A DNA stretch of 64,000 nucleotides. Origin: a virus. Positions 1 to 64,000 of the stretch are shown here, in pieces. Numbering within the stretch: position 1 is the stretch's first letter; every line of letters begins with the position of its first letter. The notes under the pieces are model-generated. The model was not told the origin of the DNA. It was given only the letters and a program-made list of their open reading frames with translations, and ran no database searches. The stretch lies in IMG/VR virus record IMGVR_UViG_3300008267_000023, positions 1-64,000 of that record; one strand, written 5' to 3'. The position numbers and the translations under genes were made by a program.

Positions 1-3
1 TAA

Positions 4-943
4 ATGGTTTCATCTACACTTTCACAACCAATTTCACAAAGGGGATGGTTCGATGTACTCGACGACTGGCTTAAGAGAGACCGTTTCGTTTTTGTTGGCT
101 GGTCTGGACTTCTTCTTTTTCCCACTGCTTACCTTGCTCTTGGTGGTTGGCTTACTGGGACAACTTTCGTCACGAGTTGGTATACTCACGGGTTGGCAAG
201 TTCCTATCTTGAGGGTGCAAACTTTCTTACTGCGGCAGTTAGCACTCCAGCAGATTCTATGGGTCATTCTCTTCTTCTTCTCTGGGGTCCTGAGGCTCAA
301 GGGGATATCGTCAGGTGGTTCCAACTTGGGGGACTCTGGACTTTTGTGGCACTCCACGGGGCCTTTAGTCTGATTGGATTCATGCTTCGTCAGTTTGAGA
401 TTGCTCGTCTTGTAGGCATTCGTCCTTATAACGCAATCGCATTCTCTGGACCGATTGCAGTATTCGTATCTGTGTTCCTGATGTATCCACTGGGACAATC
501 CAGTTGGTTCTTCGCACCATCATTTGGTGTTGCTGCTATCTTCCGATTCCTGCTGTTCCTTCAGGGTTTCCACAACTGGACTCTCAACCCCTTCCATATG
601 ATGGGAGTTGCTGGTATACTAGGAGGTGCTCTACTATGTGCTATTCACGGGGCAACCGTAGAAAATACGCTTTATGAGGATGGAGATGCTTCAAATACGT
701 TCAAAGGTTTTGAACCTACTCAAGAAGAAGAGACCTACTCTATGGTTACTTGCCCTTAATCTTCGTGCTTATGATTTTGTGAGTCAGGAAGTAAGGGCAG
801 CAGAAGACCCAGAGTTTGAAACCTTCTACACTAAGAATATTCTTCTGAACGAAGGTCTTCGTGCTTGGATGGCACCTGTAGACCAACCTGGAGCAAACTT
901 TGTCTTTCCTGAGGAAGTCTTGCCCCGAGGTAATGCTCTGTGA
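4..943 (+). pseudogene. psbD: psbD (photosystem II D2 protein) with internal deletion and frameshift
   Basis: The first 249 codons (4-750) encode a normal D2 N-terminal part, including the [13 protein letters not shown] segment with an iron-ligand histidine, and reach SMVT. The frame then runs into Cys-Pro-stop (757-759). Downstream, 752-943 in the next frame encodes the normal D2 C-terminus ([13 protein letters not shown] to RGNAL). Compared with full-length D2 (about 352 aa), roughly 41 residues (about 122 bp) are missing. These hold transmembrane helix E, the Q_A-pocket tryptophan and the second stromal iron-ligand histidine of D2, so no working reaction-centre subunit can be made. Phage D2 normally replaces host D2 in the thylakoid membrane during infection. 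A true deletion and an assembly error are both possible. The start ATG at 4 directly follows a TAA. Confidence 0.9.
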
Positions 944-949
944 TATACT

Positions 950-971
950 GGGAGGGAAACCTCCCCTTTTT
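950..971 (+). terminator. Rho-independent terminator after psbD
   Basis: A GGGAGG/CCTCCC stem (950-955 and 960-965) with a GAAA tetraloop is followed by CTTTTT. It starts seven bases after the psbD stop codon. Confidence 0.85.
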
Positions 972-972
972 A

Positions 973-1101
973 ATGATTAGTTCAGAAACCCCCTATAAAT
1001 TGGCAGAGATTATCAGAGATACTTGGCCAAATCTGTACAGAAAAAATAAAGCATTAAATAATAAATCTAAAGAAAAAGAAAATGAAGAAGTACGGGAATG
1101 A
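973..1101 (+). CDS. Small hypothetical protein (42 aa)
   Basis: An ATG directly after the psbD terminator opens a 42-codon frame beginning MISSETPYKLAEIIRDTW and ending in a Lys/Glu-rich tail. It overlaps the next gene by 20 bases. No family is recognised. The compact placement supports it, but no strong ribosome-binding site is seen. Confidence 0.45.
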   Translation: MISSETPYKLAEIIRDTWPNLYRKNKALNNKSKEKENEEVRE

Positions 1102-1396
1102 AGATTATTTTTCTGTTATTGAAATAACCACTGGGAGAAAAATTTGTGATTGCTCTGATGAAATGGATGCTCTTATGATGGTTTCTTTCAGTCCAAAAAA
1201 CAGAACTATTACAAAAAATAAATTTATGATGGGTCAAGTTATAGATATTGAGATGCCAAAAGCATTACCTACCAATGAGATTGTAATTGATACTAGAAAA
1301 TATCAACAACATCAAGACGACTGGATTATTGAAAAGATTAATCAATTACCACAGATTAAACTGCCAGAAGGGGAAGGACTTCCAGTAATTGTATGA
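1082..1396 (+). CDS. Hypothetical protein (104 aa)
   Basis: A soluble 104-residue protein of unknown function, with a mixed N-terminal part and an acidic, proline-containing C-terminus. It overlaps the upstream ORF and, by ATGA, the following gene at 1393, which points to co-transcription and coupled translation. No catalytic motif is recognised. Confidence 0.6.
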   Translation: MKKYGNEDYFSVIEITTGRKICDCSDEMDALMMVSFSPKNRTITKNKFMMGQVIDIEMPKALPTNEIVIDTRKYQQHQDDWIIEKINQLPQIKLPEGEGLPVIV

Positions 1397-1614
1397 ATCA
1401 TCGTAAAAGAAGACAATCAGAGAATCAAAAGAAAAAGAGGATGTTTACTCCAGATGGATATATTAATGACCCTCAAGATGCTGTTTGTCCTCACTGCAAT
1501 AAGAAACAAAAACCTTGCTCTCATATCAATAGTTTAAGTCGTGCTTGGGCAAGAGATGCATGTTCTAAGAAAATTAAAACCAGTAAAAACAATGACAAAA
1601 CATCCTCTAATTGA
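1393..1614 (+). CDS. Small zinc-ribbon-like protein, copy 1 (73 aa)
   Basis: A basic N-terminus is followed by a block with CPHC, a further Cys-Ser-His and a distal Cys, as in small zinc-binding knuckles. The core (YINDPQDAVCPHC to CSKKIK) is clearly related to the protein of the next gene, so the two are tandem paralogues. ATGA overlap with the upstream gene. The function is unknown; a nucleic-acid-binding role is only a guess from the charge and the CxxC motif. Confidence 0.6.
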   Translation: MNHRKRRQSENQKKKRMFTPDGYINDPQDAVCPHCNKKQKPCSHINSLSRAWARDACSKKIKTSKNNDKTSSN

Positions 1615-1756
1615 AGACGGATACGTTCAAGATCCACCAGGGGCAAAGTGTCCACATTGTGGTGAGACTGGTAAAATATGTTCTTATGTCAACAGTATAA
1701 ATCGTGCTTGGGGTAGAACTGTTTGCGAGAAAAAAATTAAAAGTATGAAAATGTAA
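1592..1756 (+). CDS. Small zinc-ribbon-like protein, copy 2 (54 aa)
   Basis: From ATG 1592 this reads MTKHPLIEDGYVQDPPGAKCPHCG and onwards, with CPHC, a further Cys and CEKKIK spaced as in the preceding gene. It is a tandem duplicate that has lost the basic N-terminal extension. It overlaps copy 1 by 23 bases. An upstream ATG at 1541 would only add residues that overlap copy 1 and have no counterpart in it. The function is unknown. Confidence 0.6.
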   Translation: MTKHPLIEDGYVQDPPGAKCPHCGETGKICSYVNSINRAWGRTVCEKKIKSMKM

Positions 1757-1805
1757 TATATAATTATGTGTTAAATGTTTTTATGAATAGTAAAAACTTC
1801 CCATT

Positions 1806-1839
1806 AAATGCCCCTCACACTTTAGTGTTTGGGGCATTT
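1806..1839 (+). terminator. Long hairpin, possible terminator
   Basis: AAATGCCCC (1806-1814) pairs with GGGGCATTT (1831-1839), and inside it ACACT pairs with AGTGT around a TT loop. Only a weak T-rich tract (GTTGT) follows, so it may be a terminator or an mRNA-stabilising hairpin. It lies between the zinc-knuckle pair and the oxygenase gene. Confidence 0.6.
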
Positions 1840-1870
1840 GTTGTATAATAATGTAACTTGGTTTTTTAGT

Positions 1871-2479
1871 ATGGAAAAAAATTTTAAAATCTTTAAATCC
1901 GATATTAATGATTTCATTGGTGTATTTGATACTGATTTTGATTGTAGTGAATTTATTGAGTATTTTAAGTTTTTGAAGGATACAAATCAGACCATTAAGA
2001 GGGACTATGAATCAAGAAAAAATAATGTTTTAGATGAAGTCTTGTTTGTTGGAACGGAGACTTATAGAATCAATACCGATGTGAAGATATTAAAAAGATA
2101 TAATGATTTAATTAACTTTTGCTTGGTTGAATATGCTAAACAATACCAAGTTTTGTTCGATGTTAACTGCATTCAGTATACTGTTAATATACAAAGAACA
2201 GAAAAATCTCAGGGATTTCATAAGTTTCATTTTGAAAAGGCAAACAATGTTTTTTCTTATACTAGACATTTAACAACAATGGTGTACTTAAATGATGTGT
2301 TAGATGGGGGAGAAACTGAATTTTTATATCAGAGTAAAAGAATAAAACCAAGAGCAGGAAGAGTTGTTATCTTTCCTGTCCAATGGACACATACTCATCG
2401 AGGAAATCCTCCTTTATCTGGTGATAAGTATATTGCTACAAGTTGGTTACACTTAAACGATACTAATTTACCCGAGTAA
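1871..2479 (+). CDS. 2-oxoglutarate/Fe(II)-dependent oxygenase (prolyl-4-hydroxylase-like)
   Basis: A 202-aa double-stranded beta-helix oxygenase. The first iron motif reads H120-F-E122, so Asp of the usual HxD is replaced by Glu. It is followed by MVYLNDVLDGGETEF, typical of the P4H core, and the distal His is H174 or H176 (WTHTHRG). Such enzymes hydroxylate protein or small-molecule substrates using 2OG and O2; the substrate is unknown. ATG 1871 is chosen because the frame's earlier possible start (TTG 1829) lies inside the preceding hairpin. It is one of four such genes in the window. Confidence 0.8.
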   Translation: MEKNFKIFKSDINDFIGVFDTDFDCSEFIEYFKFLKDTNQTIKRDYESRKNNVLDEVLFVGTETYRINTDVKILKRYNDLINFCLVEYAKQYQVLFDVNCIQYTVNIQRTEKSQGFHKFHFEKANNVFSYTRHLTTMVYLNDVLDGGETEFLYQSKRIKPRAGRVVIFPVQWTHTHRGNPPLSGDKYIATSWLHLNDTNLPE

Positions 2480-2485
2480 GAGTTT

Positions 2486-2866
2486 ATGGAAATTTTAAAT
2501 TCACCACAAGACTTTTTGTTTAATTTGCATACGTGTTCACCGAATGAAGCAAAAAAAATGTGGAGGAATTCAATAAAAGAAAAATGGAACCATCAATGTG
2601 CTTATTGTGGAGTAAAAACAGAAGATTTATCAATTGATCATATTGTCCCACAATCACAAGGTGGTAACGACCATATAACAAATGTTCTTTGTTGCTGTGT
2701 AAAATGTAACAGATCTAAGGGACATGAGAAATGGGACCAGTGGTTCTCACGACAAAACTTCTTTACAGAGGAAAGATTTAATGCTATAATAAGTTGGCAA
2801 AGGCAACTATTAACTCAAAACTTAAATTTACACAAATATAAACCAAGAAGGAATAAAGTTTTATGA
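2486..2866 (+). CDS. HNH endonuclease
   Basis: 126 aa. Residues about 37-75 hold a complete HNH zinc-finger nuclease core: CAYCG, then IDHIVPQSQGG, then a later Asn and CVKCNRSKG. This fold nicks or cuts DNA with a single metal ion. It stands alone, six bases after the oxygenase gene, and its stop overlaps the glutaredoxin start by ATGA. It could be a free-standing homing endonuclease or a DNA-processing nuclease; nothing in the sequence decides. Confidence 0.85.
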   Translation: MEILNSPQDFLFNLHTCSPNEAKKMWRNSIKEKWNHQCAYCGVKTEDLSIDHIVPQSQGGNDHITNVLCCCVKCNRSKGHEKWDQWFSRQNFFTEERFNAIISWQRQLLTQNLNLHKYKPRRNKVL

Positions 2867-3099
2867 ACATAATTGTTTATAGCAGAAGTGGATGTCCATA
2901 CTGCGATAAAATCAAATCTGTCTTTGAACAAAGAAGTATTGATTATACTTTGTATGAATTGGATACTGACTTTGTTCGTGATGAATTTTATGAAGAATTT
3001 GGTGTTGGTGCAACCTTCCCCCAAGTAGTTTTAGATGGGAATAAATTGGGTGGATGCACGGATACTGTTAAGTATATGGTAGAAAACAAGTTAATTTAA
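2863..3099 (+). CDS. Glutaredoxin
   Basis: 78 aa, the normal length of a phage glutaredoxin. It has the dithiol active site C11-P-Y-C14 after a YSRSG strand, the TFPQV cis-proline loop (P53) and the GG(C)TD glutathione-binding turn. It would keep ribonucleotide reductase or other phage proteins reduced. It overlaps the HNH gene by four bases. A degenerate relative lies at 52935-53168. Confidence 0.92.
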   Translation: MNIIVYSRSGCPYCDKIKSVFEQRSIDYTLYELDTDFVRDEFYEEFGVGATFPQVVLDGNKLGGCTDTVKYMVENKLI

Positions 3100-3285
3100 A
3101 TGTGCCCTATAAATAATTCAAATCATCCCGAAATTAATAGGGGTGTTGAGTTACTACTTCGAAAAAGGAGGGAAAAAGAAAGTCCAAAAACTAAACAAAA
3201 AAAGTTTAGTTTTTGCAAGACAATTTCTCTCCTTAAGAGAGAAATATTAATAGATTTAAATTTTTCTATAATTGAAAAACAATAA
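3100..3285 (+). CDS. Small hypothetical protein (61 aa)
   Basis: The ATG lies one base after the glutaredoxin stop. The protein starts MCPINNSNHPEINRGVELL and continues with a very basic middle. A late-promoter octamer lies inside its first codons (3108-3115), so late transcripts would start within the frame and could not use this ATG. A real early gene, or a chance frame over a promoter, are both possible. Confidence 0.4.
   Translation: MCPINNSNHPEINRGVELLLRKRREKESPKTKQKKFSFCKTISLLKREILIDLNFSIIEKQ
3108..3115 (+). promoter_or_regulatory. Late promoter octamer TATAAATA
   Basis: An exact T4 late-promoter core preceded by C. The first well-supported start codon downstream is at 3306. It overlaps the beginning of the 3100-3285 frame. 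Confidence 0.65.
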
Positions 3286-3305
3286 GTTCTCTCGGAGGAA
3301 TAACC

Positions 3306-3533
3306 ATGTTAGCAGCAGAACTCACAATTTTTTCTTTAGTTTCTATTTTATTTTTATTAGTGGGTGGGGTAATTGGTTGGCTAACAAAACAACATGTGTA
3401 TAGTACACAACAAATGCAGGTATATACACACCCAGAAATGTTTGATAATAATGGAAACATCATTCCAGATGAAATAATAGCAGTACGATTTGAAAATGAC
3501 CATGACTACGACGACGAAGAAGAAGACGACTGA
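3306..3533 (+). CDS. Small membrane protein with acidic tail (75 aa)
   Basis: A strong ribosome-binding site (GGAGGAA) lies eight bases before the ATG. Residues about 5-27 form one transmembrane helix (ELTIFSLVSILFLLVGGVIG), followed by a hydrophilic region that ends in an Asp/Glu cluster. This suggests an inner-membrane anchored protein with a cytoplasmic or periplasmic acidic tail. The function is unknown. It overlaps the next gene by 38 bases. Confidence 0.75.
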   Translation: MLAAELTIFSLVSILFLLVGGVIGWLTKQHVYSTQQMQVYTHPEMFDNNGNIIPDEIIAVRFENDHDYDDEEEDD

Positions 3534-4068
3534 AACAAAATCAGTTAAATTGCCTCCAAAGCCATTTGCATTTGAGGTACTTTCTTTAGCATCAAAGCAG
3601 AGATCTAATGCAAAGAAAGTAGAAATTCTTAGAGAATATGAACATGATTCTTTGAAGGCAATTTTTATTTGGAATTTTGATGAAAGTGTGATTTCTGCTC
3701 TTCCTCCAGGGGAAGTACCATACTTTGGTGACAATGATTTCAAAACATCAACCATGTCTGAAAGGATTCAGCAAGCAGTTGATACTATGGGTGACTTGAA
3801 TTCAGAATCACTTGGAGCATCAGACCAAAAATATACAACAATTAGGACAGAATACACTAAGTTTTTTAACTTCATTAGAGGTGGAAATGATTCACTAAGT
3901 ACTCTACGAAGAGAGAATATTTTCATCAATCTTCTTGAAGGTTTGCACCCACTTGAAGCAGAAATACTTTGTTTATGCAAGGACAAAAAACTACAAGAAA
4001 AATACAAATTAACAAAAGAAATTATATCAGAGGCATTTCCAGACATTACTTGGGGTGGACGTAGCTAA
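3496..4068 (+). CDS. Conserved T4-like phage protein, unknown function (190 aa)
   Basis: A soluble protein with a Thr/Lys-rich N-terminus, then a mostly helical body (FEVLSLASKQRSNAKKVEILREYEHDSLKAIF). The layout resembles a family of unknown function present in T4-like cyanophages (possibly DUF6433, recalled rather than searched). Start candidates are ATG 3496 and 3502, both inside the end of the upstream gene. The stop overlaps the next ATG (TAATG). No catalytic motif is seen. Confidence 0.75.
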   Translation: MTMTTTTKKKTTETKSVKLPPKPFAFEVLSLASKQRSNAKKVEILREYEHDSLKAIFIWNFDESVISALPPGEVPYFGDNDFKTSTMSERIQQAVDTMGDLNSESLGASDQKYTTIRTEYTKFFNFIRGGNDSLSTLRRENIFINLLEGLHPLEAEILCLCKDKKLQEKYKLTKEIISEAFPDITWGGRS

Positions 4069-4325
4069 TGAAAGTACTTCATCAAGACTGCGCTCCTGAA
4101 GTAGCAAGTGATAGAAGTCTACCTTATAATACTTACTTGGTTACATATCAAGATGAGGGAACAACAAAGTATGATGTTGTTCAATGTAATAAAAAAGTAG
4201 AAATTTTTGATTATTATTGGGATAGGTATAGAGAGGATTTTATTTCCTTTAAGCAGTCTGAAGGAAGAACCAACCCAAAACTCTGGAATATCCAACCAAA
4301 AAGTTCTGATAAAAAGAAAAAATGA
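4068..4325 (+). CDS. Hypothetical protein (85 aa)
   Basis: Starts inside the TAATG overlap with the preceding gene, so translation is probably coupled. Mixed alpha/beta composition with aromatic residues (YYWDRYREDF) and a lysine-rich end. No family is recognised. Confidence 0.6.
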   Translation: MKVLHQDCAPEVASDRSLPYNTYLVTYQDEGTTKYDVVQCNKKVEIFDYYWDRYREDFISFKQSEGRTNPKLWNIQPKSSDKKKK

Positions 4326-4510
4326 AAGAAAAATTTGAAGACGTTCTTAGGAAAGAACTCAAAAAAGAATTTGAACATCAAATGAATGTTCAAGTAAATC
4401 AATCAGAATTAAAAAATATTATAAAAGAATATAAAAAAATTAAGAAGTTCCAGAAGACACCACTTTATGAAGTGATGCAAATGGATAAGAAAAGTAAAAA
4501 AGATTCTTAA
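4322..4510 (+). CDS. Small basic coiled-coil protein (62 aa)
   Basis: ATGA overlap with the upstream gene. Charged and heptad-like throughout (KFEDVLRKELKKEFEHQM), so probably a helical protein. The function is unknown. It is the last gene before the 4537 promoter. Confidence 0.55.
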   Translation: MKEKFEDVLRKELKKEFEHQMNVQVNQSELKNIIKEYKKIKKFQKTPLYEVMQMDKKSKKDS

Positions 4511-4536
4511 TTTTGTATCAGATTTTACAAAAGTGC

Positions 4537-4566
4537 TTGACTATATAGAGTGAATAGGAGTAGAGT
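4537..4566 (+). promoter_or_regulatory. Candidate sigma70-type promoter
   Basis: TTGACT (4537-4542) and TAGAGT (4561-4566) are separated by 18 bp. The -35 is good and the -10 matches four of six positions. It precedes the riboswitch-like region and the 4587 gene. Confidence 0.45.
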
Positions 4567-4576
4567 AATCTCCTAA

Positions 4577-4829
4577 CGTTCATCCTATGACTAAAGCACT
4601 TTTGCTTTTAGCATGGGTTCCACTTCTTTCTTTTACTACGCCACAACTCATAGCAACTGAACATCCAGTTACAATAAGTTGCGACGCAGCGTGGGAACTA
4701 ATGGACATCGTTAAAAACGACGATGTAGTTATTCAAAAAGTAGAAGACCGATTGCTACTAGAACTCCGAAAGGATGTTGTAAACAAGTGCTAAAAACTGA
4801 ATAGGACGGAAGTAAGCCGACTCGGAACG
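4577..4829 (+). ncRNA. Glutamine-riboswitch-like RNA 1, split by an ORF
   Basis: The 5' half CGTTCATCCTAT (4577-4588) and 3' half ATAGGACGGAAGTAAGCCGA (4801-4820) to GGAACG (4824-4829) carry conserved parts of the cyanobacterial glnA/Downstream-peptide (glutamine) riboswitch. CGTTC pairs with GAACG and TCCTAT with ATAGGA. The intervening loop contains the whole 4587-4793 gene, whose ends can pair as well (AGCACTT 4595-4601 with AAGTGCT 4785-4791). The class assignment comes from remembered consensus; ligand binding is an inference. Confidence 0.6.
4587..4793 (+). CDS. Small secreted protein nested in riboswitch-like RNA (68 aa)
   Basis: MTKALLLLAWVPLLSF is a signal peptide or N-terminal membrane segment, followed by a small hydrophilic domain with two cysteines (one is the last residue). 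The start codon lies in the 5' half of the riboswitch-like element and the stop lies just before its 3' half, so folding of that RNA would bury the start codon. AGGAG occurs upstream within a small TAGGAG/CTCCTA hairpin. The function is unknown. Confidence 0.7.
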   Translation: MTKALLLLAWVPLLSFTTPQLIATEHPVTISCDAAWELMDIVKNDDVVIQKVEDRLLLELRKDVVNKC

Positions 4830-4830
4830 G

Positions 4831-4875
4831 ATCGTTCATCGGGAAACCGACGCAAAAGCCGACTGAAGGAACGCT
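4831..4875 (+). ncRNA. Glutamine-riboswitch-like RNA 2 (Downstream-peptide type)
   Basis: CGTTC (4833-4837) pairs with GAACG (4869-4873), and TCGG (4839-4842) pairs with CCGA (4847-4850) around GAAA. The segment AGCCGACTGAAGGAACGC matches the conserved 3' side of the glutamine riboswitch family and repeats the 3' half of element 1. It lies 30 bases before a DUF4278 gene, a known type of downstream gene for this motif. Confidence 0.72.
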
Positions 4876-4904
4876 CTTTAGCCTCAAAATTAAGGAGAAC
4901 CCTA

Positions 4905-5063
4905 ATGTCTAAAGCCGTTTATAGAGGGTGTTCATACGACACCGATAATGCAAAAAAAGAGTATGAAACTTGGTATCTCAAAAGTCATGCTCCTGCTCAC
5001 CCACAAAATACATATCGTGGAGTAGCATATCGTCCATGCAAAAACATGGAGGTTCAAAAGTGA
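4905..5063 (+). CDS. DUF4278-like small protein (52 aa)
   Basis: AAGGAG lies eight bases before ATG 4905. The protein contains the paired YRG motifs typical of this cyanobacterial and cyanophage family (VYRGCSYD near the N-terminus and TYRGVAYR near the C-terminus). The family function is unknown. It is the first gene behind riboswitch element 2 and overlaps the next ORF, so the three small genes that follow the RNA form an operon ending in the 5255 terminator. Confidence 0.85.
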   Translation: MSKAVYRGCSYDTDNAKKEYETWYLKSHAPAHPQNTYRGVAYRPCKNMEVQK

Positions 5064-5158
5064 AAAAACTTAACTTCTTACAACTCATTAAAGATAAAAA
5101 ACAAAAAGAAGAACGTCGTCATCAAGCTCAATTGGCTCATCTAGTTGGAGCAAAGTGA
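5060..5158 (+). CDS. Small basic peptide (32 aa), GTG start
   Basis: A GGAGG site at 5048-5052 sits seven bases before GTG 5060, which decides this start; the GTG overlaps the DUF4278 stop. The peptide (VKKLNFLQLIKDKKQKEERR then HQAQLAHLVGAK) is an amphipathic basic helix. The function is unknown. Its stop overlaps the next start by TGATG. Confidence 0.6.
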   Translation: MKKLNFLQLIKDKKQKEERRHQAQLAHLVGAK

Positions 5159-5247
5159 TGGTAGGACAAATTATCATAACTTCAACTGCTGCAATTGCTT
5201 TAACTACAATGTTATTGTCAGTATATATTCAGTGGATTTATAAATGA
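5158..5247 (+). CDS. Single-span membrane micropeptide (29 aa)
   Basis: The ATG overlaps the preceding stop. Almost the whole peptide is one transmembrane helix (IIITSTAAIALTTMLLSVYI) with an aromatic and lysine end. Size and shape resemble small thylakoid-membrane subunits, but no specific match is recognised. Last gene before the terminator at 5255. Confidence 0.6.
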   Translation: MVGQIIITSTAAIALTTMLLSVYIQWIYK

Positions 5248-5254
5248 TTTTCTA

Positions 5255-5280
5255 AGGAGGGGTTGATCCCCTCCTTTTTT
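5255..5280 (+). terminator. Rho-independent terminator
   Basis: A strong AAGGAGGGG/CCCCTCCTT stem with a TTGAT loop runs into a T-tract. It closes the riboswitch-linked small-gene operon. Confidence 0.92.
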
Positions 5281-5312
5281 TGTGGTAAAATCTTATTGGA
5301 GAAAATTATTTT

Positions 5313-5486
5313 ATGGATAAAGATAAACTTAAATTAATTATCCGTAACCTTGAACTATTAGTTGATTCTTTAAAGGCAGAAGTATATTCTGATACTCAAA
5401 GTTATTTGAATACGGACAAAATTAAACAAACACTTCAATACGATTACGACGAAATTTTTGAGGATGACGATGGTTATGCAGACTAA
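5313..5486 (+). CDS. Small acidic protein upstream of thyX (57 aa)
   Basis: The frame begins MDKDKLKLIIRNLELLVDSL and ends in an Asp/Glu/Tyr-rich tail. It is helical and acidic, and its end overlaps the thyX start by 17 bases. TTGGAG lies about ten bases before the ATG. The function is unknown. Confidence 0.65.
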   Translation: MDKDKLKLIIRNLELLVDSLKAEVYSDTQSYLNTDKIKQTLQYDYDEIFEDDDGYAD

Positions 5487-6198
5487 ACCTATTGTTAAAT
5501 TGATTTCTGTTACACAAGGTGCAGGAGAACTAGCAGGTAAATCTGCACAGGAAGTGATTACTTATACTGCCCGTGTGAGTAATCCAAATAATCAACTTAA
5601 GTTTGATACTGCTGCAGGACTCCTTCGGTATTGTATTAAGCAGAATCACTGGTCTATCTTTGAACAAGCAGATATGACCCTTGAGATTAATACAACTAGA
5701 GGACTGGCAGCTCAAGTGCTTCGTCATAGGTCCTTCGTATTTCAAGAATTTTCACAACGGTATGCAGACACAAAACTTCTGACAGAACTTCCTGAAGTTC
5801 CTGAACTTCGTAAGCAAGATGAGAAGAATCGTCAGAACTCAACTAATGATCTGGATGAGCATACCCGAGAAAAGTTTGAGGGAATGATTGAACAACACTT
5901 TGAAGAGGCACAACGTCTCTATGACAAAATGCTTGAGAAGGGTGTGGCAAAGGAATGTGCAAGGTTTGTATTGCCTTTGGCAACACCGACAAGAATTTAC
6001 ATGAAGGGATCTGTAAGGTCGTGGATCCATTACATCGATTTACGTTCTGCACACGGCACCCAGAAAGAGCATATGGACATTGCAGAAGCAGCACGATGCG
6101 TCTTTATCTGCCAATTCCCTGACATTGCTCAGGCACTTGGATGGGAACCAGAGAATTGCCCAGAATGTTCTGATGCTCCCTCTGTCTGTATAGAATAA
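5470..6198 (+). CDS. thyX: Flavin-dependent thymidylate synthase ThyX
   Basis: Converts dUMP to dTMP with methylene-tetrahydrofolate, FAD and NADPH, feeding phage DNA synthesis. The ThyX signature RHR(x7)S is present (R85-H86-R87 to S95-QRY), along with FVLPLATPTRIYMKGSVRSWIHYIDLR, which lines the nucleotide and flavin site. The length of about 242 aa is normal. Start codons at 5464, 5470 and 5476 are possible; GAGG seven bases before 5470 favours it. It shares a transcript with the small ORF upstream. Confidence 0.95.
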   Translation: MVMQTKPIVKLISVTQGAGELAGKSAQEVITYTARVSNPNNQLKFDTAAGLLRYCIKQNHWSIFEQADMTLEINTTRGLAAQVLRHRSFVFQEFSQRYADTKLLTELPEVPELRKQDEKNRQNSTNDLDEHTREKFEGMIEQHFEEAQRLYDKMLEKGVAKECARFVLPLATPTRIYMKGSVRSWIHYIDLRSAHGTQKEHMDIAEAARCVFICQFPDIAQALGWEPENCPECSDAPSVCIE

Positions 6199-6201
6199 AT
6201 A
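6194..6201 (+). promoter_or_regulatory. Late promoter octamer AATAAATA
   Basis: An exact match to the cyanophage late core NATAAATA at the end of thyX, 23 bases before the next start codon. Confidence 0.6.
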
Positions 6202-6224
6202 CAAATATCGTGATTTCATAACTT

Positions 6225-6473
6225 ATGGCAACATACCCTGTTATTCATAAAGATACTGGTGAACAAAAAGAAGTGACCATGAGTGTTCACGAATGGGACC
6301 AGTGGAAAAAAGAAAACCCAGATTGGGATAGAGATTGGTCTGACCCATCAACTTGCCCTGGAAGTGGTGAAGTTGGTGAATGGAAAGACAAACTTGCAAA
6401 ATCAAAACCAGGATGGAACGAAGTTCTACAAAGAGCTTCTAAGATGCCTGGTGCTAGCGTAGGAAAGATTTAA
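6225..6473 (+). CDS. Conserved cyanophage protein (82 aa)
   Basis: Begins MATYPVIHKDTGEQKEVTMS and continues with a Trp/Asp-rich stretch (WDQWKKENPDWDRDW). The N-terminal strand-turn-strand resembles FmdB-like zinc-ribbon starts but lacks the cysteines. Behind a late promoter, and TAATG-coupled to phoH. The function is unknown. Confidence 0.7.
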   Translation: MATYPVIHKDTGEQKEVTMSVHEWDQWKKENPDWDRDWSDPSTCPGSGEVGEWKDKLAKSKPGWNEVLQRASKMPGASVGKI

Positions 6474-7234
6474 TGTCAAGAAAAAGAAGGAATTCTGACC
6501 AACCAATCGGAGTTGGTATGACTGCAAAGCAAATGAGAAGAAAGAGACCTCTTAATTCCGATTTGCTAATTGATATTGAACCATTAACAGATAATCAAAA
6601 AAAATTATTTGAATCATATTCAAAAGGAAGACATCTAGTTGCTTACGGTGCTGCTGGAACAGGTAAGACATTTATTACTCTATACAATGCTTTAAAGGAA
6701 GTTCTAAATGAGATTACTCCATACGAGCAAATTTATATTGTTCGTTCACTAGTTGCAACTCGTGAGATTGGATTCCTTCCAGGGGACCATGAAGATAAGT
6801 CTAGTCTTTATCAGATTCCATACAAGAATATGGTAAAGTACATGTTCCAACTTCCAACTGAAACAGATTTTGAAATGCTTTATGGAAACTTGAAGCAACA
6901 AGAAACTATTAAGTTCTGGAGTACATCATTTGTTCGTGGAACAACTTTAGATAATTCAATTATTATTGTTGATGAATTTCAAAATATGAATTTTCATGAG
7001 TTGGATTCTATCATTACTCGTGTTGGTGAAGATTCCAAGATTATGTTCTGCGGAGACGCATCCCAATCAGATTTAACGAAGTCAAATGAGAGAAATGGAA
7101 TCAGTGATTTTATGGATATCTTGAGGAAAATGCCATCTTTTGATATAATTGAGTTTGGTATTGATGATATTGTCCGTTCTGGACTTGTTAAAGAATACTT
7201 AATTGCAAAAATGGAATCTGGATTGAATGTTTGA
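6473..7234 (+). CDS. phoH: PhoH-like P-loop ATPase
   Basis: 253 aa. It carries the PhoH-family ATPase core: Walker A GAAGTGKT (residues 59-66), IYIVRSLVATREIGFLPGD, and Walker B-like SIIIVDEFQN. The C-terminus keeps the conserved GISDF region. PhoH is common in marine phages; it is an ATPase with a suspected RNA-related role, and its link to phosphate stress is unproven in phages. Start in TAATG overlap with the upstream gene. Confidence 0.93.
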   Translation: MSRKRRNSDQPIGVGMTAKQMRRKRPLNSDLLIDIEPLTDNQKKLFESYSKGRHLVAYGAAGTGKTFITLYNALKEVLNEITPYEQIYIVRSLVATREIGFLPGDHEDKSSLYQIPYKNMVKYMFQLPTETDFEMLYGNLKQQETIKFWSTSFVRGTTLDNSIIIVDEFQNMNFHELDSIITRVGEDSKIMFCGDASQSDLTKSNERNGISDFMDILRKMPSFDIIEFGIDDIVRSGLVKEYLIAKMESGLNV

Positions 7235-7922
7235 TGAATTAAACCCCGAAGGAAGATTTAAACATATAGATTTGAATCTTCCTAAACTCGAAAGAGAAAC
7301 TATAGATGGAGTTCGTTATTATAAAATTCCAGATGAAAAAGAACTTTTAAGATTTGTTTCTATTACTTCTGTTACTACTCACAAAAACCGTCAATTTTTT
7401 GCTGACTGGAGAAAAAAAGTAGGAGAAGAGAAAGCAGATAAGATTACACGACAAGCAACAAGTCGTGGAACTGATATGCATAGTTTGGTTGAGAATTATC
7501 TTTATAACATTCCAGAACTTCCAGAAGTACAACCATTATCACAAATCTTATTTAAAATTGCAAAACCAGAGTTAAATAAGATAAATAATATTCATGCCTT
7601 AGAAAGTTCACTTTACAGTAAAGTGCTTGGTGTTGCTGGTACTGTAGATTGTATAGCAGAATATAATGGTGAATTGGCAGTTATAGACTTTAAGACTTCT
7701 AAAAAACCTAAACCAGTTGAATGGATTGAACACTATTTCGTACAAGCAGTTGCATATGCATGTATGCTTTATGAAATGACTGGCATTTCAGTCAAAAAAC
7801 TTGTAATTTTAATGGCATGTGAAAACGGAGAATGCGTTGTCTATGAAGAATACGATAAACAAAAATATATTAAGTTGCTCACCAAATACATTAGAGAGTT
7901 TGTTAACAGTAAACTTAATTAA
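7227..7922 (+). CDS. PD-(D/E)XK exonuclease (RecB/Cas4-like fold)
   Basis: 231 aa. The catalytic core shows GTDMHSLVENYL (the helix I glutamate region), LGVAGTVDCIAEYNGELAVIDFKTSKKP (the D...xDxK-type active site) and a following QAVAYACMLYE helix, all typical of RecB-family exonucleases. It probably processes DNA ends in replication or recombination. It overlaps phoH by eight bases and precedes gene 33 directly. Confidence 0.85.
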   Translation: MFDELNPEGRFKHIDLNLPKLERETIDGVRYYKIPDEKELLRFVSITSVTTHKNRQFFADWRKKVGEEKADKITRQATSRGTDMHSLVENYLYNIPELPEVQPLSQILFKIAKPELNKINNIHALESSLYSKVLGVAGTVDCIAEYNGELAVIDFKTSKKPKPVEWIEHYFVQAVAYACMLYEMTGISVKKLVILMACENGECVVYEEYDKQKYIKLLTKYIREFVNSKLN

Positions 7923-7923
7923 C

Positions 7924-8178
7924 ATGGAAAATAATATTAAAGATGTACTTAAAGATAAGTTTCTATGTCCACAAAAGTTTGCTCAAGATATTGAACATAT
8001 CGTAAAAATTTCTAAGATTAGTTACATTGATGCGATAGTAACTTATTGCGAAGAAAATTCAATTGAGATAGAAACAGTTCCAAAACTAATTCCCAAACCA
8101 CTTAAGGAAAAACTTAAGTGTGAAGCAACTAAATTAAATTTCCTCAAAAAGACTAGTAGGGCAACTTTGAATTTTTAA
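7924..8178 (+). CDS. gp33: gp33, late-transcription co-activator
   Basis: 84 aa. Shaped like cyanophage gp33: KFAQDIEHIVKISKISYIDAI, a YCEENSIEIETVPKLI segment and an end with LKKTSRA. In T4, gp33 bridges host RNA polymerase and the sliding clamp so that late promoters fire. Position supports it: it lies directly before gene 59, as in T4 (33-59-32). It is therefore expected to act on the NATAAATA sites in this window. Confidence 0.82.
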   Translation: MENNIKDVLKDKFLCPQKFAQDIEHIVKISKISYIDAIVTYCEENSIEIETVPKLIPKPLKEKLKCEATKLNFLKKTSRATLNF

Positions 8179-8181
8179 ATT

Positions 8182-8772
8182 GTGACACCCTTTGATGTAT
8201 ATAAAACTTATTTGTCAATAAAGAATCACTTCACAAAAGAAAAGTACGATTACTTTAAATATTGTGGAAGATCTAGAGCAAGTTTAGAGTCCTTTCATAA
8301 AAGAAAGGACAGATACTTTTTTGAAAAATTATCTCGTCAGAAAACAGATGAAGAAATAAAGGCATATTTTGTTGCCAGTTTTATTGAATGTACTGACCCC
8401 CAATCATTATGGATTGGGGAAATTATATCAAATGGGGAAAGAAATTATGTTGAATGGGCAAAAAGATATCAAAGTCTTAGTTATATGTTTAAAACTGAGA
8501 GTGAAATCTTTATAAACAAAGATAATTTGAATTCCCTATTTGAATGCAAACCAAATAAACACCCTGAGATATTGAAGAAATATTTCCAAAAAGCAATCAC
8601 TCTTGAAACGATGGTAATATTGGATTGTATCTTGGGATATGTTTCTAAGTTTGATAAAAAGGTTACTGACCCAGTGTGGGAAACAGTAAGTTTTAAAATA
8701 AAAAAATATAGACCATTCCTAAATATTGATGAGTCAAAATTCAAAAACATTTTAAAGGAGATAGTATTATGA
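8182..8772 (+). CDS. gp59: gp59, replicative helicase loader
   Basis: 196 aa with a GTG start. The N-terminal FDVYKTYLSIKNHF, the middle KRKDRYFFEKLSR and DPQSLWIGEI, and the C-terminal ETMVILDCILGYV with VWETVSFKIKKYRPFLNID follow T4 gp59 closely. gp59 loads the gp41 helicase onto gp32-coated forked DNA. Order 33-59-(DUF1825)-32 matches the T4 replication cluster. It overlaps the next gene by four bases. Confidence 0.88.
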   Translation: MTPFDVYKTYLSIKNHFTKEKYDYFKYCGRSRASLESFHKRKDRYFFEKLSRQKTDEEIKAYFVASFIECTDPQSLWIGEIISNGERNYVEWAKRYQSLSYMFKTESEIFINKDNLNSLFECKPNKHPEILKKYFQKAITLETMVILDCILGYVSKFDKKVTDPVWETVSFKIKKYRPFLNIDESKFKNILKEIVL

Positions 8773-9101
8773 GTAGATTTTTTGATTCAGATATGGTCAG
8801 AAAATCTGTAGTGGAGTTGGAAGAAATTCAGCAAAAACTTTTTGAACAGATTTTGCAACTTTCTATCTATGATAATCAAGGTAAAAGAGAACATCTTGAT
8901 TTGATGAGAGAATTTCTAGAAAAACAAAAACTCTTTATTTTCAGACTATCTCTCTCAGATGACCCAGAAGCAATTGAACTGAAAAATAGAATTATTGATT
9001 CTGCCAAAATGTTTGGATTGGCAGAAGATGGTACTGTGGATGATTTCTTTAAAATTCTTGAGTCTACAATTGAGTCTCTTGAGAAAACCCTTGACGACTG
9101 A
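8769..9101 (+). CDS. DUF1825-family protein
   Basis: 110 aa. FFDSDMVRKSVVELEEIQQ followed by RLSLSDDPEAIELKNRI and a helical end matches a small family shared by cyanobacteria and cyanophages. AAGGAGAT gives a strong ribosome-binding site. The function is unknown; its constant position between 59 and 32 in cyanophages suggests a replication-linked role. The gp32 promoter begins inside its last codons. Confidence 0.85.
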   Translation: MSRFFDSDMVRKSVVELEEIQQKLFEQILQLSIYDNQGKREHLDLMREFLEKQKLFIFRLSLSDDPEAIELKNRIIDSAKMFGLAEDGTVDDFFKILESTIESLEKTLDD

Positions 9102-9119
9102 CTCAAATCCTGGTATACT
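9091..9119 (+). promoter_or_regulatory. Strong sigma70-type promoter for gene 32
   Basis: TTGACG (9091-9096), a 17-bp spacer and TATACT (9114-9119). It overlaps the 3' end of the DUF1825 gene. The leader to ATG 9174 is about 48 bases and AT-rich, and holds the ribosome-binding site GGAGAAT. Confidence 0.85.
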
Positions 9120-9173
9120 TAATACGTACCAATACGGCACACACTTCTAATACTACTAATACGGAGAATACGA

Positions 9174-10109
9174 ATGTCTTTTGCTGATCTTAAAAAGCAA
9201 TCTAAAATGGGTTCTCTCACCGAGAAACTCATCAAACAAGTTGAGAAACTCAACGATTCTGGTTCCAAGGATGACGACCGTTTTTGGAAACCTGTTATGG
9301 ATAAGAGCGGTGTAGGTTCCGCAGTTATCCGTTTCCTCCCTGCCCCCGAAGGTTGTGAACTGCCTTGGGCACAAGTATGGTCTCACGCATTCCAAGGTAC
9401 TGGTGGTTGGTTGATTGACAATTGCCTCACTACTCTTGGTCAGCAATGTCCTGTTTGCGAGAAGAACCGTGTTCTCTGGAACTCTGGGTCTGACCGTGAT
9501 AAGGAAGAAGCACGTAAGCAAAAGCGTAAACTTTCCTACTACGCAAACATTTATGTTGTCCGTGACCCTGCCAATCCTGACAATGAAGGTAAAGTCTTCC
9601 TTTATAAGTTTGGTAAGAAAATCTATGACAAGATTCTTGCAGCAATGCAACCTGAATTTGAAGATGAAACTCCTATCAATCCATTTGATTTCTGGACTGG
9701 TGCTAACTTCAAACTGAAACTGGTCAAGAAGGATGGTTACTGGAACTATGACAAGTCTGAGTTTGCATCACCTTCCCCTCTTCTTGATGGTGATGACGAT
9801 GAACTTGAACGCATCTATAAGTCTCTGAGTAATCTGAATGACTTCACAGATCCTAAAGAATTCAAGTCATATGATGACCTGAAGAAGCGTCTTGAGTATA
9901 CTCTTGGTCTTCGTGGTACTCCTAAGAATCAAGACCCTGAAGTTGTTGCTGAAGAGGAAGATTGGGAACGTGAACGTCGTGGTGAATCTACTAGTTCGTC
10001 TTCATCTCGTTCTGCATCTTATGATGATGTCAGCAGTATTTCATCTTCGTCCTCCGATGATGAAGATGATGATGCTCTGAGTTATTTTCAGAAACTAGCA
10101 GAATCCTGA
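9174..10109 (+). CDS. gp32: gp32, single-stranded DNA-binding protein
   Basis: 311 aa. Binds ssDNA cooperatively in replication, recombination and repair. Seen: a basic N-terminal region, then the OB-fold core with the zinc ligands H71, C84, C92 and C95 (SHAF...DNC...CPVC), and a Ser-rich, strongly acidic C-terminal tail ending DDALSYFQKLAES, which in T4 recruits partner proteins. It has its own early promoter. Codons are richer in G+C than in the structural genes, as expected for strong expression. Confidence 0.95.
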   Translation: MSFADLKKQSKMGSLTEKLIKQVEKLNDSGSKDDDRFWKPVMDKSGVGSAVIRFLPAPEGCELPWAQVWSHAFQGTGGWLIDNCLTTLGQQCPVCEKNRVLWNSGSDRDKEEARKQKRKLSYYANIYVVRDPANPDNEGKVFLYKFGKKIYDKILAAMQPEFEDETPINPFDFWTGANFKLKLVKKDGYWNYDKSEFASPSPLLDGDDDELERIYKSLSNLNDFTDPKEFKSYDDLKKRLEYTLGLRGTPKNQDPEVVAEEEDWERERRGESTSSSSSRSASYDDVSSISSSSSDDEDDDALSYFQKLAES

Positions 10110-10339
10110 TGAGGTGCTTGATTTTTCTTTTTGTAATTTGTATTGCATCTCCATCTTATTCCATAACTTGGAATGAGTTTTGGAGACCATTTAAAAATGG
10201 TGGATACTATACAAATTATTATCCAAGATATTATGGAAATTGCAGAAGAGAAGTCTTTCGTGAAGAGGTAGTTTCTGGTGATGGTAGGATTCAACCATAT
10301 GTTAGAACATTCAAAGAGGTTGAATACTACCCCTGTTGA
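10109..10339 (+). CDS. Small secreted protein (76 aa)
   Basis: MRCLIFLFVICIASPSYS is a clear signal peptide with an Ala/Ser cleavage region. The mature part is Tyr/Arg-rich (GGYYTNYYPRYYGNCRREVF) with two cysteines that could form a disulfide. The start overlaps the gp32 stop by one base. It probably acts in the periplasm or at the membrane; the function is unknown. Confidence 0.65.
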   Translation: MRCLIFLFVICIASPSYSITWNEFWRPFKNGGYYTNYYPRYYGNCRREVFREEVVSGDGRIQPYVRTFKEVEYYPC

Positions 10340-10345
10340 AAAATG

Positions 10346-10418
10346 CCCTTTAAATTAAAAAAAGGGTCTAAAAAATTTCCCGCAAATTTTTCTTCGTGAA
10401 GGTTTGCGGGATTTTTTT
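10346..10418. terminator. Bidirectional terminator between convergent operons
   Basis: TCCCGCAAA (10378-10386) pairs with TTTGCGGGA (10403-10411), with an inner CTTC/GAAG stem. A T-run follows on the plus strand, and an A-rich flank gives a T-run on the minus strand. A second hairpin, CCCTTT/AAAGGG, sits at 10346-10366. It serves the gp32 transcript and the minus-strand baseplate operon. Confidence 0.88.
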
Positions 10419-10707
10419 ATCTATTATTTCTTGGGTTATATGTTCTCTTAGTACTTGAATCTACGTATTGCGATGACCTATCATATTTCATCATGTTCTT
10501 CATATCATAAGTGACTGAACCAATATATTCTGGTCTTAGTACAAGTATTGTTCTTTTCTTTTCATTCTCTTTTACTTCAAATTCGTAATTTGTTACAGGA
10601 GTAACCACATTCTTGACAGTTTGTATTGCACCATTAGTGTCAAGATACTCTAGTATCTGACTATCAGATTCAATAAAAACTTTCATTCCAGGATAGGGGA
10701 ATTTCAT
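10417..10707 (-). CDS. Conserved protein downstream of gene 53 (96 aa)
   Basis: Starts with KFPYPGMKVFIESDSQILEY, with strand-rich sequence after it and an Arg/Asn-rich end. It overlaps the gene 53 stop by four bases and is the last gene of the minus-strand baseplate operon, so it is probably a structural or assembly accessory. No family is recognised. Confidence 0.65.
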   Translation of the reverse strand: MKFPYPGMKVFIESDSQILEYLDTNGAIQTVKNVVTPVTNYEFEVKENEKKRTILVLRPEYIGSVTYDMKNMMKYDRSSQYVDSSTKRTYNPRNNR

Positions 10708-11552
10708 ACTGGTAATTCGTTAGTAAATTTGAAGGTTGGTTGTAGAACACCATTAATTAGAGTTCCAGTGATTTCATAAAGTCTCTCTGGTATTCTTATT
10801 TTTGTATCTGTTATGGCATCAGTTAATTTTACTTCAACTTCATTTCCATTTCTTTGTTTTATCTTTAAGATTCCACCCCAACTATAAGGCCAATCCGCCA
10901 AACTATTTAATATAGTTACATCACCAAATCCATTCGATGTTTTGGATTTTATTTTTAAAAAAGAAACGTTTGTCTGAATATCTGTGACTAGATATTCACT
11001 AGATCTAATATCTCTTCCATAAATCGTAAGTTTTTGGCAAAGATTAATAGTGATGACAGTATTGCTCTTTCCACTTGGAAATGAATTTAAGAGATATTCA
11101 TTTGAAGTTTCATTTGTTTGTATTACTTCAGATTTTGCAGGATCTATCTGCAATCCACCTTCAATAATAATTCTTCCATATTCGTCTTTATACTCTACAG
11201 TTTCATAATGATGGGTTTTCTGCAATTCTTCGTCAGATCCATACTTCTGGAGCATATATTTGTATAATGAGTCATTATCCAATGGCCACTCATTATTCAC
11301 ATTTTTAATATTATTTGTAAGTAACAAAATCCAGTCTAATTGTGGGTCATTATATAGTTTTTGTGCAATCTGTTCTGGTCTTTCGTTATCTTGTATTTGA
11401 TAATAAGTAAATGCAGTTGAAAACTCTGCAACGTCACCTCTTAGTTTTGCTCTCCTGAAAAAGTTTTTTGCAGTAGTATATTCATCAATGTAATTTCTTA
11501 CGTTGAATGGTGATGGATATTCTAAATTTGGAAGTTCTCTGAAATATGCCAT
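10704..11552 (-). CDS. gp53: gp53, baseplate wedge protein
   Basis: 282 aa. The N-terminal part holds the gp53 signature: NVRNYIDEYTTAKNFFRRAKL, then ERPEQIAQKLYNDPQLDWIL and LLTNNIKN, matching T4 gp53 (RPEELA...YGNPQLYWVLL). gp53 links neighbouring baseplate wedges around the hub. The C-terminal beta-rich extension goes beyond T4 gp53. It lies between gene 48 (two bases upstream) and a small ORF, all on the minus strand. Confidence 0.85.
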   Translation of the reverse strand: MAYFRELPNLEYPSPFNVRNYIDEYTTAKNFFRRAKLRGDVAEFSTAFTYYQIQDNERPEQIAQKLYNDPQLDWILLLTNNIKNVNNEWPLDNDSLYKYMLQKYGSDEELQKTHHYETVEYKDEYGRIIIEGGLQIDPAKSEVIQTNETSNEYLLNSFPSGKSNTVITINLCQKLTIYGRDIRSSEYLVTDIQTNVSFLKIKSKTSNGFGDVTILNSLADWPYSWGGILKIKQRNGNEVEVKLTDAITDTKIRIPERLYEITGTLINGVLQPTFKFTNELPV

Positions 11553-11553
11553 A

Positions 11554-13074
11554 TTAGTAACCTACGTCGTCTGCTTCGATTGGATCTAAATCTGGATAAC
11601 CTTTTAACTTTTCAAATATTTCTGTTTGATAATCTGATTCGAATATTGGTTCCAATTCAGTAAATCCCATACCCAAATTTACAGATACTGGTTGTCCTTT
11701 GTCATATGCAGACCATTGGCCATCTGGAGTATAATTTACAGCAAATCCAGTTAATGCACATAGTTTAAATCTGTTCATACCAGATATTGCTTTTCCATTA
11801 GCAGTTGTATAACGTAATTTGAATATATTTGGACTTCCTAGTAGTGAAGATGATGCGCCAGCACCAGATGTTGAATTTAATTTTCTGGCTGCCATACCCT
11901 GTTTAAATAATCTTATGATTCTTCTCACTGTTCTTGCTTCTCTTTCACTTCTTGGACTCATTCTCCAAGAAAATTCAAAACTTCTGAGTTTTGGTGAATT
12001 AAATAATAATTCCATATTGGAATTTGGGACAATACCAAATCCTCTAGCTAATATAGTTTCTGGTGGAACATCTACACCTGCTTGTTTGAGAGAAAGTGAA
12101 GCAGTTAATGCCTGTATTTGTTTCAATACTGATGGATCTTTTATATCTTTTGCAATTTCTTTTATTAAATTTAAATAATATACTGCTCCAGATCCACTTA
12201 CATTTGTGAATTTCGATTGAATGGCATCTATCACTGCTGCAGCACCTGCTGCTGGTAAATTACTTGATGCAGTTGCTAATATAGCAGCAGTAAGATTATT
12301 CATAGAATCTTCCTGCCAAGCAACTGCATTTGAATCCGAAGCATTGTTTGGTATTGGAAGTATAACTGTTCCTATAGGTTTTTCTTTTCCGAATTTAGCA
12401 CCAGACAATCTTTGCAGTCCTTTTGTTACAATGTCACCAATATTTCCATTAAATAAATCTTCTCCACTTGGAGAAGAATAGTTATACATTGTTATTCGAA
12501 GAGTATCTTGTTTACTTTCGAGAATGTCACGAGGGTAAACCAATAATTTTTCGGTAATTACTGACTGAGTTCCAAACAAATCTTTTTCATTTACACTAGG
12601 AAAATCTAGTGGTTCGTTGAATGCTGTTAAAGAACCTGGGGGAGCCGCAGCAAGTTGTCCTCCAGGAACAGCAGTGGCAATCCCAGGATTTGTCCCTGGA
12701 AAAAAGTTATTAATTCCTGCAGTTCCTTTTGGATCTAATGCGGTTTTATTGAGTTTTAGACCAGCATTTGAACCCCCTCCTTTTGCATATGCTGCAGCAG
12801 TTTTTCTTCTTATATCTTCACTTATTTGATTTGCTAGTGCTGTTGGTTTTCCGTCTTTAAATAACTGTGGATCTCTCAGTGCATCACCATACCAACTTCC
12901 ATTTTTATAAAAAACTGCCAATCCAATTCCAATATCATAACTTCCACCTAAACCTTTTTGCTTAAGTTCATAATCACCAGTATCTGGGTCATATCTTAAT
13001 CCGAATCCCAATGGAACTCCAAGAGGGGCAATTCCTGATACGTAATAGTTGTCCTTTAGTAACTTATATCCCAT
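11554..13074 (-). CDS. gp48: gp48-like baseplate tail-tube cap
   Basis: 506 aa. The C-terminal half carries the gp48/gp54 pattern: a strand with NSNMELLFNSPKLRSFEFSW, the RMSPRSEREARTVRRIIRLF helix, then beta strands ending with a tube-like domain. T4 gp48 sits on the baseplate hub, where the tail tube starts. An Ala/Gly/Pro-rich middle (about 110-150) and a helical insertion make it longer than T4 gp48 (364 aa). Adjacent to 53 and 4. gp54 is the alternative. Confidence 0.78.
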   Translation of the reverse strand: MGYKLLKDNYYVSGIAPLGVPLGFGLRYDPDTGDYELKQKGLGGSYDIGIGLAVFYKNGSWYGDALRDPQLFKDGKPTALANQISEDIRRKTAAAYAKGGGSNAGLKLNKTALDPKGTAGINNFFPGTNPGIATAVPGGQLAAAPPGSLTAFNEPLDFPSVNEKDLFGTQSVITEKLLVYPRDILESKQDTLRITMYNYSSPSGEDLFNGNIGDIVTKGLQRLSGAKFGKEKPIGTVILPIPNNASDSNAVAWQEDSMNNLTAAILATASSNLPAAGAAAVIDAIQSKFTNVSGSGAVYYLNLIKEIAKDIKDPSVLKQIQALTASLSLKQAGVDVPPETILARGFGIVPNSNMELLFNSPKLRSFEFSWRMSPRSEREARTVRRIIRLFKQGMAARKLNSTSGAGASSSLLGSPNIFKLRYTTANGKAISGMNRFKLCALTGFAVNYTPDGQWSAYDKGQPVSVNLGMGFTELEPIFESDYQTEIFEKLKGYPDLDPIEADDVGY

Positions 13075-13571
13075 TAAGGTGCGTCCCAGACTCGGTATTT
13101 TGGTACGGATTGTCCGTTTTTATCGACAAATTGTTCTGTTGGTAATAATGAAACACCAACCCAATCATTTTTTGGGACTTTAAATAATTCACTCATTACA
13201 CCAGAAAAAAGATATTTGTGAATAGTCTTTTTTGGTGCGTTAGAAATTCCTGTTTTATTTAGGAGTGATTTGGCAAATCCTCCTCTGTATTGTGGATTTA
13301 AGTAATGAAGATTAATTCCAACAAAACTTCCTTCTCTTGGATTTACATCCACAATAAATGAAAGTGGATGCCTATCCCACCAAGGATATTTTTGTGGATA
13401 TTTTGCAGAATATAAGAAAAAAACTAAATCACCAGGAACTATAAAGTTTGTATCAAATTCATGTATATTTTTTTTCTGATAATTTCTCAATTCGTTCATA
13501 GTAGCATTTGTCCACCAATTGCTACTTCTGAATTTTTTTCCCGCTTGTTGTTTTATGTCCTCTGATATCAT
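13074..13571 (-). CDS. Conserved baseplate-region protein, unknown function (165 aa)
   Basis: Helical N-terminus, then FIVPGDLVFFLYSAKYP, HPLSFIVDVN and GINLHYLNPQYR. The PGDLVFF and GINLHYL blocks recur in proteins of T4-like structural clusters as I remember them, but no function is assigned. It is translationally coupled to gp48 downstream (shared base at 13074) and to gp4 upstream (four-base overlap), pointing to a virion or assembly role. Confidence 0.72.
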   Translation of the reverse strand: MISEDIKQQAGKKFRSSNWWTNATMNELRNYQKKNIHEFDTNFIVPGDLVFFLYSAKYPQKYPWWDRHPLSFIVDVNPREGSFVGINLHYLNPQYRGGFAKSLLNKTGISNAPKKTIHKYLFSGVMSELFKVPKNDWVGVSLLPTEQFVDKNGQSVPKYRVWDAP

Positions 13572-14035
13572 CGTACTGGTATCCCTAATTCTTTTTCTGT
13601 TAGAATTCTAAATTCGTACTTTCTATCTTCGCAAAATTCTCTTGCTGCTTTCCATTTTGCTTGATTGACTGCCCAAGTTTTAACTCTAAATGCCCAAGAT
13701 TTTGTTTTTCTTTTTGGATTTTGTTCAGGCATTTTCAAATCTTTTTCTGGTTTTATCTCAATAACTAAAGTGCGATTTTGTCCATTTTTATCTTTATATT
13801 TTACAAAAAAGTCTGGAAAATAACGATGAACTTTATTATCTATTGGAGAAATATATGGTATAAAAAATTCTTCTGACCTCCACTCATTCACACTTTCAGT
13901 AAGGTCACAATATTGCATAAACTTCAATTCATAAGAAGACCTATAAATTATTTTTGTTGGATCTCCCTTGTATTTTTCTGGTTTTTGTGGTCTAAACTTT
14001 CCTTGTCTATAACCAGAATCATCCTTATGTGGCAT
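13568..14035 (-). CDS. gp4: gp4, head completion protein
   Basis: 155 aa. It matches T4 gp4 (also called 50/65) from end to end: the YRQGKFRPQKPEKYKGDPTK start, YRSSYELKFMQYCDL, EEFFIPYISPIDNKVHRYFP with DFFVKYKD, VIEIKPEKD, and KWKAAREFCEDR. The family has a Vsr/PD-(D/E)XK-like nuclease fold (the D and EIK residues are present) and is needed to finish filled heads before tail joining. First gene of the minus-strand operon. Confidence 0.92.
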   Translation of the reverse strand: MPHKDDSGYRQGKFRPQKPEKYKGDPTKIIYRSSYELKFMQYCDLTESVNEWRSEEFFIPYISPIDNKVHRYFPDFFVKYKDKNGQNRTLVIEIKPEKDLKMPEQNPKRKTKSWAFRVKTWAVNQAKWKAAREFCEDRKYEFRILTEKELGIPVR

Positions 14036-14058
14036 ACATAGTATAGGTATTTTTTAAG

Positions 14059-14069
14059 TATTTATAAAT
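14059..14069. promoter_or_regulatory. Divergent late promoter, palindromic
   Basis: On the minus strand TATAAATA occupies 14066 to 14059, 24 bases before gp4. The surrounding ATTTATAAAT (14060-14069) is a perfect palindrome, so the plus strand also shows TATAAATG. The plus-strand gene ATG falls within the element, so plus-strand use is doubtful. Only 32 bases separate the two operons. Confidence 0.6.
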
Positions 14070-14856
14070 GGCACAGGAGAACTCTGCAGGCAAGCCAGAG
14101 ATAGGACCATTTTATGTTAAGATGACTACCCCAAGGTCAGATTCAAACCTCGTTGGATTTGATGGTGCTAGAGATATTTTTGGTGCATTATCAATTACCA
14201 GTCAATTCAAAGTTGCTTTGCATTTGACTAATAGCACTTCTAATGATGATAAGTTGATGCAATGGTTGACAAAATCTAATGTCACTAAGGATCCAATAAA
14301 AAATGCTTATTATGACTTTTACTGTGCAGAGGCAGTTATTCCAGGAGCAACATTTGAGGTTACTGAAGAAGCAGGAAGTCGTCAGGGAGTCATTGAAAGA
14401 ATACCAACAAGAAGAGTTTACGCACCAGTAACGTTAACATTTTATGTCGATAAAGATTATAATTTAATCCGTCTTTTTGAAGAATGGATGAATTTTATCA
14501 ATCCAATTTATGGAATGGATGGAAATGAACCTGATGGAAGATTTGGTCCTAGTATAAATGGATTTGGTGATTCTAAAAATAGAAATGATTTTTTTAGAAT
14601 GAGATATCCAGAGGAATATAAAAGAATTATAAGTATTGTTAAATTTGAAAGAAATTTTCTTCTAAGTCCAAATACAGATGCAGGACAGTTAGGAGATGTT
14701 CCGACTATTACTTATAGATTGATAGATGCATTTCCAACAAATATTACAGCAATGCCAGTATCATATGAAGGTAGTACAATAACTAAGACGACAGTTGAAT
14801 TTAGTTATTCCAGATATGTCTATGAAAAAAACTATGGCAGAGGAAACCCTTTATAA
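14068..14856 (+). CDS. gp54: gp54/gp19-like tail tube initiator
   Basis: 262 aa. The end (TYRLIDAFPTNITAMPVSYE, then TVEFSYSRYVYE) is the tail-tube-protein pattern shared by gp19, gp54 and gp48. The N-terminal SNLVGFDGARDIFGALSIT is typical of a tube-like beta domain. The length is well above gp19 (163 aa), which together with the baseplate context favours the initiator gp54. First gene of the plus-strand tail module. A plain tube paralogue is the alternative. Confidence 0.68.
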   Translation: MAQENSAGKPEIGPFYVKMTTPRSDSNLVGFDGARDIFGALSITSQFKVALHLTNSTSNDDKLMQWLTKSNVTKDPIKNAYYDFYCAEAVIPGATFEVTEEAGSRQGVIERIPTRRVYAPVTLTFYVDKDYNLIRLFEEWMNFINPIYGMDGNEPDGRFGPSINGFGDSKNRNDFFRMRYPEEYKRIISIVKFERNFLLSPNTDAGQLGDVPTITYRLIDAFPTNITAMPVSYEGSTITKTTVEFSYSRYVYEKNYGRGNPL

Positions 14857-14859
14857 ATA
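14852..14859 (+). promoter_or_regulatory. Late promoter octamer TATAAATA
   Basis: An exact late core overlapping the stop codon of the tube-initiator gene, 28 bases before the gp26 start. Confidence 0.75.
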
Positions 14860-14887
14860 ATTTTACTGAGTTTTTTATTGGGATATT

Positions 14888-15619
14888 ATGCCTTTACCAA
14901 AGATTTCTACACCAACATATGAGTTGGAATTGCCTTCAAATGGAAAAACGATTAAATACAGACCATTTTTAGTAAAAGAAGAGAAAATTTTAATTATTGC
15001 ATTAGAATCCCAAGATACTAAGCAAATTACTACTGCAATAAAACAAGTACTAAAGGAATGCATTTTAACAAAAGGAGTTAAAGTAGAAGAATTACCTACT
15101 TTTGATATCGAATATGTATTTTTAAATGTAAGAGGAAGGTCAGTTGGTGAAAATATTGACCTTATAGTTACATGTTACGACGACGAAGAAAATACTCAAG
15201 TTCCAGTAACAATTTATGTTGATGAAATAAAAGTACAAAAAAATCCAGAGCATTCTGCAGATATCAAGTTAGATACTAACTTGATAATGAGAATGAAGTA
15301 TCCTTCATTGGAACAATTTATTAAAAATAATTTTGATTTCAGTGATGCACAAAGTGAAAGTAACATTGAAAAGTCTTTTGATATTATTGCATCTTGTATT
15401 GATATGGTTTATAGTGATGAAGAGTCTTGGGCAGCAGCAGATTGTACAAAGAAAGAGTTAATTGATTTTATTGAGCAAATGAATTCTCAACAATTCAAAA
15501 AAATCGAACAATTCTTTGACACAATGCCAAAACTTTCACATACACTAAAAGTTAAGAATCCAAAAACAGGAGTAGTAAATGAAGTAACGTTGGAGGGATT
15601 GACAAGTTTTTTCGGTTAA
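14888..15619 (+). CDS. gp26: gp26-like baseplate hub protein
   Basis: 243 aa. The N-terminal PKISTPTYELELPSNGKTIK and YRPFLVKEEKILIIALES are the hallmark of the T4-like gp26 family (base-plate protein, PF12322), followed by the helical middle and a C-terminal LSHTLKVKNPKTG...EVTLEGLTSFF. In T4, gp26 helps build the hub; in other myoviruses this position holds the tape-measure chaperone. A late promoter lies just upstream. Confidence 0.82.
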   Translation: MPLPKISTPTYELELPSNGKTIKYRPFLVKEEKILIIALESQDTKQITTAIKQVLKECILTKGVKVEELPTFDIEYVFLNVRGRSVGENIDLIVTCYDDEENTQVPVTIYVDEIKVQKNPEHSADIKLDTNLIMRMKYPSLEQFIKNNFDFSDAQSESNIEKSFDIIASCIDMVYSDEESWAAADCTKKELIDFIEQMNSQQFKKIEQFFDTMPKLSHTLKVKNPKTGVVNEVTLEGLTSFFG

Positions 15620-15621
15620 TT

Positions 15622-15801
15622 ATGTCTCATATGGATCTTGAGGCATACTTCAGAATTAACTTTGCCCTCATGCAGTTCCATAAATATTCTTTGACTGAGA
15701 TTGAAAATATGATGCCCTGGGAAAGGGATATTTACGTTGGATTATTGCAACAACATATAGAAGAAGAAAAATTGAAGCAAAAACAAGCAAATGGCAATTA
15801 A
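15622..15801 (+). CDS. Small tail-assembly ORF after gp26 (59 aa)
   Basis: Reads MSHMDLEAYFRINFALMQFH, with MPWERDIYVGLL and a Glu/Lys-rich helix after it. The pattern resembles the C-terminal part of tail-assembly chaperones that follow gp26-like genes and precede the tape measure. It starts two bases after the gp26 stop and overlaps the next gene by 11. Whether it corresponds to gp51 cannot be decided here. Confidence 0.6.
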   Translation: MSHMDLEAYFRINFALMQFHKYSLTEIENMMPWERDIYVGLLQQHIEEEKLKQKQANGN

Positions 15802-17671
15802 GTCTGCCCTTAGACCAGAATCCATAGTCAGAACAAGACCAAAAAGTGTCCAATCTGCTCAGAATTTTATTTCTGGTGGGACACCACTTGGGTCTTCTGT
15901 TGTTTCTTCGGCAGCAAATAAAATCGTAGGGTTTCAACGTGCAGCAGTAAAACCAGTAACCCCAGATATTAATTCAATTGTTAGTACTATTTCTTCTAAT
16001 ATTTTAAATCAAGTTGATAATAGTATTAGAAATGCCACAAATATAACAAATAGGCAAGTAGACGGTAAACTAAAGCAAGTAGCAGCAAATATAACAAATC
16101 AAGTACAACAAGTAAAACAAGAACAAACAAATCAAGTAACTCAACTTCAAACTGTTGTTCAAAATATTCGTCAACAAACTAATAATTTTGTAAAGCAACT
16201 TTCTGAAAATTATAAAAAAAGAGTTCAAGATGTTGATACCGCAAAACCAATTGGTATATTAGATAAGTTTTTAAAAGCATATCAAAATGCAATTAGTTTT
16301 ATTCAATTCTTTGGAAATGCGAAGAATATTAAGCAGTTAAGAGAAGGTCTGCAAACACTTAAGACTTCTTTTACTGAAAGTTTTGAAATTGCAAAGTTAA
16401 TTAGACAGACAATTTTAAAAATTGTCACTCAATTATCAAATTTACCAAAAGCAACACCAGGTGGAAGTCCTGGATTAAATTTAGATATTGATGTTCCAGG
16501 TGGAGCACTAAAAAGAACTACTCCTCGAAATGCAAGATCTGTAGGTAGAAGAGGTGCAGGAATGCTCGGTTTAGGATTAGGTGCAGTTGCTGCAGGCACT
16601 GCAGTTAATGCTCTTTCGGATAGTGATAGACTCCAATCAATGCCTCAAGTAGTGGGTGGATTGACAGGAGGAATTATGGATTCATTTGCATTTATTGTGA
16701 ATAAATTTGCAAATGCTGTAGAAGAGATGATAAAGGGTGGCACAAAAAAAGAAACACCATCAACTCAACCTGCTCCTTCTTCTGGTGGAGCACCTTCTAA
16801 ACCTAAATCTGGTGGAGGTGGTGGAGGTTCCATGGGAGCAGGAGATGTTACTGCAGACACCCAAGAAGAAAAATCATGGTTACAAACTATTAGAACAGCA
16901 GAAGGAACTGCTGGGGCAGGAGGTTATGGAAAAGTCTTTGGTGGACAGGTAGTTAAAGAACTTGAACAAGGACAATTAACTATTGAAGAAGCTGCAAAGA
17001 TGTCTGAAACTGGAAAACTTCCAGATAGACTCGGAGGAAAACAAATATCGTATGGAAAATATGGTGGAAGGATAAGTGGGGCCACTGGTGCATACCAATT
17101 CATGCCCGATACATTAAGATCTGCAGCACGCAGAGCAGGAATAGATTTAAATACACCAATGACTCCTGAGATCCAGGACAAATTGGCGTTGGCACATTTA
17201 CAAGCAATTGGAATTGATCCAACAAAAAGAGCTACTGAAGCAACAATTAGAAAAGCAGGTGGAAGTGCTGGTTGGGCAGGAATTCATGGAGAAGCAACTG
17301 GTCAAACATCTAGAACTGTAGCAGATAGTTTAAGGATATATAACAAATATTATGGTTCCACACAAGCAAAACCAGATAAAGGAATGGGAATGCTTGAGGG
17401 TATTGACCCCTCAATGATTGATGCGGGACAAAGAAAGGCATTGGGAATCAATATCTCACAACCACCACCATCACAAGCAAAACCATCTATAGTTTCACTT
17501 CCACTTTCTGGTGGACAACAAACAAGTCAACCACAATCTGGAGGTGGTGGTGGGCAAATGGTAATCCCACCAGAGCAAAAAGGACCATCAGTTCCATTAC
17601 TACCATCTTCTGATGATAGCAATTTCTTAACAATGTATTCAAAGATAGTCTATAATATTATTGACGGATAA
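15791..17671 (+). CDS. Tail hub/tape-measure-like protein with muramidase domain
   Basis: 626 aa. Residues about 50-210 are Gln/Asn-rich and helical (coiled coil, tape-measure-like), followed by Gly-rich hydrophobic stretches. Residues about 365-515 look like a phage muramidase/lytic transglycosylase: QTIRTAEGT with the putative catalytic E371, then ISGATGAYQFMPDTLRSAAR and QDKLALAHLQA. It may open the cell wall during injection. The C-terminus is Gly/Pro/Gln-rich. Coupled to the next hub gene (shared base at 17671). Confidence 0.75.
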   Translation: MAIKSALRPESIVRTRPKSVQSAQNFISGGTPLGSSVVSSAANKIVGFQRAAVKPVTPDINSIVSTISSNILNQVDNSIRNATNITNRQVDGKLKQVAANITNQVQQVKQEQTNQVTQLQTVVQNIRQQTNNFVKQLSENYKKRVQDVDTAKPIGILDKFLKAYQNAISFIQFFGNAKNIKQLREGLQTLKTSFTESFEIAKLIRQTILKIVTQLSNLPKATPGGSPGLNLDIDVPGGALKRTTPRNARSVGRRGAGMLGLGLGAVAAGTAVNALSDSDRLQSMPQVVGGLTGGIMDSFAFIVNKFANAVEEMIKGGTKKETPSTQPAPSSGGAPSKPKSGGGGGGSMGAGDVTADTQEEKSWLQTIRTAEGTAGAGGYGKVFGGQVVKELEQGQLTIEEAAKMSETGKLPDRLGGKQISYGKYGGRISGATGAYQFMPDTLRSAARRAGIDLNTPMTPEIQDKLALAHLQAIGIDPTKRATEATIRKAGGSAGWAGIHGEATGQTSRTVADSLRIYNKYYGSTQAKPDKGMGMLEGIDPSMIDAGQRKALGINISQPPPSQAKPSIVSLPLSGGQQTSQPQSGGGGGQMVIPPEQKGPSVPLLPSSDDSNFLTMYSKIVYNIIDG

Positions 17672-19776
17672 TGGCAAAAACTATTTCTTCTCCACTAGTT
17701 TCATCTTTTAATAGCATTGCTTCTTTAGGTGGTAATACTAAACGTAATCTGACAAAAATGCAGTCAGAGTACAAGGCATTTTCCACACTTTTAGTAAAAG
17801 AAACTAAAGCACTTGAAGTTATCAAATTACCACCAAAAAGAAAGATAAAAGAACTTGCAAATTTAAATATTGCTAATAACTTTGGCAATATTGGTAATCT
17901 TTTACGTTCTTTAGTTGGTGGTGCTCTTGATGTTGGTGGTTTCCTTGGAAGTATGTTTCCAGGGAAAGGAAAATTAGGAGAACCCGATAAAGCAGTTGGA
18001 AAACCAGCAAAACCAATTCCAAGTGGAAAGGGATTGAGATTTGGTGGATTGAGATCTATTGGAATTGTTAATAGTATATTTGCTGGACTGGACTTTGCAA
18101 CTGGACTAGCAGAAGGAGAAAGTATAGGTAAATCTGCTGCTGGAACTGGTGGTGCTCTTGCTGGAAGTTTGCTTGGAGGTGCTATTGGGCAGTCCCTCAT
18201 ACCAATCCCTGGAGTTGGATTTGTGATTGGAAGCATGGCAGGCAATTTCCTTGGAGGATATGCCGCAGATAGAGCATATGAAGGTGTAACGGGAGAAAAG
18301 TCATTAGAACAAAAACAGCAAGAAAGACTTAAAGCACAGGAACAAAAACAAAAAGGTCTTGCTGAAGGTGGAGGAAGTTTAAAAGAGTCAATGAATAGAC
18401 TGGGAAGTGCTGTTAATAAATTTAGTGAGTTTGCTTCTGGTTTTTCTATGGATGCTGGGTCACCTATAGGTGAAGGAACTCAAACTGATATAACTTCTAC
18501 AGATCCCAACGACACTGGTGGTGGGGTAACAGATGGAGCAGCAGATGCAAATTATCCTGGTTTTGATAATGTTGAGAGAGTTGCTCCATTTGTTACTGGT
18601 CATGTGAGTACATATCCAGGAGCACAATTTGGTGCTGGAAGACCAAGTGGTAGAATTCATGGTGGACAAGATATTGCGGATCAAAGTTCTGGTGACCCAG
18701 TTTTATCTGCAATGGCAGGAACAGTAACTCAAGTTGGACGTGGATATCCATGGCAAAAAGGTGGTGGAAGTAGTCAAACTATTACCATTAAACATAAAGA
18801 TGGAAGCATGACAAGATATGTTCATGTTATGGCAAATGTATCTGCTGGACAAGAAGTTAAAACAGGTGAAAAAATAGGAACAGTTTCTCCTGCAGATAAA
18901 GCAAGTTCTGAGGGATTTCCTCATTTGCACTTTGAGTTATATAATTCAGCAGGAAAACTAATTGACCCAAGACCATTTTTAAGAACTTCCCCCAAGACAC
19001 CAAAAATATCCCCAATTAAAACTGGGACACCAGCAGTTGCACCAACATCAAATGGTCAAGCAGGAAAGTTTAGTGCAAATGATATTATGTCAGCACCAAT
19101 GTTGACAATTGGAGATAGCATTGCAAAAGGAGTAAAAGATCAAACTGGAGGTGCTGGATCTGCAACTGTTGGAGCAAATCCTAAAGATGTTCTTGGTATG
19201 ATGCAATCTCAAGACATGAAAGGAAAACTTGTTAGATTATCATCTGGAATATCTAATGAAACAGGTGATTTATCAACAGTACGACAGCAATTACAGTATG
19301 CCCAAAAGATGGGGGCAAAGGGAGTTCAATTAATGGGAACAAGTGTAGATAGGGGAGATTTATCTCCATTGAATGCAAAGTTACAAGCATTAGCAAATGA
19401 ATTTCCTGGATTTGTTCAATTTACTGGTGGGTTCAATGCTGCTGATAAAATTCATCCAGACTATAAAAAGTATAGTCAAAAATTACAGAATATGATGAAA
19501 GGTGGAATGGGAGGGGAAGGAGTGGACATGTCTAAATTTGCTCCAGGTGCTCTTTCTAAATTAGAAAATTACCCAGAATATAATGCTCCAGGTTCATCAA
19601 TTGTTTTAGTTCCTATTGGTGGACAATCTGCACCTTCGGGGTCTAATGCTCCAATGACTGTTACTAGTGCTGGAGGTGGTGGAACTCCTCCCCCAATGAT
19701 TATGGGAAAATCACAGGCACAGGTGGTAAATAGTTTAATGAAAACTCTTCTTCTCACAAATCTTTCACAAACATAA
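17671..19776 (+). CDS. Tail hub protein with M23 peptidase and SGNH-hydrolase domains
   Basis: 701 aa. Gly/Ala-rich hydrophobic helices lie at about 135-200. An M23 peptidase domain follows: H330-GGQDIAD (zinc ligands H330 and D334), a YVHVM strand and H418-LHFEL. Then an SGNH/GDSL-type domain: G481-DSIAKG (nucleophile S483) and a later D592-KIH595 as the catalytic Asp-His pair. M23 enzymes cut peptidoglycan cross-links; the SGNH domain may remove acyl groups from wall or envelope sugars. The fold assignments rest on motifs only. Confidence 0.8.
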   Translation: MAKTISSPLVSSFNSIASLGGNTKRNLTKMQSEYKAFSTLLVKETKALEVIKLPPKRKIKELANLNIANNFGNIGNLLRSLVGGALDVGGFLGSMFPGKGKLGEPDKAVGKPAKPIPSGKGLRFGGLRSIGIVNSIFAGLDFATGLAEGESIGKSAAGTGGALAGSLLGGAIGQSLIPIPGVGFVIGSMAGNFLGGYAADRAYEGVTGEKSLEQKQQERLKAQEQKQKGLAEGGGSLKESMNRLGSAVNKFSEFASGFSMDAGSPIGEGTQTDITSTDPNDTGGGVTDGAADANYPGFDNVERVAPFVTGHVSTYPGAQFGAGRPSGRIHGGQDIADQSSGDPVLSAMAGTVTQVGRGYPWQKGGGSSQTITIKHKDGSMTRYVHVMANVSAGQEVKTGEKIGTVSPADKASSEGFPHLHFELYNSAGKLIDPRPFLRTSPKTPKISPIKTGTPAVAPTSNGQAGKFSANDIMSAPMLTIGDSIAKGVKDQTGGAGSATVGANPKDVLGMMQSQDMKGKLVRLSSGISNETGDLSTVRQQLQYAQKMGAKGVQLMGTSVDRGDLSPLNAKLQALANEFPGFVQFTGGFNAADKIHPDYKKYSQKLQNMMKGGMGGEGVDMSKFAPGALSKLENYPEYNAPGSSIVLVPIGGQSAPSGSNAPMTVTSAGGGGTPPPMIMGKSQAQVVNSLMKTLLLTNLSQT

Positions 19777-21086
19777 TGTCAAATCCATTTATAACAGGTT
19801 TAACATATAATTTTGTTGTCATAGAGTCTCTTGACGGCAAGAAAAAAATTGACATTACAAATTCTGTTTTGTTTGCAGATTATTATGAAGATATACTTTC
19901 ACCTTGTGTCACCATGAGTATGATGATACAGAATTCGACTTCTCTTTTTAATTTTTTACCGATAAGAGGAGGAGAAAGAGTATCATTTAGTGTTCAGACT
20001 GGATCTGGTGAATTTACCTTAGATGAAAAATTTTCTATGTATGTTTTCAAGGTGAGTGATATTATTGCCGAAGACATGAAAGAAATGTTCACATTGCATT
20101 TGACTTCAAGAGAAGGAATCACAAATGAAACGACAAGATGCTTTAAAAAATATGAAGGAAATATCAAAACAACAGTAGAATCTATATTAAAGAATGATTT
20201 AAAAAGTGAGAAATATGAAACTAAGAATATTGAAAGTACATCAAATAGCTATAATTTTATTGGCAACACAAGAAAACCATTTACGGTATTAACTTGGTTG
20301 GGACCAAAAGCAATGCCAAATGCATCTGGTGGTGTTTCTGGAAAAGGAAACAGTGGAGAAGCAAAAGGAACTTCTGGTTATTTGTTCTATGAAAATAAAG
20401 AAGGATTCAATTTCAAAAGTATTGATAGTTTAGTTTCTAGTACTCAAATTGGATCTTCTTCGGCAGATTCTAAAACCATATCAAAGTATGTTTACACTGG
20501 AGTAGTCGAAGCAAGTAAAGTAGAAAATGCATTTATAATTTTAAACTATAATATAGAAAAAAATATTGATTTATTAAAGAGTCTAAGAGTCGGAATGTAT
20601 TCAAATAAAACATACTTTTATGATTTTTATACTGGTCATATGGACATTTACACTTATAAACTGAAAGACCAAATCAAAAATACATTAGGAACAGATGATA
20701 CGATAGCAGTTTCTAAAGAACTTGGTGATTCGTGGACAAGAATAATGGTCAGAACTTCTGATAGAGGTGTTTTAGATAAAGAAACTGTAGTAAAAGAATC
20801 AGGAAGAGATGTTGCGGATATGGCAAAATCTGCATCAAGATATAACATTTTATTTACTCAGTCACTAAATATGGTAGTACCATGTAACATTAAACTAAAA
20901 GCTGGTGACGTAATTCAAGCTGAATTTCCTGCAATCGAAGTAACCGATAAAAAACAAGCTGACAAACAACAAAGTGGAAATTATTTAATTAAAGAATTAA
21001 GACACCATTTTGAACTGAATCAAGTAGTGACAAGTTTAAAATTGATTCGTGATAGTTATGGATTATATGGGTCTTCTAACCGATAA
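19776..21086 (+). CDS. gp27: gp27-like baseplate hub protein
   Basis: 436 aa. Strand-rich; the N-terminal GLTYNFVVIESLDGKKKIDI and LFADYYEDILSPCVTMSMMI and the C-terminal LNMVVPCNIKLKAGDVIQAE follow the T4 gp27 / gpD-type hub fold, which forms the trimeric torus that carries gp5. Located just before the OB-fold spike gene, as expected for a hub-spike pair. Overlaps the previous stop by one base. Confidence 0.75.
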   Translation: MSNPFITGLTYNFVVIESLDGKKKIDITNSVLFADYYEDILSPCVTMSMMIQNSTSLFNFLPIRGGERVSFSVQTGSGEFTLDEKFSMYVFKVSDIIAEDMKEMFTLHLTSREGITNETTRCFKKYEGNIKTTVESILKNDLKSEKYETKNIESTSNSYNFIGNTRKPFTVLTWLGPKAMPNASGGVSGKGNSGEAKGTSGYLFYENKEGFNFKSIDSLVSSTQIGSSSADSKTISKYVYTGVVEASKVENAFIILNYNIEKNIDLLKSLRVGMYSNKTYFYDFYTGHMDIYTYKLKDQIKNTLGTDDTIAVSKELGDSWTRIMVRTSDRGVLDKETVVKESGRDVADMAKSASRYNILFTQSLNMVVPCNIKLKAGDVIQAEFPAIEVTDKKQADKQQSGNYLIKELRHHFELNQVVTSLKLIRDSYGLYGSSNR

Positions 21087-21091
21087 AAACT

Positions 21092-21301
21092 ATGGAACTT
21101 CAACAGACCATCAATGATATTTGCGAGGAACTAGAAAGTCCTGCAATAAATAAACAAAGAAAAAGATATTTGGACAATTATCTTTTAGAACTTTTAGAAT
21201 ATCAAAAGCATAATCCAGACACTCTTGATTGTCCAACTCATCTAGAGTTGTACTGTGATTTAAACCCAGGCGCACCCGAATGCAGAATTTTCGATGATTG
21301 A
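21092..21301 (+). CDS. Small hub-region protein (69 aa)
   Basis: Helical N-terminal half (MELQQTINDICEELESPAIN), then a cysteine-containing end (CPTHLELYCDLNPGAPECR). The three cysteines could form a disulfide or bind metal. It sits five bases after the gp27-like gene and overlaps the gp5-like gene by eight, so it is probably virion-related. No family recognised. Confidence 0.6.
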   Translation: MELQQTINDICEELESPAINKQRKRYLDNYLLELLEYQKHNPDTLDCPTHLELYCDLNPGAPECRIFDD

Positions 21302-23864
21302 AGGATCTTTATTAAAATCAAACTATCTTGGAAAAGATGGATTTATTTGGTGGATAGGACAAGTTGCTCCAGCAAAAGTCTGGAGAGATGAGAAATCTTG
21401 GCCAGATGCTGGTAAAAATAAAAAAGGAGAAAAGAGTGGTAGTTGGGCATATCGTTGTAAGGTAAGAATTATTGGGTATCATCCATTTGATAGAAATGTC
21501 CTTCCAGACAACGATTTGCCTTGGGCACACGTATTAACCACTGGAGCAGAAGGAGCAATTCAAGGAGGTGTTGGACAAACACTGAGATTGACTGGTGGGG
21601 AAACTGCCTTTGGTTTCTTCTTGGATGGTGATGATGGACAACAACCAGTAGTTGTCGGTTGTTTGCATAGAAATGAAAGTGTTGAAAATTTCCCATCAGA
21701 ATCAATTGCCGATCAACTAAGACCCTTTACTGGTCATACTGGACCATTGAGGCAAGGAGCAACGCAGATAAGAAAGCAAAATGATGGTGTTCAAGGTGAA
21801 CCAAAAACATCAAACTCAATAACAGATATTGCTTTCTCTAAAGATATTGGTGATTTATCACAAACAACTAGAGAAGAAAATAAATCAGGAGCAGATCAAT
21901 TTATCCGAGAAGATTATGCATCTCAGCAATTTGCTGCAGAGGTTGGTGAAGTTTGTATTGTTAGAGAAAATGGATGTAATGATAATTTAATTGGGAAAAT
22001 ATCAAAAATATTACAAGAATTTATTCAATTTGTAGGAAGAATACAAGATTTTATTGGAACTTATATTGACCCAATATTAAACGAGTTTGTTGATATAGTT
22101 AATGAAATACGAGGATTTGCTAGAAGAATCGTTGGAGTTGTAAAATTCATAATCAATAATCTTCGTGGTTCAATCATTAAATTGGTAACAAACTTATTTC
22201 GTGATTTTATCGCAAAGGTTCTGCCACTACCACAACACCCACCAGTAGCAGAAGCAACGAAAAATATCATCAATATTATTTTCTGTTTATTTGAAAAATT
22301 AATTCCATTAATTATAGATTATATTGTTAATCTTTTGACCAATATGATTGGTAAAATAATCAATGCACCATTGTGTGCTGTTGAAGAATTTACTGCAGCA
22401 ATTCTTGGGAAGTTGATGGAATTTATTGAAGACCTTCTTGGTCCAGTCATGTCTGGATTGAATTGGTTAATTGGTGGAATTGGAAAGATAAGTAATGTCT
22501 TGGGACAAATCTCATCTATTGCACAACAGATTCTTAATTTTATTGGGTGCGATCAATTAAAATGCGAAACTGCCACTCAATGGTGTGCTGATGGTGGAGC
22601 ATCTAAAAAAGGAAAAGATAGTTGGTCTAGAACCCTTAAAAAGTTAAACTTTATGAAAGGAGTTAACCAAAGCATTGATGATGCTATTGGATCTACTTCA
22701 TTGTTTGGATATACTGGACCATCACCATTTAGAGACTGTTCACAAAGAGTAAATAATCCAACAAATCAAATAGACAAAACAAAACTTCCAACAGGAATGG
22801 TATACTCTTCATGTATACCTCCGACACTTGAAATATTTGGAACAGGAATTAACGCACAAGCAATTCCTATTGTTGGAAATGATGGTAAAATATTGACTGT
22901 TGAAATATTAAATTCAGGAAAGGGTTACACAAAACCACCATCAATTAATGTAATTGATAATACAAATAATGGTTCGGGTGCCCAACTTGAAGCTAAAATT
23001 AGAAATGGAAGAATCGAGTCCATATATGTGGTAAATCCTGGATCTGGTTATTGTTTGCCAGATTATGCAAATACTTTTGTCTCCCCCACTTATTTTGTAA
23101 CCGCAGATAAATACACAGTTTTTGAAGGTGAGACAATAAACTTTACAATAATAACTACAAATTTAGCAGATAATACTGAACTGAGTTACGATATTGGTGG
23201 AGATGTCACAATTGAAGATTTGGAGATTGCTTCATTATCTAATAAAATAAAGATAGTTAATAATACAGCAACGTTATCTGTTAAAGTAAGGCAAGATAGT
23301 CAAACAGAACCTGTTGAAACTTTGATGTTTAATCTTTATGACCCAGATGATGATTTTGTCGCAAAGACAACTATTATAATTGGAAATAGACTTTCTCCGA
23401 CACTTCCTCCAGCATTAAATCAACCAAATGAATCTCCACCAGGAACTCTAATTCCTGATGATTTAGGTGGAACTGCTGGTATTGGAACTACTTCATTACC
23501 AGGAAATCTAATTCCATTCCCTGGAATATCTACCTTTACTGGTATTGGAACCAATGTTGTTGGTGTGATTACAAACTTTGCTATTCCCAATCCAGGGTTT
23601 GGATATACCTCTGGTGATACTGTTAAATTTGAGAACTGTGTTTTTGGAGTAATTGTCACACCAACTGGAGCAATTGTTGGGTTGAATTCAATTAATTCGT
23701 GTAACAGCAACTTTACTACAAATCCAGGACCAGCAGAAATTATTACTACTACAGGTGAAGGTGCGACAATATATCCAATAATACAATTCAAACCAACGTT
23801 CAATAAGATTACTGTTGTTAATCAATTTGGTGTTATTAATGTTATTGATTGTATCACTAAATAA
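21294..23864 (+). CDS. gp5: gp5-like hub protein with OB fold and long beta-rich C-terminus
   Basis: 856 aa. Residues 15-130 are a gp5-type OB domain: FIWWIGQVAPAKVW, CKVRIIGYHPFDRN, LPWAHVLTTG, FGFFLDGDDGQQPVVVGCLH. No lysozyme domain follows, unlike T4 gp5. Residues about 220-440 are long hydrophobic helices; then come two SGSGY-type beta repeats (GKGYTKPPSINV, NPGSGYCLP) and a Calx-beta-like stretch (TVFEGETINFTI). The needle is encoded separately by the next gene. Membrane insertion of the helices during injection is only a possibility. Confidence 0.78.
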   Translation: MIEGSLLKSNYLGKDGFIWWIGQVAPAKVWRDEKSWPDAGKNKKGEKSGSWAYRCKVRIIGYHPFDRNVLPDNDLPWAHVLTTGAEGAIQGGVGQTLRLTGGETAFGFFLDGDDGQQPVVVGCLHRNESVENFPSESIADQLRPFTGHTGPLRQGATQIRKQNDGVQGEPKTSNSITDIAFSKDIGDLSQTTREENKSGADQFIREDYASQQFAAEVGEVCIVRENGCNDNLIGKISKILQEFIQFVGRIQDFIGTYIDPILNEFVDIVNEIRGFARRIVGVVKFIINNLRGSIIKLVTNLFRDFIAKVLPLPQHPPVAEATKNIINIIFCLFEKLIPLIIDYIVNLLTNMIGKIINAPLCAVEEFTAAILGKLMEFIEDLLGPVMSGLNWLIGGIGKISNVLGQISSIAQQILNFIGCDQLKCETATQWCADGGASKKGKDSWSRTLKKLNFMKGVNQSIDDAIGSTSLFGYTGPSPFRDCSQRVNNPTNQIDKTKLPTGMVYSSCIPPTLEIFGTGINAQAIPIVGNDGKILTVEILNSGKGYTKPPSINVIDNTNNGSGAQLEAKIRNGRIESIYVVNPGSGYCLPDYANTFVSPTYFVTADKYTVFEGETINFTIITTNLADNTELSYDIGGDVTIEDLEIASLSNKIKIVNNTATLSVKVRQDSQTEPVETLMFNLYDPDDDFVAKTTIIIGNRLSPTLPPALNQPNESPPGTLIPDDLGGTAGIGTTSLPGNLIPFPGISTFTGIGTNVVGVITNFAIPNPGFGYTSGDTVKFENCVFGVIVTPTGAIVGLNSINSCNSNFTTNPGPAEIITTTGEGATIYPIIQFKPTFNKITVVNQFGVINVIDCITK

Positions 23865-23884
23865 AAGAAATCTCTTCTTATAAA

Positions 23885-24436
23885 ATGACGGATCAACCAA
23901 AAGAGTGGTGGCAACAGGGATATGGATTTAAAGTTCAAGCAGGAACAAAAATAAATGGAAAGGAAGTTGGTTATGGTGTGATAACCGATGAGCATACTGG
24001 ATATGCTTATTATAAAAATGGTGACAAATGGGATTTGTCTTTGAAAACTTCATTGGAAGTTTGCGGAAAAAAGGTAAATGAAAAAGAACCAGCAAAAATT
24101 ATCTATGCAAAAAATGGTGATATCCATTTCGAGGCAGTGAATGGTCAAATTACCTTGAAAGCAAGAAGCATTCGTCTTGTTGCAGAAGACGGTGAGGGAG
24201 AAGTTACAATTCAAGCAGGAAAAGTTGTTGAAATTGATGGTCCAACAAGTAGAATAAAAGGAACAAATATTGATATTCCCGCACAAAACTCTGTTAATAT
24301 TATGGGTCAATATGTAGAAACCGCAGCAGGGGTACAAGAATCTAGCTCATCTTTAGTTGATATCTTCCAAGGATCTTTTATTGGACAGATTTTAAATTCA
24401 CTTGGAAATTTGAAGAAGTTCTTACAATTACTATAA
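23885..24436 (+). CDS. Baseplate spike/needle protein (beta-helix)
   Basis: 183 aa. Residues about 75-145 show short alternating strands (GDIHFEAVNGQITLKARSIR, EVTIQAGKVVEIDG, NIDIPAQNSVNIMG), the pattern of the triple-stranded beta-helix in T4 gp5C and in spike proteins. It would form the membrane-piercing tip, as a subunit separate from the gp5-like hub gene upstream. A hydrophobic C-terminal helix follows. Confidence 0.72.
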   Translation: MTDQPKEWWQQGYGFKVQAGTKINGKEVGYGVITDEHTGYAYYKNGDKWDLSLKTSLEVCGKKVNEKEPAKIIYAKNGDIHFEAVNGQITLKARSIRLVAEDGEGEVTIQAGKVVEIDGPTSRIKGTNIDIPAQNSVNIMGQYVETAAGVQESSSSLVDIFQGSFIGQILNSLGNLKKFLQLL

Positions 24437-24440
24437 TACT

Positions 24441-25379
24441 ATGCCAGCACTATCATCTATCTCAACTGTTGGGGATAAACTTATTGTAGGACAAATTGAC
24501 ACTTCATTTTTGACTGCATCAACTAGAGTAACACCAGGGACAGCAGTTTTAAATGGACCAGTTTATATTGGTGCCACACCACAGTTTGGTATTGCTCGTG
24601 CTACATGCATGATTGGTCCACCATTGGGCAGTCTTGCTGCACCAGCATCTTTAGAAGTTACTGGAATAACAAATATAATTGGTTCATTAAATGTATTTGC
24701 AGTGAGTCTATTTACTGGAGTTACCACAAAAAATGGACTTACAATTAAAAATGCTTTAAGTTTAAAGAATGGAGTTGACTTAAAAAATTCGTTAAACTTG
24801 GGAAATGCACTTACTTTAAATAATGCTCCTGGAATTTTTCATGGATCTTTGACAGTTAATGGTATAATTGAATGCTTTGATGTTTCTATCCCAGTAACTA
24901 CTTTATCAGCAACACATGCGATTGCAACAAAAGCACTTGCTCTAGCAGGAAAGGGATTTGATATCCCACACCCAACGAAAAAAGATCACAGGTTGAGATA
25001 TATTTGTCTGGAAGGTCCAGAAGTTGGGGCATACATTCGAGGAAAATTAGAAAATGGTAATATTATCGAATTGCCAGATTATTGGAGAAATCTTGTTCAT
25101 CCAGAAACAATTAGTGTTAACTTAACTCCCATTGGACAATATCAAGAACTATTTGTAGAATCAATTGAATGGGGAACAAGAATTAAAATTAAAAATAATT
25201 CTGGGGCATCAATTAAATGTTATTATACTGTATTTGCAGAAAGAGTTACGAATGATAAATTACAACCAGAATACAAGGGATTGACACCAGCAGACTATCC
25301 AGGAGATAATAGTGAATATGCTTTAGCAGGTTGGGATTATGCAGTCCACAAGGGAGAAAATAAAACACCAGGTTTATGA
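24441..25379 (+). CDS. Virion structural protein with conserved cyanophage C-terminal domain
   Basis: 312 aa. The N-terminal half has repeated short strands (KNGLTIKNALSLKNGVDLKN) as in fibrous shaft proteins. The C-terminal half (KKDHRLRYICLEGPEVGAYI, QLFVESIEWG-like strands, GWDYAVHKGE) matches a domain that I recall at the C-termini of several cyanophage virion proteins. Probably a baseplate or fibre-attachment part. Its last 41 bases overlap the next gene. Confidence 0.65.
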   Translation: MPALSSISTVGDKLIVGQIDTSFLTASTRVTPGTAVLNGPVYIGATPQFGIARATCMIGPPLGSLAAPASLEVTGITNIIGSLNVFAVSLFTGVTTKNGLTIKNALSLKNGVDLKNSLNLGNALTLNNAPGIFHGSLTVNGIIECFDVSIPVTTLSATHAIATKALALAGKGFDIPHPTKKDHRLRYICLEGPEVGAYIRGKLENGNIIELPDYWRNLVHPETISVNLTPIGQYQELFVESIEWGTRIKIKNNSGASIKCYYTVFAERVTNDKLQPEYKGLTPADYPGDNSEYALAGWDYAVHKGENKTPGL

Positions 25380-26058
25380 AATATTTCCAACGGTAATTTA
25401 TCGTGGTGAAATAACATGTCATGAAGAATTTAAGAAGCAATATATTACAGAACTATGTGATTACTGGCACTATTCTGAAGAACTTCCACGAGAAGAATTA
25501 GAATCACCAGAAAATTCTGGAAGATATTTTCTTCACCATAATGAAAAGTACAAAGATTTTTTTAAGTGCCTATCCAATAATGTTAGAGAATATCTAAATG
25601 TTCTAGATGTTGATGATTCACTAATTGATATTCATGTAACAAAGTCTTGGGTGAATATTCACAAAGAGGATCTCCCAAATATAAAGGTACATACTCATAA
25701 TTGTAGTGATATATCATTTTGCTATTATTTAAATTGCAACGAAACCTCAGATAAACTATGTTTTCATCAAACTAAAAATAACAATGAAGTATCTGAGTTT
25801 ATGTTTCAAACAACAAGAAGCGGAAAATATAATTTAATAGAAAAATTTAACAAATATAATTGTAATAGTTTTAATGTGACTCCAATAGAAGGAACTGTAG
25901 TTCTTTTCCCAAGTTCTCTAATGCATTCTACTATTCAACTTTTGGAGAGAGAAGGTCAAAGAATTTCAATCTGTGGTGATGTTACGTTAACTGTAAAAGA
26001 AAATTATGTAAAATGCGAGTACAGTAGACTTAATCCTTCTTTGTGGAGATCTTTCTAG
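25339..26058 (+). CDS. 2OG-Fe(II) oxygenase (PF13759-like)
   Basis: 239 aa. Opens with the EIFPTVIYRGEI signature of this family. The core has HTHNCSDISFCYYLNC (iron-binding His region), then VTPIEGTVVLFPSSLMHSTI with the distal His, and an arginine for 2OG binding in GQRISICG. Such genes are frequent in cyanophages, sitting among tail genes; the substrate is unknown, and modification of a virion protein is one idea. ATG 25339 is the only in-frame Met before the domain and lies inside the preceding gene. Confidence 0.82.
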   Translation: MQSTREKIKHQVYEIFPTVIYRGEITCHEEFKKQYITELCDYWHYSEELPREELESPENSGRYFLHHNEKYKDFFKCLSNNVREYLNVLDVDDSLIDIHVTKSWVNIHKEDLPNIKVHTHNCSDISFCYYLNCNETSDKLCFHQTKNNNEVSEFMFQTTRSGKYNLIEKFNKYNCNSFNVTPIEGTVVLFPSSLMHSTIQLLEREGQRISICGDVTLTVKENYVKCEYSRLNPSLWRSF

Positions 26059-26061
26059 TAA

Positions 26062-26069
26062 AATAAATA
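26062..26069 (+). promoter_or_regulatory. Late promoter octamer AATAAATA
   Basis: Exact late core 28 bases before the start at 26098, in the short gap after the oxygenase gene. Confidence 0.7.
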
Positions 26070-26097
26070 CTAAAAATGGTGTAAAAGTATCTTTACA

Positions 26098-27783
26098 ATG
26101 TCTGAATCAAGAGAAATAATTGCAGAATTAAAAGAAGAATTGCAACTCAAAATAAAACAAAGAGAAGGAATTCTTGACAGATTATCATTGGTCGATATTG
26201 AAATCGACAAAATGGATGATTTAATCATTGGAATTGATAGAGATGCAATCGGAGTAACCAATACTATAAATCAATCAGTAACTCCAGTTAAGACTGCGTA
26301 TGATGCCAGAATTACTTCTGGATGCAGAACTGATTTAATATGGGAGGAACTTAGATCCTATGAATCTTGGGTTACGAGTGGTGCAGGAGATGGAGCAGGA
26401 ATTACTAGAGTAACATTTACCGAATATCAAGTACAAAAAAATAGTGATGTATATGATTTTAAATCATATCATGGTTTAAAATATTACCAAAAACCATCAA
26501 ATAAAGATTATGGTTCTAATTTAATTACCGAATTTGATGGTTATATTGCCATGGGGTCAAGTGTTATTGGTGTCAATAATGCAACTATTCTTCCATCTGT
26601 AATTAAAATTGGAGATACCTTAAGTGACAATTTAGACAATCCACAAGCATTCACTACTGGGGACCTTCCAGAGGTTGTTGGGTTTGGAACAACCACTGTT
26701 GTTGGAATAGTAACAACTTTAGTTGGGGGAATATCTACTGGTTCTTACATTTTCTCTAATTTTGGTGCTGGTAGTCTGAGTGGACTAACAACAGGGATGA
26801 TTTTATTAGCACCAGAAGTTACAGGAATGACAACAAGTTATGTTGGTGTTTTAACTACAAATGGTTATACTTCAATCGTTGGTTTTGGTAGTACAACTCA
26901 AACTATTGAATATTATAATGAAGTCGGAATATTGAGTACGTCTACTCTTTTAGTTCCTTCTTTAATTTTAGATAAGCCTGCAACTAATTACTTAGAAGAG
27001 GGAACATTTAGAGTTGGTATACTAACTTCCCTCCCAGCATTTTTTATATCCACTAGTGCATTAGCATCATTTGCAAGTACAACAGTATATGCAATTAGGA
27101 ACACTCCAGATATTGATGCCGATTTTGACTATAAATCAAATCCAAATAGTCCAGAAAAAATCGGAATTATAGATGCATCAACTGTTGGATTTGGACATAG
27201 TGTTTTTTATAATGCCTCAGGGAATCCTGCGGAGACAAAATCATGGAAACCAGAAACTGCAATGGAAAGAATAAAAATTGAAGGTGCTCCTGACATTCCA
27301 GCAGTTAAAGAACCAAAAGTTGGAGCAGGAAGAGCAGATTATTATATTGGAACAAAACAATGGCCAATAATAACAACTTGCACTAGTAGTGGGGGAGAAA
27401 CCCCAATTATAACTTGCACATCTGCATATGCACAATTGGGAACAAAAGTTACTATTGGAGGAACTTCTAATTTAGTATCAATTGGGTATACGGGAATGGC
27501 AAATGGAGGACCAGATCCAAATGGCGGTGCCTGTGCAGCATATGATACGGCAATCACAAATGCAACAAATAATATGAACACTGTAATTTCAGCAAATAGA
27601 CCGACTGCAGAGAAATTGGTTTCTATGACAAAACGATTGAGAGAAAGACGTTCAGAAAAAGAATCATATGCTTGGTCTCTTCTTCAAGCAGCATCAAGAA
27701 CAAGAGAAGAAATTGAAAAATTAAAATCTCAAATTTCTGAAATGGAAAATTTTGACTTTTCTAAGTACGAAAAGAAAAAATAA
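26098..27783 (+). CDS. Virion structural protein with terminal coiled coils (561 aa)
   Basis: N-terminal (1-55) and C-terminal (about 490-560) coiled coils flank a strand-rich Gly/Thr/Ser middle (VVGFGTTTVVGIVTTLVGG). This looks like a trimeric or elongated tail component. It is in the late tail module between oxygenase and fibre genes. No T4 counterpart is recognised. Confidence 0.68.
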   Translation: MSESREIIAELKEELQLKIKQREGILDRLSLVDIEIDKMDDLIIGIDRDAIGVTNTINQSVTPVKTAYDARITSGCRTDLIWEELRSYESWVTSGAGDGAGITRVTFTEYQVQKNSDVYDFKSYHGLKYYQKPSNKDYGSNLITEFDGYIAMGSSVIGVNNATILPSVIKIGDTLSDNLDNPQAFTTGDLPEVVGFGTTTVVGIVTTLVGGISTGSYIFSNFGAGSLSGLTTGMILLAPEVTGMTTSYVGVLTTNGYTSIVGFGSTTQTIEYYNEVGILSTSTLLVPSLILDKPATNYLEEGTFRVGILTSLPAFFISTSALASFASTTVYAIRNTPDIDADFDYKSNPNSPEKIGIIDASTVGFGHSVFYNASGNPAETKSWKPETAMERIKIEGAPDIPAVKEPKVGAGRADYYIGTKQWPIITTCTSSGGETPIITCTSAYAQLGTKVTIGGTSNLVSIGYTGMANGGPDPNGGACAAYDTAITNATNNMNTVISANRPTAEKLVSMTKRLRERRSEKESYAWSLLQAASRTREEIEKLKSQISEMENFDFSKYEKKK

Positions 27784-27829
27784 AAAGGGCAACTATATAT
27801 TATAAGAACAAAAAGTATACAAATAACTA

Positions 27830-30800
27830 ATGGCAGACAGATATCCTTTAATTGCCAATCCAACATCTAAACAAATAGAGGAATTGGCAGCTAATGACAA
27901 TTTAAGTTTGTTGGGAAATAGTATTGTAGGTGCTTCCACAATCACTGCCAATCAATTTATTGGAAATTTGGCTGGTTCTGCCACTACTTCTACATTCCTT
28001 TTTAGTGGTGCAAATATTTTATCTGGAATAATTAGTCCCGATAGATTGAATGGATTTTACCCAATCGGTGTTTCCACTGCTAATGTATTAAATAATGCAA
28101 CTAATATACTCAGTGGAACAGTTCCAAGGGCAAGGTTGGGTGGTGATTATGACATTAATATCACTGGTACTGCTTCTACCTCAACTTCTCTAACAAATGC
28201 TTCAAATATAACTGGAGGCATTGTTCCTGCAGCAAGATTGAGTGGTGTATATAACATTGATATTACAGGAACGGCATATCAGGCAGTTGGTGCTGCTGCA
28301 TCACTTACTATTTTTGAGCAAACTGATAACCAAGTACAATTTTTAACATATACGAAAGACTTCAATAAAGATACAAGTGCTTTCGTAAATCCTCTCGGTT
28401 TAGTCTATAATCCTGGTTTAAATTTTGTTGGTATTGGCACTTCTGTACCTACAGCAAATTTAGATGTTCTTGGTACATTGCGTACTGTAGGATTAACAAC
28501 ATCTAATAATTTATTCGCATTAGTTGCAAGAATCCCTACATTACAGGGAGTTACTTCTATTGATGAAACGACAAAAAATACAATAGAAGTATCCCTCGGT
28601 CTTGATGTATTAAATGATTTAACAGTTGTTGGATTAAGTACATTTGATGCATTAAGAGTAGTTGGAATAACCACTCTCAACAATGTGTCAGTTACTGGTG
28701 TAGCAACTCAAGTTACTGCTAATATAACTAATTTAAATGCCACAAGAGCAAATATATCTGGTGTAACTACAGTATTTTCGGTTAGTGTTGGGTCAACTCA
28801 AATTATTAGCAGTTCCAGACAACTTCAGAATTTATCTGGAATAGACTCAACTACTGCTGCTTCCTTTAGAGCAGACCTTGGACTAAACGCACTGACTAGC
28901 ATTAATGTAACTGGATTGAGTACTTTCCAGGATGTTAATGTTGCTGGAATAACTACATTGAATAATGTCAATGTATCTGGTGCAGCAACATTCCAGACAA
29001 TAAATGCCACCACTTTCCTTGGATCTGGTGCTGCACTTTCTGGTATTGTGACAGCAATCATTCCTGGAATTGGGGTTACCATCAATCCAGTAAATGGAAA
29101 AGGCAGTGTTAGAATTGATGCTTATAAACCAATTGGAAAAACAATCTTTGTTACTCAAAGTGGCAATGATGGAAATAGTGGATTAACAGAAAATGATTCT
29201 AAGGCAACCATAAAGGCAGCAGCAGCAATTGCAATGCCTGGAGATACCATTAAAGTTTTCCCTGGTTATTATGTAGAGAACAACCCAATAGTTCTTTCCA
29301 GAAATGTTGCGGTAGAAGGAACAGAATTAAGAAACTGTTTAGTAAGTCCACTAAATTCAGATAAAGACTTATTCCATGTTAATAATGCAGTTCATATTAC
29401 CGACTTGAGTTTTGTTGGTGCTGATTCAACAAATGGTGCTGCTGTTGTTGCATTCCAACCACTAGTCGGAGTATCAAGTAATAGATTCTTTGATGCTGCA
29501 AGAATGATTCGAATGAATCTTGATTTTATTGCAAATGAAGCAGTTGGTTATTTAACAAGTACCAGTTACAAATCTCCAGCATTCGTTGTTCCAACTGGAA
29601 ATTCAAAAGATTGCAGTGATGACATCAAGGATATTTTTAAAGCAATTTGCCATGATATAACTAGAGGTGGAAACTCTAAATGTGTAGGTGCAGGAAAGTC
29701 ATATTATAGTGAAAACACGTTACAGCACATTACTGGAACAGATACAAATGGTTATAGTGTAAAAGAAGCAACTATTGATGCAATTAAGTACGCAGTGGGA
29801 ATTGCATTTTCTTGTATTAATAATGTTTCTTGGAATGGAAACTATCAAAATACATTTACTCAAGTAAAAGATGAAGGCATTCTGCCAGATCCAGTAACAG
29901 GTTCAAATAAGAGTATTGCTTCTTGCTCCAATGTTCTTTCTGCAGTTAATACTTGTGCAGGTATTGTAACGACTATCATTGGAGCAGGTTCATCAATTCT
30001 TGGTGTGGGAATCAATACCACTTATCCTGGAAACGCAGGTGCTGGAACAACTATTCCAAATCATCCTTCATTCTCTCCTGGTGTTGGACCAATTCTTCAG
30101 GGTCCTTATATTAGAAACTGTACTAATTTCATACCTAAGAGCATTGGTATGAAGGTCGATGGATTTGCAGCAGAGCCAGGTGATAAAGATGATGTAGGTG
30201 TAACAGGTTCAATGTCTGTTGACTCATATACACAATACAATCAAGGTGGTATTGGAGTATCAATCACAAATGGTGCTTATGCTCAGTTAGTTTCAATCTT
30301 TACTATTTGTTGTGATACTGCAATCTATACAGAATCTGGTGGTCAATGTGATATTACAAACTCAAACTCATCATTTGGTAATTATGGTTTAGTTTCAATT
30401 GGAGTTGGCAATAATAACACTAAATCAATCTATACTTTAACTGGAACTGCTTCAACAACAACCACAACTGGTCAAAATGAAGTTACAATATCTGGTATTG
30501 GAAGTTATAGACCATATGACGGACAAGTTGTTTATTTTGATAAACTTTATTATTCGGTTCAAGAGATTCAAGTTACTGATGGTGGTTCTGGATACACTGC
30601 TGTTCCTAGAGTCACAATTGATGCACCAACTGGTCCAAATGGAATTACGGCACAAGCATCAGCAACTGTAGAAAATGGTAGAGTTACTACAATTACTGTT
30701 GTTACTGCAGGAAGTCAATATGATTCCCTGCCAAATGTGACAATTCAATCCCCAGATTCTGGAACTACTGCGACTGCACAGGCTTCAAGAATTGACCCAA

Positions 30801-31192
30801 TTTACTATAGAATTTTGGAATCGACTCTTCCATCTGCAGGAGTTTCAACAGTAACTCTTGCACAGAATCTAAATAATACAGTAAGTTTTGGAACAACTGC
30901 ATATTTCTCTAGAATAAGTTTACAACTTGCTTCTTCTCATGCATTTGAATTTATTGGTTCAGGTACAGAGATATTAAAAGCAAAACCAGCACTTGGTGGA
31001 GTAACAATTCAAGAAAATGAGGTTGTTAAACTGAATGGTGGTGATGTTGTTTATACAAGCACCGACCAAGCAGGAAACTTTAGAATTGGTGATGGAGTAA
31101 CAATCAATCAGGCAACTGGTGCTGTTTCTGGTAGAGATTTCACAAAAGCATTATTCACAACAATGACCCCATTCATTCTTGCACTCTCATAA
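27830..31192 (+). CDS. Large tail fibre protein with beta-helix domain (1120 aa)
   Basis: Residues 1-430 consist of imperfect shaft repeats with STF/TTL turns (GLSTFDALRVVGITTLNNVS). From about 437 (GKTIFVTQSGNDGNSGLTEN, DTIKVFPGYYVENNPIVL) a right-handed beta-helix of the pectate-lyase type begins, as in receptor-binding fibres; a QVTDGGSGYTAVPRV repeat follows near 910. It probably reaches or binds the host surface. A short shaft block (SSSRQLQNLSGID) is shared with the 31573 gene. Confidence 0.75.
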   Translation: MADRYPLIANPTSKQIEELAANDNLSLLGNSIVGASTITANQFIGNLAGSATTSTFLFSGANILSGIISPDRLNGFYPIGVSTANVLNNATNILSGTVPRARLGGDYDINITGTASTSTSLTNASNITGGIVPAARLSGVYNIDITGTAYQAVGAAASLTIFEQTDNQVQFLTYTKDFNKDTSAFVNPLGLVYNPGLNFVGIGTSVPTANLDVLGTLRTVGLTTSNNLFALVARIPTLQGVTSIDETTKNTIEVSLGLDVLNDLTVVGLSTFDALRVVGITTLNNVSVTGVATQVTANITNLNATRANISGVTTVFSVSVGSTQIISSSRQLQNLSGIDSTTAASFRADLGLNALTSINVTGLSTFQDVNVAGITTLNNVNVSGAATFQTINATTFLGSGAALSGIVTAIIPGIGVTINPVNGKGSVRIDAYKPIGKTIFVTQSGNDGNSGLTENDSKATIKAAAAIAMPGDTIKVFPGYYVENNPIVLSRNVAVEGTELRNCLVSPLNSDKDLFHVNNAVHITDLSFVGADSTNGAAVVAFQPLVGVSSNRFFDAARMIRMNLDFIANEAVGYLTSTSYKSPAFVVPTGNSKDCSDDIKDIFKAICHDITRGGNSKCVGAGKSYYSENTLQHITGTDTNGYSVKEATIDAIKYAVGIAFSCINNVSWNGNYQNTFTQVKDEGILPDPVTGSNKSIASCSNVLSAVNTCAGIVTTIIGAGSSILGVGINTTYPGNAGAGTTIPNHPSFSPGVGPILQGPYIRNCTNFIPKSIGMKVDGFAAEPGDKDDVGVTGSMSVDSYTQYNQGGIGVSITNGAYAQLVSIFTICCDTAIYTESGGQCDITNSNSSFGNYGLVSIGVGNNNTKSIYTLTGTASTTTTTGQNEVTISGIGSYRPYDGQVVYFDKLYYSVQEIQVTDGGSGYTAVPRVTIDAPTGPNGITAQASATVENGRVTTITVVTAGSQYDSLPNVTIQSPDSGTTATAQASRIDPIYYRILESTLPSAGVSTVTLAQNLNNTVSFGTTAYFSRISLQLASSHAFEFIGSGTEILKAKPALGGVTIQENEVVKLNGGDVVYTSTDQAGNFRIGDGVTINQATGAVSGRDFTKALFTTMTPFILALS

Positions 31193-31210
31193 TTAGGAGG
31201 AAACTAAAAA

Positions 31211-31567
31211 ATGGCAGTAGCAGCCGCAGCAGTTAATAATTTTAGAACTGTAACAAAGGTAGTAGGAGTTTCTACAGAAGTAATTTATGAAGCACCAGTT
31301 GGATTTGTTGGTGTTATTCTTTTGGCACAATGTGCGAATATCAGTGGTTCTGAACAGACTTTAAGTTTATATCACAATAGAACAACTATCGGTTTCGGTA
31401 CAGTAACAACTGAATTACTAAAAGATTATCCTATTCCAGCAAATGATACTGCAAACCTCTTGTCTGGAAAATTAGTTATAGAAACTGGTGATACTCTTTC
31501 TATAAGTGGAAGTTCTGGAACAAATTTGAAATTCCTTTCCAGTATCCTTGAAACATTTAACCAATAA
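31211..31567 (+). CDS. Small virion protein between fibre genes (118 aa)
   Basis: Very strong ribosome-binding site (TAGGAGGAAA). Ala-rich N-terminus, then a compact beta domain (EVIYEAPVGFVGVILLAQCA and TLSLYHNRTTIGFGTV). Size and place suggest a fibre-associated or decorating protein. No specific family is recognised. Confidence 0.68.
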   Translation: MAVAAAAVNNFRTVTKVVGVSTEVIYEAPVGFVGVILLAQCANISGSEQTLSLYHNRTTIGFGTVTTELLKDYPIPANDTANLLSGKLVIETGDTLSISGSSGTNLKFLSSILETFNQ

Positions 31568-31572
31568 TAAAA

Positions 31573-33939
31573 ATGGCTGAGTATTTAAGTAATAGAGTAA
31601 AGAAAAAGTTTGGTACTGGTGTATCTACAACAAGATACGATTATTTGTCATTAGATCAAGCAGAACCAGATTTAGGTAATCCTTTAGTTGGTCCATCGTC
31701 AATTGGTGCAAAACCATATCCAAATGGTGGTGCTTATATACTTGCATCTTTTGCACAGACGGACAAATCTGATAGATATTGGGTTCCCCCATCTGCATTG
31801 TCTGGTCTTGGTCTTGGTGTTATTCCTGGTGCATTTACAATTAGAGATGAGAACGTTTTAGTTGGTGCAGCAAGTAGTTTTACAACTCTGAATTTTATTG
31901 GTCCAGGAGTTTCTGTTGATTTTGTTAGTGGTGATCCATCAGAGCAAACTGGAGTTGCAACAGTAAGAATTACCTCTCCCGCAGCAGGCACTTTAAGAAA
32001 TATTCAATACCATGGAGCAGATGATCAATTAGCAGGATCTTCTAACTTTGTATTTGATTATTCAACAAATAGAGTTGGAATTGGTTCAACTCTTCCTGGT
32101 GTTGCATTAGATATTGGACAAGGTGCAATTAGAGGTACTGGAATCTCAACCTTAACAACTCTATTCTCAAACTCAGTAACTTCAAATACACTCTTAATTA
32201 ATAGTACAGCATCTTTTAATACAATATCGATTGGAAGCACCGAAGTAGTTAGTTCCTCCAGACAACTAAGAAATATTGCTTCTCTTGACGCAACTACAAC
32301 TGCAACTATTGAGGCAGCAATTGCAAATGCACCAAATGCATTTACCGATTTAACTGTTACTGGGGTATCGACGTTTAATGGTTTGGTAGTTGCAAATGGT
32401 GGACTTCAAATTGGTGGAGGATCGAGTTTAGCTAGTCTTTCTGTAAGTGGAATATCAACATTTGGATATATCCAGGCAACAGGGATTAATGTTAGTGGTG
32501 TCACAACAACAAGTTCCTTGTCTGCAACAAATGCAAATATTTCTGGAATTGCGACAATTGGAATTGCAACAGTAGGCACAATAAATGCTACTAACTCGCA
32601 AATTACTTCCATAAAAGGTGCAGATGCAGCTATTACTGGAATAACTACAACAAATGATTTAAAAGCAAAGTATGCTAATGTTTCTACTGCTGGCACAATA
32701 GCAAATTTCTTTGCAACAAATGCTACTGTATCTGGATTGACTTCCACTGGAAGTGTTTATACAAATACAGTAACAACAACTTCAAATGTTTCTATTGGTG
32801 GAAGTTTAACTGTAGACACTAACACTTTAATAGTAGATTCTGTAGCAAATGGAGTCGGATTAGGCACAACTCCAGGACATAGACTTCATGTTCAAGGTGA
32901 TTTTAGAGTTAGTGATTTAGTTTATGTAAGTAATGGGAGAGGAATTACTGGACAAGTTTTAATTTCACAAGGTCCAAATCCTCCAGTATGGGGAGCACCA
33001 GATGCAGTTACTGTCGGTGCTGCACAATCTATCTACTTAACAAACAATAATACAAATTCTACTCACTTTTTAACTTTTTCAGAATCAAGTTCCGAAGTTG
33101 GTTATTTGAATGTAGATACTAATGGATTGGTCTATAATCCATCTACAAATAGATTGGGAATTGGAAGTACATCTCCAGCATTTAATGTTGACGTTTTAGG
33201 AGATGTAAATTTTACAGGAACTTTATATCAAAATGGTGAATTATATGTTGCATCAAGATGGGCAATTAATGAATCAAATAGCAATATTTGGAGACTCAGT
33301 GGAAATGTAGGTGTTGGAACTAGTGCATTAAATCATAAATTTACTGTAAAAGGAAATACATTATTAGATGGAATTACTTTTATTAATGATGGTTATCTAA
33401 AAGTTGGTGTTATAACTGCTTCAAATATTCATGTTGGAAGTGCAGGAACAATTGTTTCTGTTTCGGAGACTACCAGAAGAGTTGGATTGGGTACAACAGA
33501 ACCACGTTCTACTCTTGAAATTGTCGGTGAAGGAAGAATTAATGGTGTAGCCCATTTTGAGGGATCTATAACTGAAAAAATTACCAATACATTCAATACC
33601 AACATCCCTTCAACAAATGGTGTGATGACCATTGATGCAAGTGCAGGAACAGTTGTTGTTGGCATTTTAACAGAAGCAGTTTCCACTTGGGCATTTACTG
33701 GTGTTAATACAGAAGCAGCAAAAGCAACAACAGTTACTTTAATTATTGATTCAAACTCACTTTTGGGTTATGGTGAAACATGTATAGTAAATGGAACAAA
33801 CATTTCAGGTGGGGTTAGATGGGGTGGTGGTATTGCACCACTACCAACTAACAATGAAGATATCCTAAGTTTCACTATTGCAACTGACTCTACTGGAACC
33901 ATTCGTGTCTATGGTTCTTCTGCACTCAACTTTAGTTAA
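31573..33939 (+). CDS. Tail fibre protein with shaft repeats (788 aa)
   Basis: An N-terminal domain (SNRVKKKFGTGVSTTRYDYL) is followed by many STF/TTS-type shaft repeats and several RVGIGSTLP / RLGIGSTSP turns, as in trimeric fibre shafts. The C-terminal domain (from about 690) is strand-rich with GGVRWGGGIAPLP. It shares sequence blocks with the 27830 gene, suggesting duplication and shuffling of shaft modules. Confidence 0.72.
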   Translation: MAEYLSNRVKKKFGTGVSTTRYDYLSLDQAEPDLGNPLVGPSSIGAKPYPNGGAYILASFAQTDKSDRYWVPPSALSGLGLGVIPGAFTIRDENVLVGAASSFTTLNFIGPGVSVDFVSGDPSEQTGVATVRITSPAAGTLRNIQYHGADDQLAGSSNFVFDYSTNRVGIGSTLPGVALDIGQGAIRGTGISTLTTLFSNSVTSNTLLINSTASFNTISIGSTEVVSSSRQLRNIASLDATTTATIEAAIANAPNAFTDLTVTGVSTFNGLVVANGGLQIGGGSSLASLSVSGISTFGYIQATGINVSGVTTTSSLSATNANISGIATIGIATVGTINATNSQITSIKGADAAITGITTTNDLKAKYANVSTAGTIANFFATNATVSGLTSTGSVYTNTVTTTSNVSIGGSLTVDTNTLIVDSVANGVGLGTTPGHRLHVQGDFRVSDLVYVSNGRGITGQVLISQGPNPPVWGAPDAVTVGAAQSIYLTNNNTNSTHFLTFSESSSEVGYLNVDTNGLVYNPSTNRLGIGSTSPAFNVDVLGDVNFTGTLYQNGELYVASRWAINESNSNIWRLSGNVGVGTSALNHKFTVKGNTLLDGITFINDGYLKVGVITASNIHVGSAGTIVSVSETTRRVGLGTTEPRSTLEIVGEGRINGVAHFEGSITEKITNTFNTNIPSTNGVMTIDASAGTVVVGILTEAVSTWAFTGVNTEAAKATTVTLIIDSNSLLGYGETCIVNGTNISGGVRWGGGIAPLPTNNEDILSFTIATDSTGTIRVYGSSALNFS

Positions 33940-33954
33940 TATTTTTTATAAATT

Positions 33955-34524
33955 ATGCCTAATTCATTTGGTGTTGCAAAAGCATTTCGTTCTGGTGAAT
34001 TTCGTGACCCAGGAGTTAAATATGGTAATTTTTTCGTTTTTAACTACTTGGTCACGACTGGTGCTGACTTAGATATTAGAGCATCACTCTTAGACCCATC
34101 TGGAACATCTGCAGTTCTTGGATGGGGTAGAGATAATGTAATAAGTAAAAATGGAATTACCTTTGCATACTGGGGAGGTGATAATACAGGGGTTGGTGTA
34201 GAAGCAATCTATATCGATAAAGCAAAGTTTTTACAAGCATTTCCCACAGCAACTTCTTTTACTTTAGATTTGAGATGTTTCTGGAACGCTATTATTGGAA
34301 ATGAAGTTATTGTTAGCATGGATGCATACCAGGGAGGAGCAATGGTATTGAATAACACAACACACACTTTCAGTAATCCAACTGCTACAAATACTTTCCC
34401 TTCATCTAAATCAATCAGAAGAACTATTGAGTTTCAATCATCAAACGTTGATACGGATGGACAAAGACACTCAAGGGTAATTGTTGATTTCACTGCAGAA
34501 ACCATTACATACTTTGCCAATTGA
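33955..34524 (+). CDS. Virion structural protein (189 aa)
   Basis: Compact beta-rich protein beginning PNSFGVAKAFRSGEFRDPGV, with TSFTLDLRCFWNAIIGNEV and a strand-rich end. It follows the fibre gene by 15 bases and is the last of this fibre run before an early-type promoter. Fibre or collar accessory is the likely class; unknown otherwise. Confidence 0.62.
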   Translation: MPNSFGVAKAFRSGEFRDPGVKYGNFFVFNYLVTTGADLDIRASLLDPSGTSAVLGWGRDNVISKNGITFAYWGGDNTGVGVEAIYIDKAKFLQAFPTATSFTLDLRCFWNAIIGNEVIVSMDAYQGGAMVLNNTTHTFSNPTATNTFPSSKSIRRTIEFQSSNVDTDGQRHSRVIVDFTAETITYFAN

Positions 34525-34542
34525 TGAACTGTCCATGACCAT

Positions 34543-34571
34543 TTGACAAACCAGTGTTTTAGTGCTATAAT
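34543..34571 (+). promoter_or_regulatory. Perfect-consensus sigma70 promoter
   Basis: TTGACA (34543-34548), a 17-bp spacer and TATAAT (34566-34571) match the bacterial consensus at all 12 positions. It is preceded by an ACTGTCCAT motif (34528-34536). It lies between late fibre genes and drives the small genes from 34598. Confidence 0.92.
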
Positions 34572-34597
34572 GTATATGGAATAAGACACTAAATTTA

Positions 34598-34777
34598 ATG
34601 ATTATCTCTAGAGATGTTTTGGATGACCTCAGGGGAATGCAAGAAGACATGGCAGAGCATTTTGCCGATGAAAATTTTCCAATTAGTGGGGAAACTTATT
34701 GGACTTGCGTTCAGTGTCTTGCTGAAGCAAAACTTGCTGAACTAAGAGGAGAACTCGTTTATGATAATGAAAATTGA
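34598..34777 (+). CDS. Small conserved cyanophage protein (59 aa)
   Basis: Starts MIISRDVLDDLRGMQEDMAE, continues with FPISGETYWTCVQCLAEAKL and ends in an acidic tail. A helical, acidic protein, first behind the perfect sigma70 promoter and hence probably made early. The function is unknown. Confidence 0.7.
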   Translation: MIISRDVLDDLRGMQEDMAEHFADENFPISGETYWTCVQCLAEAKLAELRGELVYDNEN

Positions 34778-34967
34778 TTATCACCAATTAAAAGATATTA
34801 TTGTGAAAACAACTCCCGAAAACGTTAAAGAAGCAAACGAGGGATTATTCAATTGCACAATGACTTTACCTGCTGCTGCTAAGCATTGTGGAATGACTAA
34901 AAAAGAAATGAAACTGACGTTCTTTGAATACATAAAGTATCACCCACCAACCTACAGCAATTTTTAA
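34761..34967 (+). CDS. Small hypothetical protein (68 aa)
   Basis: Starts at ATG 34761 or 34767 and overlaps the previous gene by up to 17 bases. The middle (TLPAAAKHCGMTKKEMKLTF) looks like a helix-turn-helix, so DNA binding is possible. Expressed from the 34543 promoter. Confidence 0.62.
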   Translation: MIMKIDYHQLKDIIVKTTPENVKEANEGLFNCTMTLPAAAKHCGMTKKEMKLTFFEYIKYHPPTYSNF

Positions 34968-34974
34968 ATAAATA
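34967..34974 (+). promoter_or_regulatory. Late promoter octamer AATAAATA
   Basis: Exact late core at the end of the preceding gene, 19 bases before ATG 34994. Confidence 0.6.
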
Positions 34975-34993
34975 CATTGTAGTGGGATGTATA

Positions 34994-35257
34994 ATGAAAT
35001 ACAAAATCTCGTCAAACTATTGCTACCATGATGGTATAATAGTTGATATGTATTTTATAAATGGAATCCCATTTACGTTTGATGACATTCCAACATTAAT
35101 GCAAGAAGATCCGTATATTCAAGTAGAAGCAGAAGGAAATCTTGATTATACTTCAGAAGATTTGTATATGTGGTCAAACTATCTAATTATGGAAGAATGT
35201 CATCCTCTCATGTTTGAATTGGATTTAGAAAATCCAGAGGAATTACCTTGTGATTGA
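34994..35257 (+). CDS. Acidic hypothetical protein (87 aa)
   Basis: Aromatic and acidic (YCYHDGIIVDMYFINGIPFT then LYMWSNYLIMEECHPLMFEL). An upstream GTG at 34982 is possible but sits closer to the late promoter. The function is unknown; it lies just before the giant fibre gene. Confidence 0.6.
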   Translation: MKYKISSNYCYHDGIIVDMYFINGIPFTFDDIPTLMQEDPYIQVEAEGNLDYTSEDLYMWSNYLIMEECHPLMFELDLENPEELPCD

Positions 35258-35279
35258 TAATCATAGTGCATTTTTGATA

Positions 35280-35303
35280 GCTAAATAACTTAAGATTAAG
35301 TTA
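35280..35303 (+). promoter_or_regulatory. Near-late promoter with adjacent hairpin
   Basis: GCTAAATA (35280-35287) differs from the late core at one position. A perfect 7-bp inverted repeat (TAACTTA 35286-35292 and TAAGTTA 35297-35303) overlaps it. It is the only candidate signal before the 2571-aa fibre gene at 35317. Confidence 0.35.
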
Positions 35304-35316
35304 CTGTAGTTATAAA

Positions 35317-38300
35317 ATGCCTCTTTCAAGGTTAGAGAATTTTCTCAAGAATGCTGAAGGTAATATCCTTTATGTAAATCCATCTGATTTTGATGCTACT
35401 GATAGTTTTGAGAATCAAGGTAACTCCTTGTCAAGACCATTCAAGACTATTCAAAGGGCATTAATAGAAGCAGCAAGATTTTCATATCAACAAGGAAAAA
35501 ATAACGATAGAATTGATAGAACAACAATTCTTGTTTATCCAGGAACCCACTATATTGATAATAGACCTGGATATTCAATTGAAGAAATCAATGGAAATGC
35601 CGTTTACAAGAAGAGAACTGGTCCATCTACTTGGGAAGAAACCACGTTAGACCAATTTGGTCTAACAACAAATTATGATATTTTGGATCCAGGTAATGAC
35701 CTTTATAAGTATAACTCAGTACTTGGTGGTGTAATTCTCCCTCGTGGTACTTCCATTATTGGATTAGACCTAAGAAAAACAAAAATTCGTCCTTTGTTCG
35801 TTCCAAATCCAAAGGATGATAATGTAGATAATACAAGTATTTTCAATGTTACTGGTACTTGCTACTTTACTGCATTCAGTATTTTTGATGCTGATCCAAC
35901 AAAAACAGTATTCTTAGATTATAGTCAAGCAAAAGTAGTTCCTAATTTTTCTCACCACAAATTAGTATCATTTGCTTATGCTGATGGTGTTAATAAGGTA
36001 AAACTAGGAAATTACCAGACTTATATCACCGACCTTGATATGTATTATTACAAGGTCGCAAAGGCATATGGGGATATAACAGGAAGAGGTTTAGTAGATT
36101 TCCCAGTAGGAAAAGATTTTGAACCTTCTGTTGATGAATTTAGAATCGTTGGTTCTTTAGATCCAAATCCACTTGGTATTTCTAGTATTCGTGCTGGAAA
36201 TGGTGATGGAACTGGAAATCTAAACGTAATCACAGTAACTACTTCGAATAAGCAATCGGGAGAAACAACACCACACAACTTATTTGTTGACAGTCCATTC
36301 TTGATTAATGGTGTTACAATTGACTCAGAATCTTATAATGGGTCATTTACTGTAAAAGAAGTTGTTGGAATCAATACCTTCACATTTACAACCAATTCTG
36401 CCCCAACAGAATATTTACCTAATTTAAATGATATTGATACTGCATCACTTACTATTGGATCAGATACGGTAAGTTCTGCATCACCATATATCTTTAACTG
36501 TTCATTGCGTTCTGTTTATGGAATGTGTGGACTTCATGCAGATGGAAACAGAGCAACAGGATTTAAATCAATTGTTGTTGCACAATATACTGGTGTAGCT
36601 CTACAAAAGGATAATAATGCATTCATCCTTTATGATAATGGTATTTTCTATGATGAAAATACTCTTCCAGCAAATAGTCTAGAAAAACCATTACATACAA
36701 ATTCCAGAGCAATCTTCAAACCATCTTATGAGAATTATCACATAAGAGCATCAAATAACGCATTCATTCAAGCAGTTTCTGTATTTGCTATTGGTTTCTC
36801 AAGGCATTTCTTAACAGAGTCTGGTGCTGACATGTCAATCACCAACTCCAACTCAAACTTTGGTAATACTTCATTAGAATCTATTGGATTTAAACCAGAA
36901 TCTTTTGATAGAGATGATACTGGTTATATTACTCACGTTATACCACCAAGAGAAGTAGTAGTAGAAGAAAATGAAGTTACCTGGTTATCTTTAGATGCAG
37001 TAAAGATAATCAATTCTGTAAGTTCTGATAGACTATACATCTATGGTGCAAATAACTCTGAAATAGTTCCAGCATTCCAAGTAGATGGTTATAGAATTGG
37101 AGCAAGAGATGATGATAAATTATATTTAACTATTACAATAGGAACTGCACAGACTACTTATAGTAGTCCAATATTAATGCCAGTTTCTGGTGGAACTGGA
37201 TTAACTTCCAAAAAAGAATATAAAGTAACTAGAGTTAATGGGCAGAACAATATTGTCAATAATATATTGTCATTTACCACTAATCACCAGTTAATTAATG
37301 GTGAAAAAATTAGAATCTTTAGTGACACTGGACAAACACCAGATGGAATTGAAAATGAGGGAATTTACTATGCAATTACAACGGGTGTTGGTGCAAACCA
37401 GATAAAACTGGCACAATCACTCAATGATGCCATTGCAAATGTCCCAATTCTTGGACTATCAAATACTGGTGGTGTCCTAAAAGTAGTCAGTAGAGTTTCA
37501 GATAAACTTCCAGGAGAAATTGCTCACCCAATTCAGTTTGATTCTACCGAAACTAACTGGTATGTTACTGGTTCAACATTAGTAGATCAAAATCAAATTT
37601 ATAATGCAATCGTTGGAATTGGAACTTCTGTTATTGGAACTGAGACATCATCTACTTTCATTAAGAGAAGACTAGATAATCGTTCCATTGACGACAAAAT
37701 CTATAAGCTTCGTTATGTAATTCCAAAAGAATACGAAAATGCAAAGCAACCAGAAGCAGGTTATGTAATTCAAGAGTCAAAAACTGTTGGTGTAAGTAGT
37801 CTTTCATACACTAATGATACTCTATTGAGTGCAAAAGATTTAAGAAACGAAAAGGTCATCTCAAATGCTTCTGCTGGTTCAATTATTAATAATAATCAAA
37901 TAATCACAATAACCTCTGAACTTCCACATGGTCTATCTGCTGGAGATTCAGTAAAAATTCAGAAAGTACGTAGTATTAATAATTCGGATGCAGCTGGAAT
38001 TGTTTCAACATACAATGGTGTTTACACGGTTGATTCTGTATTAAATTCTAAGCAATTCCAATACACAATCAGTGGTGTTTCCACTAATCCTGGAACATTC
38101 AGCAACGATATTAATTCAAGAAACACTAGACAACAAAGAGAAGCACTCCCAGTATTCTCAAGAGATTCTTACAAAAATACCTTCTTCATCTATCGTGTAT
38201 CTCAAGTAAAGAGACACATTCCTGGTGCAGATGGTCAGGATGGAATTTATCATTTAATTTGCCTAAGTTCAAATGTTGCACCATCAAGTAATGTAGGTTT

Positions 38301-41300
38301 CAATCTTGACAAAAAACAATTTAATCAAGATGTAAAAAATCTTTATCCACAATTAGATAGGGATAATTTTGACACAAACCCAAAAGCAACAGTAAGTTAT
38401 GCCGACCTAGAAGTATTAGGAAAAATTATTACTAGTGATAAGAGAAACTCAATTACACGAGAAGCAGTAAATTTCTTTGCTAAAAATGCTAAAATTGGTT
38501 ATGGGTTGACAGCAGTTACTTTAAGTGGAGTTGGAAATACTACCATAACAGTTAATACTGATGTTCAGCATAACTTAAATTCAATTAAGAGTTTTACTTT
38601 TACTCCTGGATCTGGTTATCCAGCATCTCAGACATTATATTCTAAGCAACTTTTCCCAATTATTTCAAGTGGAGAAGGTGCTACAGTCAAGGTAACCACT
38701 GATCCATCTGGAAACATTTCCAATGTTGAACTATTAGATGCTGGATCTGCTTACAGTGTAAATGATACTCTAAGTATCCCAGGAGGAGGAACAGCAAGCG
38801 TAGTAACGGTTACTGGAATCAACAACAATAATAATACTGTTATTGAATTGAATGGATTCTCATCCGAAGACCTCAATAATGTATTTAAGATACAAACAAT
38901 TTCAGATGCAAAATCTTTTGTACTTGCTGCCCCAACTGGTATCAGTACATATGAACCAAACACAAATGGAGAATTGCCTTATGCACTTGTCTCTGGTGAA
39001 GCATATGGAATCACATCATCAGTTGTAAGTGACATAAGAACAGGAATTGTAACCTATACAACTTCTTCTGCTCACGGATTACTACCTGGAAATAAGGTTA
39101 GAATTGTACAAACAGGTTCTTCTATACTGAATGGTGAATTTGTTGTTCGTGAATCTGTAGGAATTAATACATTTACTATAGTTGCTTATGGTTTAACACA
39201 AACGGCATATTCATCAACTGGTAGTGCATTAAAGAGAACATTATCACCAAATGCTAGAAATATTGGAAGAGGTGAAGAAAATCTCGGTTCTCGTGCTTCT
39301 ACAATATACGATAAAATTACAGTATACACTGACCAAATTTTTGATGGAAGCAGCAATACAATTAGTTTTGCTGACCCAACACCAGTAAAGAGAGGAGATT
39401 ACTACACAATTAATTCTGAAATAATCAGAATTGCAAGTGCCTCAAATCCATTTACTGTTCTTAGAGGACAATTTGGTACGTTTAAGAATACTTCCCCAGT
39501 TGGATCTGCTGCAAGAAAAATAAAACTAATCCCAGCAGAGGTTAGAAGACCGTCATTCATGAGAGCTTCTGGTCATACATTTGAATACCTAGGTTTCGGT
39601 CCTGGTAACTATTCAACTGGTATGCCACAAAGACAGAACAGAATTCTGTCTGAGGATGAAGTACTAACATCTCAAGCAAAAGAACAAAGAGGTGGTTCAG
39701 TAGTTTATACTGGAATGAACGACCTTGGTGAATTTTTCTCTGGAAGTAAGAAATTAAGTTCTGCAACTGGAGAGGAAAGTGTAATTGAAGCACCAATCTT
39801 AACTTATACTGGTGACGACTCTCAAGGTGAGTCTGCAACAGTATCAAGTGGAATTTTCGATGAACTTCTTGTTCGACAAAGACTTACTGTTGAGGGTGGT
39901 GAAAATAATAACCAAGCGTCACAATTCTACGGTCCAGTAAACTTCACTCAGAAGGTAACTAACTTATCTGATTTTGGTATTGAGACAAAGAATTTATTAC
40001 TCAAAGGAACAGCAGCACAATCTAAGTTGATTACAGTTGGAATCTCAACTCCAACATCATTAACGATATCCGCACCACGTTCTGGTGATATTTCACTTCT
40101 TTCTAATCCTTCTAGTTATATTGGTCATGTAAGAGTCAATAATGAATGGAGACCTTTTGGTTTAATTAGTAGACAACCAGATACTCTAGATATCAGAACT
40201 GATAGATTACATGTCAATACAGTAGGGAATAGTTCATTTGATTTTGAAGTTCGTGGTGAATCAAAAGTACAAAATCTAATAGTTGATGGTCAAGTTGTTT
40301 TTACCCAACCACAAAGTTTGGGTAATGTGACATTCCAGAATGCAACTATTCAAAGAACAGCAATATTCACTGGATTGGGATTAGATCCAATTACTGGACT
40401 AACCTCCTCATATACACAAGTCCACTTAGCAGGAATTTCACTTCTAAATGACTTAGAAGTTACTGGAATATCCACATTTGCTGGAAGAGTAGATTTTAAT
40501 TCTAATATTTTTGGTGTTGGTGCAAAGTTTGGAAATATTCGTATTGGTGTTCGTGATGATAATACCATTGATACTGTTATTGGTGATTTAACAATTGATA
40601 GTGATTCTGGTACAACTAAAATTATCGATAATTTAGTTGTTAATGGCACATCTATTGAATTAAATACTGGAAGTGAAGTATCAATTGGTGGTACTATAAC
40701 ATCAAGACTGAATAATTCAAGAACATTTGATATTGGTATTGGAAATACGGATGGTGTTACTTCTATTTCACTACATGGTGATGATAGACTGTATGCAAAT
40801 GGTGGTTTAATTGCTAGAAAAAATGCAGATCAAAGTTCTGAAATCATTCATAGAGGTGTATCTAAACTATCAATTAATGCATTAGATAGTGGTAGTGAAG
40901 TTTCTATTTTAACAGGAAATACAGAAAGAGTTCTTGTTGGCACCTCTGGAACAGTAACAATTTTCCAAAATAATTCTGGAACTGAACTAAAAGGAAATCA
41001 TCTTAAGTTGACTCAAGATGGTACTGGGGATGTTGCTTTATCTTGGGATATTACAAACAATAATGCAAACCGTCGTTGGTATGCTGGTATTGATGTAAGT
41101 GATAATTATTCTTGGAAACTTGCAAATCCTGAAGCAACTCTTGCATATGGTTCAGAGAGTTTTGATAATCCATCAGAAACCAAATTAAAGATTTCTGGAA
41201 ATGGTGATGCCATCATTGCAGGAACATTAACACTTGGAGGCAATTCACTTTCAACATTAAGTCAAACCTTTAGTTTGTTGAATAATAATGCAGTAATTGT

Positions 41301-43032
41301 AAATGCGTTCCAAGCAGCAACAACATTAAGTATGGGAAGCAATGCTTCAAATGCTACTGTAACTGTAAGAGGAACAACTCAATCTAATAGCACAGGAACT
41401 GGTGCTCTTGTTGTTGGTGGTGGTGTTGGTATTGCAGGAAATCTTTATGTTGGTGGTTACCACGGAAACACTACTATCCAAGGAACATTAAGTGCTACTG
41501 GTGACACAACTCTTGGTGGTAAATTATCATTAGCAAGTCATGCAACTTTTGGTGGAAACTTAAGAGTAGCAGGAATTGCAACAATCACTCAGAACTTATT
41601 AGTTGGTGGGGACTTTGATTTAACTGGTAATGCTGATTTGGATGGTGACATCTTTGCACGTTCATTTATTAAGAAAAATCCAGGAAGACCAACCAATTTC
41701 CTAAGAGCAAATGGAACTGATAGTATTTTAACTGGTCAAGATTTTATTGACTCTCTTGGATTTATCCCTGGTGCTCCAATTACAGTATCAACATATCCAG
41801 TAGGAAATTCAATCTTACTTGATGATATTTCTGGTGCTTTTGATGGAACAACTCTTGTATTTAATTTGACTAGGGATGGTGGTACACCATTTACTCCAGT
41901 TGGACCAATTAACTTGATTGTTTCTGTTGGTGGTGTAATTCAAAAAGGAAATACTGATTACTTAGTTCCAACAGATGGATCTGGTGCATTCTTACCACAA
42001 ATTAGATTTACTACTGCACCAACTGCAGGACTAAGTTGCTTCATTATTGCTTTGGGTGGACAAGGAGCATTACTTTCTGACCCAGCATGGGATAGAAAAG
42101 GACAAATTCCTGTTGGTGTTCGTGATAATGCTGCTGTTATGCAGGAAGTTGGTGCAGATGGAACAGTATTTACTGCTGATTCTTCATCGCAGACAGGAGT
42201 GGCATGGAAGTCAATTCCTCCAGGTGTTCCTACTGGTTCGGTGTTCTATTTTGCAACTGCATCTGCTCCATCTGGATATCTTGTTTGCGATGGTTCAATT
42301 GTTCCTAATGGAAATGGTACAGTACAAGGTATAACTGCAAACTTTGCTCCACTGTATGCAATGCTGGGAACAACATACGGTGGAGCAGGAAAAATTCCAG
42401 ATTTAAGAAATTATTTTGCTGCTGGATCTGGTAGTTCTTATCCAATTGGTTCCACTGGTGGTTCAAATACTGTCACATTAACAACTGCACAACTACCTGG
42501 TCACACTCACAGTGGAACGACTGCTGCTGATGGTGCTCACTCCCATAGTGGTTCAAGTAGCAGTGCAGGAGATCACTCCCATAGTGGTTCAAGTAGCAGT
42601 GCAGGAGATCACTCCCATAGTGGTTCAAGTAGTGCAGCAGGTGACCACTCTCACAGTGGTTCTACTAGTTCTGCAGGATCTCACAGCCACAACTATCGAA
42701 GAACAGAGACAAATAATACACCTAAACAACCAGGTGGAGGTCCGCAAGCAAACTCAGGTGCTAATGGTGATAGTACTGGTAATGCAGGTGAACACTCTCA
42801 TGGAATGTCATTGAATCCAGCAGGTAATCATTCCCATAGTATGTCTTTAAATCCAGGAGGAAGTCACTCTCACAATATGTCTTTAAATCCTGGTGGAACT
42901 CACTCCCACTCAATGAATATTGATAGTGCTCCAAGTCACACACACAGTTTTACTACAAGTTCTACTGGTGCTGATGGTGCTCATGAAAACAGACCTCCAT
43001 ATGTTGCTCTGCTACCTGTTATTAAATACTAA
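35317..43032 (+). CDS. Giant tail fibre protein with beta-helix and tail-collar tip (2571 aa)
   Basis: The longest gene in the window. Residues 1-500: a beta-helix start (NILYVNPSDFDATDSFENQG, TILVYPGTHYID). Central part: strand-rich repeats with SGSGY and IGVRDDNTID blocks. Shaft-like repeats run to about 2150. The C-terminus (from about 2305, GSVFYFATASAPSGYLVCDG, KIPDLRNYFAAGSG) is a phage tail-collar domain, ending in two sets of four 12-residue histidine repeats (HSHSG... and HSHSMSLNPGG). HxH repeats bind iron or other metal in T4 gp37 tips. Likely the receptor-binding or short fibre. Confidence 0.82.
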   Translation: MPLSRLENFLKNAEGNILYVNPSDFDATDSFENQGNSLSRPFKTIQRALIEAARFSYQQGKNNDRIDRTTILVYPGTHYIDNRPGYSIEEINGNAVYKKRTGPSTWEETTLDQFGLTTNYDILDPGNDLYKYNSVLGGVILPRGTSIIGLDLRKTKIRPLFVPNPKDDNVDNTSIFNVTGTCYFTAFSIFDADPTKTVFLDYSQAKVVPNFSHHKLVSFAYADGVNKVKLGNYQTYITDLDMYYYKVAKAYGDITGRGLVDFPVGKDFEPSVDEFRIVGSLDPNPLGISSIRAGNGDGTGNLNVITVTTSNKQSGETTPHNLFVDSPFLINGVTIDSESYNGSFTVKEVVGINTFTFTTNSAPTEYLPNLNDIDTASLTIGSDTVSSASPYIFNCSLRSVYGMCGLHADGNRATGFKSIVVAQYTGVALQKDNNAFILYDNGIFYDENTLPANSLEKPLHTNSRAIFKPSYENYHIRASNNAFIQAVSVFAIGFSRHFLTESGADMSITNSNSNFGNTSLESIGFKPESFDRDDTGYITHVIPPREVVVEENEVTWLSLDAVKIINSVSSDRLYIYGANNSEIVPAFQVDGYRIGARDDDKLYLTITIGTAQTTYSSPILMPVSGGTGLTSKKEYKVTRVNGQNNIVNNILSFTTNHQLINGEKIRIFSDTGQTPDGIENEGIYYAITTGVGANQIKLAQSLNDAIANVPILGLSNTGGVLKVVSRVSDKLPGEIAHPIQFDSTETNWYVTGSTLVDQNQIYNAIVGIGTSVIGTETSSTFIKRRLDNRSIDDKIYKLRYVIPKEYENAKQPEAGYVIQESKTVGVSSLSYTNDTLLSAKDLRNEKVISNASAGSIINNNQIITITSELPHGLSAGDSVKIQKVRSINNSDAAGIVSTYNGVYTVDSVLNSKQFQYTISGVSTNPGTFSNDINSRNTRQQREALPVFSRDSYKNTFFIYRVSQVKRHIPGADGQDGIYHLICLSSNVAPSSNVGFNLDKKQFNQDVKNLYPQLDRDNFDTNPKATVSYADLEVLGKIITSDKRNSITREAVNFFAKNAKIGYGLTAVTLSGVGNTTITVNTDVQHNLNSIKSFTFTPGSGYPASQTLYSKQLFPIISSGEGATVKVTTDPSGNISNVELLDAGSAYSVNDTLSIPGGGTASVVTVTGINNNNNTVIELNGFSSEDLNNVFKIQTISDAKSFVLAAPTGISTYEPNTNGELPYALVSGEAYGITSSVVSDIRTGIVTYTTSSAHGLLPGNKVRIVQTGSSILNGEFVVRESVGINTFTIVAYGLTQTAYSSTGSALKRTLSPNARNIGRGEENLGSRASTIYDKITVYTDQIFDGSSNTISFADPTPVKRGDYYTINSEIIRIASASNPFTVLRGQFGTFKNTSPVGSAARKIKLIPAEVRRPSFMRASGHTFEYLGFGPGNYSTGMPQRQNRILSEDEVLTSQAKEQRGGSVVYTGMNDLGEFFSGSKKLSSATGEESVIEAPILTYTGDDSQGESATVSSGIFDELLVRQRLTVEGGENNNQASQFYGPVNFTQKVTNLSDFGIETKNLLLKGTAAQSKLITVGISTPTSLTISAPRSGDISLLSNPSSYIGHVRVNNEWRPFGLISRQPDTLDIRTDRLHVNTVGNSSFDFEVRGESKVQNLIVDGQVVFTQPQSLGNVTFQNATIQRTAIFTGLGLDPITGLTSSYTQVHLAGISLLNDLEVTGISTFAGRVDFNSNIFGVGAKFGNIRIGVRDDNTIDTVIGDLTIDSDSGTTKIIDNLVVNGTSIELNTGSEVSIGGTITSRLNNSRTFDIGIGNTDGVTSISLHGDDRLYANGGLIARKNADQSSEIIHRGVSKLSINALDSGSEVSILTGNTERVLVGTSGTVTIFQNNSGTELKGNHLKLTQDGTGDVALSWDITNNNANRRWYAGIDVSDNYSWKLANPEATLAYGSESFDNPSETKLKISGNGDAIIAGTLTLGGNSLSTLSQTFSLLNNNAVIVNAFQAATTLSMGSNASNATVTVRGTTQSNSTGTGALVVGGGVGIAGNLYVGGYHGNTTIQGTLSATGDTTLGGKLSLASHATFGGNLRVAGIATITQNLLVGGDFDLTGNADLDGDIFARSFIKKNPGRPTNFLRANGTDSILTGQDFIDSLGFIPGAPITVSTYPVGNSILLDDISGAFDGTTLVFNLTRDGGTPFTPVGPINLIVSVGGVIQKGNTDYLVPTDGSGAFLPQIRFTTAPTAGLSCFIIALGGQGALLSDPAWDRKGQIPVGVRDNAAVMQEVGADGTVFTADSSSQTGVAWKSIPPGVPTGSVFYFATASAPSGYLVCDGSIVPNGNGTVQGITANFAPLYAMLGTTYGGAGKIPDLRNYFAAGSGSSYPIGSTGGSNTVTLTTAQLPGHTHSGTTAADGAHSHSGSSSSAGDHSHSGSSSSAGDHSHSGSSSAAGDHSHSGSTSSAGSHSHNYRRTETNNTPKQPGGGPQANSGANGDSTGNAGEHSHGMSLNPAGNHSHSMSLNPGGSHSHNMSLNPGGTHSHSMNIDSAPSHTHSFTTSSTGADGAHENRPPYVALLPVIKY
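42538..42681 (+). repeat. 36-bp tandem repeat, 4 copies, His/Ser-rich fibre tip
   Basis: Four adjacent 36-bp units at 42538, 42574, 42610 and 42646. The first two are identical, the third and fourth diverge. Each codes for one HSHSGSSSSAGD-type 12-residue unit. Unequal crossing-over could change the copy number. Confidence 0.9.
42793..42936 (+). repeat. Second 36-bp tandem repeat, 4 copies, HSHSMSLNPGG type
   Basis: Four units at 42793, 42829, 42865 and 42901, each coding for an HSH(G/S/N)MSLNP(A/G)G-like 12-mer; the fourth is most diverged (MNIDSAP). Same period as the first block but a different sequence. Confidence 0.82.
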
Positions 43033-43038
43033 ATTCAA

Positions 43039-43046
43039 AATAAATA
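43039..43046 (+). promoter_or_regulatory. Late promoter octamer AATAAATA
   Basis: Exact late core seven bases after the giant fibre stop and 19 bases before the next ATG; AAAAAGG serves as the ribosome-binding site. Confidence 0.72.
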
Positions 43047-43064
43047 TTTAAAAAGGATTATAAA

Positions 43065-43865
43065 ATGGCAAGAACAGAAGTCGAAATTATTAGAGATGGA
43101 AAAATCGTTTCTCAAGATTTTTCTTCTGGTTGTATATTGACAGATGCGATTGGAAATCTTCAGGTAACTACTGCTAAACTTGCTGACCGTTCTGTAACAG
43201 CACAAAAATTAGATGCTTCAATCAATTTTTTCCCCAGTGGGGGAATTGTGATGTGGAATGGAACAACATTAAATATCCCTTCTGGATGGGCATTATGTGA
43301 TGGAACAAATGGAACTCCAGATTTAAGAGATAGATTTATTGTAGGTGCTGGAAGAAATTATAGTGTAAATGCTATTGGTGGAGCAGACTCTGTATCATTG
43401 ACAGAATCCCAAATGCCAACTCACAGTCACTCAATGAGTAGTGCTGGGGATCATGGACACTCTGGTTCAACAAGTGGTGATGGTTCACACTCACATAGTG
43501 GAAGTACTGGTGGACAAAGTGCAAATCACACCCATGGTGGAGTAACAGATGTTAATGGATTTCACCAACATGGTTATGTATTAACTTTACCACAAAGAGG
43601 AACTAGTGGAGGTGGTGCTAGAGATGGAGCAAACCCACAAGGTGGAGCAACAGATGGAAACGGAAATCATCAACATACGTTCAATACTTATGGTGTAAGT
43701 AATGACCACTCCCATTCATTCAGTGTTAGTGGTGGTGGACACTCTCATAGTGTGTCTATTAATGGTGTTGGTGGACATACACATTCAATAACTAGTGCTG
43801 GAAGTGGTGGATCTCATGAAAATAGACCACCATATTATGCTCTTTGCTTCATTATGAAAACCTGA
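43065..43865 (+). CDS. Tail-collar fibre tip protein (266 aa)
   Basis: Residues about 60-110 (GGIVMWNGTTLNIPSGWALC, TPDLRDRFIVGAG) form a phage tail-collar domain. The rest is His-rich (HSHSMSSAGDHGHSGS, HTHGG, HQHGY, HSHSFSVSGGGHSHS) and ends SHENRPPYYALCFIMK. It is a smaller relative of the end of the giant fibre gene upstream, probably a second fibre tip. The HxH motifs suggest metal-stabilised trimers. Confidence 0.82.
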   Translation: MARTEVEIIRDGKIVSQDFSSGCILTDAIGNLQVTTAKLADRSVTAQKLDASINFFPSGGIVMWNGTTLNIPSGWALCDGTNGTPDLRDRFIVGAGRNYSVNAIGGADSVSLTESQMPTHSHSMSSAGDHGHSGSTSGDGSHSHSGSTGGQSANHTHGGVTDVNGFHQHGYVLTLPQRGTSGGGARDGANPQGGATDGNGNHQHTFNTYGVSNDHSHSFSVSGGGHSHSVSINGVGGHTHSITSAGSGGSHENRPPYYALCFIMKT

Positions 43866-43871
43866 TAAATA
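43864..43871 (+). promoter_or_regulatory. Late promoter octamer GATAAATA
   Basis: Exact NATAAATA overlapping the stop codon of the collar gene, 30 bases before ATG 43902. Confidence 0.6.
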
Positions 43872-43901
43872 TTTTTGTAGTTATTTTAAATTAATAAACT
43901 C

Positions 43902-44078
43902 ATGGATGCGAAAACAATGAATGAGACTCTTCTTGCAAAAGCAGAAGAACTTAGAAATGAACTTATTCAACTAGAACAAGATTTTAATTCAAAGAAAGAG
44001 CAATATTTAAAAATTCAAGGAGCATTAGAAGCTCTTTATGAACTAGATAAAGATTCATCTTCAAACGCAACAGAGTGA
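43902..44078 (+). CDS. Small coiled-coil protein (58 aa)
   Basis: Heptad-like throughout (NETLLAKAEELRNELIQLEQ, DFNSKKEQYLKIQG), so a short coiled coil. It lies behind a late promoter at the end of the fibre module; a structural or chaperone role fits. No family recognised. Confidence 0.62.
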   Translation: MDAKTMNETLLAKAEELRNELIQLEQDFNSKKEQYLKIQGALEALYELDKDSSSNATE

Positions 44079-44110
44079 TTTTAATCAAAAATCCACTAGT
44101 AAGTCAATAG

Positions 44111-44139
44111 TTGACAACCTCAAGATTCAGTGTTATGCT
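44111..44139 (+). promoter_or_regulatory. Sigma70-type promoter before the cobT-like gene
   Basis: TTGACA (44111-44116), 17 bp, TATGCT (44134-44139). A perfect 8-bp inverted repeat, CCTCAAGA (44118-44125) and TCTTGAGG (44147-44154), brackets the -10 and could be an operator. Confidence 0.72.
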
Positions 44140-44144
44140 GTATA

Positions 44145-44243
44145 AGTCTTGAGGTTTCTTTGTAACTTTGAGAAAACAAGACCCGTCTATGGTGGTGGAC
44201 GGTTTACGCAGTGTCAAGGGGGGAGTGGTGTCCCCCCTTTTTT
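44145..44243 (+). ncRNA. Candidate small RNA or attenuated leader
   Basis: Starting at the predicted transcription start, about 100 bases run to a strong terminator-like hairpin, GGGGGGA (44218-44224) and TCCCCCC (44231-44237), followed by TTTTTT. Inside is a second hairpin, CCGTC/GACGG (44183-44187 and 44198-44202). The region has no convincing ORF. It could be a free small RNA or an attenuator controlling the metalloprotease gene 35 bases further on. Confidence 0.5.
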
Positions 44244-44277
44244 CTGCTATGATGAATGGAGTTCAAAAGCACACCAG

Positions 44278-46461
44278 ATGTCCGTCAACCTAGAAGTTAA
44301 AGGTTCTCTTGCCAAATGTCTGGCAACTGAGAATCTAATTATTGAACACAAAAAAGTTCCGACTGCAATGTTTGACGTAGACCGTCGTGTGCTGACTCTT
44401 CCCACTTGGGATAAAGCATCTGCGACTGTCTATGACCTTCTGGTGGGTCACGAAGTCGGACACGCACTGTTTACCGATAATATTGACTGGACGAAAGATT
44501 ATCCAGAAGTTCCTAGGGATTTTGTAAACGTTCTTGAGGATGTTCGTGTGGAACGTCTGATGAAGAAAAAGTATCCTGGTCTTTCTCGTACTTTCTATAA
44601 TGGTTATAATGAACTGAACTCTGATGACTTCTTCTCAACTAAAGAAGAGAACCTGGATGAACTGACTTTCATTGACCGAATCAATCTTTACTTCAAGATT
44701 GGTGCTTTTCATAACATTTGTTTCAATGATGCTGAGGATGAGTTTCTGACTCGTGCTTCTCGGACTGAAACTTTTGATGAAGTGCTGAAACTTGCTCGTG
44801 AAATCGTTGAGTTTGTGAAGTATAAAAAGCAAGAGGTTCAGGCAATGCCTACTCCTGGTGAAGGTGATTCTTCTCAGGGTGCTGGTGAGTCGGTGGATTC
44901 TCCTGCCAATTCTTCTCAAGGAGGAGAAGGTGAAAACGGTCAGAACAAATCTGAACTAGAGCAAGATTCTCAGGGTCAGTCTCAAACTGAAGGTGAATCC
45001 TTCGGTGATGATATGAATAAGTCTATGGAAGCACCTAATGGTGGTGGTTTCGGTCAGGAAGCAAGTAATCAGCACGGTGAAACCAATAAAGATGAACTGA
45101 CTTCCAAGACTTCCCGTTCTTTTGATGAAAAGTCTCAAGACCTTGTGGATAAGTATGCTCAAGAAACTCATTATGTGGAACTTCCCAAAATGAATCTTGA
45201 TACGATGATTATTCCGAATGAGTTTATTCATCGTAAGGCAACTGAGTTTTATACCACTCGTGGTTCTTATTACAAAGAGACTTTTGATTTCACTTGTAAG
45301 GAATATAATACCTACAAGAAGTCTGCTGAAAAGGAAGTTTCTTATCTGGTAAAAGAGTTTGAGTGTAAGAAGTCTGCAGACCAATATGCTCGGTCTAGCA
45401 CTGCCCGCACGGGTGTTCTTGACACTTCTAAACTCCACACCTATAAGTTCAACGAAGACCTGTTTAAGAAGGTCTCTGTGGTTCCTGACGGTAAGAATCA
45501 CGGTCTCATCTTCATTCTTGACTGGTCTGGTTCGATGAGTGAATTCATCCTGGATGCTTATAAGCAACTGTTGAATCTCATTTGGTTCTGCCGTAAGGTG
45601 AATATTCCTTTCGAGGTGTATGCTTTCACTCTGGATTGTCATTCTTATATGGAACTGCAACCAAATCATCCTCCTGTGTATGAAAAGGTTGCTGGTGTTC
45701 TTGCCCCTGAAAACTCTTTCCGTCTGATGAATTTCTTCACCAGTAAAGTGAACAACCGAGTTCTTGATGAACAACTCAAGAATATCTGGTCTGTTTGCTA
45801 TGCATATCAGAAACGTGCTGGTGTTGTTCCTCCTCACCTGGACCTTTCTGGTTCTCCTATTGGTGAAAGTATTATGGCACTTCACTCTGTGATTCCTGAT
45901 TTTCAAGCAAAGAATAAACTTCAGAAGGTGAATGTTATCTTCCTGACTGATGGTGAGGGTTATCAGAATTCTGTGACGATTGCTCGTAAGGGTCGTTATC
46001 CCGATTCTCCCGAATATATTGGCAATACAAAGCATTCTCGCACTGCTATTCGTGATAGGAAGACTGGTCGGGTGTATCCTGCTCTGGATTATGATAACTT
46101 CCCTCGTTATGCCAAAATTCTTTTGCAGACTGTGAAAGATAGGTTCCCAACTGTGAATCTGATTAACTTCCGTATCACTCCTGGTCGTGATTTTTCAACT
46201 TGCTATCGTTGGTATGGAAGTGGGCAAGAGAACTACGAGAAAGTAAAGTCTGATTATCGCAAGAATAGTTGTGTTCAATTCCAAGACACTGGTTTTGATC
46301 AATTTAATGTGATTGCTTCATCTTCCCTTTCCCAAGATGAAGACTTTGTTGTTCCCGAGAATGCAACGAAAGCACAAATTAAAACTGCTTTCACTAAAGT
46401 TCTGGGCAAGAAAAAGACTAACAAGAAAATTCTTGGTTCTTTTATCAGTCTTGTTGCCTGA
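44278..46461 (+). CDS. CobT-like VWA protein with HExxH metalloprotease motif
   Basis: 727 aa. An N-terminal HEVGH (H58-H62) with a downstream ENVLEDVR-type acidic helix suggests a zinc metallopeptidase. A Gly/Ser/Gln/Glu-rich linker spans about 200-290. From about 408 comes a von Willebrand A domain with the MIDAS motif D415-WSGS and later LTDGEGY. CobT/VWA proteins work with MoxR/CobS-type AAA+ ATPases, and such a gene follows at 48148. In cobalamin synthesis CobST helps CobN insert cobalt; a remodelling role is equally possible here. ATG 44278 is chosen as the first ATG after the leader terminator. Confidence 0.8.
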   Translation: MSVNLEVKGSLAKCLATENLIIEHKKVPTAMFDVDRRVLTLPTWDKASATVYDLLVGHEVGHALFTDNIDWTKDYPEVPRDFVNVLEDVRVERLMKKKYPGLSRTFYNGYNELNSDDFFSTKEENLDELTFIDRINLYFKIGAFHNICFNDAEDEFLTRASRTETFDEVLKLAREIVEFVKYKKQEVQAMPTPGEGDSSQGAGESVDSPANSSQGGEGENGQNKSELEQDSQGQSQTEGESFGDDMNKSMEAPNGGGFGQEASNQHGETNKDELTSKTSRSFDEKSQDLVDKYAQETHYVELPKMNLDTMIIPNEFIHRKATEFYTTRGSYYKETFDFTCKEYNTYKKSAEKEVSYLVKEFECKKSADQYARSSTARTGVLDTSKLHTYKFNEDLFKKVSVVPDGKNHGLIFILDWSGSMSEFILDAYKQLLNLIWFCRKVNIPFEVYAFTLDCHSYMELQPNHPPVYEKVAGVLAPENSFRLMNFFTSKVNNRVLDEQLKNIWSVCYAYQKRAGVVPPHLDLSGSPIGESIMALHSVIPDFQAKNKLQKVNVIFLTDGEGYQNSVTIARKGRYPDSPEYIGNTKHSRTAIRDRKTGRVYPALDYDNFPRYAKILLQTVKDRFPTVNLINFRITPGRDFSTCYRWYGSGQENYEKVKSDYRKNSCVQFQDTGFDQFNVIASSSLSQDEDFVVPENATKAQIKTAFTKVLGKKKTNKKILGSFISLVA

Positions 46462-46462
46462 C

Positions 46463-46487
46463 CACCTGGGGGACTGTCCATTGGGCA
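46463..46487 (+). repeat. Left copy of direct repeat flanking the homing-endonuclease cassette
   Basis: CACCTGGGGGACTGTCC continuing to ATTGGGCA resembles 48106-48132 (CACCTGAAGGACTGTCCC to ATAGGGGCA). Each copy forms a TGTCC(C)/GGG(G)CA hairpin. Directly after the cobT-like stop; CCCCCC following it also pairs with GGGGG as a possible terminator. Confidence 0.72.
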
Positions 46488-46509
46488 CCCCCCTATACCT
46501 TTTATTTCT

Positions 46510-47619
46510 ATGAATTATTATACTTATGCTTACTTGAGAGAAAATGGAACCCCTTACTATATTGGTAAGGGGAGTGGTGATAGGTGTTTTATTAAGGGAA
46601 AGAATGAAAGAATTAATCCCCCAAAAGATAAGTCCAGAATAATATTACTTAAACAAAATTTAACTGAAGATGAAGCATTTAAACACGAAATTTATATGAT
46701 TTCTATTCTTGGTAGAAAGGATTTGGGAACTGGTATTCTTCGCAATCTTACTAATGGTGGTGATGGTGTAAGTGGGTATGTTCCTAGTGAAAGTGTTAGG
46801 AAAGCAAGAAGAAGACACGGAAAAGTAATTGGAAACCAGAACGCACAATTGAAAAGGGGAGTTTGTTCTCTTACGAAAGAACAAAGAGTAAAAAATGGAA
46901 ATTATGTAAAAGAAAACGGACTTGGAATATTTTCACAAACCCCAGAACAAAAAAGAGAAAATGGTAAAAAAGCAGGACAAAAAGCAAAAGAACTTGGACT
47001 TGGGGTATGTGGATTTGGATTTGAGGAAAGAAGTGCTGCTGGAAAAATAGGTGGTGCTAAAAATAGAGATAATAAAACTGGGATTTGTGGATTATCTTAT
47101 GAAGAAAGGAGTGCTTGGGGGGATAAATGCAAAGAAGAAGGTATTGGAATATTCTCACCAGAATACTTAAAAGTTCGCAGTCAAATTTTAAGTGAAAGAA
47201 ATTCTGGTGAAAATAATCCTATGTATGGTAAAAAACATTCACCAGAAACAATTGAAAAAATTAGAAAAAAAGCACTAGAGAGAAAACCTAAAAAAATATA
47301 CAAATTGAAAAATCCAAAGGGAGAAATAATTACTTTTGAAAATTTTGCAGAATTTTGCCATAAAAATAATTTAAATTCTGGGGGAGTTGCTAATGTTTTG
47401 CGGGGAAAATATATACAACACAAGGGATGGACTTTACCAGAAACAATTTTAGAGAAAAAAATTTACACGATTAAAAGTCCAGAGGGAGTAATTTATACTT
47501 TTGATAATATAAAAGAATTTTCAAAAGAGCATAATATTAAATGTGGTCTTGATGCAGTTTTGCGTGGTGTAAGAAAATCTTGTTATGGGTGGACAAAACC
47601 ACCAGACGGGATATTATAA
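46510..47619 (+). CDS. GIY-YIG homing endonuclease
   Basis: 369 aa. The N-terminus YTYAYLRENGTPYYIGKGSG is a GIY-YIG nuclease core, with the downstream catalytic Arg/Glu region (HEIYMISILGRKDLGTGILR, NLTNGGDG). The middle has three imperfect repeats (EQRVKNG/EERSAAG/EERSAWG), then a NUMOD3-like NPMYGKKHSPETIEKIRKK, and two C-terminal NUMOD1/IENR1-like DNA-binding repeats (KNPKGEIITFENFAEF, KSPEGVIYTFDNIKEF). A free-standing Seg-type homing gene. Far richer in A than the cobT/cobS genes on either side. Confidence 0.92.
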   Translation: MNYYTYAYLRENGTPYYIGKGSGDRCFIKGKNERINPPKDKSRIILLKQNLTEDEAFKHEIYMISILGRKDLGTGILRNLTNGGDGVSGYVPSESVRKARRRHGKVIGNQNAQLKRGVCSLTKEQRVKNGNYVKENGLGIFSQTPEQKRENGKKAGQKAKELGLGVCGFGFEERSAAGKIGGAKNRDNKTGICGLSYEERSAWGDKCKEEGIGIFSPEYLKVRSQILSERNSGENNPMYGKKHSPETIEKIRKKALERKPKKIYKLKNPKGEIITFENFAEFCHKNNLNSGGVANVLRGKYIQHKGWTLPETILEKKIYTIKSPEGVIYTFDNIKEFSKEHNIKCGLDAVLRGVRKSCYGWTKPPDGIL

Positions 47620-47621
47620 AA

Positions 47622-47656
47622 ACAGACGTTATCATATAAATAGTGATAACGTCTGT
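47622..47656 (+). promoter_or_regulatory. Late promoter in the loop of a perfect 13-bp hairpin
   Basis: ACAGACGTTATCA (47622-47634) and TGATAACGTCTGT (47644-47656) are exact inverted complements; the 9-base loop holds TATAAATA (47635-47642). The hairpin begins three bases after the GIY-YIG stop and ends nine bases before the HNH ATG at 47666. In readthrough (early) RNA it can cover the ribosome-binding region; late RNA starting in the 3' arm cannot form it. This is the arrangement known for T4 I-TevI. Confidence 0.85.
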
Positions 47657-47665
47657 AATACTAAA

Positions 47666-48112
47666 ATGGAAAAGGAAGAAAAGAACTTTAAAGAAAGGGA
47701 AAGGTATAGAAATAAAATAAAAGATGAGATATTTAAAGAAAACAAAAGAAAAAAAGATTTAGATTATTATCATAAAAATAAAGAAACAAGGGTTGCTAAA
47801 CAAATAGAAAGGAGAAAGGAACTTTTATCTGAAGCAAAATCATTTTTAGGTGGGAAGTGTGTTTGGTGCGGAACAACCGAAAATCTTGAATTTGACCATA
47901 TTGATGACTCCAAAAAAGAACATAATGTGGGAAATGCAGTAAGAAATACCAGAGAAGTGTTTTGGAATGAAGTAGGTAAGTGTCAGTTATTGTGTGTAAA
48001 TTGCCACAATAAAAGAACGACTGCACAAAAAAGAGCAAAACAAAAATTATGGTTATCATTACCACTTGAAGAACGAGAAAGATTATTGTCCAATGAACTC
48101 CAGGACACCTGA
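47666..48112 (+). CDS. HNH homing endonuclease
   Basis: 148 aa. A long basic helix (EKEEKNFKERERYRNKIKDE) leads to an HNH core: CVWCGTTENLEFDHIDDSKK, then CQLLCVNCHNKRT. ATG 47666 is preferred over the earlier in-frame ATG 47585 because the latter lies inside the GIY-YIG gene and upstream of the late promoter hairpin. Its stop lies in the right-hand direct repeat. AT-rich, like its neighbour, in contrast to the flanking genes. Confidence 0.88.
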   Translation: MEKEEKNFKERERYRNKIKDEIFKENKRKKDLDYYHKNKETRVAKQIERRKELLSEAKSFLGGKCVWCGTTENLEFDHIDDSKKEHNVGNAVRNTREVFWNEVGKCQLLCVNCHNKRTTAQKRAKQKLWLSLPLEERERLLSNELQDT

Positions 48113-48132
48113 AGGACTGTCCCATAGGGGCA
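48106..48132 (+). repeat. Right copy of direct repeat flanking the homing-endonuclease cassette
   Basis: CACCTGAAGGACTGTCCC continuing to ATAGGGGCA, an imperfect match to 46463-46487 with the same hairpin (TGTCCC/GGGGCA). It overlaps the HNH stop codon. Confidence 0.72.
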
Positions 48133-48147
48133 GACGGGGGACCAAAA

Positions 48148-49296
48148 ATGCCCTATAATGTAAGGGTAGTCAAGACAGACCAACAAATCATTATGGAAAC
48201 CGCAATTGAACTGCTGAAATCTAAATACGGAACAGAGTTCGGAGTAGAGGCAGTTCGTGCTGTTGCTGATGAACTCGGAACCAGTTATGCAACTCTTTCC
48301 AAGAAACTTTCTAACTTTAAGGTTTCCCGAGGGAAGTGGAATCTTGAAATCACTCAAGACAAAATTGATGAACTTGAAGAAACTTACAATGCACCTTCTG
48401 TGAATCCTATCTCTACTGTTGAAAGTGTAAAACAAAACCTTATTCCTGATAAAGATGATACCTTCGTCAGCTTTGGCAACTTTACTGATGTTAAGAAAGT
48501 TGTTCAGTCTGGGATTTTTTATCCTGTATTCATCACTGGTCTCTCTGGTAATGGTAAAACTTTTAGCATTGAGCAATCTTGTGCTCAACTGAAAAGGGAA
48601 CTCATTCGTGTTAATATTACGATTGAGACTGACTCTGATGATTTGCTTGGTGGTTTCCGACTCGTGAACGGGGAAACTGTGTGGCACAATGGTCCCGTTG
48701 TTGAAGCAATGGAACGTGGTTCTATTCTTCTTCTGGATGAGATTGACCTGGCATCTAACAAGATTATGTGTCTGCAATCTGTTCTTGAGGGTAAAGGTGT
48801 ATTCCTCAAGAAAATTGGTAAGCACGTTGTGCCCAAAGCAGGTTTCAATGTGATTGCGACTGCTAACACTAAAGGTAAGGGTAGTGATGACGGTCGTTTT
48901 ATTGGCACCAATGTGCTCAATGAAGCATTCCTGGAACGATTCCCCATCACCTTCGAGCAAGAGTATCCTACTATCTCTGTTGAGACTAAAATCTTGACTA
49001 AAGTTGCAGAATCTCTTAACATTCCTATGGTTGGTGAGCACACCGATTTTATCAAGCACCTCTGCACCTGGTCTGAGATTATTCGCAAGACCTTCAACGA
49101 TGGTGGTATTGATGAAGTTATCAGCACTCGTCGTCTGGTCCATATCATCAAGGCATATTCTATCTTCGGTAAGAAGGACAAAGCAATCAAGGTTTGTCTG
49201 AATCGTTTTGATGATGAAACCAAGTCAACTTTTGTTGAGTTGTATGACAAGATTGATGCTGAATTTAAGCAAACCGAAACGCAGGAGGTGGGGTAA
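48148..49296 (+). CDS. cobS: CobS-like MoxR-family AAA+ ATPase
   Basis: 382 aa from ATG 48148. Walker A G131-LSGNGKT, Walker B I193-LLLDEID, sensor FNVIATANTKGKG and FLERFPITFEQEYP are typical of the CobS/MoxR group. The N-terminal helical part (GVEAVRAVADELGTSYATLS) is a small DNA-binding-like domain. It should partner the VWA protein at 44278. GGGGGA eight bases before 48148 supports that start, but a TATAAT at 48154-48159 would fit a promoter with ATG 48193 as the start (367 aa). Confidence 0.85.
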   Translation: MPYNVRVVKTDQQIIMETAIELLKSKYGTEFGVEAVRAVADELGTSYATLSKKLSNFKVSRGKWNLEITQDKIDELEETYNAPSVNPISTVESVKQNLIPDKDDTFVSFGNFTDVKKVVQSGIFYPVFITGLSGNGKTFSIEQSCAQLKRELIRVNITIETDSDDLLGGFRLVNGETVWHNGPVVEAMERGSILLLDEIDLASNKIMCLQSVLEGKGVFLKKIGKHVVPKAGFNVIATANTKGKGSDDGRFIGTNVLNEAFLERFPITFEQEYPTISVETKILTKVAESLNIPMVGEHTDFIKHLCTWSEIIRKTFNDGGIDEVISTRRLVHIIKAYSIFGKKDKAIKVCLNRFDDETKSTFVELYDKIDAEFKQTETQEVG

Positions 49297-49345
49297 ACCC
49301 CCTTCCTGACTATATAAAAACGACCCTTCTACCCTTTTTCTTCCT

Positions 49346-49492
49346 ATGAGTTCCCTTTTCTTCGAGAAAGACGCAGATTCAATTTATGAGGAGTACCAGG
49401 TTACTTCTGAGAGTTCTAATGACCAGCAGCAAGACGAAGAAGAATATAGAGAAGATAAAATGGAACAGATGATTTCCCGACATGGTTACTGA
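49346..49492 (+). CDS. Small acidic protein (48 aa)
   Basis: Begins MSSLFFEKDADSIYEEYQVT and has a Gln/Asp/Glu-rich middle. It lies 49 bases after cobS in a pyrimidine-rich leader (CCCTTTTTCTTCC). The function is unknown. A weak GGGG/CCCC hairpin at the cobS stop could terminate part of the upstream transcripts. Confidence 0.58.
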   Translation: MSSLFFEKDADSIYEEYQVTSESSNDQQQDEEEYREDKMEQMISRHGY

Positions 49493-49502
49493 TGGAGGTT
49501 TT

Positions 49503-49643
49503 ATGTTTCAGGAAGTAGAAAAAAAGGTTAAAAAAGAGCAAATTGAAGAACTTAAGCAGTTTGCCGAATATCTTGGTGTTGACTTTGAAGATTATCTAGA
49601 GTATCTTCATCCAGATGTTGATTTTGATGACTATTCACGGTAA
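49503..49643 (+). CDS. Small acidic helical protein (46 aa)
   Basis: GGAGG precedes ATG 49503. Sequence FQEVEKKVKKEQIEELKQFA then an acidic YLHPDVDFDDYS end. Helical and charged; function unknown. Confidence 0.58.
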   Translation: MFQEVEKKVKKEQIEELKQFAEYLGVDFEDYLEYLHPDVDFDDYSR

Positions 49644-49648
49644 TTTTT

Positions 49649-50245
49649 GTGCAAAAAATTATTGAGCATACAAAATTTATTCATGAATATCAAGATATCG
49701 CATCTGAGAAAGAATGCGATGAGATTAGGAATTTAATTTCATCTTCAAAGATTATTGATGAGTGTCTAAGTAATAGTACACCAAGGACAAAGGTGAGAAA
49801 TAATTCGTGTGTGAGTGTAACTATGTTGGCACCACAAGATTCTGCCTTAAAAAAAGCAGATGACATGATTCATAGTATTTTTTCAAAGGCTCATCATCAC
49901 TATGTAACTAATAATAAAAATTATTTTTCGATTGAAACTGCAGAGCATCTTCATCAATTATCGTGTTCTTATACATATAGAACATATGATGAGAGTGATT
50001 ACTATGACTGGCACATTGACAGTTCTCATATGTGCCAATTTGTTTTTTCTTATATTCTTTATTTGAATGATGATTTTTGTGGGGGAGACACTTTGTTTCT
50101 TTTTCAGAAATTAAAAGTAAAACCAAAAACTGGTAGTATGCTTTGTTTTCCTTGTGATTTTCAAACAGTTCATAAGTCAACTCCAATCAAAAAAGGAAAA
50201 AAAGATATTATCTGGACATGCATGGAATTTTATCCTAGGAATTGA
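49649..50245 (+). CDS. 2OG-Fe(II) oxygenase (prolyl-4-hydroxylase type)
   Basis: 198 aa, GTG start. The iron triad is complete: H122-I-D124 (YDWHIDSSHM) and distal H175 (FQTVHKSTPI), with the 2OG-binding basic residue in KKGKKDIIW and the usual YLNDDFCGGDTLFLF strand. Substrate unknown. It starts five bases after the preceding stop. Confidence 0.86.
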   Translation: MQKIIEHTKFIHEYQDIASEKECDEIRNLISSSKIIDECLSNSTPRTKVRNNSCVSVTMLAPQDSALKKADDMIHSIFSKAHHHYVTNNKNYFSIETAEHLHQLSCSYTYRTYDESDYYDWHIDSSHMCQFVFSYILYLNDDFCGGDTLFLFQKLKVKPKTGSMLCFPCDFQTVHKSTPIKKGKKDIIWTCMEFYPRN

Positions 50246-50251
50246 TACATT

Positions 50252-50416
50252 ATGGAAGAGCAGATGGATGGTTACATTAGTTCGAATGGTCTTTGGGCTG
50301 CTGTACCTTGGGGGAAAAAATATATCTCCATTTATAACGGAGAACAAATTTGTGTTCATCATACACTAGAAACTGCCAAAAAATTTATCCAAAAACAAAA
50401 CAGAAACAAAAAATGA
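50252..50416 (+). CDS. Small hypothetical protein (54 aa)
   Basis: Begins MEEQMDGYISSNGLWAAVPW and ends in a basic tail. Four bases after the oxygenase stop, overlapping the next ORF by ATGA. The N-terminal strand pattern (KKYISIYNGEQICVHH) suggests a small beta domain; function unknown. Confidence 0.58.
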   Translation: MEEQMDGYISSNGLWAAVPWGKKYISIYNGEQICVHHTLETAKKFIQKQNRNKK

Positions 50417-50658
50417 TTACCTTACTTTACAATATACATCAAGAAGATGATAGAGTAACTGTAACCGCAATTGTTGAAGATGCTAGAGTGATTTTTCCTG
50501 CAACTAGGTTTGAACCAGAAGAATATGGCCCTGCATTATGTGAAGCATCTTTTTACCTAGATGAAGAAGAAGTTCTACCAACAGAGGATGAAGAATTGAT
50601 TAATTATTTGGAAAATTTGAACTTGGATTGGGAAGTAATTTCTATGGATGATTATTAA
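50413..50658 (+). CDS. Acidic hypothetical protein (81 aa)
   Basis: ATG 50413 in ATGA overlap. Strand-rich N-terminus (ITLLYNIHQEDDRVTVTAIV), then a Glu-rich region. No family recognised. Confidence 0.6.
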   Translation: MITLLYNIHQEDDRVTVTAIVEDARVIFPATRFEPEEYGPALCEASFYLDEEEVLPTEDEELINYLENLNLDWEVISMDDY

Positions 50659-50699
50659 CAAATATTAAGTTTAAATATTATTAGAGCTGAGGTAAAGAA

Positions 50700-50870
50700 A
50701 TGGTTGTATTACTTTCCACAACCATCATAAGTTGTACACAGGCACTTAATTTAATTAATCGAGTTTCTTCTGTTGTAGGATTGACAGATTTACAAAGAAA
50801 GGAAATAGTGTTAGAGTTGAAAAAGGTAATTCCGTCTTGCCCAGTAAAAATAAACAATAAGGAGAAATAG
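50700..50870 (+). CDS. Small secreted or lipoprotein-like protein (56 aa)
   Basis: MVVLLSTTIISC is a short hydrophobic leader with an IISC lipobox-like site, followed by a hydrophilic part with a second Cys near the end (IPSCPVKIN). It resembles small exported proteins conserved in cyanophages. GAGGTAAAGAA precedes the ATG. Exact role unknown. Confidence 0.6.
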   Translation: MVVLLSTTIISCTQALNLINRVSSVVGLTDLQRKEIVLELKKVIPSCPVKINNKEK

Positions 50871-50871
50871 T

Positions 50872-51069
50872 ATGGAAAAACCATATTTTATATACGATGC
50901 CGAGTCAAAAAAAGATAAATGGAATCGTGGTTTAGATTTGTTTATTGAGAGTGTTCATAAACCAGATAATGAACTGAGGCAAGCAGCACATGATCAAAAA
51001 TGTTTTCATGAATTGATGGATGTGAGAGAAAACGTTTTAGAGTATCTTAAAACTATTAGATGGGACTGA
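50872..51069 (+). CDS. Small hypothetical protein (65 aa)
   Basis: AAGGAG before ATG 50872. Helical with many aromatic and charged residues (YFIYDAESKKDKWNRGLDLF). Stop overlaps the next gene. Function unknown. Confidence 0.62.
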   Translation: MEKPYFIYDAESKKDKWNRGLDLFIESVHKPDNELRQAAHDQKCFHELMDVRENVLEYLKTIRWD

Positions 51070-51641
51070 TGGAAGATTATAACCCTTCATTTGAGATTCT
51101 TCATTTTTCTTATCGTCATTGGAAATCGTATCACGAAGAGGGATGCTATAATGTAAACCTTGTCTTTCGTGCATCTGATACTGATGACGAGTATTATAGT
51201 TCAAAGCAAAGGTTTATGCATGAGACTGAAGAATGGCATAAATCTGAAATTGTTCAAGACCTTGAACTGGAACAAAAATATATACACGGTCTTGCGGCAA
51301 AGATTAAAAAAACAGGTAAAGATTTATTTGATGGTTGGAGAGAAGAAAAGGAAAGTGAAGACTTTGATCCAAATGAGTTAGTTGAAATTGATATTGTAAA
51401 TGAAGAAGGAATAGATAGGGAAGATGTTTATATTAAAGGATATCAAAGAAACGAATCAATGATGCTTCAATACATTGAAAAATTCAATGTATTTCGTTTT
51501 TATGAATTTTTTGAAATCAATCCAGCAACAAAAGGAATTATTGGGTATATTGAAGAATTGAGAAAACTAAACAATCCCGATCAGTATCATTCTGGTCAAT
51601 TCCTAAGAGCAATTAAATCTTTAGAAAATTGGTGGGACTAA
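51060..51641 (+). CDS. Hypothetical protein (193 aa)
   Basis: Start at ATG 51060 or 51069. Acidic, helical middle (YSSKQRFMHETEEWHKSEIV) and an ending LRAIKSLENWWD. No catalytic motif is seen. Abuts the next ATG with no gap (51641/51642). Confidence 0.6.
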   Translation: MGLMEDYNPSFEILHFSYRHWKSYHEEGCYNVNLVFRASDTDDEYYSSKQRFMHETEEWHKSEIVQDLELEQKYIHGLAAKIKKTGKDLFDGWREEKESEDFDPNELVEIDIVNEEGIDREDVYIKGYQRNESMMLQYIEKFNVFRFYEFFEINPATKGIIGYIEELRKLNNPDQYHSGQFLRAIKSLENWWD

Positions 51642-51881
51642 ATGGAAATCTACTACTTTTGGTTTTTTCTTTTTGCTATAACGGCATATTTTGTTGTAAC
51701 TGATGAAAGTGTTGCTAAACTTGTAGATTATGCAACTAAGTTGTTACGATTTCAATATGAAAAAACTAAATGGTGGATACTTCATAATCCAAAAACTCCC
51801 TGGGCAAAATATTCAATACATCGTCGTTCGATGAGACTTGCAGAAGAATTACTAAAAGACTTAGAATCAAAATCTAAATAA
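51642..51881 (+). CDS. Small membrane protein (79 aa)
   Basis: N-terminal transmembrane helix (YYFWFFLFAITAYFVV), then a basic amphipathic part (YEKTKWWILHNPKTPWAKYS). A type of single-span protein often seen in phage accessory regions; function unknown. Confidence 0.65.
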   Translation: MEIYYFWFFLFAITAYFVVTDESVAKLVDYATKLLRFQYEKTKWWILHNPKTPWAKYSIHRRSMRLAEELLKDLESKSK

Positions 51882-51906
51882 AAAAAATATAACAATTTGA
51901 TTAATT

Positions 51907-52590
51907 ATGGAAATTACTAGACAATTTCAATACGATCTTCCCGACGATTATCTATCATATGAAACTACTTTGGGATTAAAAGCTGATTGGACTTATACTG
52001 GACCAGATAAAGTTTGGGTTTTTATAGACAAAAAAACAAATAAATTAATAAGACAGGAGGGTTTTATAGAATACTGTGATGATTTGGACTATGAATTCCA
52101 AAAGGTTGCAATGGATAGACGTGCTGGAATAAGTTCTTATGCAGTATTACTTGAATTTGAAAATGATCCATTACTCACTTCTGCAGTTGTAGTTCCTCCA
52201 CCAGAAATGAAGGATATGGACGTAAAAAATTATTATCATCATGAAACTGGTGAATGGATTTATGCGAGACCAAATCCAACTACACCTTGCCATACGATTG
52301 AAATTGGGGATTGTGAATATGATTTAGAAAAAAATCAATTCAAAAAACCATATCCTTGGAAGAAACCACATCTGAATAGAGAAGACTATATAATTGGTTA
52401 TAAAAATCAATTAGAGTTTCTACAAAAATTAGATACATCAAATTTTACTGAAAAGCAAAAAGAATTATGGGAAAAATTCATGCCAGAGTATGAAAATCTT
52501 TTAGTGAAATATGAAAGATATTTGGATACTCCTTGGATGATTAGAGGACCAGAGATTCCCATTTACAGTAAAGATTGGGATACTTTGTAA
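51907..52590 (+). CDS. Hypothetical protein (227 aa)
   Basis: Tyr/Trp-rich soluble protein (DWTYTGPDKVWVFIDKKTNK; YYHHETGEWIYARPNPTT) with a helical C-terminal half. The middle resembles tail-related proteins that describe numeric quantities (GxW-type), but no family is recognised. A late promoter follows its stop. Confidence 0.62.
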   Translation: MEITRQFQYDLPDDYLSYETTLGLKADWTYTGPDKVWVFIDKKTNKLIRQEGFIEYCDDLDYEFQKVAMDRRAGISSYAVLLEFENDPLLTSAVVVPPPEMKDMDVKNYYHHETGEWIYARPNPTTPCHTIEIGDCEYDLEKNQFKKPYPWKKPHLNREDYIIGYKNQLEFLQKLDTSNFTEKQKELWEKFMPEYENLLVKYERYLDTPWMIRGPEIPIYSKDWDTL

Positions 52591-52592
52591 AA

Positions 52593-52600
52593 AATAAATA
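52593..52600 (+). promoter_or_regulatory. Late promoter octamer AATAAATA
   Basis: Exact late core directly after the preceding stop, 20 bases before ATG 52621. Confidence 0.68.
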
Positions 52601-52620
52601 ACCATGTTAGAGGATAAAAC

Positions 52621-52935
52621 ATGCTTTCTACACAATACCGTCTTCGTCTTGAATCAATCTGTGAGAAAATTGCTCTACATGAGGAAGTAAGTCTTGATGA
52701 TATGATTTGGGCAGAAAAACTTGCTAAAGCAAATAGAACTGCTGGAACTATTCTACGTCAAGCAAGACGTAAGGCAGAAAATCCAGAGATGAATGAAATG
52801 GATGATTTTTTAAATCAACTTGATATTGGTGGATTTGGAAATGAAAGACACGGAAAAAGGGGATTTGATAGTATAGATGATATGATAGATTGGTGGACAG
52901 AGGATAAACCAGATGATTGGAGGCAGAGAGATTAA
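52621..52935 (+). CDS. Conserved cyanophage protein (104 aa)
   Basis: Helical N-terminal domain (TQYRLRLESICEKIALHEEV, SLDDMIWAEKLAKANRTAGT) with a Gly/Asp-rich acidic tail. The TAATG overlap with the degenerate glutaredoxin suggests coupled expression. Function unknown. Confidence 0.7.
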   Translation: MLSTQYRLRLESICEKIALHEEVSLDDMIWAEKLAKANRTAGTILRQARRKAENPEMNEMDDFLNQLDIGGFGNERHGKRGFDSIDDMIDWWTEDKPDDWRQRD

Positions 52936-53168
52936 TGCAAGCAGTTCTTTATACAGATGGAAGTCAAGAGTGCGAACGCATTCGTATGCTTCTTAAAAGT
53001 TTGGGTGGAGAATATTTAGAGTATCAACTTGGTGTTGATTTTAGTGATAGGCAATTTAGAGCAGAATTTGGAAAAGATGCTGTATATCCTCAGATCACGG
53101 TTAATCATGAACATATTGGTAGTCTAAAAGAAACATTGCAATATTTTAAGGAGAGAAACTTGATTTGA
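52935..53168 (+). CDS. Glutaredoxin-like protein with altered active site
   Basis: 77 aa, same length and fold as a glutaredoxin (LYTDGS strand, helix, YPQITVN with cis-Pro P52, HIGSLKETLQYF). The CPYC motif is replaced by S10-Q-E-C13, so the nucleophilic first Cys is missing and dithiol chemistry is lost. It aligns throughout with the normal glutaredoxin at 2863. A binding, regulatory or monothiol-like role is possible. Confidence 0.75.
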   Translation: MQAVLYTDGSQECERIRMLLKSLGGEYLEYQLGVDFSDRQFRAEFGKDAVYPQITVNHEHIGSLKETLQYFKERNLI

Positions 53169-53176
53169 AGTTTCTC

Positions 53177-53205
53177 TTGACAAATAAAAACCATAGATGT
53201 ACAGT
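53177..53205 (+). promoter_or_regulatory. Sigma70-type promoter
   Basis: TTGACA (53177-53182), 17 bp, TACAGT (53200-53205). It supports ATG 53227, not ATG 53197, as the start of the next gene. Confidence 0.68.
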
Positions 53206-53226
53206 AAATGTATATATTTTTTTATC

Positions 53227-53433
53227 ATGAACTATAAACCTTATACTTTAGAGTGGTCAAGAAAAAGATACTTAAATGAAGCAATTCAAAAGTATTTTGA
53301 ATCTGGAGTTGATGCCGAAATTATTGTGGATGATATTATTGATTGTTTAAGTGAAACACTTGCACACCATAATACACAATCAGAAAAGATTCAAATTGTT
53401 ATGGATTCAATTAATAAATTTCGCAATGACTGA
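53227..53433 (+). CDS. Small helical protein (68 aa)
   Basis: From ATG 53227: MNYKPYTLEWSRKRYLNEAI and two further helices. The earlier ATG (53197) lies within the promoter. Function unknown. Confidence 0.66.
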   Translation: MNYKPYTLEWSRKRYLNEAIQKYFESGVDAEIIVDDIIDCLSETLAHHNTQSEKIQIVMDSINKFRND

Positions 53434-53653
53434 AGATACTTTTGTGCCACCATTTGTTATTGGTGAAAACGTAAAATTTATTGGATGCTCAAAGGAGCAA
53501 ATCCGTTGGGGAAATAATGATGATCCTAATGGTGTTTTGATGGTCGAAAAAATTTATAAAGTGGTTGAAGTGGATATTCATTCTCAACACACAAAAATTT
53601 CAGTTCAGGGAGTAATTGGAAGATTCAATAGTGTATGCTTTGCCAGTGTTTGA
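53426..53653 (+). CDS. Small beta-rich hypothetical protein (75 aa)
   Basis: Starts inside the previous gene (8-base overlap). FVIGENVKFIGCSKEQIRWG and a following KIYKVVEVDIHS suggest an SH3-like barrel. Function unknown. Confidence 0.62.
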   Translation: MTEDTFVPPFVIGENVKFIGCSKEQIRWGNNDDPNGVLMVEKIYKVVEVDIHSQHTKISVQGVIGRFNSVCFASV

Positions 53654-53664
53654 ACTGGCACAGA

Positions 53665-53697
53665 ACCTGTCCCATTGACCTTAACCCGTGCTATAAT
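53665..53697 (+). promoter_or_regulatory. Candidate promoter before the RlpA-like gene
   Basis: A perfect TATAAT (53692-53697) lies downstream of CCTGTCCCATTGACC (53666-53680). TTGACC is only 11 bases from the -10, so the -35 is unusual. The sequence looks like a shortened version of the 34528-34571 promoter. Confidence 0.5.
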
Positions 53698-53727
53698 AAA
53701 GAGGAAGAAAAGCAACGTTCCTTCTTG

Positions 53728-54042
53728 ATGGTTGAGACTCTAATTGCTGGATTGACTTGTGGAATTGCAACTTTTTACGGACTAGGAGACGGATTTCATG
53801 GACAAACTACGGCAAATGGTGAGCGGTTTGATGCTTATCGTTGGACTGCAGCTCATCCTTATCTACCTATGGGCACACGCATACGGGTGACCAATCAGGA
53901 TAATCTAAAACAAGTAGTTGTTCGCATCAATGACCGTGGACCTTATTCACACGCAGACTTAGATTTGAGTTATGCTGCTTTTAGCCATATTGCTTCTCCT
54001 CGTAGGGGGAATGCTGTTGTATGTTTCCGTATTATTGGATAG
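53728..54042 (+). CDS. RlpA-like double-psi beta-barrel protein
   Basis: 104 aa, nearly all one DPBB domain: GIATFYGLGDGFHGQTTANG, TAAHPYLPMGTRIRVTNQDN, VVRINDRGPY. These match bacterial RlpA, a septal lytic transglycosylase for denuded glycan strands. The hydrophobic N-terminus (LIAGLTCGIA) is too short to be a clear signal peptide. It may weaken host peptidoglycan at lysis or entry. No SPOR domain. Confidence 0.85.
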   Translation: MVETLIAGLTCGIATFYGLGDGFHGQTTANGERFDAYRWTAAHPYLPMGTRIRVTNQDNLKQVVVRINDRGPYSHADLDLSYAAFSHIASPRRGNAVVCFRIIG

Positions 54043-54047
54043 AAAAA

Positions 54048-54323
54048 ATGACTGAGAAAAAACCTACTTCTAAGAAAACTACTCCTAAAAAAGCAGCAAC
54101 ACCAAAGAAAAAGCAAACACCACAATTAAAAATTACGGAGTCCGATAAGCAGTCATTTCCTTATAATCAGTTCCCTGTAAAGATTATACATAAAGATGGC
54201 AAGGATTTATGCGAAACAAAAACTTGCTATTTTCAAAGTGAACATTACGCACAAAAGTATATCACTCGATGCAATTTCAAGAAAACAGATTATCAAATCT
54301 TCATGAAACCGAAAACCAAGTGA
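54048..54323 (+). CDS. Basic hypothetical protein (91 aa)
   Basis: N-terminal Lys/Thr/Pro-rich tail (KKPTSKKTTPKKAATPKKKQ), then a compact domain (FPVKIIHKDGKDLCETKTCY). The tail resembles histone-like or nucleic-acid-binding tails. Start AAAAAATG 54048; GTGA overlap with the next gene. Confidence 0.62.
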   Translation: MTEKKPTSKKTTPKKAATPKKKQTPQLKITESDKQSFPYNQFPVKIIHKDGKDLCETKTCYFQSEHYAQKYITRCNFKKTDYQIFMKPKTK

Positions 54324-54550
54324 AAAAAGAAAAAACTCCTTGGAGGTGGTGGGCAAAGGCATTGGGTGAAAAAGCATCCAAATGCGATAAAGAATCTGAT
54401 AAAATTGCAATGATTAGAACAATAATTTTTGCTACTTATCTAATTACTAACTGTTTTATTGTTGCTGGTGTAATTCGGCATTGGAATGATGAAACACAAA
54501 TTATAATTCAAGTTGAAGGAGTTGACTATGGAACCCAAGTTGTACGATGA
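54320..54550 (+). CDS. Small membrane protein (76 aa), GTG start
   Basis: GTG 54320 overlaps the upstream stop. KKEKTPWRWWAKALGEKASK is followed by one transmembrane helix (TIIFATYLITNCFIVAGVI). The TPWRWWAKALGEKAS type start is conserved in cyanophage proteins as I recall. Function unknown. Confidence 0.66.
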   Translation: MKKEKTPWRWWAKALGEKASKCDKESDKIAMIRTIIFATYLITNCFIVAGVIRHWNDETQIIIQVEGVDYGTQVVR

Positions 54551-54734
54551 TTGCTTTTATGTCCAACAAAAAAAGTATGGTCTTTGGTATTCCACTGACA
54601 AAGATGGGAACGGACTTATCACATCTCTCTCTGAAGAGCAATGTGTATCAGCAACCCGTTTTTACCTTAAAGGACGGCAGGAAGGTTTCATTGAATCCAA
54701 AGTTTATGAAGGTGAAGTAGGAGGAAAACTTTAA
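54528..54734 (+). CDS. Hypothetical protein (68 aa)
   Basis: AAGGAG lies six bases before ATG 54528, within the previous gene. Strand-rich (DDCFYVQQKKYGLWYSTDKD), ending acidic. Function unknown. Confidence 0.62.
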   Translation: MEPKLYDDCFYVQQKKYGLWYSTDKDGNGLITSLSEEQCVSATRFYLKGRQEGFIESKVYEGEVGGKL

Positions 54735-54740
54735 ATTAAA

Positions 54741-55844
54741 ATGAATCTAGAATTAAAAGAAAAAAAGTATAAAATTATAAAAAATTTTATAGACAAACAA
54801 CGTGCTATTGATTTAGCAGAGGAGTTCGAAACTTATTGTGAAAAAAATGATGTAGAAGTAGATACTCAAGTAAATAATGCATTATCACATTATAACTATC
54901 CGTCATTTTTAGAGTTATTGGTGGAAAAAGTAAGTGATGTTTCTTCGTTAGTTGATGAAAATGTTCTTCCGACATATTCTTATTCTAGATTTTATAAAAA
55001 TAAAAGTGTTTTAGAACCACATGTAGATAGAGGTTCTTGTGAAATATCATTGACCGTGCATCTTCATGGTGACAAACCTTGGGAATTTTATATTGTAGAC
55101 GGTGATAAAAAAGAGTATATTTTGCTTGAACCAGGTGACGCAATCTTATACTTGGGAATGGAGATTGTTCATGGTAGAGAACAATATGAAGGAGAAAAAT
55201 ATTTTCAAGTTTTCTTGCATTATGTAAAATCTAAAGGTCAATATTCAAATCTATACTTTGATAATAAAAAATTTCAAAAATCAAAATTGAGTGAAAGTGA
55301 TTATATTAAAGTTTACGATAATATGATTGATAGTGACTTATGCGATAAATTAATTGAAGAGTTTTCTGATGATGAGTGGGTTCATTCTGGTCTAGGACAT
55401 GAAGATAATATTGATTTAAGTATAAGAAATTGCAAATCTGTGCAATTATCATTAAATGAATTTATAGATAGAAATAAAAAAACAAGAAAACTCTTAGATG
55501 AAATGATGTTTGAATGTGCATCTAATGCCATCAAAAAGTACATGGAAGAATTTTCAGATTTAGAAATCAAATCTGATACTGGATACACCATGTTAAAATA
55601 TGAAGAAGGTGGATTTTATATTCAACATACCGATTCATTTAAAGAACAACCAAGAACAATATCTTGTTCATTTATAATAAATGATGATTATGATGGAGGA
55701 GAATTTGCATTCTTTGATAGGAAATTAAAGTACAAATTAAAAAAGGGTTCTGTTTTGATGTTCCCTTCTAATTTTATGTTTCCTCATGAAATTATGCCAG
55801 TAAAAAGTGGCACAAGGTATTCCGTTATTACTTGGTTTATATAA
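54741..55844 (+). CDS. Double-domain 2OG-Fe(II) oxygenase (367 aa)
   Basis: Two oxygenase domains in one chain. The first has H94-V-D96, PWEFYIVDG and H144 (EIVHGREQYEG). The second has GFYIQ then H296-T-D298, a DYDGGEFAFFD strand, and H349 with a following Arg (FPHEIMPVKSGTRYSVITWF). Each domain has a full iron triad. A fusion of this kind is unusual for phage P4H-like enzymes. Targets are unknown. It starts six bases after the preceding gene. Confidence 0.86.
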   Translation: MNLELKEKKYKIIKNFIDKQRAIDLAEEFETYCEKNDVEVDTQVNNALSHYNYPSFLELLVEKVSDVSSLVDENVLPTYSYSRFYKNKSVLEPHVDRGSCEISLTVHLHGDKPWEFYIVDGDKKEYILLEPGDAILYLGMEIVHGREQYEGEKYFQVFLHYVKSKGQYSNLYFDNKKFQKSKLSESDYIKVYDNMIDSDLCDKLIEEFSDDEWVHSGLGHEDNIDLSIRNCKSVQLSLNEFIDRNKKTRKLLDEMMFECASNAIKKYMEEFSDLEIKSDTGYTMLKYEEGGFYIQHTDSFKEQPRTISCSFIINDDYDGGEFAFFDRKLKYKLKKGSVLMFPSNFMFPHEIMPVKSGTRYSVITWFI

Positions 55845-55979
55845 ATGCAAAAAGAATATCATACTCAAATTGTTATTCTTCTTACAATTTTAATTTTGAT
55901 TGACATCTCAATCATAGGTGGTATACTTTGGAAGGGACACGCAAATTTTATTGAAGTTTACAAGCATTTAAAAACATGA
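55845..55979 (+). CDS. Membrane micropeptide (44 aa)
   Basis: ATG directly at the oxygenase stop. One transmembrane helix (IVILLTILILIDISIIGGIL) with a basic end. The promoter for the next genes lies within it. Function unknown. Confidence 0.58.
   Translation: MQKEYHTQIVILLTILILIDISIIGGILWKGHANFIEVYKHLKT
55900..55927 (+). promoter_or_regulatory. Sigma70-type promoter
   Basis: TTGACA (55900-55905), 16 bp, TATACT (55922-55927), inside the micropeptide gene and before the 55976 gene. Confidence 0.62.
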
Positions 55980-56107
55980 CACAACGTACTTACACTCAAA
56001 AAGATGGAACTATCTGGGAATGGACTGAAACTCCAGAAGTCGCAAAAGAAATTCAAAATTATTGGAAAGTAGTAAAGCAAAATGAATCCCAAACCCCTAA
56101 CACCTGA
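55976..56107 (+). CDS. Small hypothetical protein (43 aa)
   Basis: ATGA overlap. MTQRTYTQKDGTIWEWTETP with a helical end. It overlaps the next gene by 26 bases. Function unknown. Confidence 0.52.
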   Translation: MTQRTYTQKDGTIWEWTETPEVAKEIQNYWKVVKQNESQTPNT

Positions 56108-56303
56108 AGAAGTTCAAAAGGCAGCAGAACAATTCTTTCCATTGTTTGATATTGTTAATCAACGTATGCCATCAGGTTCTAAAACAGAAGACACTCTTAA
56201 AGTAATGGAAACAGTTTGTACGTTAGCACAAAAACTCCGATTAGAAGAAGAGAAAACACAATTTGGTTTTAATAAAAAAACACAAGATTCTGATTCTGAA
56301 TAA
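56082..56303 (+). CDS. Small helical protein (73 aa)
   Basis: PKPLTPEEVQKAAEQFFPLF followed by a helix and an acidic Ser/Asp tail. Function unknown. Confidence 0.6.
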   Translation: MNPKPLTPEEVQKAAEQFFPLFDIVNQRMPSGSKTEDTLKVMETVCTLAQKLRLEEEKTQFGFNKKTQDSDSE

Positions 56304-56317
56304 CCAAAATTTTTATT

Positions 56318-56830
56318 ATGAATATCTTTGCAACTTCTCCTTTTCCTGCTGAGAGTGCCATCTGCCTACCAGATAAACACGTTGTTAAGATGCCCCTTGA
56401 GTGCTGTCAAATGCTCTCCATCGTAGCATCAGATAAATGGGGTCATGGATATGGTCCTCTGTATAAGACTGATAATACTCCATACAAGACGGAAAAAGGT
56501 GCATTCCGAAATCATCCCTGCACTAAATGGGCAACGGAAAATATTCATAATGCATATTGGTTGATTAAGCATGGACTGAACTTGTGCGATGAGTACTGTC
56601 TTCGTTATGATAAGACCCATGCTTGTTACAAAACTTTAGTTGATGCCTATTATTTGTTCCCAAAAGGTAAAATAACTAGTATAACTCCATTTGCGAGGGC
56701 AATGCCTGATGAGTATAAACTTGACACAAGCATTGATACTTTTACTGCTTACAAGATGTATATCGCATCCAAACCTTGGGTTGCATCTAATTATCTTCGT
56801 ATGCCAGAACGAAAACCTGATTGGGTATAA
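56318..56830 (+). CDS. Pyrimidine-dimer glycosylase-like protein (PF03013-like)
   Basis: 170 aa. DKHVVKMPLECCQMLSIVAS and later FRNHPCTKWATENIHNAYWL, FARAMPDEYK and a terminal PERKPDW follow a family of phage and bacterial proteins often annotated as pyrimidine-dimer DNA glycosylase. This suits a phage of sunlit waters. The family assignment is from recalled patterns and the substrate is not proven. Confidence 0.6.
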   Translation: MNIFATSPFPAESAICLPDKHVVKMPLECCQMLSIVASDKWGHGYGPLYKTDNTPYKTEKGAFRNHPCTKWATENIHNAYWLIKHGLNLCDEYCLRYDKTHACYKTLVDAYYLFPKGKITSITPFARAMPDEYKLDTSIDTFTAYKMYIASKPWVASNYLRMPERKPDWV

Positions 56831-56833
56831 AAA

Positions 56834-57163
56834 ATGAAAGAATGGATTAAAAGTCTTTTCGACTATAAATTTACAAATCACGATGAAGAGTCAACAAAGT
56901 ATTTCATCGATAAGGTTACAGGAAGTGAATATAACATTGCTGATTTGATAATTTTACTATCAAATCAGTTGGACGAACTTCAAGAAAAATATAAAGGTCT
57001 TCTCAATGATGTCAAGAGACTAGAAGAAGAGAATGTTGAATTAACAAATTCTTTGTATGAGATTGAAAACAAATTAGAATCTAGGATTGACAAGATTCAT
57101 CCTGTTGTTTACAATTTTAATGAAAATAAAAGTCTAGATAAATTTACCCTTGGAGATGCATGA
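56834..57163 (+). CDS. Coiled-coil protein (109 aa)
   Basis: A long coiled coil from about 40 to 90 (QLDELQEKYKGLLNDVKRLE). Three bases after the preceding stop and ATGA-coupled to talC. Function unknown. Confidence 0.62.
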   Translation: MKEWIKSLFDYKFTNHDEESTKYFIDKVTGSEYNIADLIILLSNQLDELQEKYKGLLNDVKRLEEENVELTNSLYEIENKLESRIDKIHPVVYNFNENKSLDKFTLGDA

Positions 57164-57816
57164 AAATCTTTTTAGATACTGCTGAAGTTGATATGATTCG
57201 TCCAGCATACGAAACTGGACTGATTGATGGTGTAACTACAAATCCTACTTTGATTATGCGAAGTGGAAGAGACCCAGTGGAAGTAATTAAAGAAATTTCT
57301 ACTACTTTTACTTCTCTTCAATCTATTTCTGCTGAAGTAGTTGCTGATACTGCTGAAGAGATGTTGGAGCAAGCACAAGCATTTAATGGACTGTGGAACG
57401 TTACAATTAAAGTTCCTTGTACTGTAGAGGGTCTCAAAGCATGTAGACAACTTGCAAGTCAAGGGACACACGTTAATGTCACTTTGATTTTCTCAGTTGC
57501 ACAAGCAATTCTTGCAGAAAAAGCAGGTGCAAAATATGTTTCCCCATTTGTGGGAAGGTGGTTGGATAATTCTGTTGATGGTATTGAATTAATTAAGAAT
57601 ATTAGGCAAGCATATAGTGGTCAAGGTCAACTTTGTCTTACAAATATTCTAGCTGCTTCTCTACGTGATGTGAGGCAGGTCGAAAAATGTGCTATGATGG
57701 GAGCAGATGTTGTAACTATTCCTCCAACTGTATTCTGGGGAATGTATAAAAATATCATGACTGATAAAGGATTAGAATTATTTCAAAAAGATTGGGAGAA
57801 AGTAAATGGTCTATGA
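57160..57816 (+). CDS. talC: Transaldolase-like TalC
   Basis: 218 aa, the normal length of the short fructose-6-phosphate aldolase/transaldolase group. Catalytic residues are present: D6 (FLDTA), N28 (TTNPT) and Schiff-base K84 (NVTIKVPCT). The rest (HVNVTLIFSVAQAILAEKAG, YVSPFVGRWLD) is canonical. In cyanophages TalC is thought to shift host carbon flow to the pentose phosphate pathway for NADPH and nucleotide precursors. Confidence 0.95.
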   Translation: MKIFLDTAEVDMIRPAYETGLIDGVTTNPTLIMRSGRDPVEVIKEISTTFTSLQSISAEVVADTAEEMLEQAQAFNGLWNVTIKVPCTVEGLKACRQLASQGTHVNVTLIFSVAQAILAEKAGAKYVSPFVGRWLDNSVDGIELIKNIRQAYSGQGQLCLTNILAASLRDVRQVEKCAMMGADVVTIPPTVFWGMYKNIMTDKGLELFQKDWEKVNGL

Positions 57817-58006
57817 ATCTTTGACAGAGTTTGAAAGGGCACTTGCTCGATTTGGAGACAAGGTTCAACTAATTGTTGGACTAGAAATCTCCGATAAAAT
57901 GAGTCCAGAAACAGCATATCAAGAAATTAAAGATATGTTAAAAGAACTCAAAAAACTTCGAAAAAAAGAAAAAGAAACTTGGGAGAATGAAAATAGGGCA
58001 GAGTAA
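57806..58006 (+). CDS. Small helical protein after talC (66 aa)
   Basis: Overlaps the talC end by 11 bases. Helical and charged (YESLTEFERALARFGDKVQL, then a basic LKELKKLRKKEKE). Conserved-looking placement with talC; function unknown. Confidence 0.62.
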   Translation: MVYESLTEFERALARFGDKVQLIVGLEISDKMSPETAYQEIKDMLKELKKLRKKEKETWENENRAE

Positions 58007-58016
58007 TAATTTTACT

Positions 58017-58907
58017 ATGAATAATCTTAGAATCGCTGGGGCACAAATTCCAGTAAGCACTGATGTTCAATTCAATAAAAAAGAAATCTTAAAATCTATT
58101 GATTGGGCTAAAGAAAATGAAGTTAATCATTTGCTGACACCCGAAGGTTCTTTATCTGGTTATACTCAAGATTGGATGGACAGATTTGATGAAATTGTGG
58201 ATGCTGAAAATGAAATTCAGGTCCACTTATCTGAGTCGGGAGTGTTTTTACATTTGGGCACTTTCTTCAAGCAAGAAGAATTTCTTGGGAATATAAAAAG
58301 AAATCAAATTCGTCATTATGCTCCTTGGGGTCAGTTTATGGGGGCAACAAATAAAACATATGCTGTTCCAGATATTGAAAGGGTTCTTCCAAGATCAAGA
58401 CAAGATAATTTGCAATTTGTTCCTTTATCGGAAGAAAATTTAAATCTTCTTGCAGTTGGGTTAATTTGTAATGATATGTGGGGTGCTTCAGAAGCAGGTG
58501 GAGAACCACTAACAACACAGATAAAAAAAACAGGACAAGTTAGTTTAATACTACATGCGACTAACGGTAAAAAGTATAGAGATGATGATTATCATTACGA
58601 TGCTTACAATGCATGGCATGATGGTCATTTAAGAATGGCAGCATTTAATACAGTCATTCCTATTTTGACTGTAGATTCTTGTGTTCCTTGGGACTGGAAC
58701 CCAGAAAGTGATATTCCTATTGATTTTTATCCAACATCAAGTGAAAGTGGAGTCGTTGATTTTCTTGGATGGAAAACTGATGTGCCAAGAAAAGGTCGTC
58801 AATATTTTTATTATGATTTAGATGTTTCTTTACCACCATTTGCAAGAATTTACAAACACTTAGATGAGTGTAAAATGAAAGGTAAATATGTGCCAACTTT
58901 AGAATAA
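58017..58907 (+). CDS. Carbon-nitrogen hydrolase (nitrilase superfamily)
   Basis: 296 aa. The Glu-Lys-Cys triad is visible: E43 (TPEGSLSG), probable K113 (TNKTYAVPD) and C151 (GLICNDMWG), in the right order and spacing. Such enzymes cut amides or nitriles; specificity is not readable. Metabolic genes of this type are uncommon in cyanophages. ATG 58017 fits the family start (NLRIAGAQIPV); an ATG at 57987 would add ten residues inside the previous gene. Confidence 0.84.
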   Translation: MNNLRIAGAQIPVSTDVQFNKKEILKSIDWAKENEVNHLLTPEGSLSGYTQDWMDRFDEIVDAENEIQVHLSESGVFLHLGTFFKQEEFLGNIKRNQIRHYAPWGQFMGATNKTYAVPDIERVLPRSRQDNLQFVPLSEENLNLLAVGLICNDMWGASEAGGEPLTTQIKKTGQVSLILHATNGKKYRDDDYHYDAYNAWHDGHLRMAAFNTVIPILTVDSCVPWDWNPESDIPIDFYPTSSESGVVDFLGWKTDVPRKGRQYFYYDLDVSLPPFARIYKHLDECKMKGKYVPTLE

Positions 58908-58912
58908 TTATT

Positions 58913-59065
58913 ATGGATTCATTAAAAATAATTCAGAATGAAGATGGTTCATTTTCAATGGAGTGGAATAAAGAAGACCCAAATTGGAAGTGGTTGAATG
59001 GGTTGACTTCAAAGGAGATTCAAGTTATCATGGAGCAAGCAATCAAAGATTATGGACATGAGTGA
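58913..59065 (+). CDS. Small conserved cyanophage protein (50 aa)
   Basis: Reads MDSLKIIQNEDGSFSMEWNK, then PNWKWLNGLTSKEIQVIMEQ. A short beta hairpin and helix. Function unknown. Overlaps the next start. Confidence 0.62.
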   Translation: MDSLKIIQNEDGSFSMEWNKEDPNWKWLNGLTSKEIQVIMEQAIKDYGHE

Positions 59066-59792
59066 ATATAAAAAGTATTCTCTTGAGAATCTTGAGAACT
59101 GGATGCATGATGCAATGTCTTGTGCAGAGGCATCACCACAAGAAATCTATGATGTGATTAAAGGTGTTGTTGAGGAAAACTATTATGTCTACAAGAATCA
59201 AACATCTCAAGCATATGAACTTCTTGCTCTTCTGAATGGTAATGGTAAGGGTCATTTAACTTGTGATAAAGACGATTCATCTGAAGAATGTAAGAAATCT
59301 TGGACTTCTTTTTGGGAAGAGAACGATTGCCCAGAAGAATATAGGGAACCAAAGGTAGAGGATATTATGCCACCTTGGGGTCATAGTGATATGGAAGCAC
59401 TTCGTTACACTGAAGAAGAACTGAATGGGATGTGCGATAAGGCAGCATCTGATGAAGAAAAATATAAGAGTAATCTAAAGGAAGAAATTTCTAGGAATGA
59501 TCCAAATCGTATTGATTATAAAGATGGACTGATTTATGAGTCACCAGATGATGGAAAAACTGTCTATGCAAGGAAACCTGGAGAAACCGAAAGAACTTTA
59601 ATTGAACAAGAAAAATCAAAAAAGTGGATTTTACCAATTGAAAAATATGATGATGATAATTATTATGTTTCTTTTCCTGACGAACTGCTGAAAGCAGCAA
59701 ATATTAAAGAGGGTGACATCGTAGAATGGGTTGATAATGGAAATAGTACATTTTCATTGAAGAAGGCATCTATAATGCACCATTCTGTATAG
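59058..59792 (+). CDS. Protein with C-terminal SpoVT/AbrB-like domain (244 aa)
   Basis: The N-terminal 150 residues are helical and acidic (MSEYKKYSLENLENWMHDAM). The C-terminal 50 (KKWILPIEKYDDDNYYVSFP, then DELLKAANIKEGDIVEWV) have the swapped-hairpin AbrB/MazE pattern, a DNA-binding fold. It could be a phage transcription regulator or an antitoxin-like protein. ATG 59052 is an alternative start. Confidence 0.68.
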   Translation: MSEYKKYSLENLENWMHDAMSCAEASPQEIYDVIKGVVEENYYVYKNQTSQAYELLALLNGNGKGHLTCDKDDSSEECKKSWTSFWEENDCPEEYREPKVEDIMPPWGHSDMEALRYTEEELNGMCDKAASDEEKYKSNLKEEISRNDPNRIDYKDGLIYESPDDGKTVYARKPGETERTLIEQEKSKKWILPIEKYDDDNYYVSFPDELLKAANIKEGDIVEWVDNGNSTFSLKKASIMHHSV

Positions 59793-59796
59793 TTAG

Positions 59797-59826
59797 TTGA
59801 CTTTTGACAACTAAATTTGTTAAAAT
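59797..59826 (+). promoter_or_regulatory. Candidate sigma70-type promoter
   Basis: TTGACT (59797-59802), 18 bp, TAAAAT (59821-59826). A second TTGACA lies at 59804-59809. It precedes the 59853 gene, whose ribosome-binding site is AAAGGAGAA. Confidence 0.5.
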
Positions 59827-59852
59827 ATTTAAATTTAAAGGAGAATATTAAA

Positions 59853-60107
59853 ATGCTTGATAATTTTGTTGATGATACCCACGCACAAGAATGGTTATCT
59901 GAATTTTATGGAAAAACAGATGAATATGTTCATTGCTTTAATACTGTTAGAGATAAACTCTTTGCTGAGTTTGATTCAAATACACAAGTAAATGCACATG
60001 TAATTCCTGTTATCCGTGATATTACTAATTTGTTAATTGCTACCACAAATAACAAAATCACTAAAAAATACGAGGGACTTTATCCAGATAATTATGGCAC
60101 TATCTAA
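59853..60107 (+). CDS. Hypothetical protein (84 aa)
   Basis: From ATG 59853: MLDNFVDDTHAQEWLSEFYG and later helices (NAHVIPVIRDITNLLIATTN). Strong ribosome-binding site. Function unknown. Confidence 0.64.
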   Translation: MLDNFVDDTHAQEWLSEFYGKTDEYVHCFNTVRDKLFAEFDSNTQVNAHVIPVIRDITNLLIATTNNKITKKYEGLYPDNYGTI

Positions 60108-60324
60108 ATCCGTTGAAGATTCACTTAAAGAAGCAGAAGCAAGTTTGCGTAATGCACTTGCTTATGCTGCACGTCAAGAACGTCCAATGGTTTGTAGTGT
60201 GATTGCAGACCTGATTAGTCGAATAGAATCACTCCAAAGCACTGATGCTATTCTTGATAAATTGGAAAATCGTAAACCAGGAGATTCTGGTTTTTTTGGA
60301 ACTATGTTTGGGAAAAATGACTGA
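60094..60324 (+). CDS. Small helical protein (76 aa)
   Basis: Starts inside the previous gene. LSKSVEDSLKEAEASLRNAL and a following AARQERPMVCSVIADLISRI form helices, with a Gly/Phe-rich end. Function unknown. Confidence 0.62.
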   Translation: MALSKSVEDSLKEAEASLRNALAYAARQERPMVCSVIADLISRIESLQSTDAILDKLENRKPGDSGFFGTMFGKND

Positions 60325-60691
60325 AAAAGAACCAAATGAGTTTGGAAAAGCAATGCAAGAGTGGTGGGACTCCGATGCTTGCAAACAAATGCAGAAAGCA
60401 AATGAAGAAGCACGTCAACGTGCAATTGGAAAGTATCATATGTTATCTGAAGAAGACAAGATTGATATGGTTGAAGCAATCACCTATATAATGTGCAATA
60501 CAGAGAAGGAAGGAACATCACATCGTGGATTGCAATCAGCACTTGGGATTTATCCTGGAGGCTTTTGGGTAAATTATCTTATGGATGTTCACAATGCTCT
60601 CTGGTCATATTATCATGATGAAAGACAACAAAAAGAAGTTGAAGAGGACATTGAGCAACTAAAAGAATTTCTAAAAGAAGAGAATGATTAA
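60317..60691 (+). CDS. Hypothetical protein (124 aa)
   Basis: Overlaps both neighbours by eight bases. EFGKAMQEWWDSDACKQMQK, then a helical acidic C-terminus (VEEDIEQLKEFLKEEN). Function unknown. Coupled to pebS. Confidence 0.64.
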   Translation: MTEKEPNEFGKAMQEWWDSDACKQMQKANEEARQRAIGKYHMLSEEDKIDMVEAITYIMCNTEKEGTSHRGLQSALGIYPGGFWVNYLMDVHNALWSYYHDERQQKEVEEDIEQLKEFLKEEND

Positions 60692-61349
60692 CTACGATGA
60701 AATCTGGAATGATTATCAAAAAATTATCTTAGATGAATTAAATTTGGATTTAACTTCATCTGATGAATATGAAATCAATAATAATAAAATATTTTCTAAT
60801 TTATATGGTGGAGAATATTTTATTAAATCCAGAGAGACTGTTATCAATACAGGAAGTTCATCAATTTATAATAATATTATCTACCCCAAAACAGGGAAAA
60901 ACCTCCCTTCTTTCGGGGTAGATTTAATGGCATTTATGGAAAAGAAAGTTATCATCGTATTTGACTTTCAGCATCCTACAGAGAATTATGATTTCGACCA
61001 TGAATTAGTTAAAGAATTAATGGGAGAGTATAAGTATAATACTAAAGAGATTAGGTTCTTTGAACCAGGAAATCATTTTTCAAATTATATTTTTGTGCGA
61101 AAGTGTACTGTACATGAAGTTGGAAATTATTTAAATGATTTTAGGAAATATATTTCAACTTATAGAAAAATGGTAGAAGATGCAAAACCAAGTGAAACTG
61201 AAGAAACACTTTATGCTGATTTCGATACTTATATGCATAAACTAGATCCAGTTAGTGGATTTATGGAATCTAGATTTGGAAAGGAATTTGCTAAGAATTA
61301 CGTTGATAATTTTCTTTTTCCATACGCAAAGTTACAAACCTTTACTTAA
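60684..61349 (+). CDS. pebS: Phycoerythrobilin synthase PebS
   Basis: 221 aa. A ferredoxin-dependent bilin reductase: NIIYPKTGKNLPSFGVDLM with catalytic D80, KVIIVFDFQHP, FEPGNHFSNYIFVRK, YADFDTYMHKLDPVSGFM with D188. It resembles cyanophage PebS (about 233 aa), which reduces biliverdin to phycoerythrobilin in two steps. No haem oxygenase gene is in the window, so biliverdin must come from the host or from elsewhere in the genome. Other bilin reductases are less likely. Confidence 0.9.
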   Translation: MINYDEIWNDYQKIILDELNLDLTSSDEYEINNNKIFSNLYGGEYFIKSRETVINTGSSSIYNNIIYPKTGKNLPSFGVDLMAFMEKKVIIVFDFQHPTENYDFDHELVKELMGEYKYNTKEIRFFEPGNHFSNYIFVRKCTVHEVGNYLNDFRKYISTYRKMVEDAKPSETEETLYADFDTYMHKLDPVSGFMESRFGKEFAKNYVDNFLFPYAKLQTFT

Positions 61350-61423
61350 ATCTAAAGACAACATTAAGAAAACGGTGATATGCTAGATACTATGTTAGGA
61401 TATGCTCATCAATTGAGACCACT

Positions 61424-61600
61424 ATGACCTATTCAGAAAATTTTAATTCAGAACTTTCTAATGATGAGTGGAGTGAGTTGGTTGCACTTAAAGATGTAAT
61501 TAACCAAAATCCAGCAGCAGTGCATCCAGAAAAAATGGAACTTTTTACTGCACTTTTTGTTAAGTCTCTTGAGGGAAAAGGTAATACGACTCCATTATGA
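61424..61600 (+). CDS. Small helical protein (58 aa)
   Basis: MTYSENFNSELSNDEWSELV, continuing with FTALFVKSLEGK. Helical; preceded by a 74-base gap after pebS with no clear signal. ATGA overlap with the next gene. Confidence 0.6.
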   Translation: MTYSENFNSELSNDEWSELVALKDVINQNPAAVHPEKMELFTALFVKSLEGKGNTTPL

Positions 61601-61743
61601 CTACTGAAAAAACATCAGAACAAATTCTAAGGGAATTAGAAGAACTTAGAATACGAGTTGCAATTCTAGAAGAAGATACTAAAGTCCTTCAGTTACAACT
61701 TGATTTAACTCAGCAATCAATAGACGCAGTGTTTGACCTCTGA
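61597..61743 (+). CDS. Small coiled-coil protein (48 aa)
   Basis: EQILRELEELRIRVAILEED then heptads to the end. Its last codons form the 5' arm of the following hairpin. Function unknown. Confidence 0.6.
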   Translation: MTTEKTSEQILRELEELRIRVAILEEDTKVLQLQLDLTQQSIDAVFDL

Positions 61744-61764
61744 TAAATACTCAGAGGTCTTTTT
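61735..61764 (+). terminator. Terminator hairpin with late promoter motif in loop
   Basis: GACCTCTGA (61735-61743) and TCAGAGGTC (61751-61759) are perfect complements, followed by TTTTT. GATAAATA (61742-61749) covers the loop. It can end the pebS-side transcript and start late transcription of the internal-protein cluster beginning at ATG 61773. Confidence 0.82.
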
Positions 61765-61772
61765 GTGTTTAT

Positions 61773-62603
61773 ATGCTTTCTGAAGGTAGAAAAAGAGATG
61801 CTGCAGCAAATGCAGTTTTAGCACTTTCATTTGCTGCAAATGCAGCACAATCTCCTCAATCATTAGTAAGATCTGGACACGATGCTGCTCCAAGTCTTCC
61901 TTTAATGGGAGAACTGATGAGAAAGAGGAAGGAAGCAAATAGAAATTTGGATAGTCCAAGAGTATCAGAACCAGCACGTAATCGTAAGAGAAAAACATTT
62001 AAAGAGTTTGTAGAAGAAGCAGTAATAATTACTGAAGGAGCACACTTCTCAACTAGAGATGAGTTGATAAAACATCATGGAGGAAAACTACCAGATGGAA
62101 CCTTTATTAAAAATAGAGGAACAAAAGAGAATCCTAGGTATGGAATTGCTTCATCTCAAGCTAGAGAAAAGCATAAACAAGACCGTGAAGAAAGAACTAA
62201 AAAAGCAACAGGGCAACTAACCCCAAGGGAAAAGGCAAAAGTTGAACGTAAACGTAAATTAGCAAGAGAACGTGGAGCAGAACTTCATCACGCAACTGAA
62301 ATAGAAACTTCTGGTAAAGAAATGAAGGATATGTCTCCTGGTGATGTGTTGAGATATAAGAAAAAGCAAGCACAAGAGAAGAAGTATCACGGCAATGACC
62401 CTAAAAATCTAGTTGTTGCTGATAAAAGTCCAGTATCAAAGTTTAAACCCCAAAAACCAGGATTTCACCATGGTAAGTTCCATGCATTTGAAAGAGGTAA
62501 TCGTAGAAAACTAGAAGATATTGGTAATGCTATTACTCCTATGAGAGCTTTCACTACTCTTGTGAATAAAGCAAGAAGAAAGACTAGAAGAGGTGAAGAT
62601 TAA
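61773..62603 (+). CDS. Basic protein with capsid-targeting-like motif and HNH-like region (276 aa)
   Basis: An Ala-rich N-terminal part (1-70) is followed by KTFKEFVEEAVIITEG at about 74-89, resembling the T4 capsid-targeting sequence with an (I)TE cleavage-like site. The remainder is very basic, with ELHHATEIE ... NDPKNLVVAD ... HHGKFHAFE, which suggests an HNH-type nuclease, though this is weaker. It lies directly behind a late promoter. It may be packaged in the head as an internal protein. Confidence 0.6.
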   Translation: MLSEGRKRDAAANAVLALSFAANAAQSPQSLVRSGHDAAPSLPLMGELMRKRKEANRNLDSPRVSEPARNRKRKTFKEFVEEAVIITEGAHFSTRDELIKHHGGKLPDGTFIKNRGTKENPRYGIASSQAREKHKQDREERTKKATGQLTPREKAKVERKRKLARERGAELHHATEIETSGKEMKDMSPGDVLRYKKKQAQEKKYHGNDPKNLVVADKSPVSKFKPQKPGFHHGKFHAFERGNRRKLEDIGNAITPMRAFTTLVNKARRKTRRGED

Positions 62604-62610
62604 ATAAATA
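62603..62610 (+). promoter_or_regulatory. Late promoter octamer AATAAATA
   Basis: Exact late core overlapping the preceding stop, 20 bases before ATG 62631. Confidence 0.7.
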
Positions 62611-62630
62611 AAAGAAAAGTCATAAAAAAG

Positions 62631-63089
62631 ATGAAGACCTTTAGAGAGTTCCTAGAAGAAGCATACATCTACGAGATGCGTAAAGAGGATGAAGTAAAGG
62701 GAGAAAAGAGAACTCCTCTTTATGTAAGTAAAACTTCTGGAAGAGTTGTGAAGAACCCTGAGACTGGTCGTTCAGAAGTTAAAAAATCAACAAGAACTTC
62801 ACTATCACCTAGAGCAGCAATCGGTAGATTGAAGCAGGGTATGAAAGACCCTCTCAACACCTATAGTCAACCAGAAACTTATGGTGCTACTAGACACGCA
62901 CACGGTGGTGGTGGAAGTGGAGCAAAGGCACCTGGAAGAAAGAGAGGTGTTGGTAAGTTAGAGCAACAAAAGATTGATAAGGCACAAAGAGAAAGAGGTG
63001 AGAGACCATTGGGTTCGGGTCCATCTCCAGAATATAAAGTTGCATTGAAGAAAGCAAAAAGAGCACGTTCAATGGGTGGTGGGCAATGA
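62631..63089 (+). CDS. Basic internal-head-protein candidate (152 aa)
   Basis: Starts MKTFREFLEEAYIYE, very close to the T4 capsid-targeting leader (MKTYxEFIxEA) of internal proteins, which is cut by the prohead protease after an (I/L)xE motif. The rest is rich in Lys, Arg and Gly with no evident enzyme motif. Late promoter upstream; ATGA overlap downstream. Confidence 0.68.
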   Translation: MKTFREFLEEAYIYEMRKEDEVKGEKRTPLYVSKTSGRVVKNPETGRSEVKKSTRTSLSPRAAIGRLKQGMKDPLNTYSQPETYGATRHAHGGGGSGAKAPGRKRGVGKLEQQKIDKAQRERGERPLGSGPSPEYKVALKKAKRARSMGGGQ

Positions 63090-63934
63090 AGACTTTTCGG
63101 GAATTTATTTCTGAAGCAAAGAAGTGTTGGCCTGGATATAAGAAAAAAGGCACACAAAAACTCTTCGGAAAGACTTATAATCGTTGTGTGAAAGAGGATA
63201 CCGAAGAACTTGAAGAAAGTTCAACAGGTGAAAGAAGTGGTAGAAGAACACGAGGCAAGGTAACTCTTGCTCGTGGTCGTGGTGCTGATATGAAAAGGCA
63301 GGAGAGAACTACTGCTGCGATTGCAAAGAAAGCAGGTCTCAAAGGAACTGGTAAGTATTCCACCAATGATTTGAGAACTAGACCATATGATTATACAACT
63401 TATGATAGTGAAGATACTTATGATGATTATGGTAGCACCGAGCAGGACCATTATATCCGCACTCACGCATCAGCAAGATCAGCAGCAAAGGGAGAGAGTT
63501 TAATTAAGAAATATAAAGAGAGAAGAAAAGACCCACAAGGAAACACTAGAGTTAAAACTGCACCTTCAAGTGAGAGTGTGAGAAGAGTGAGAGATTTTAG
63601 AAAGCAAATGACTAAAACAGGTGCTAATAAGAGAGGTCCAGTTCATACTGTAGATATTATGCATCGTGATAGTGAAGTTGGAAAAGGTGATAAGGACCAA
63701 CAAATGGAAAGAGGTAGAAACTTTATCCAAGCACTAAAAGATACTCCAAAGCATCTAAAAGCGGCAGGAGCAAAGAAAGGTGAGGCTGTAATTGGTAAAC
63801 CAACAGCAGTTATGTCTGGTGAAGACCAGAAGACTGGAGTAGCAAAGAGAGCAAAACTTTATAAGAAAGTATTTGGTAAGAGAAGCACTAAAAAGTCTGA
63901 AAAGACTGGTCTTATGACAGGAAAGGTAGACTAA
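63086..63934 (+). CDS. Basic internal-head-protein candidate (282 aa)
   Basis: Starts MKTFREFISEAKKCWPGYKK with the same leader, then KLFGKTYNRCVKEDTEE. The CWPGYKKKG and NRCVKE block recalls a short module found at the N-terminus of other cyanophage proteins. The rest is basic and low complexity (SSTGERSGRRTRGK). No catalytic motif is recognised. Confidence 0.66.
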   Translation: MKTFREFISEAKKCWPGYKKKGTQKLFGKTYNRCVKEDTEELEESSTGERSGRRTRGKVTLARGRGADMKRQERTTAAIAKKAGLKGTGKYSTNDLRTRPYDYTTYDSEDTYDDYGSTEQDHYIRTHASARSAAKGESLIKKYKERRKDPQGNTRVKTAPSSESVRRVRDFRKQMTKTGANKRGPVHTVDIMHRDSEVGKGDKDQQMERGRNFIQALKDTPKHLKAAGAKKGEAVIGKPTAVMSGEDQKTGVAKRAKLYKKVFGKRSTKKSEKTGLMTGKVD

Positions 63935-64000
63935 TGAAATCATTCACTCAATTTCTAGAAGAAGCATATTTCATTCTGGAAAAGAAAAGACAATATGATG
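63934..64000 (+). CDS. Third leader-bearing protein, partial at window end
   Basis: TAATG overlap. MKSFTQFLEEAYFILEKKRQ carries the same leader; the rest lies beyond the window. Confidence 0.62.
   Translation, partial: MKSFTQFLEEAYFILEKKRQYD

Follow-up and report, generated by a model that had tools for sequence, protein, structure and literature searches.

In the T4-like cyanophage sequence described here, a glutamine-riboswitch-type aptamer at 4577–4829 is split in two by a 68-codon open reading frame (ORF), and a second, compact aptamer follows just ahead of a DUF4278-like gene. The nested arrangement is wider than the first-pass annotation of this sequence could see, as it occurs in both elements of the tandem and in hundreds of phage contigs. 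The reading favoured here, with a probability of roughly 0.55, is that the nested protein would be made at low glutamine and the DUF4278 protein at high glutamine, through mutually exclusive nested translation and aptamer folding. A broader proposal holds that the aptamer encloses a gene in its own loop and lends it both start-codon control and a stop codon, and that a large part of the T4-like cyanophages carry tandems with two exclusive, glutamine-read outputs; it is put forward tentatively, at somewhat less than even odds.

The window, that is, the whole 64,000-nucleotide stretch that was analysed, is part of the 83,217-base IMG/VR virus record IMGVR_UViG_3300008267_000023, and its source is a T4-like cyanophage, judging from a psbD-type sequence at its left end and from short T4-like operons. 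The leader and its surroundings, as read from the sequence and from comparison with relatives, contain the following features:

4515–4528, + strand: NtcA box GTA-N8-TAC, GTATCAGATTTTAC, 5' of the leader promoter
4537–4542, + strand: putative -35 box TTGACT, at a similar position in relatives
4561–4566, + strand: putative -10 box TAGAGT, separated from P1 by 10 nt
4577–4581, + strand: element 1, P1 5' strand CGTTC, invariant across relatives
4583–4588, + strand: element 1, P2 5' strand TCCTAT, partner of 4801–4806, with covariation in relatives
4587–4793, + strand: nested ORF encoding a two-cysteine protein of 68 aa, ATG 4587, TAA 4793
4595–4601, + strand: inner helix, 5' strand AGCACTT, pairing with 4785–4791 in the unconstrained fold
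4785–4791, + strand: inner helix, 3' strand AAGTGCT, where the nested ORF ends, pairing with 4595–4601
4801–4806, + strand: element 1, P2 3' strand ATAGGA, identified by pairing, fold and covariation
4805–4829, + strand: element 1, 3' core GACGGAAGTAAGCCGACTCGGAACG, including the P1 3' strand GAACG (4825–4829)
4830–4832, + strand: 3-nt linker GAT between elements 1 and 2
4833–4873, + strand: element 2, compact glutamine-riboswitch-type aptamer (RF01739, 34.6 bits, E 8e-6)
4892–4897, + strand: Shine-Dalgarno sequence AAGGAG of the downstream gene
4905–5063, + strand: DUF4278-like gene, 52 aa (PF14105, E 1e-4; phrog_5049, E 7e-9)

In element 1 the P1 strands pair over 5 bp and the P2 strands over 6 bp, which bears out the first-pass statement that the outer stems match exactly. 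The nested ORF occupies the P2 loop, so the aptamer halves do flank the 68-codon gene as had been claimed, and, because it begins at 4587, the A and U of its AUG fall within the P2 5' strand, placing the start codon in the 5' half. In the predicted ligand-free ensemble, P2 closes over the 212 intervening nucleotides with a probability of about 0.5 and P1 is populated at about 1%; a fold with both helices enforced lies 2.2 kcal/mol above the minimum free energy. A further 7-bp pairing between the first codons and the stop region had also been proposed, and this inner helix is present in the unconstrained minimum-energy fold of the window and kept in most of 23 window-like relatives (it is absent from L111 and L167). 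Its 5' strand is nearly codon-fixed, so the helix is confounded with coding and has no independent covariation behind it.

Relatives were gathered by three pattern scans of IMG/VR (at least 120 matches per scan) and from named phages. The same tandem leader recurs across hundreds of phage contigs, in IMG/VR and in cyanophage isolates, and the split that had been described for the window is found in either element; the 3' core of element 1 is identical in at least 120 IMG/VR stretches in a pattern scan and near-identical in isolates. Among the IMG/VR matches listed and the isolates, P2 loops are bimodal, being either a short hairpin or 142–229 nt long with an ORF. In variant A, among the matches listed, the distance from CGTTCA to the core is 14–36 nt or 193–229 nt in element 1, and 15–47 nt or 142–199 nt in element 2. 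An ATG ORF is present in all 307 unique long loops among the matches listed, comprising 91 of 91 in element 1 (55/55 and 36/36) and 216 of 216 in element 2 (116/116 and 100/100). When the sample was drawn using the element-1 core alone, 83 of the 122 elements among the matches listed held at least one nested gene and 23 held two. Viruses of both marine and freshwater cyanobacteria carry the tandem, with a nested gene in most sampled copies. Both loops are filled in syn9, S-TIM5, S-IOM18, S-CAM3, P-HM1, P-RSM4 and P-SSM4, and element 2 is filled in P-SSM2, P-SSM7, P-RSM6, S-SSM7 and metaG-MbCM1. Some of the nested genes have been annotated separately as hypothetical proteins (T4-GC 429 and 430), and those in DSL-LC03 and Sf-CH11 carry no annotation. 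A tblastn search of phages with the ORF of the window gave no match, as ORFs of the window type form a subgroup met here solely in IMG/VR contigs. Element 2 of one contig (L100) has an unusual AT-rich P2 loop of 47 nt with an internal repeat TTAGGATTCTTAATA, between the short and the ORF-bearing sizes.

The ends of the nested ORFs are fitted to the RNA. Among the matches listed, the nested AUG lies at +9 to +12 from CGTTCA in nearly all long loops, and in 109 of the 116 variant-A cases of element 2 it begins within the P2 helix; no Shine-Dalgarno sequence was seen 5' of the nested AUGs. In 207 of 216 element-2 ORFs among the matches listed, the stop codon belongs to the aptamer core. In variant A, the stop is at +15 of a 25-nt core (110/116 among the matches listed) and is UGA or UAA, in the context GAC-GCA-AAA-GCC-GAC-UGA; in variant B, it is at +12 of a 22-nt core (97/100 among the matches listed) that reads GAC-GCA-AAC-GAC-UGA, which is exactly three bases, or one codon, less. 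Many element-1 copies likewise stop at the UAA of GCAAGUAAG. In the group to which the window belongs, the stop lies just 5' of the P2 3' strand, meaning that ribosomes reading through the 3' half cannot be a universal feature. Core length and stop are intact in 69 of 69 ORF-bearing cores of element 2, as against 5 broken among 46 short-loop cores (among the matches listed; one-sided Fisher 0.009, relatedness ignored). In element 2 of S-CAM3 (L332), an exception to the stop-in-aptamer rule, an early TAG lies 16 nt before the core, and what follows up to the P2 3' strand is left untranslated.

The pairing of the two P2 strands is conserved across the ORF. The mean P2 length is 5.6 bp in element 1, compared with 4.4 bp after partner shuffling, and 6.8 bp in element 2, compared with 4.0 bp (0/2000 in both cases); over 110 element-2 protein clusters it is 6.1 versus 4.4 bp when permuted (0/5000). 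In 48 joined halves, both sides of a pair are changed in 86 cells versus 38 in shuffles, and the P2 covariation score is 0.29 versus 0.05–0.12 with the partner strand slid. Among relatives, P1 is invariant and 100% paired, and P2 is paired in 86.9% of cells, with compensatory changes in 5 of its 7 pairs. The earlier note had looked to covariance of the outer pairing as decisive, and P2 does covary, beyond every permutation. Furthermore, untranslated leader bases 5' of the AUG are paired with C-terminal codons in 97% of cells versus 76% when permuted across 110 protein clusters, which indicates that protein coding alone is not a sufficient explanation. On this comparative evidence P2 forms across the nested gene; the covariation is evidence of P2 formation and not of regulation by P2.

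The nested genes are real genes by the evidence of their sequences. Their median dN/dS is 0.30 for element-1 ORFs and 0.46 for element-2 ORFs, which points to purifying selection, and exactly two cysteines are found in all 169 distinct proteins checked (54/54 in element 1 and 115/115 in element 2). The protein families of the two elements are homologous (hhalign probability 97%, E 5e-11). The predicted structure of the element-2 protein is a helical hairpin whose cysteines lie near the two ends (pLDDT 85.5), and the model of the window protein is weaker (pLDDT 71.2). Matches in PHROGs are to phrog_504 and phrog_6471, families with no assigned function; no relative was found in Pfam or the PDB, and Foldseek returned insignificant matches only. 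The label "secreted" that had been given to the window protein may hold only for proteins of the window type, and most relatives have no basic N-terminus. Divergent proteins occupy both loops in L124 and L132. In L193, a nested protein of the element-1 type lies in the element-2 loop and is fused in frame to a DAKAD tail supplied by the aptamer, a sign of exchange between the two loops.

Element 2 of the window was said to be complete and to contain no gene, and both points stand: P1 (4833–4837 with 4869–4873) encloses a P2 (4839–4842 with 4847–4850) capped by a GAAA loop, and RF01739 matches at 4831–4877 with a score (34.6 bits, E 8e-6) just below the gathering score of 35. Among relatives, element 2 scores 35.0–42.7 bits in 10 of 13 loci tested, and slightly under 35 (33.3–34.2 bits) in L036, L004 and L006. 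Where element 2 is intact, the linker measures 3–6 nt in relatives. The GAACG-GAT-CGTTC sequence, made of the P1 3' strand of element 1 and the P1 5' strand of element 2, may form a competing hairpin (predicted probability about 0.25), which is located just 5' of the element-2 AUG wherever the element-2 loop is filled. The assignment of the downstream gene to DUF4278 holds in part, with a PF14105 match (E 1e-4) of 22.9 bits that stays under the gathering score of 25.3 and is the reason why the gene is called DUF4278-like here, and with a match to phrog_5049. A DUF4278-like ORF is the next one after element 2 in 181 of 185 relatives among the matches listed, and it is presumed to be the controlled output of the tandem. 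DUF4278 proteins have a known relative in the N-terminal part of IF17, the glutamine synthetase inactivating factor (PMC6316151). In two contigs, a manA RNA (RF01745, 168–189 bits) occurs within a few hundred bases after the tandem leader (L040 586–780, L095 4460–4657); an Rfam search called none in the window. In S-CREM1 (L004 1487–1585), a published glnA annotation of 44 bits and 99 nt (PMC9964418) covers both elements, so the tandem had been read as a single element.

The promoter region places the leader in a nitrogen-related context. Among the matches listed, an NtcA box is found within 110 nt in 149 of 185 distinct upstream regions; shuffled sequences give about 6, and 4% of the random windows contain one. 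Relatives commonly have a TATAAT-like, sigma-70-type -10 box 7–10 nt before CGTTC, so transcription is expected to begin about where the riboswitch begins, and by its promoter sequence the transcript of the window should start at about 4573. NtcA sites in cyanophages have been reported before, with riboswitches unmentioned (PMC3037559). Around the -10 box of the window (4555–4575) there is an inverted repeat, TAGGAG...CTCCTA, and relatives have TGTGTTA/TAACACA, AGGTC/GACCT, GGTATG/CATACC or TAGGGG/CCCCTA at this place; the arms vary in concert around a constant -10 box and reach at least 5 bp in 160 of 185 leaders among the matches listed, versus about 20% in shuffles.

Regarding family membership, Rfam at the gathering threshold gave no match in the whole window, and a search by E-value returned element 2 and two chance microRNA matches only. 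In the Rfam comparison that had been proposed earlier, RF01739 matches element 2 just below its cut-off, and the split element 1 of the window is left uncalled by every Rfam model; RF01704 has no match in the window either. Even the compact element 1 of S-PM2 reaches only 24.6 bits with RF01704 (cut-off 33) and 24.4 bits with RF01739 (cut-off 35), and in L010 an RF01704 match of 33.0 bits covers element 2 only, where RF01739 scores higher. Of the P3 helix of the RF01739 consensus, variant A keeps 2 bp and variant B nothing, and the element 1 junction has no consensus GAA; given this reduced P3 and junction, element 1 is termed riboswitch-type and is not filed as an RF01739 member.

The phage elements resemble the type 1 glutamine riboswitch (RF01739, glnA) in their P1 (CGUUC/GAACG), in the U-A and C-G pairs that open P2, in the GACGSAA core, in their tandem occurrence and in their site 5' of DUF4278 genes. 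They differ in that one or both copies hold a whole gene in the P2 loop, in their reduced junction and P3, and in the distance of just 3–6 nt between the two copies. With RF01704 (Glutamine-II, Downstream-peptide) they share the CGUUCA and GGAACGG blocks, a short ORF and the picocyanobacterial setting, a likeness that is weak by score (24.6 bits for compact element 1, cut-off 33); the short ORF of RF01704 lies 3' of the aptamer (PMC2864571), whereas the phage ORF is inside it. Weinberg described in 2010 both glnA RNAs in tandem and the Downstream-peptide motif, in which short ORFs lie downstream (PMC2864571), and a pseudoknot is part of the published fold of glutamine-II (PMC6698751). The nearest coupling of a riboswitch to a small ORF that was found is the B12 riboswitch of M. 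tuberculosis ppe2 with uPPE2, in which riboswitch, translated uORF and downstream gene are also coupled via translation (PMC11260477). There, however, a translational OFF switch acts first on the uORF, which affects the next gene by a stop/start overlap, and a statement that the aptamer encloses the uORF was not found in that paper (PMC11260477).

In the proposed mechanism, low glutamine would signify nitrogen stress, in which the NtcA promoter would be active and P1 and P2 would open easily. Ribosomes would then start at the nested AUG and advance to the 3' half or across it. Their presence on the nested gene, chiefly at the stop codon inside the 3' half, would prevent the aptamer from folding; the two-cysteine helical-hairpin protein would be made and expression of the DUF4278 gene would be low. 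At high glutamine, the ligand would stabilise P1, P2 and P3, the AUG would be trapped in P2 and nested translation would be off, and the downstream ON switch would raise the DUF4278 protein, so that a single RNA would give two opposite outputs. The hairpin across the linker, in which the two elements pair through their adjacent P1 strands, could act as a competing fold. Nested translation and aptamer folding probably exclude each other, which would make the nested protein and the DUF4278 protein alternative outputs. The sense of control, with the nested ORF off and the downstream gene on at high glutamine, is suggested by analogy with the published ON behaviour of glutamine riboswitches, both types of which increase expression with glutamine and precede DUF4278 genes (PMC6316151). 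Against the mechanism, the cores found in phages depart from those of the family: compact copies of element 1 still score below the Rfam cut-offs, and P3 is missing from variant B. The low predicted occupancy of P1 in the window, the lack of a visible Shine-Dalgarno sequence at the nested AUGs and the position of the stop in the window group also speak against it. The interpretation given by the first-pass annotation, in which ligand-dependent folding controls the start of the nested gene as well as the downstream genes, is thus partly supported overall.

An explanation to be taken seriously, if an unlikely one, is that the P2 loop is merely a harmless seat for a small gene that is translated on its own terms, with no meaningful regulatory coupling. 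Cellular type-1 elements tolerate P2 loops of up to 180 nt with no ATG ORF, short loops are found alongside ORF-bearing ones among related phages, and an ORF of the element-1 type has been found in an element-2 loop (L193), all of which agree with a site that accepts cargo. Group I introns, which are self-splicing mobile elements, carry homing-endonuclease ORFs in a peripheral loop and offer a parallel, since there too a structured RNA surrounds a gene with its two halves; the phage leader differs in being of a small riboswitch type, with no splicing and no endonuclease family match. If the gene were neutral cargo, however, the positions of its start and stop codons in the loop should vary; instead, the AUG is tied to the P2 stem, the stop comes from the aptamer core and the core changes in codon-length steps.

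Improbable, in our judgement, is a reading of the split RNAs as relics that no longer sense glutamine, with P1 and P2 kept as a hairpin for RNA stability or processing, or as a thermometer at the start codon of the nested gene. The reduced P3 and junctions of element 1 and variant B, and the scores of element 1 under the Rfam cut-offs, would suit such relics, but P1 and the core hardly vary in sequence, both the NtcA promoter and the class of gene downstream fit the known glutamine regulon, and element 2 exceeds the RF01739 cut-off in several relatives, including one with a nested gene in element 1 (L020). That the ORFs might encode glutamine-sensing leader peptides, which act by ribosome stalling or attenuation and have no function themselves, is suggested by the presence of small ORFs within a nitrogen-related leader; it is very improbable in view of the constant two cysteines, the purifying selection and the homology between the families of the two loops. 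The composition of the proteins, with Gln at 3.3% and 4.7% of residues and no codon enrichment, was a further ground for rejecting a glutamine leader peptide. Lastly, the motif is short and element 1 has no Rfam call, which could suggest an unrelated gene between two chance motif matches or an annotation artefact, but this is refuted by the hundreds of contigs, the bimodal loops, the covariation and the permutation tests.

No homologue of the nested proteins was found in 390 cyanobacterial genomes (54 of which carry RF01704), a weak negative as the search had no positive control, and a search for nested loops in 151 genomes of the picocyanobacterial family gave 1 match versus 1 control match, as expected by chance. 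Within the limits of these searches, the nested design thus seems phage-specific. The P2 loops of cellular cyanobacterial elements (up to 180 nt) were considered as nested genes and rejected, the longest ATG ORF in them having 27 codons and none being comparable to those of phages. The first-pass annotation knew of no described riboswitch with an ORF in its own loop, and in the open-licence literature searched there is likewise no published description of a gene inside a riboswitch loop. A survey of tandem riboswitches counted a tandem only where no intervening ORF was observed (PMC9481103). If the present reading is true, riboswitch loops can host genes, and searches that reject large insertions or intervening ORFs, of which that survey is an example (PMC9481103), have missed a whole class. 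It would also provide a testable case of exclusion between translation and aptamer folding in published phages (syn9, P-SSM4 and S-TIM5), and would tie phage small proteins (phrog_504, phrog_6471, T4-GC 429/430) to the nitrogen status of the host.

Two strong RF01704 matches and a phage-like glutamine element (L458, L461 and L295) occur in a 7.8 Mb planctomycete (Blastopirellula) metagenome-assembled genome (G002), where they are probably cyanobacterial or cyanophage contamination. At the left end of the window, the psbD-like sequence (4–943) is split by the ORF list into overlapping frames, 4–759 and 674–943; an internal stretch near the join is apparently missing relative to D2, presumably owing to a broken gene or an assembly error. 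Further downstream, an ORF at 2486–2866 has an HNH-like motif (CAYCG...IDHIVPQSQGG...NVLCCCVKCN) and may encode a homing or restriction-type endonuclease.
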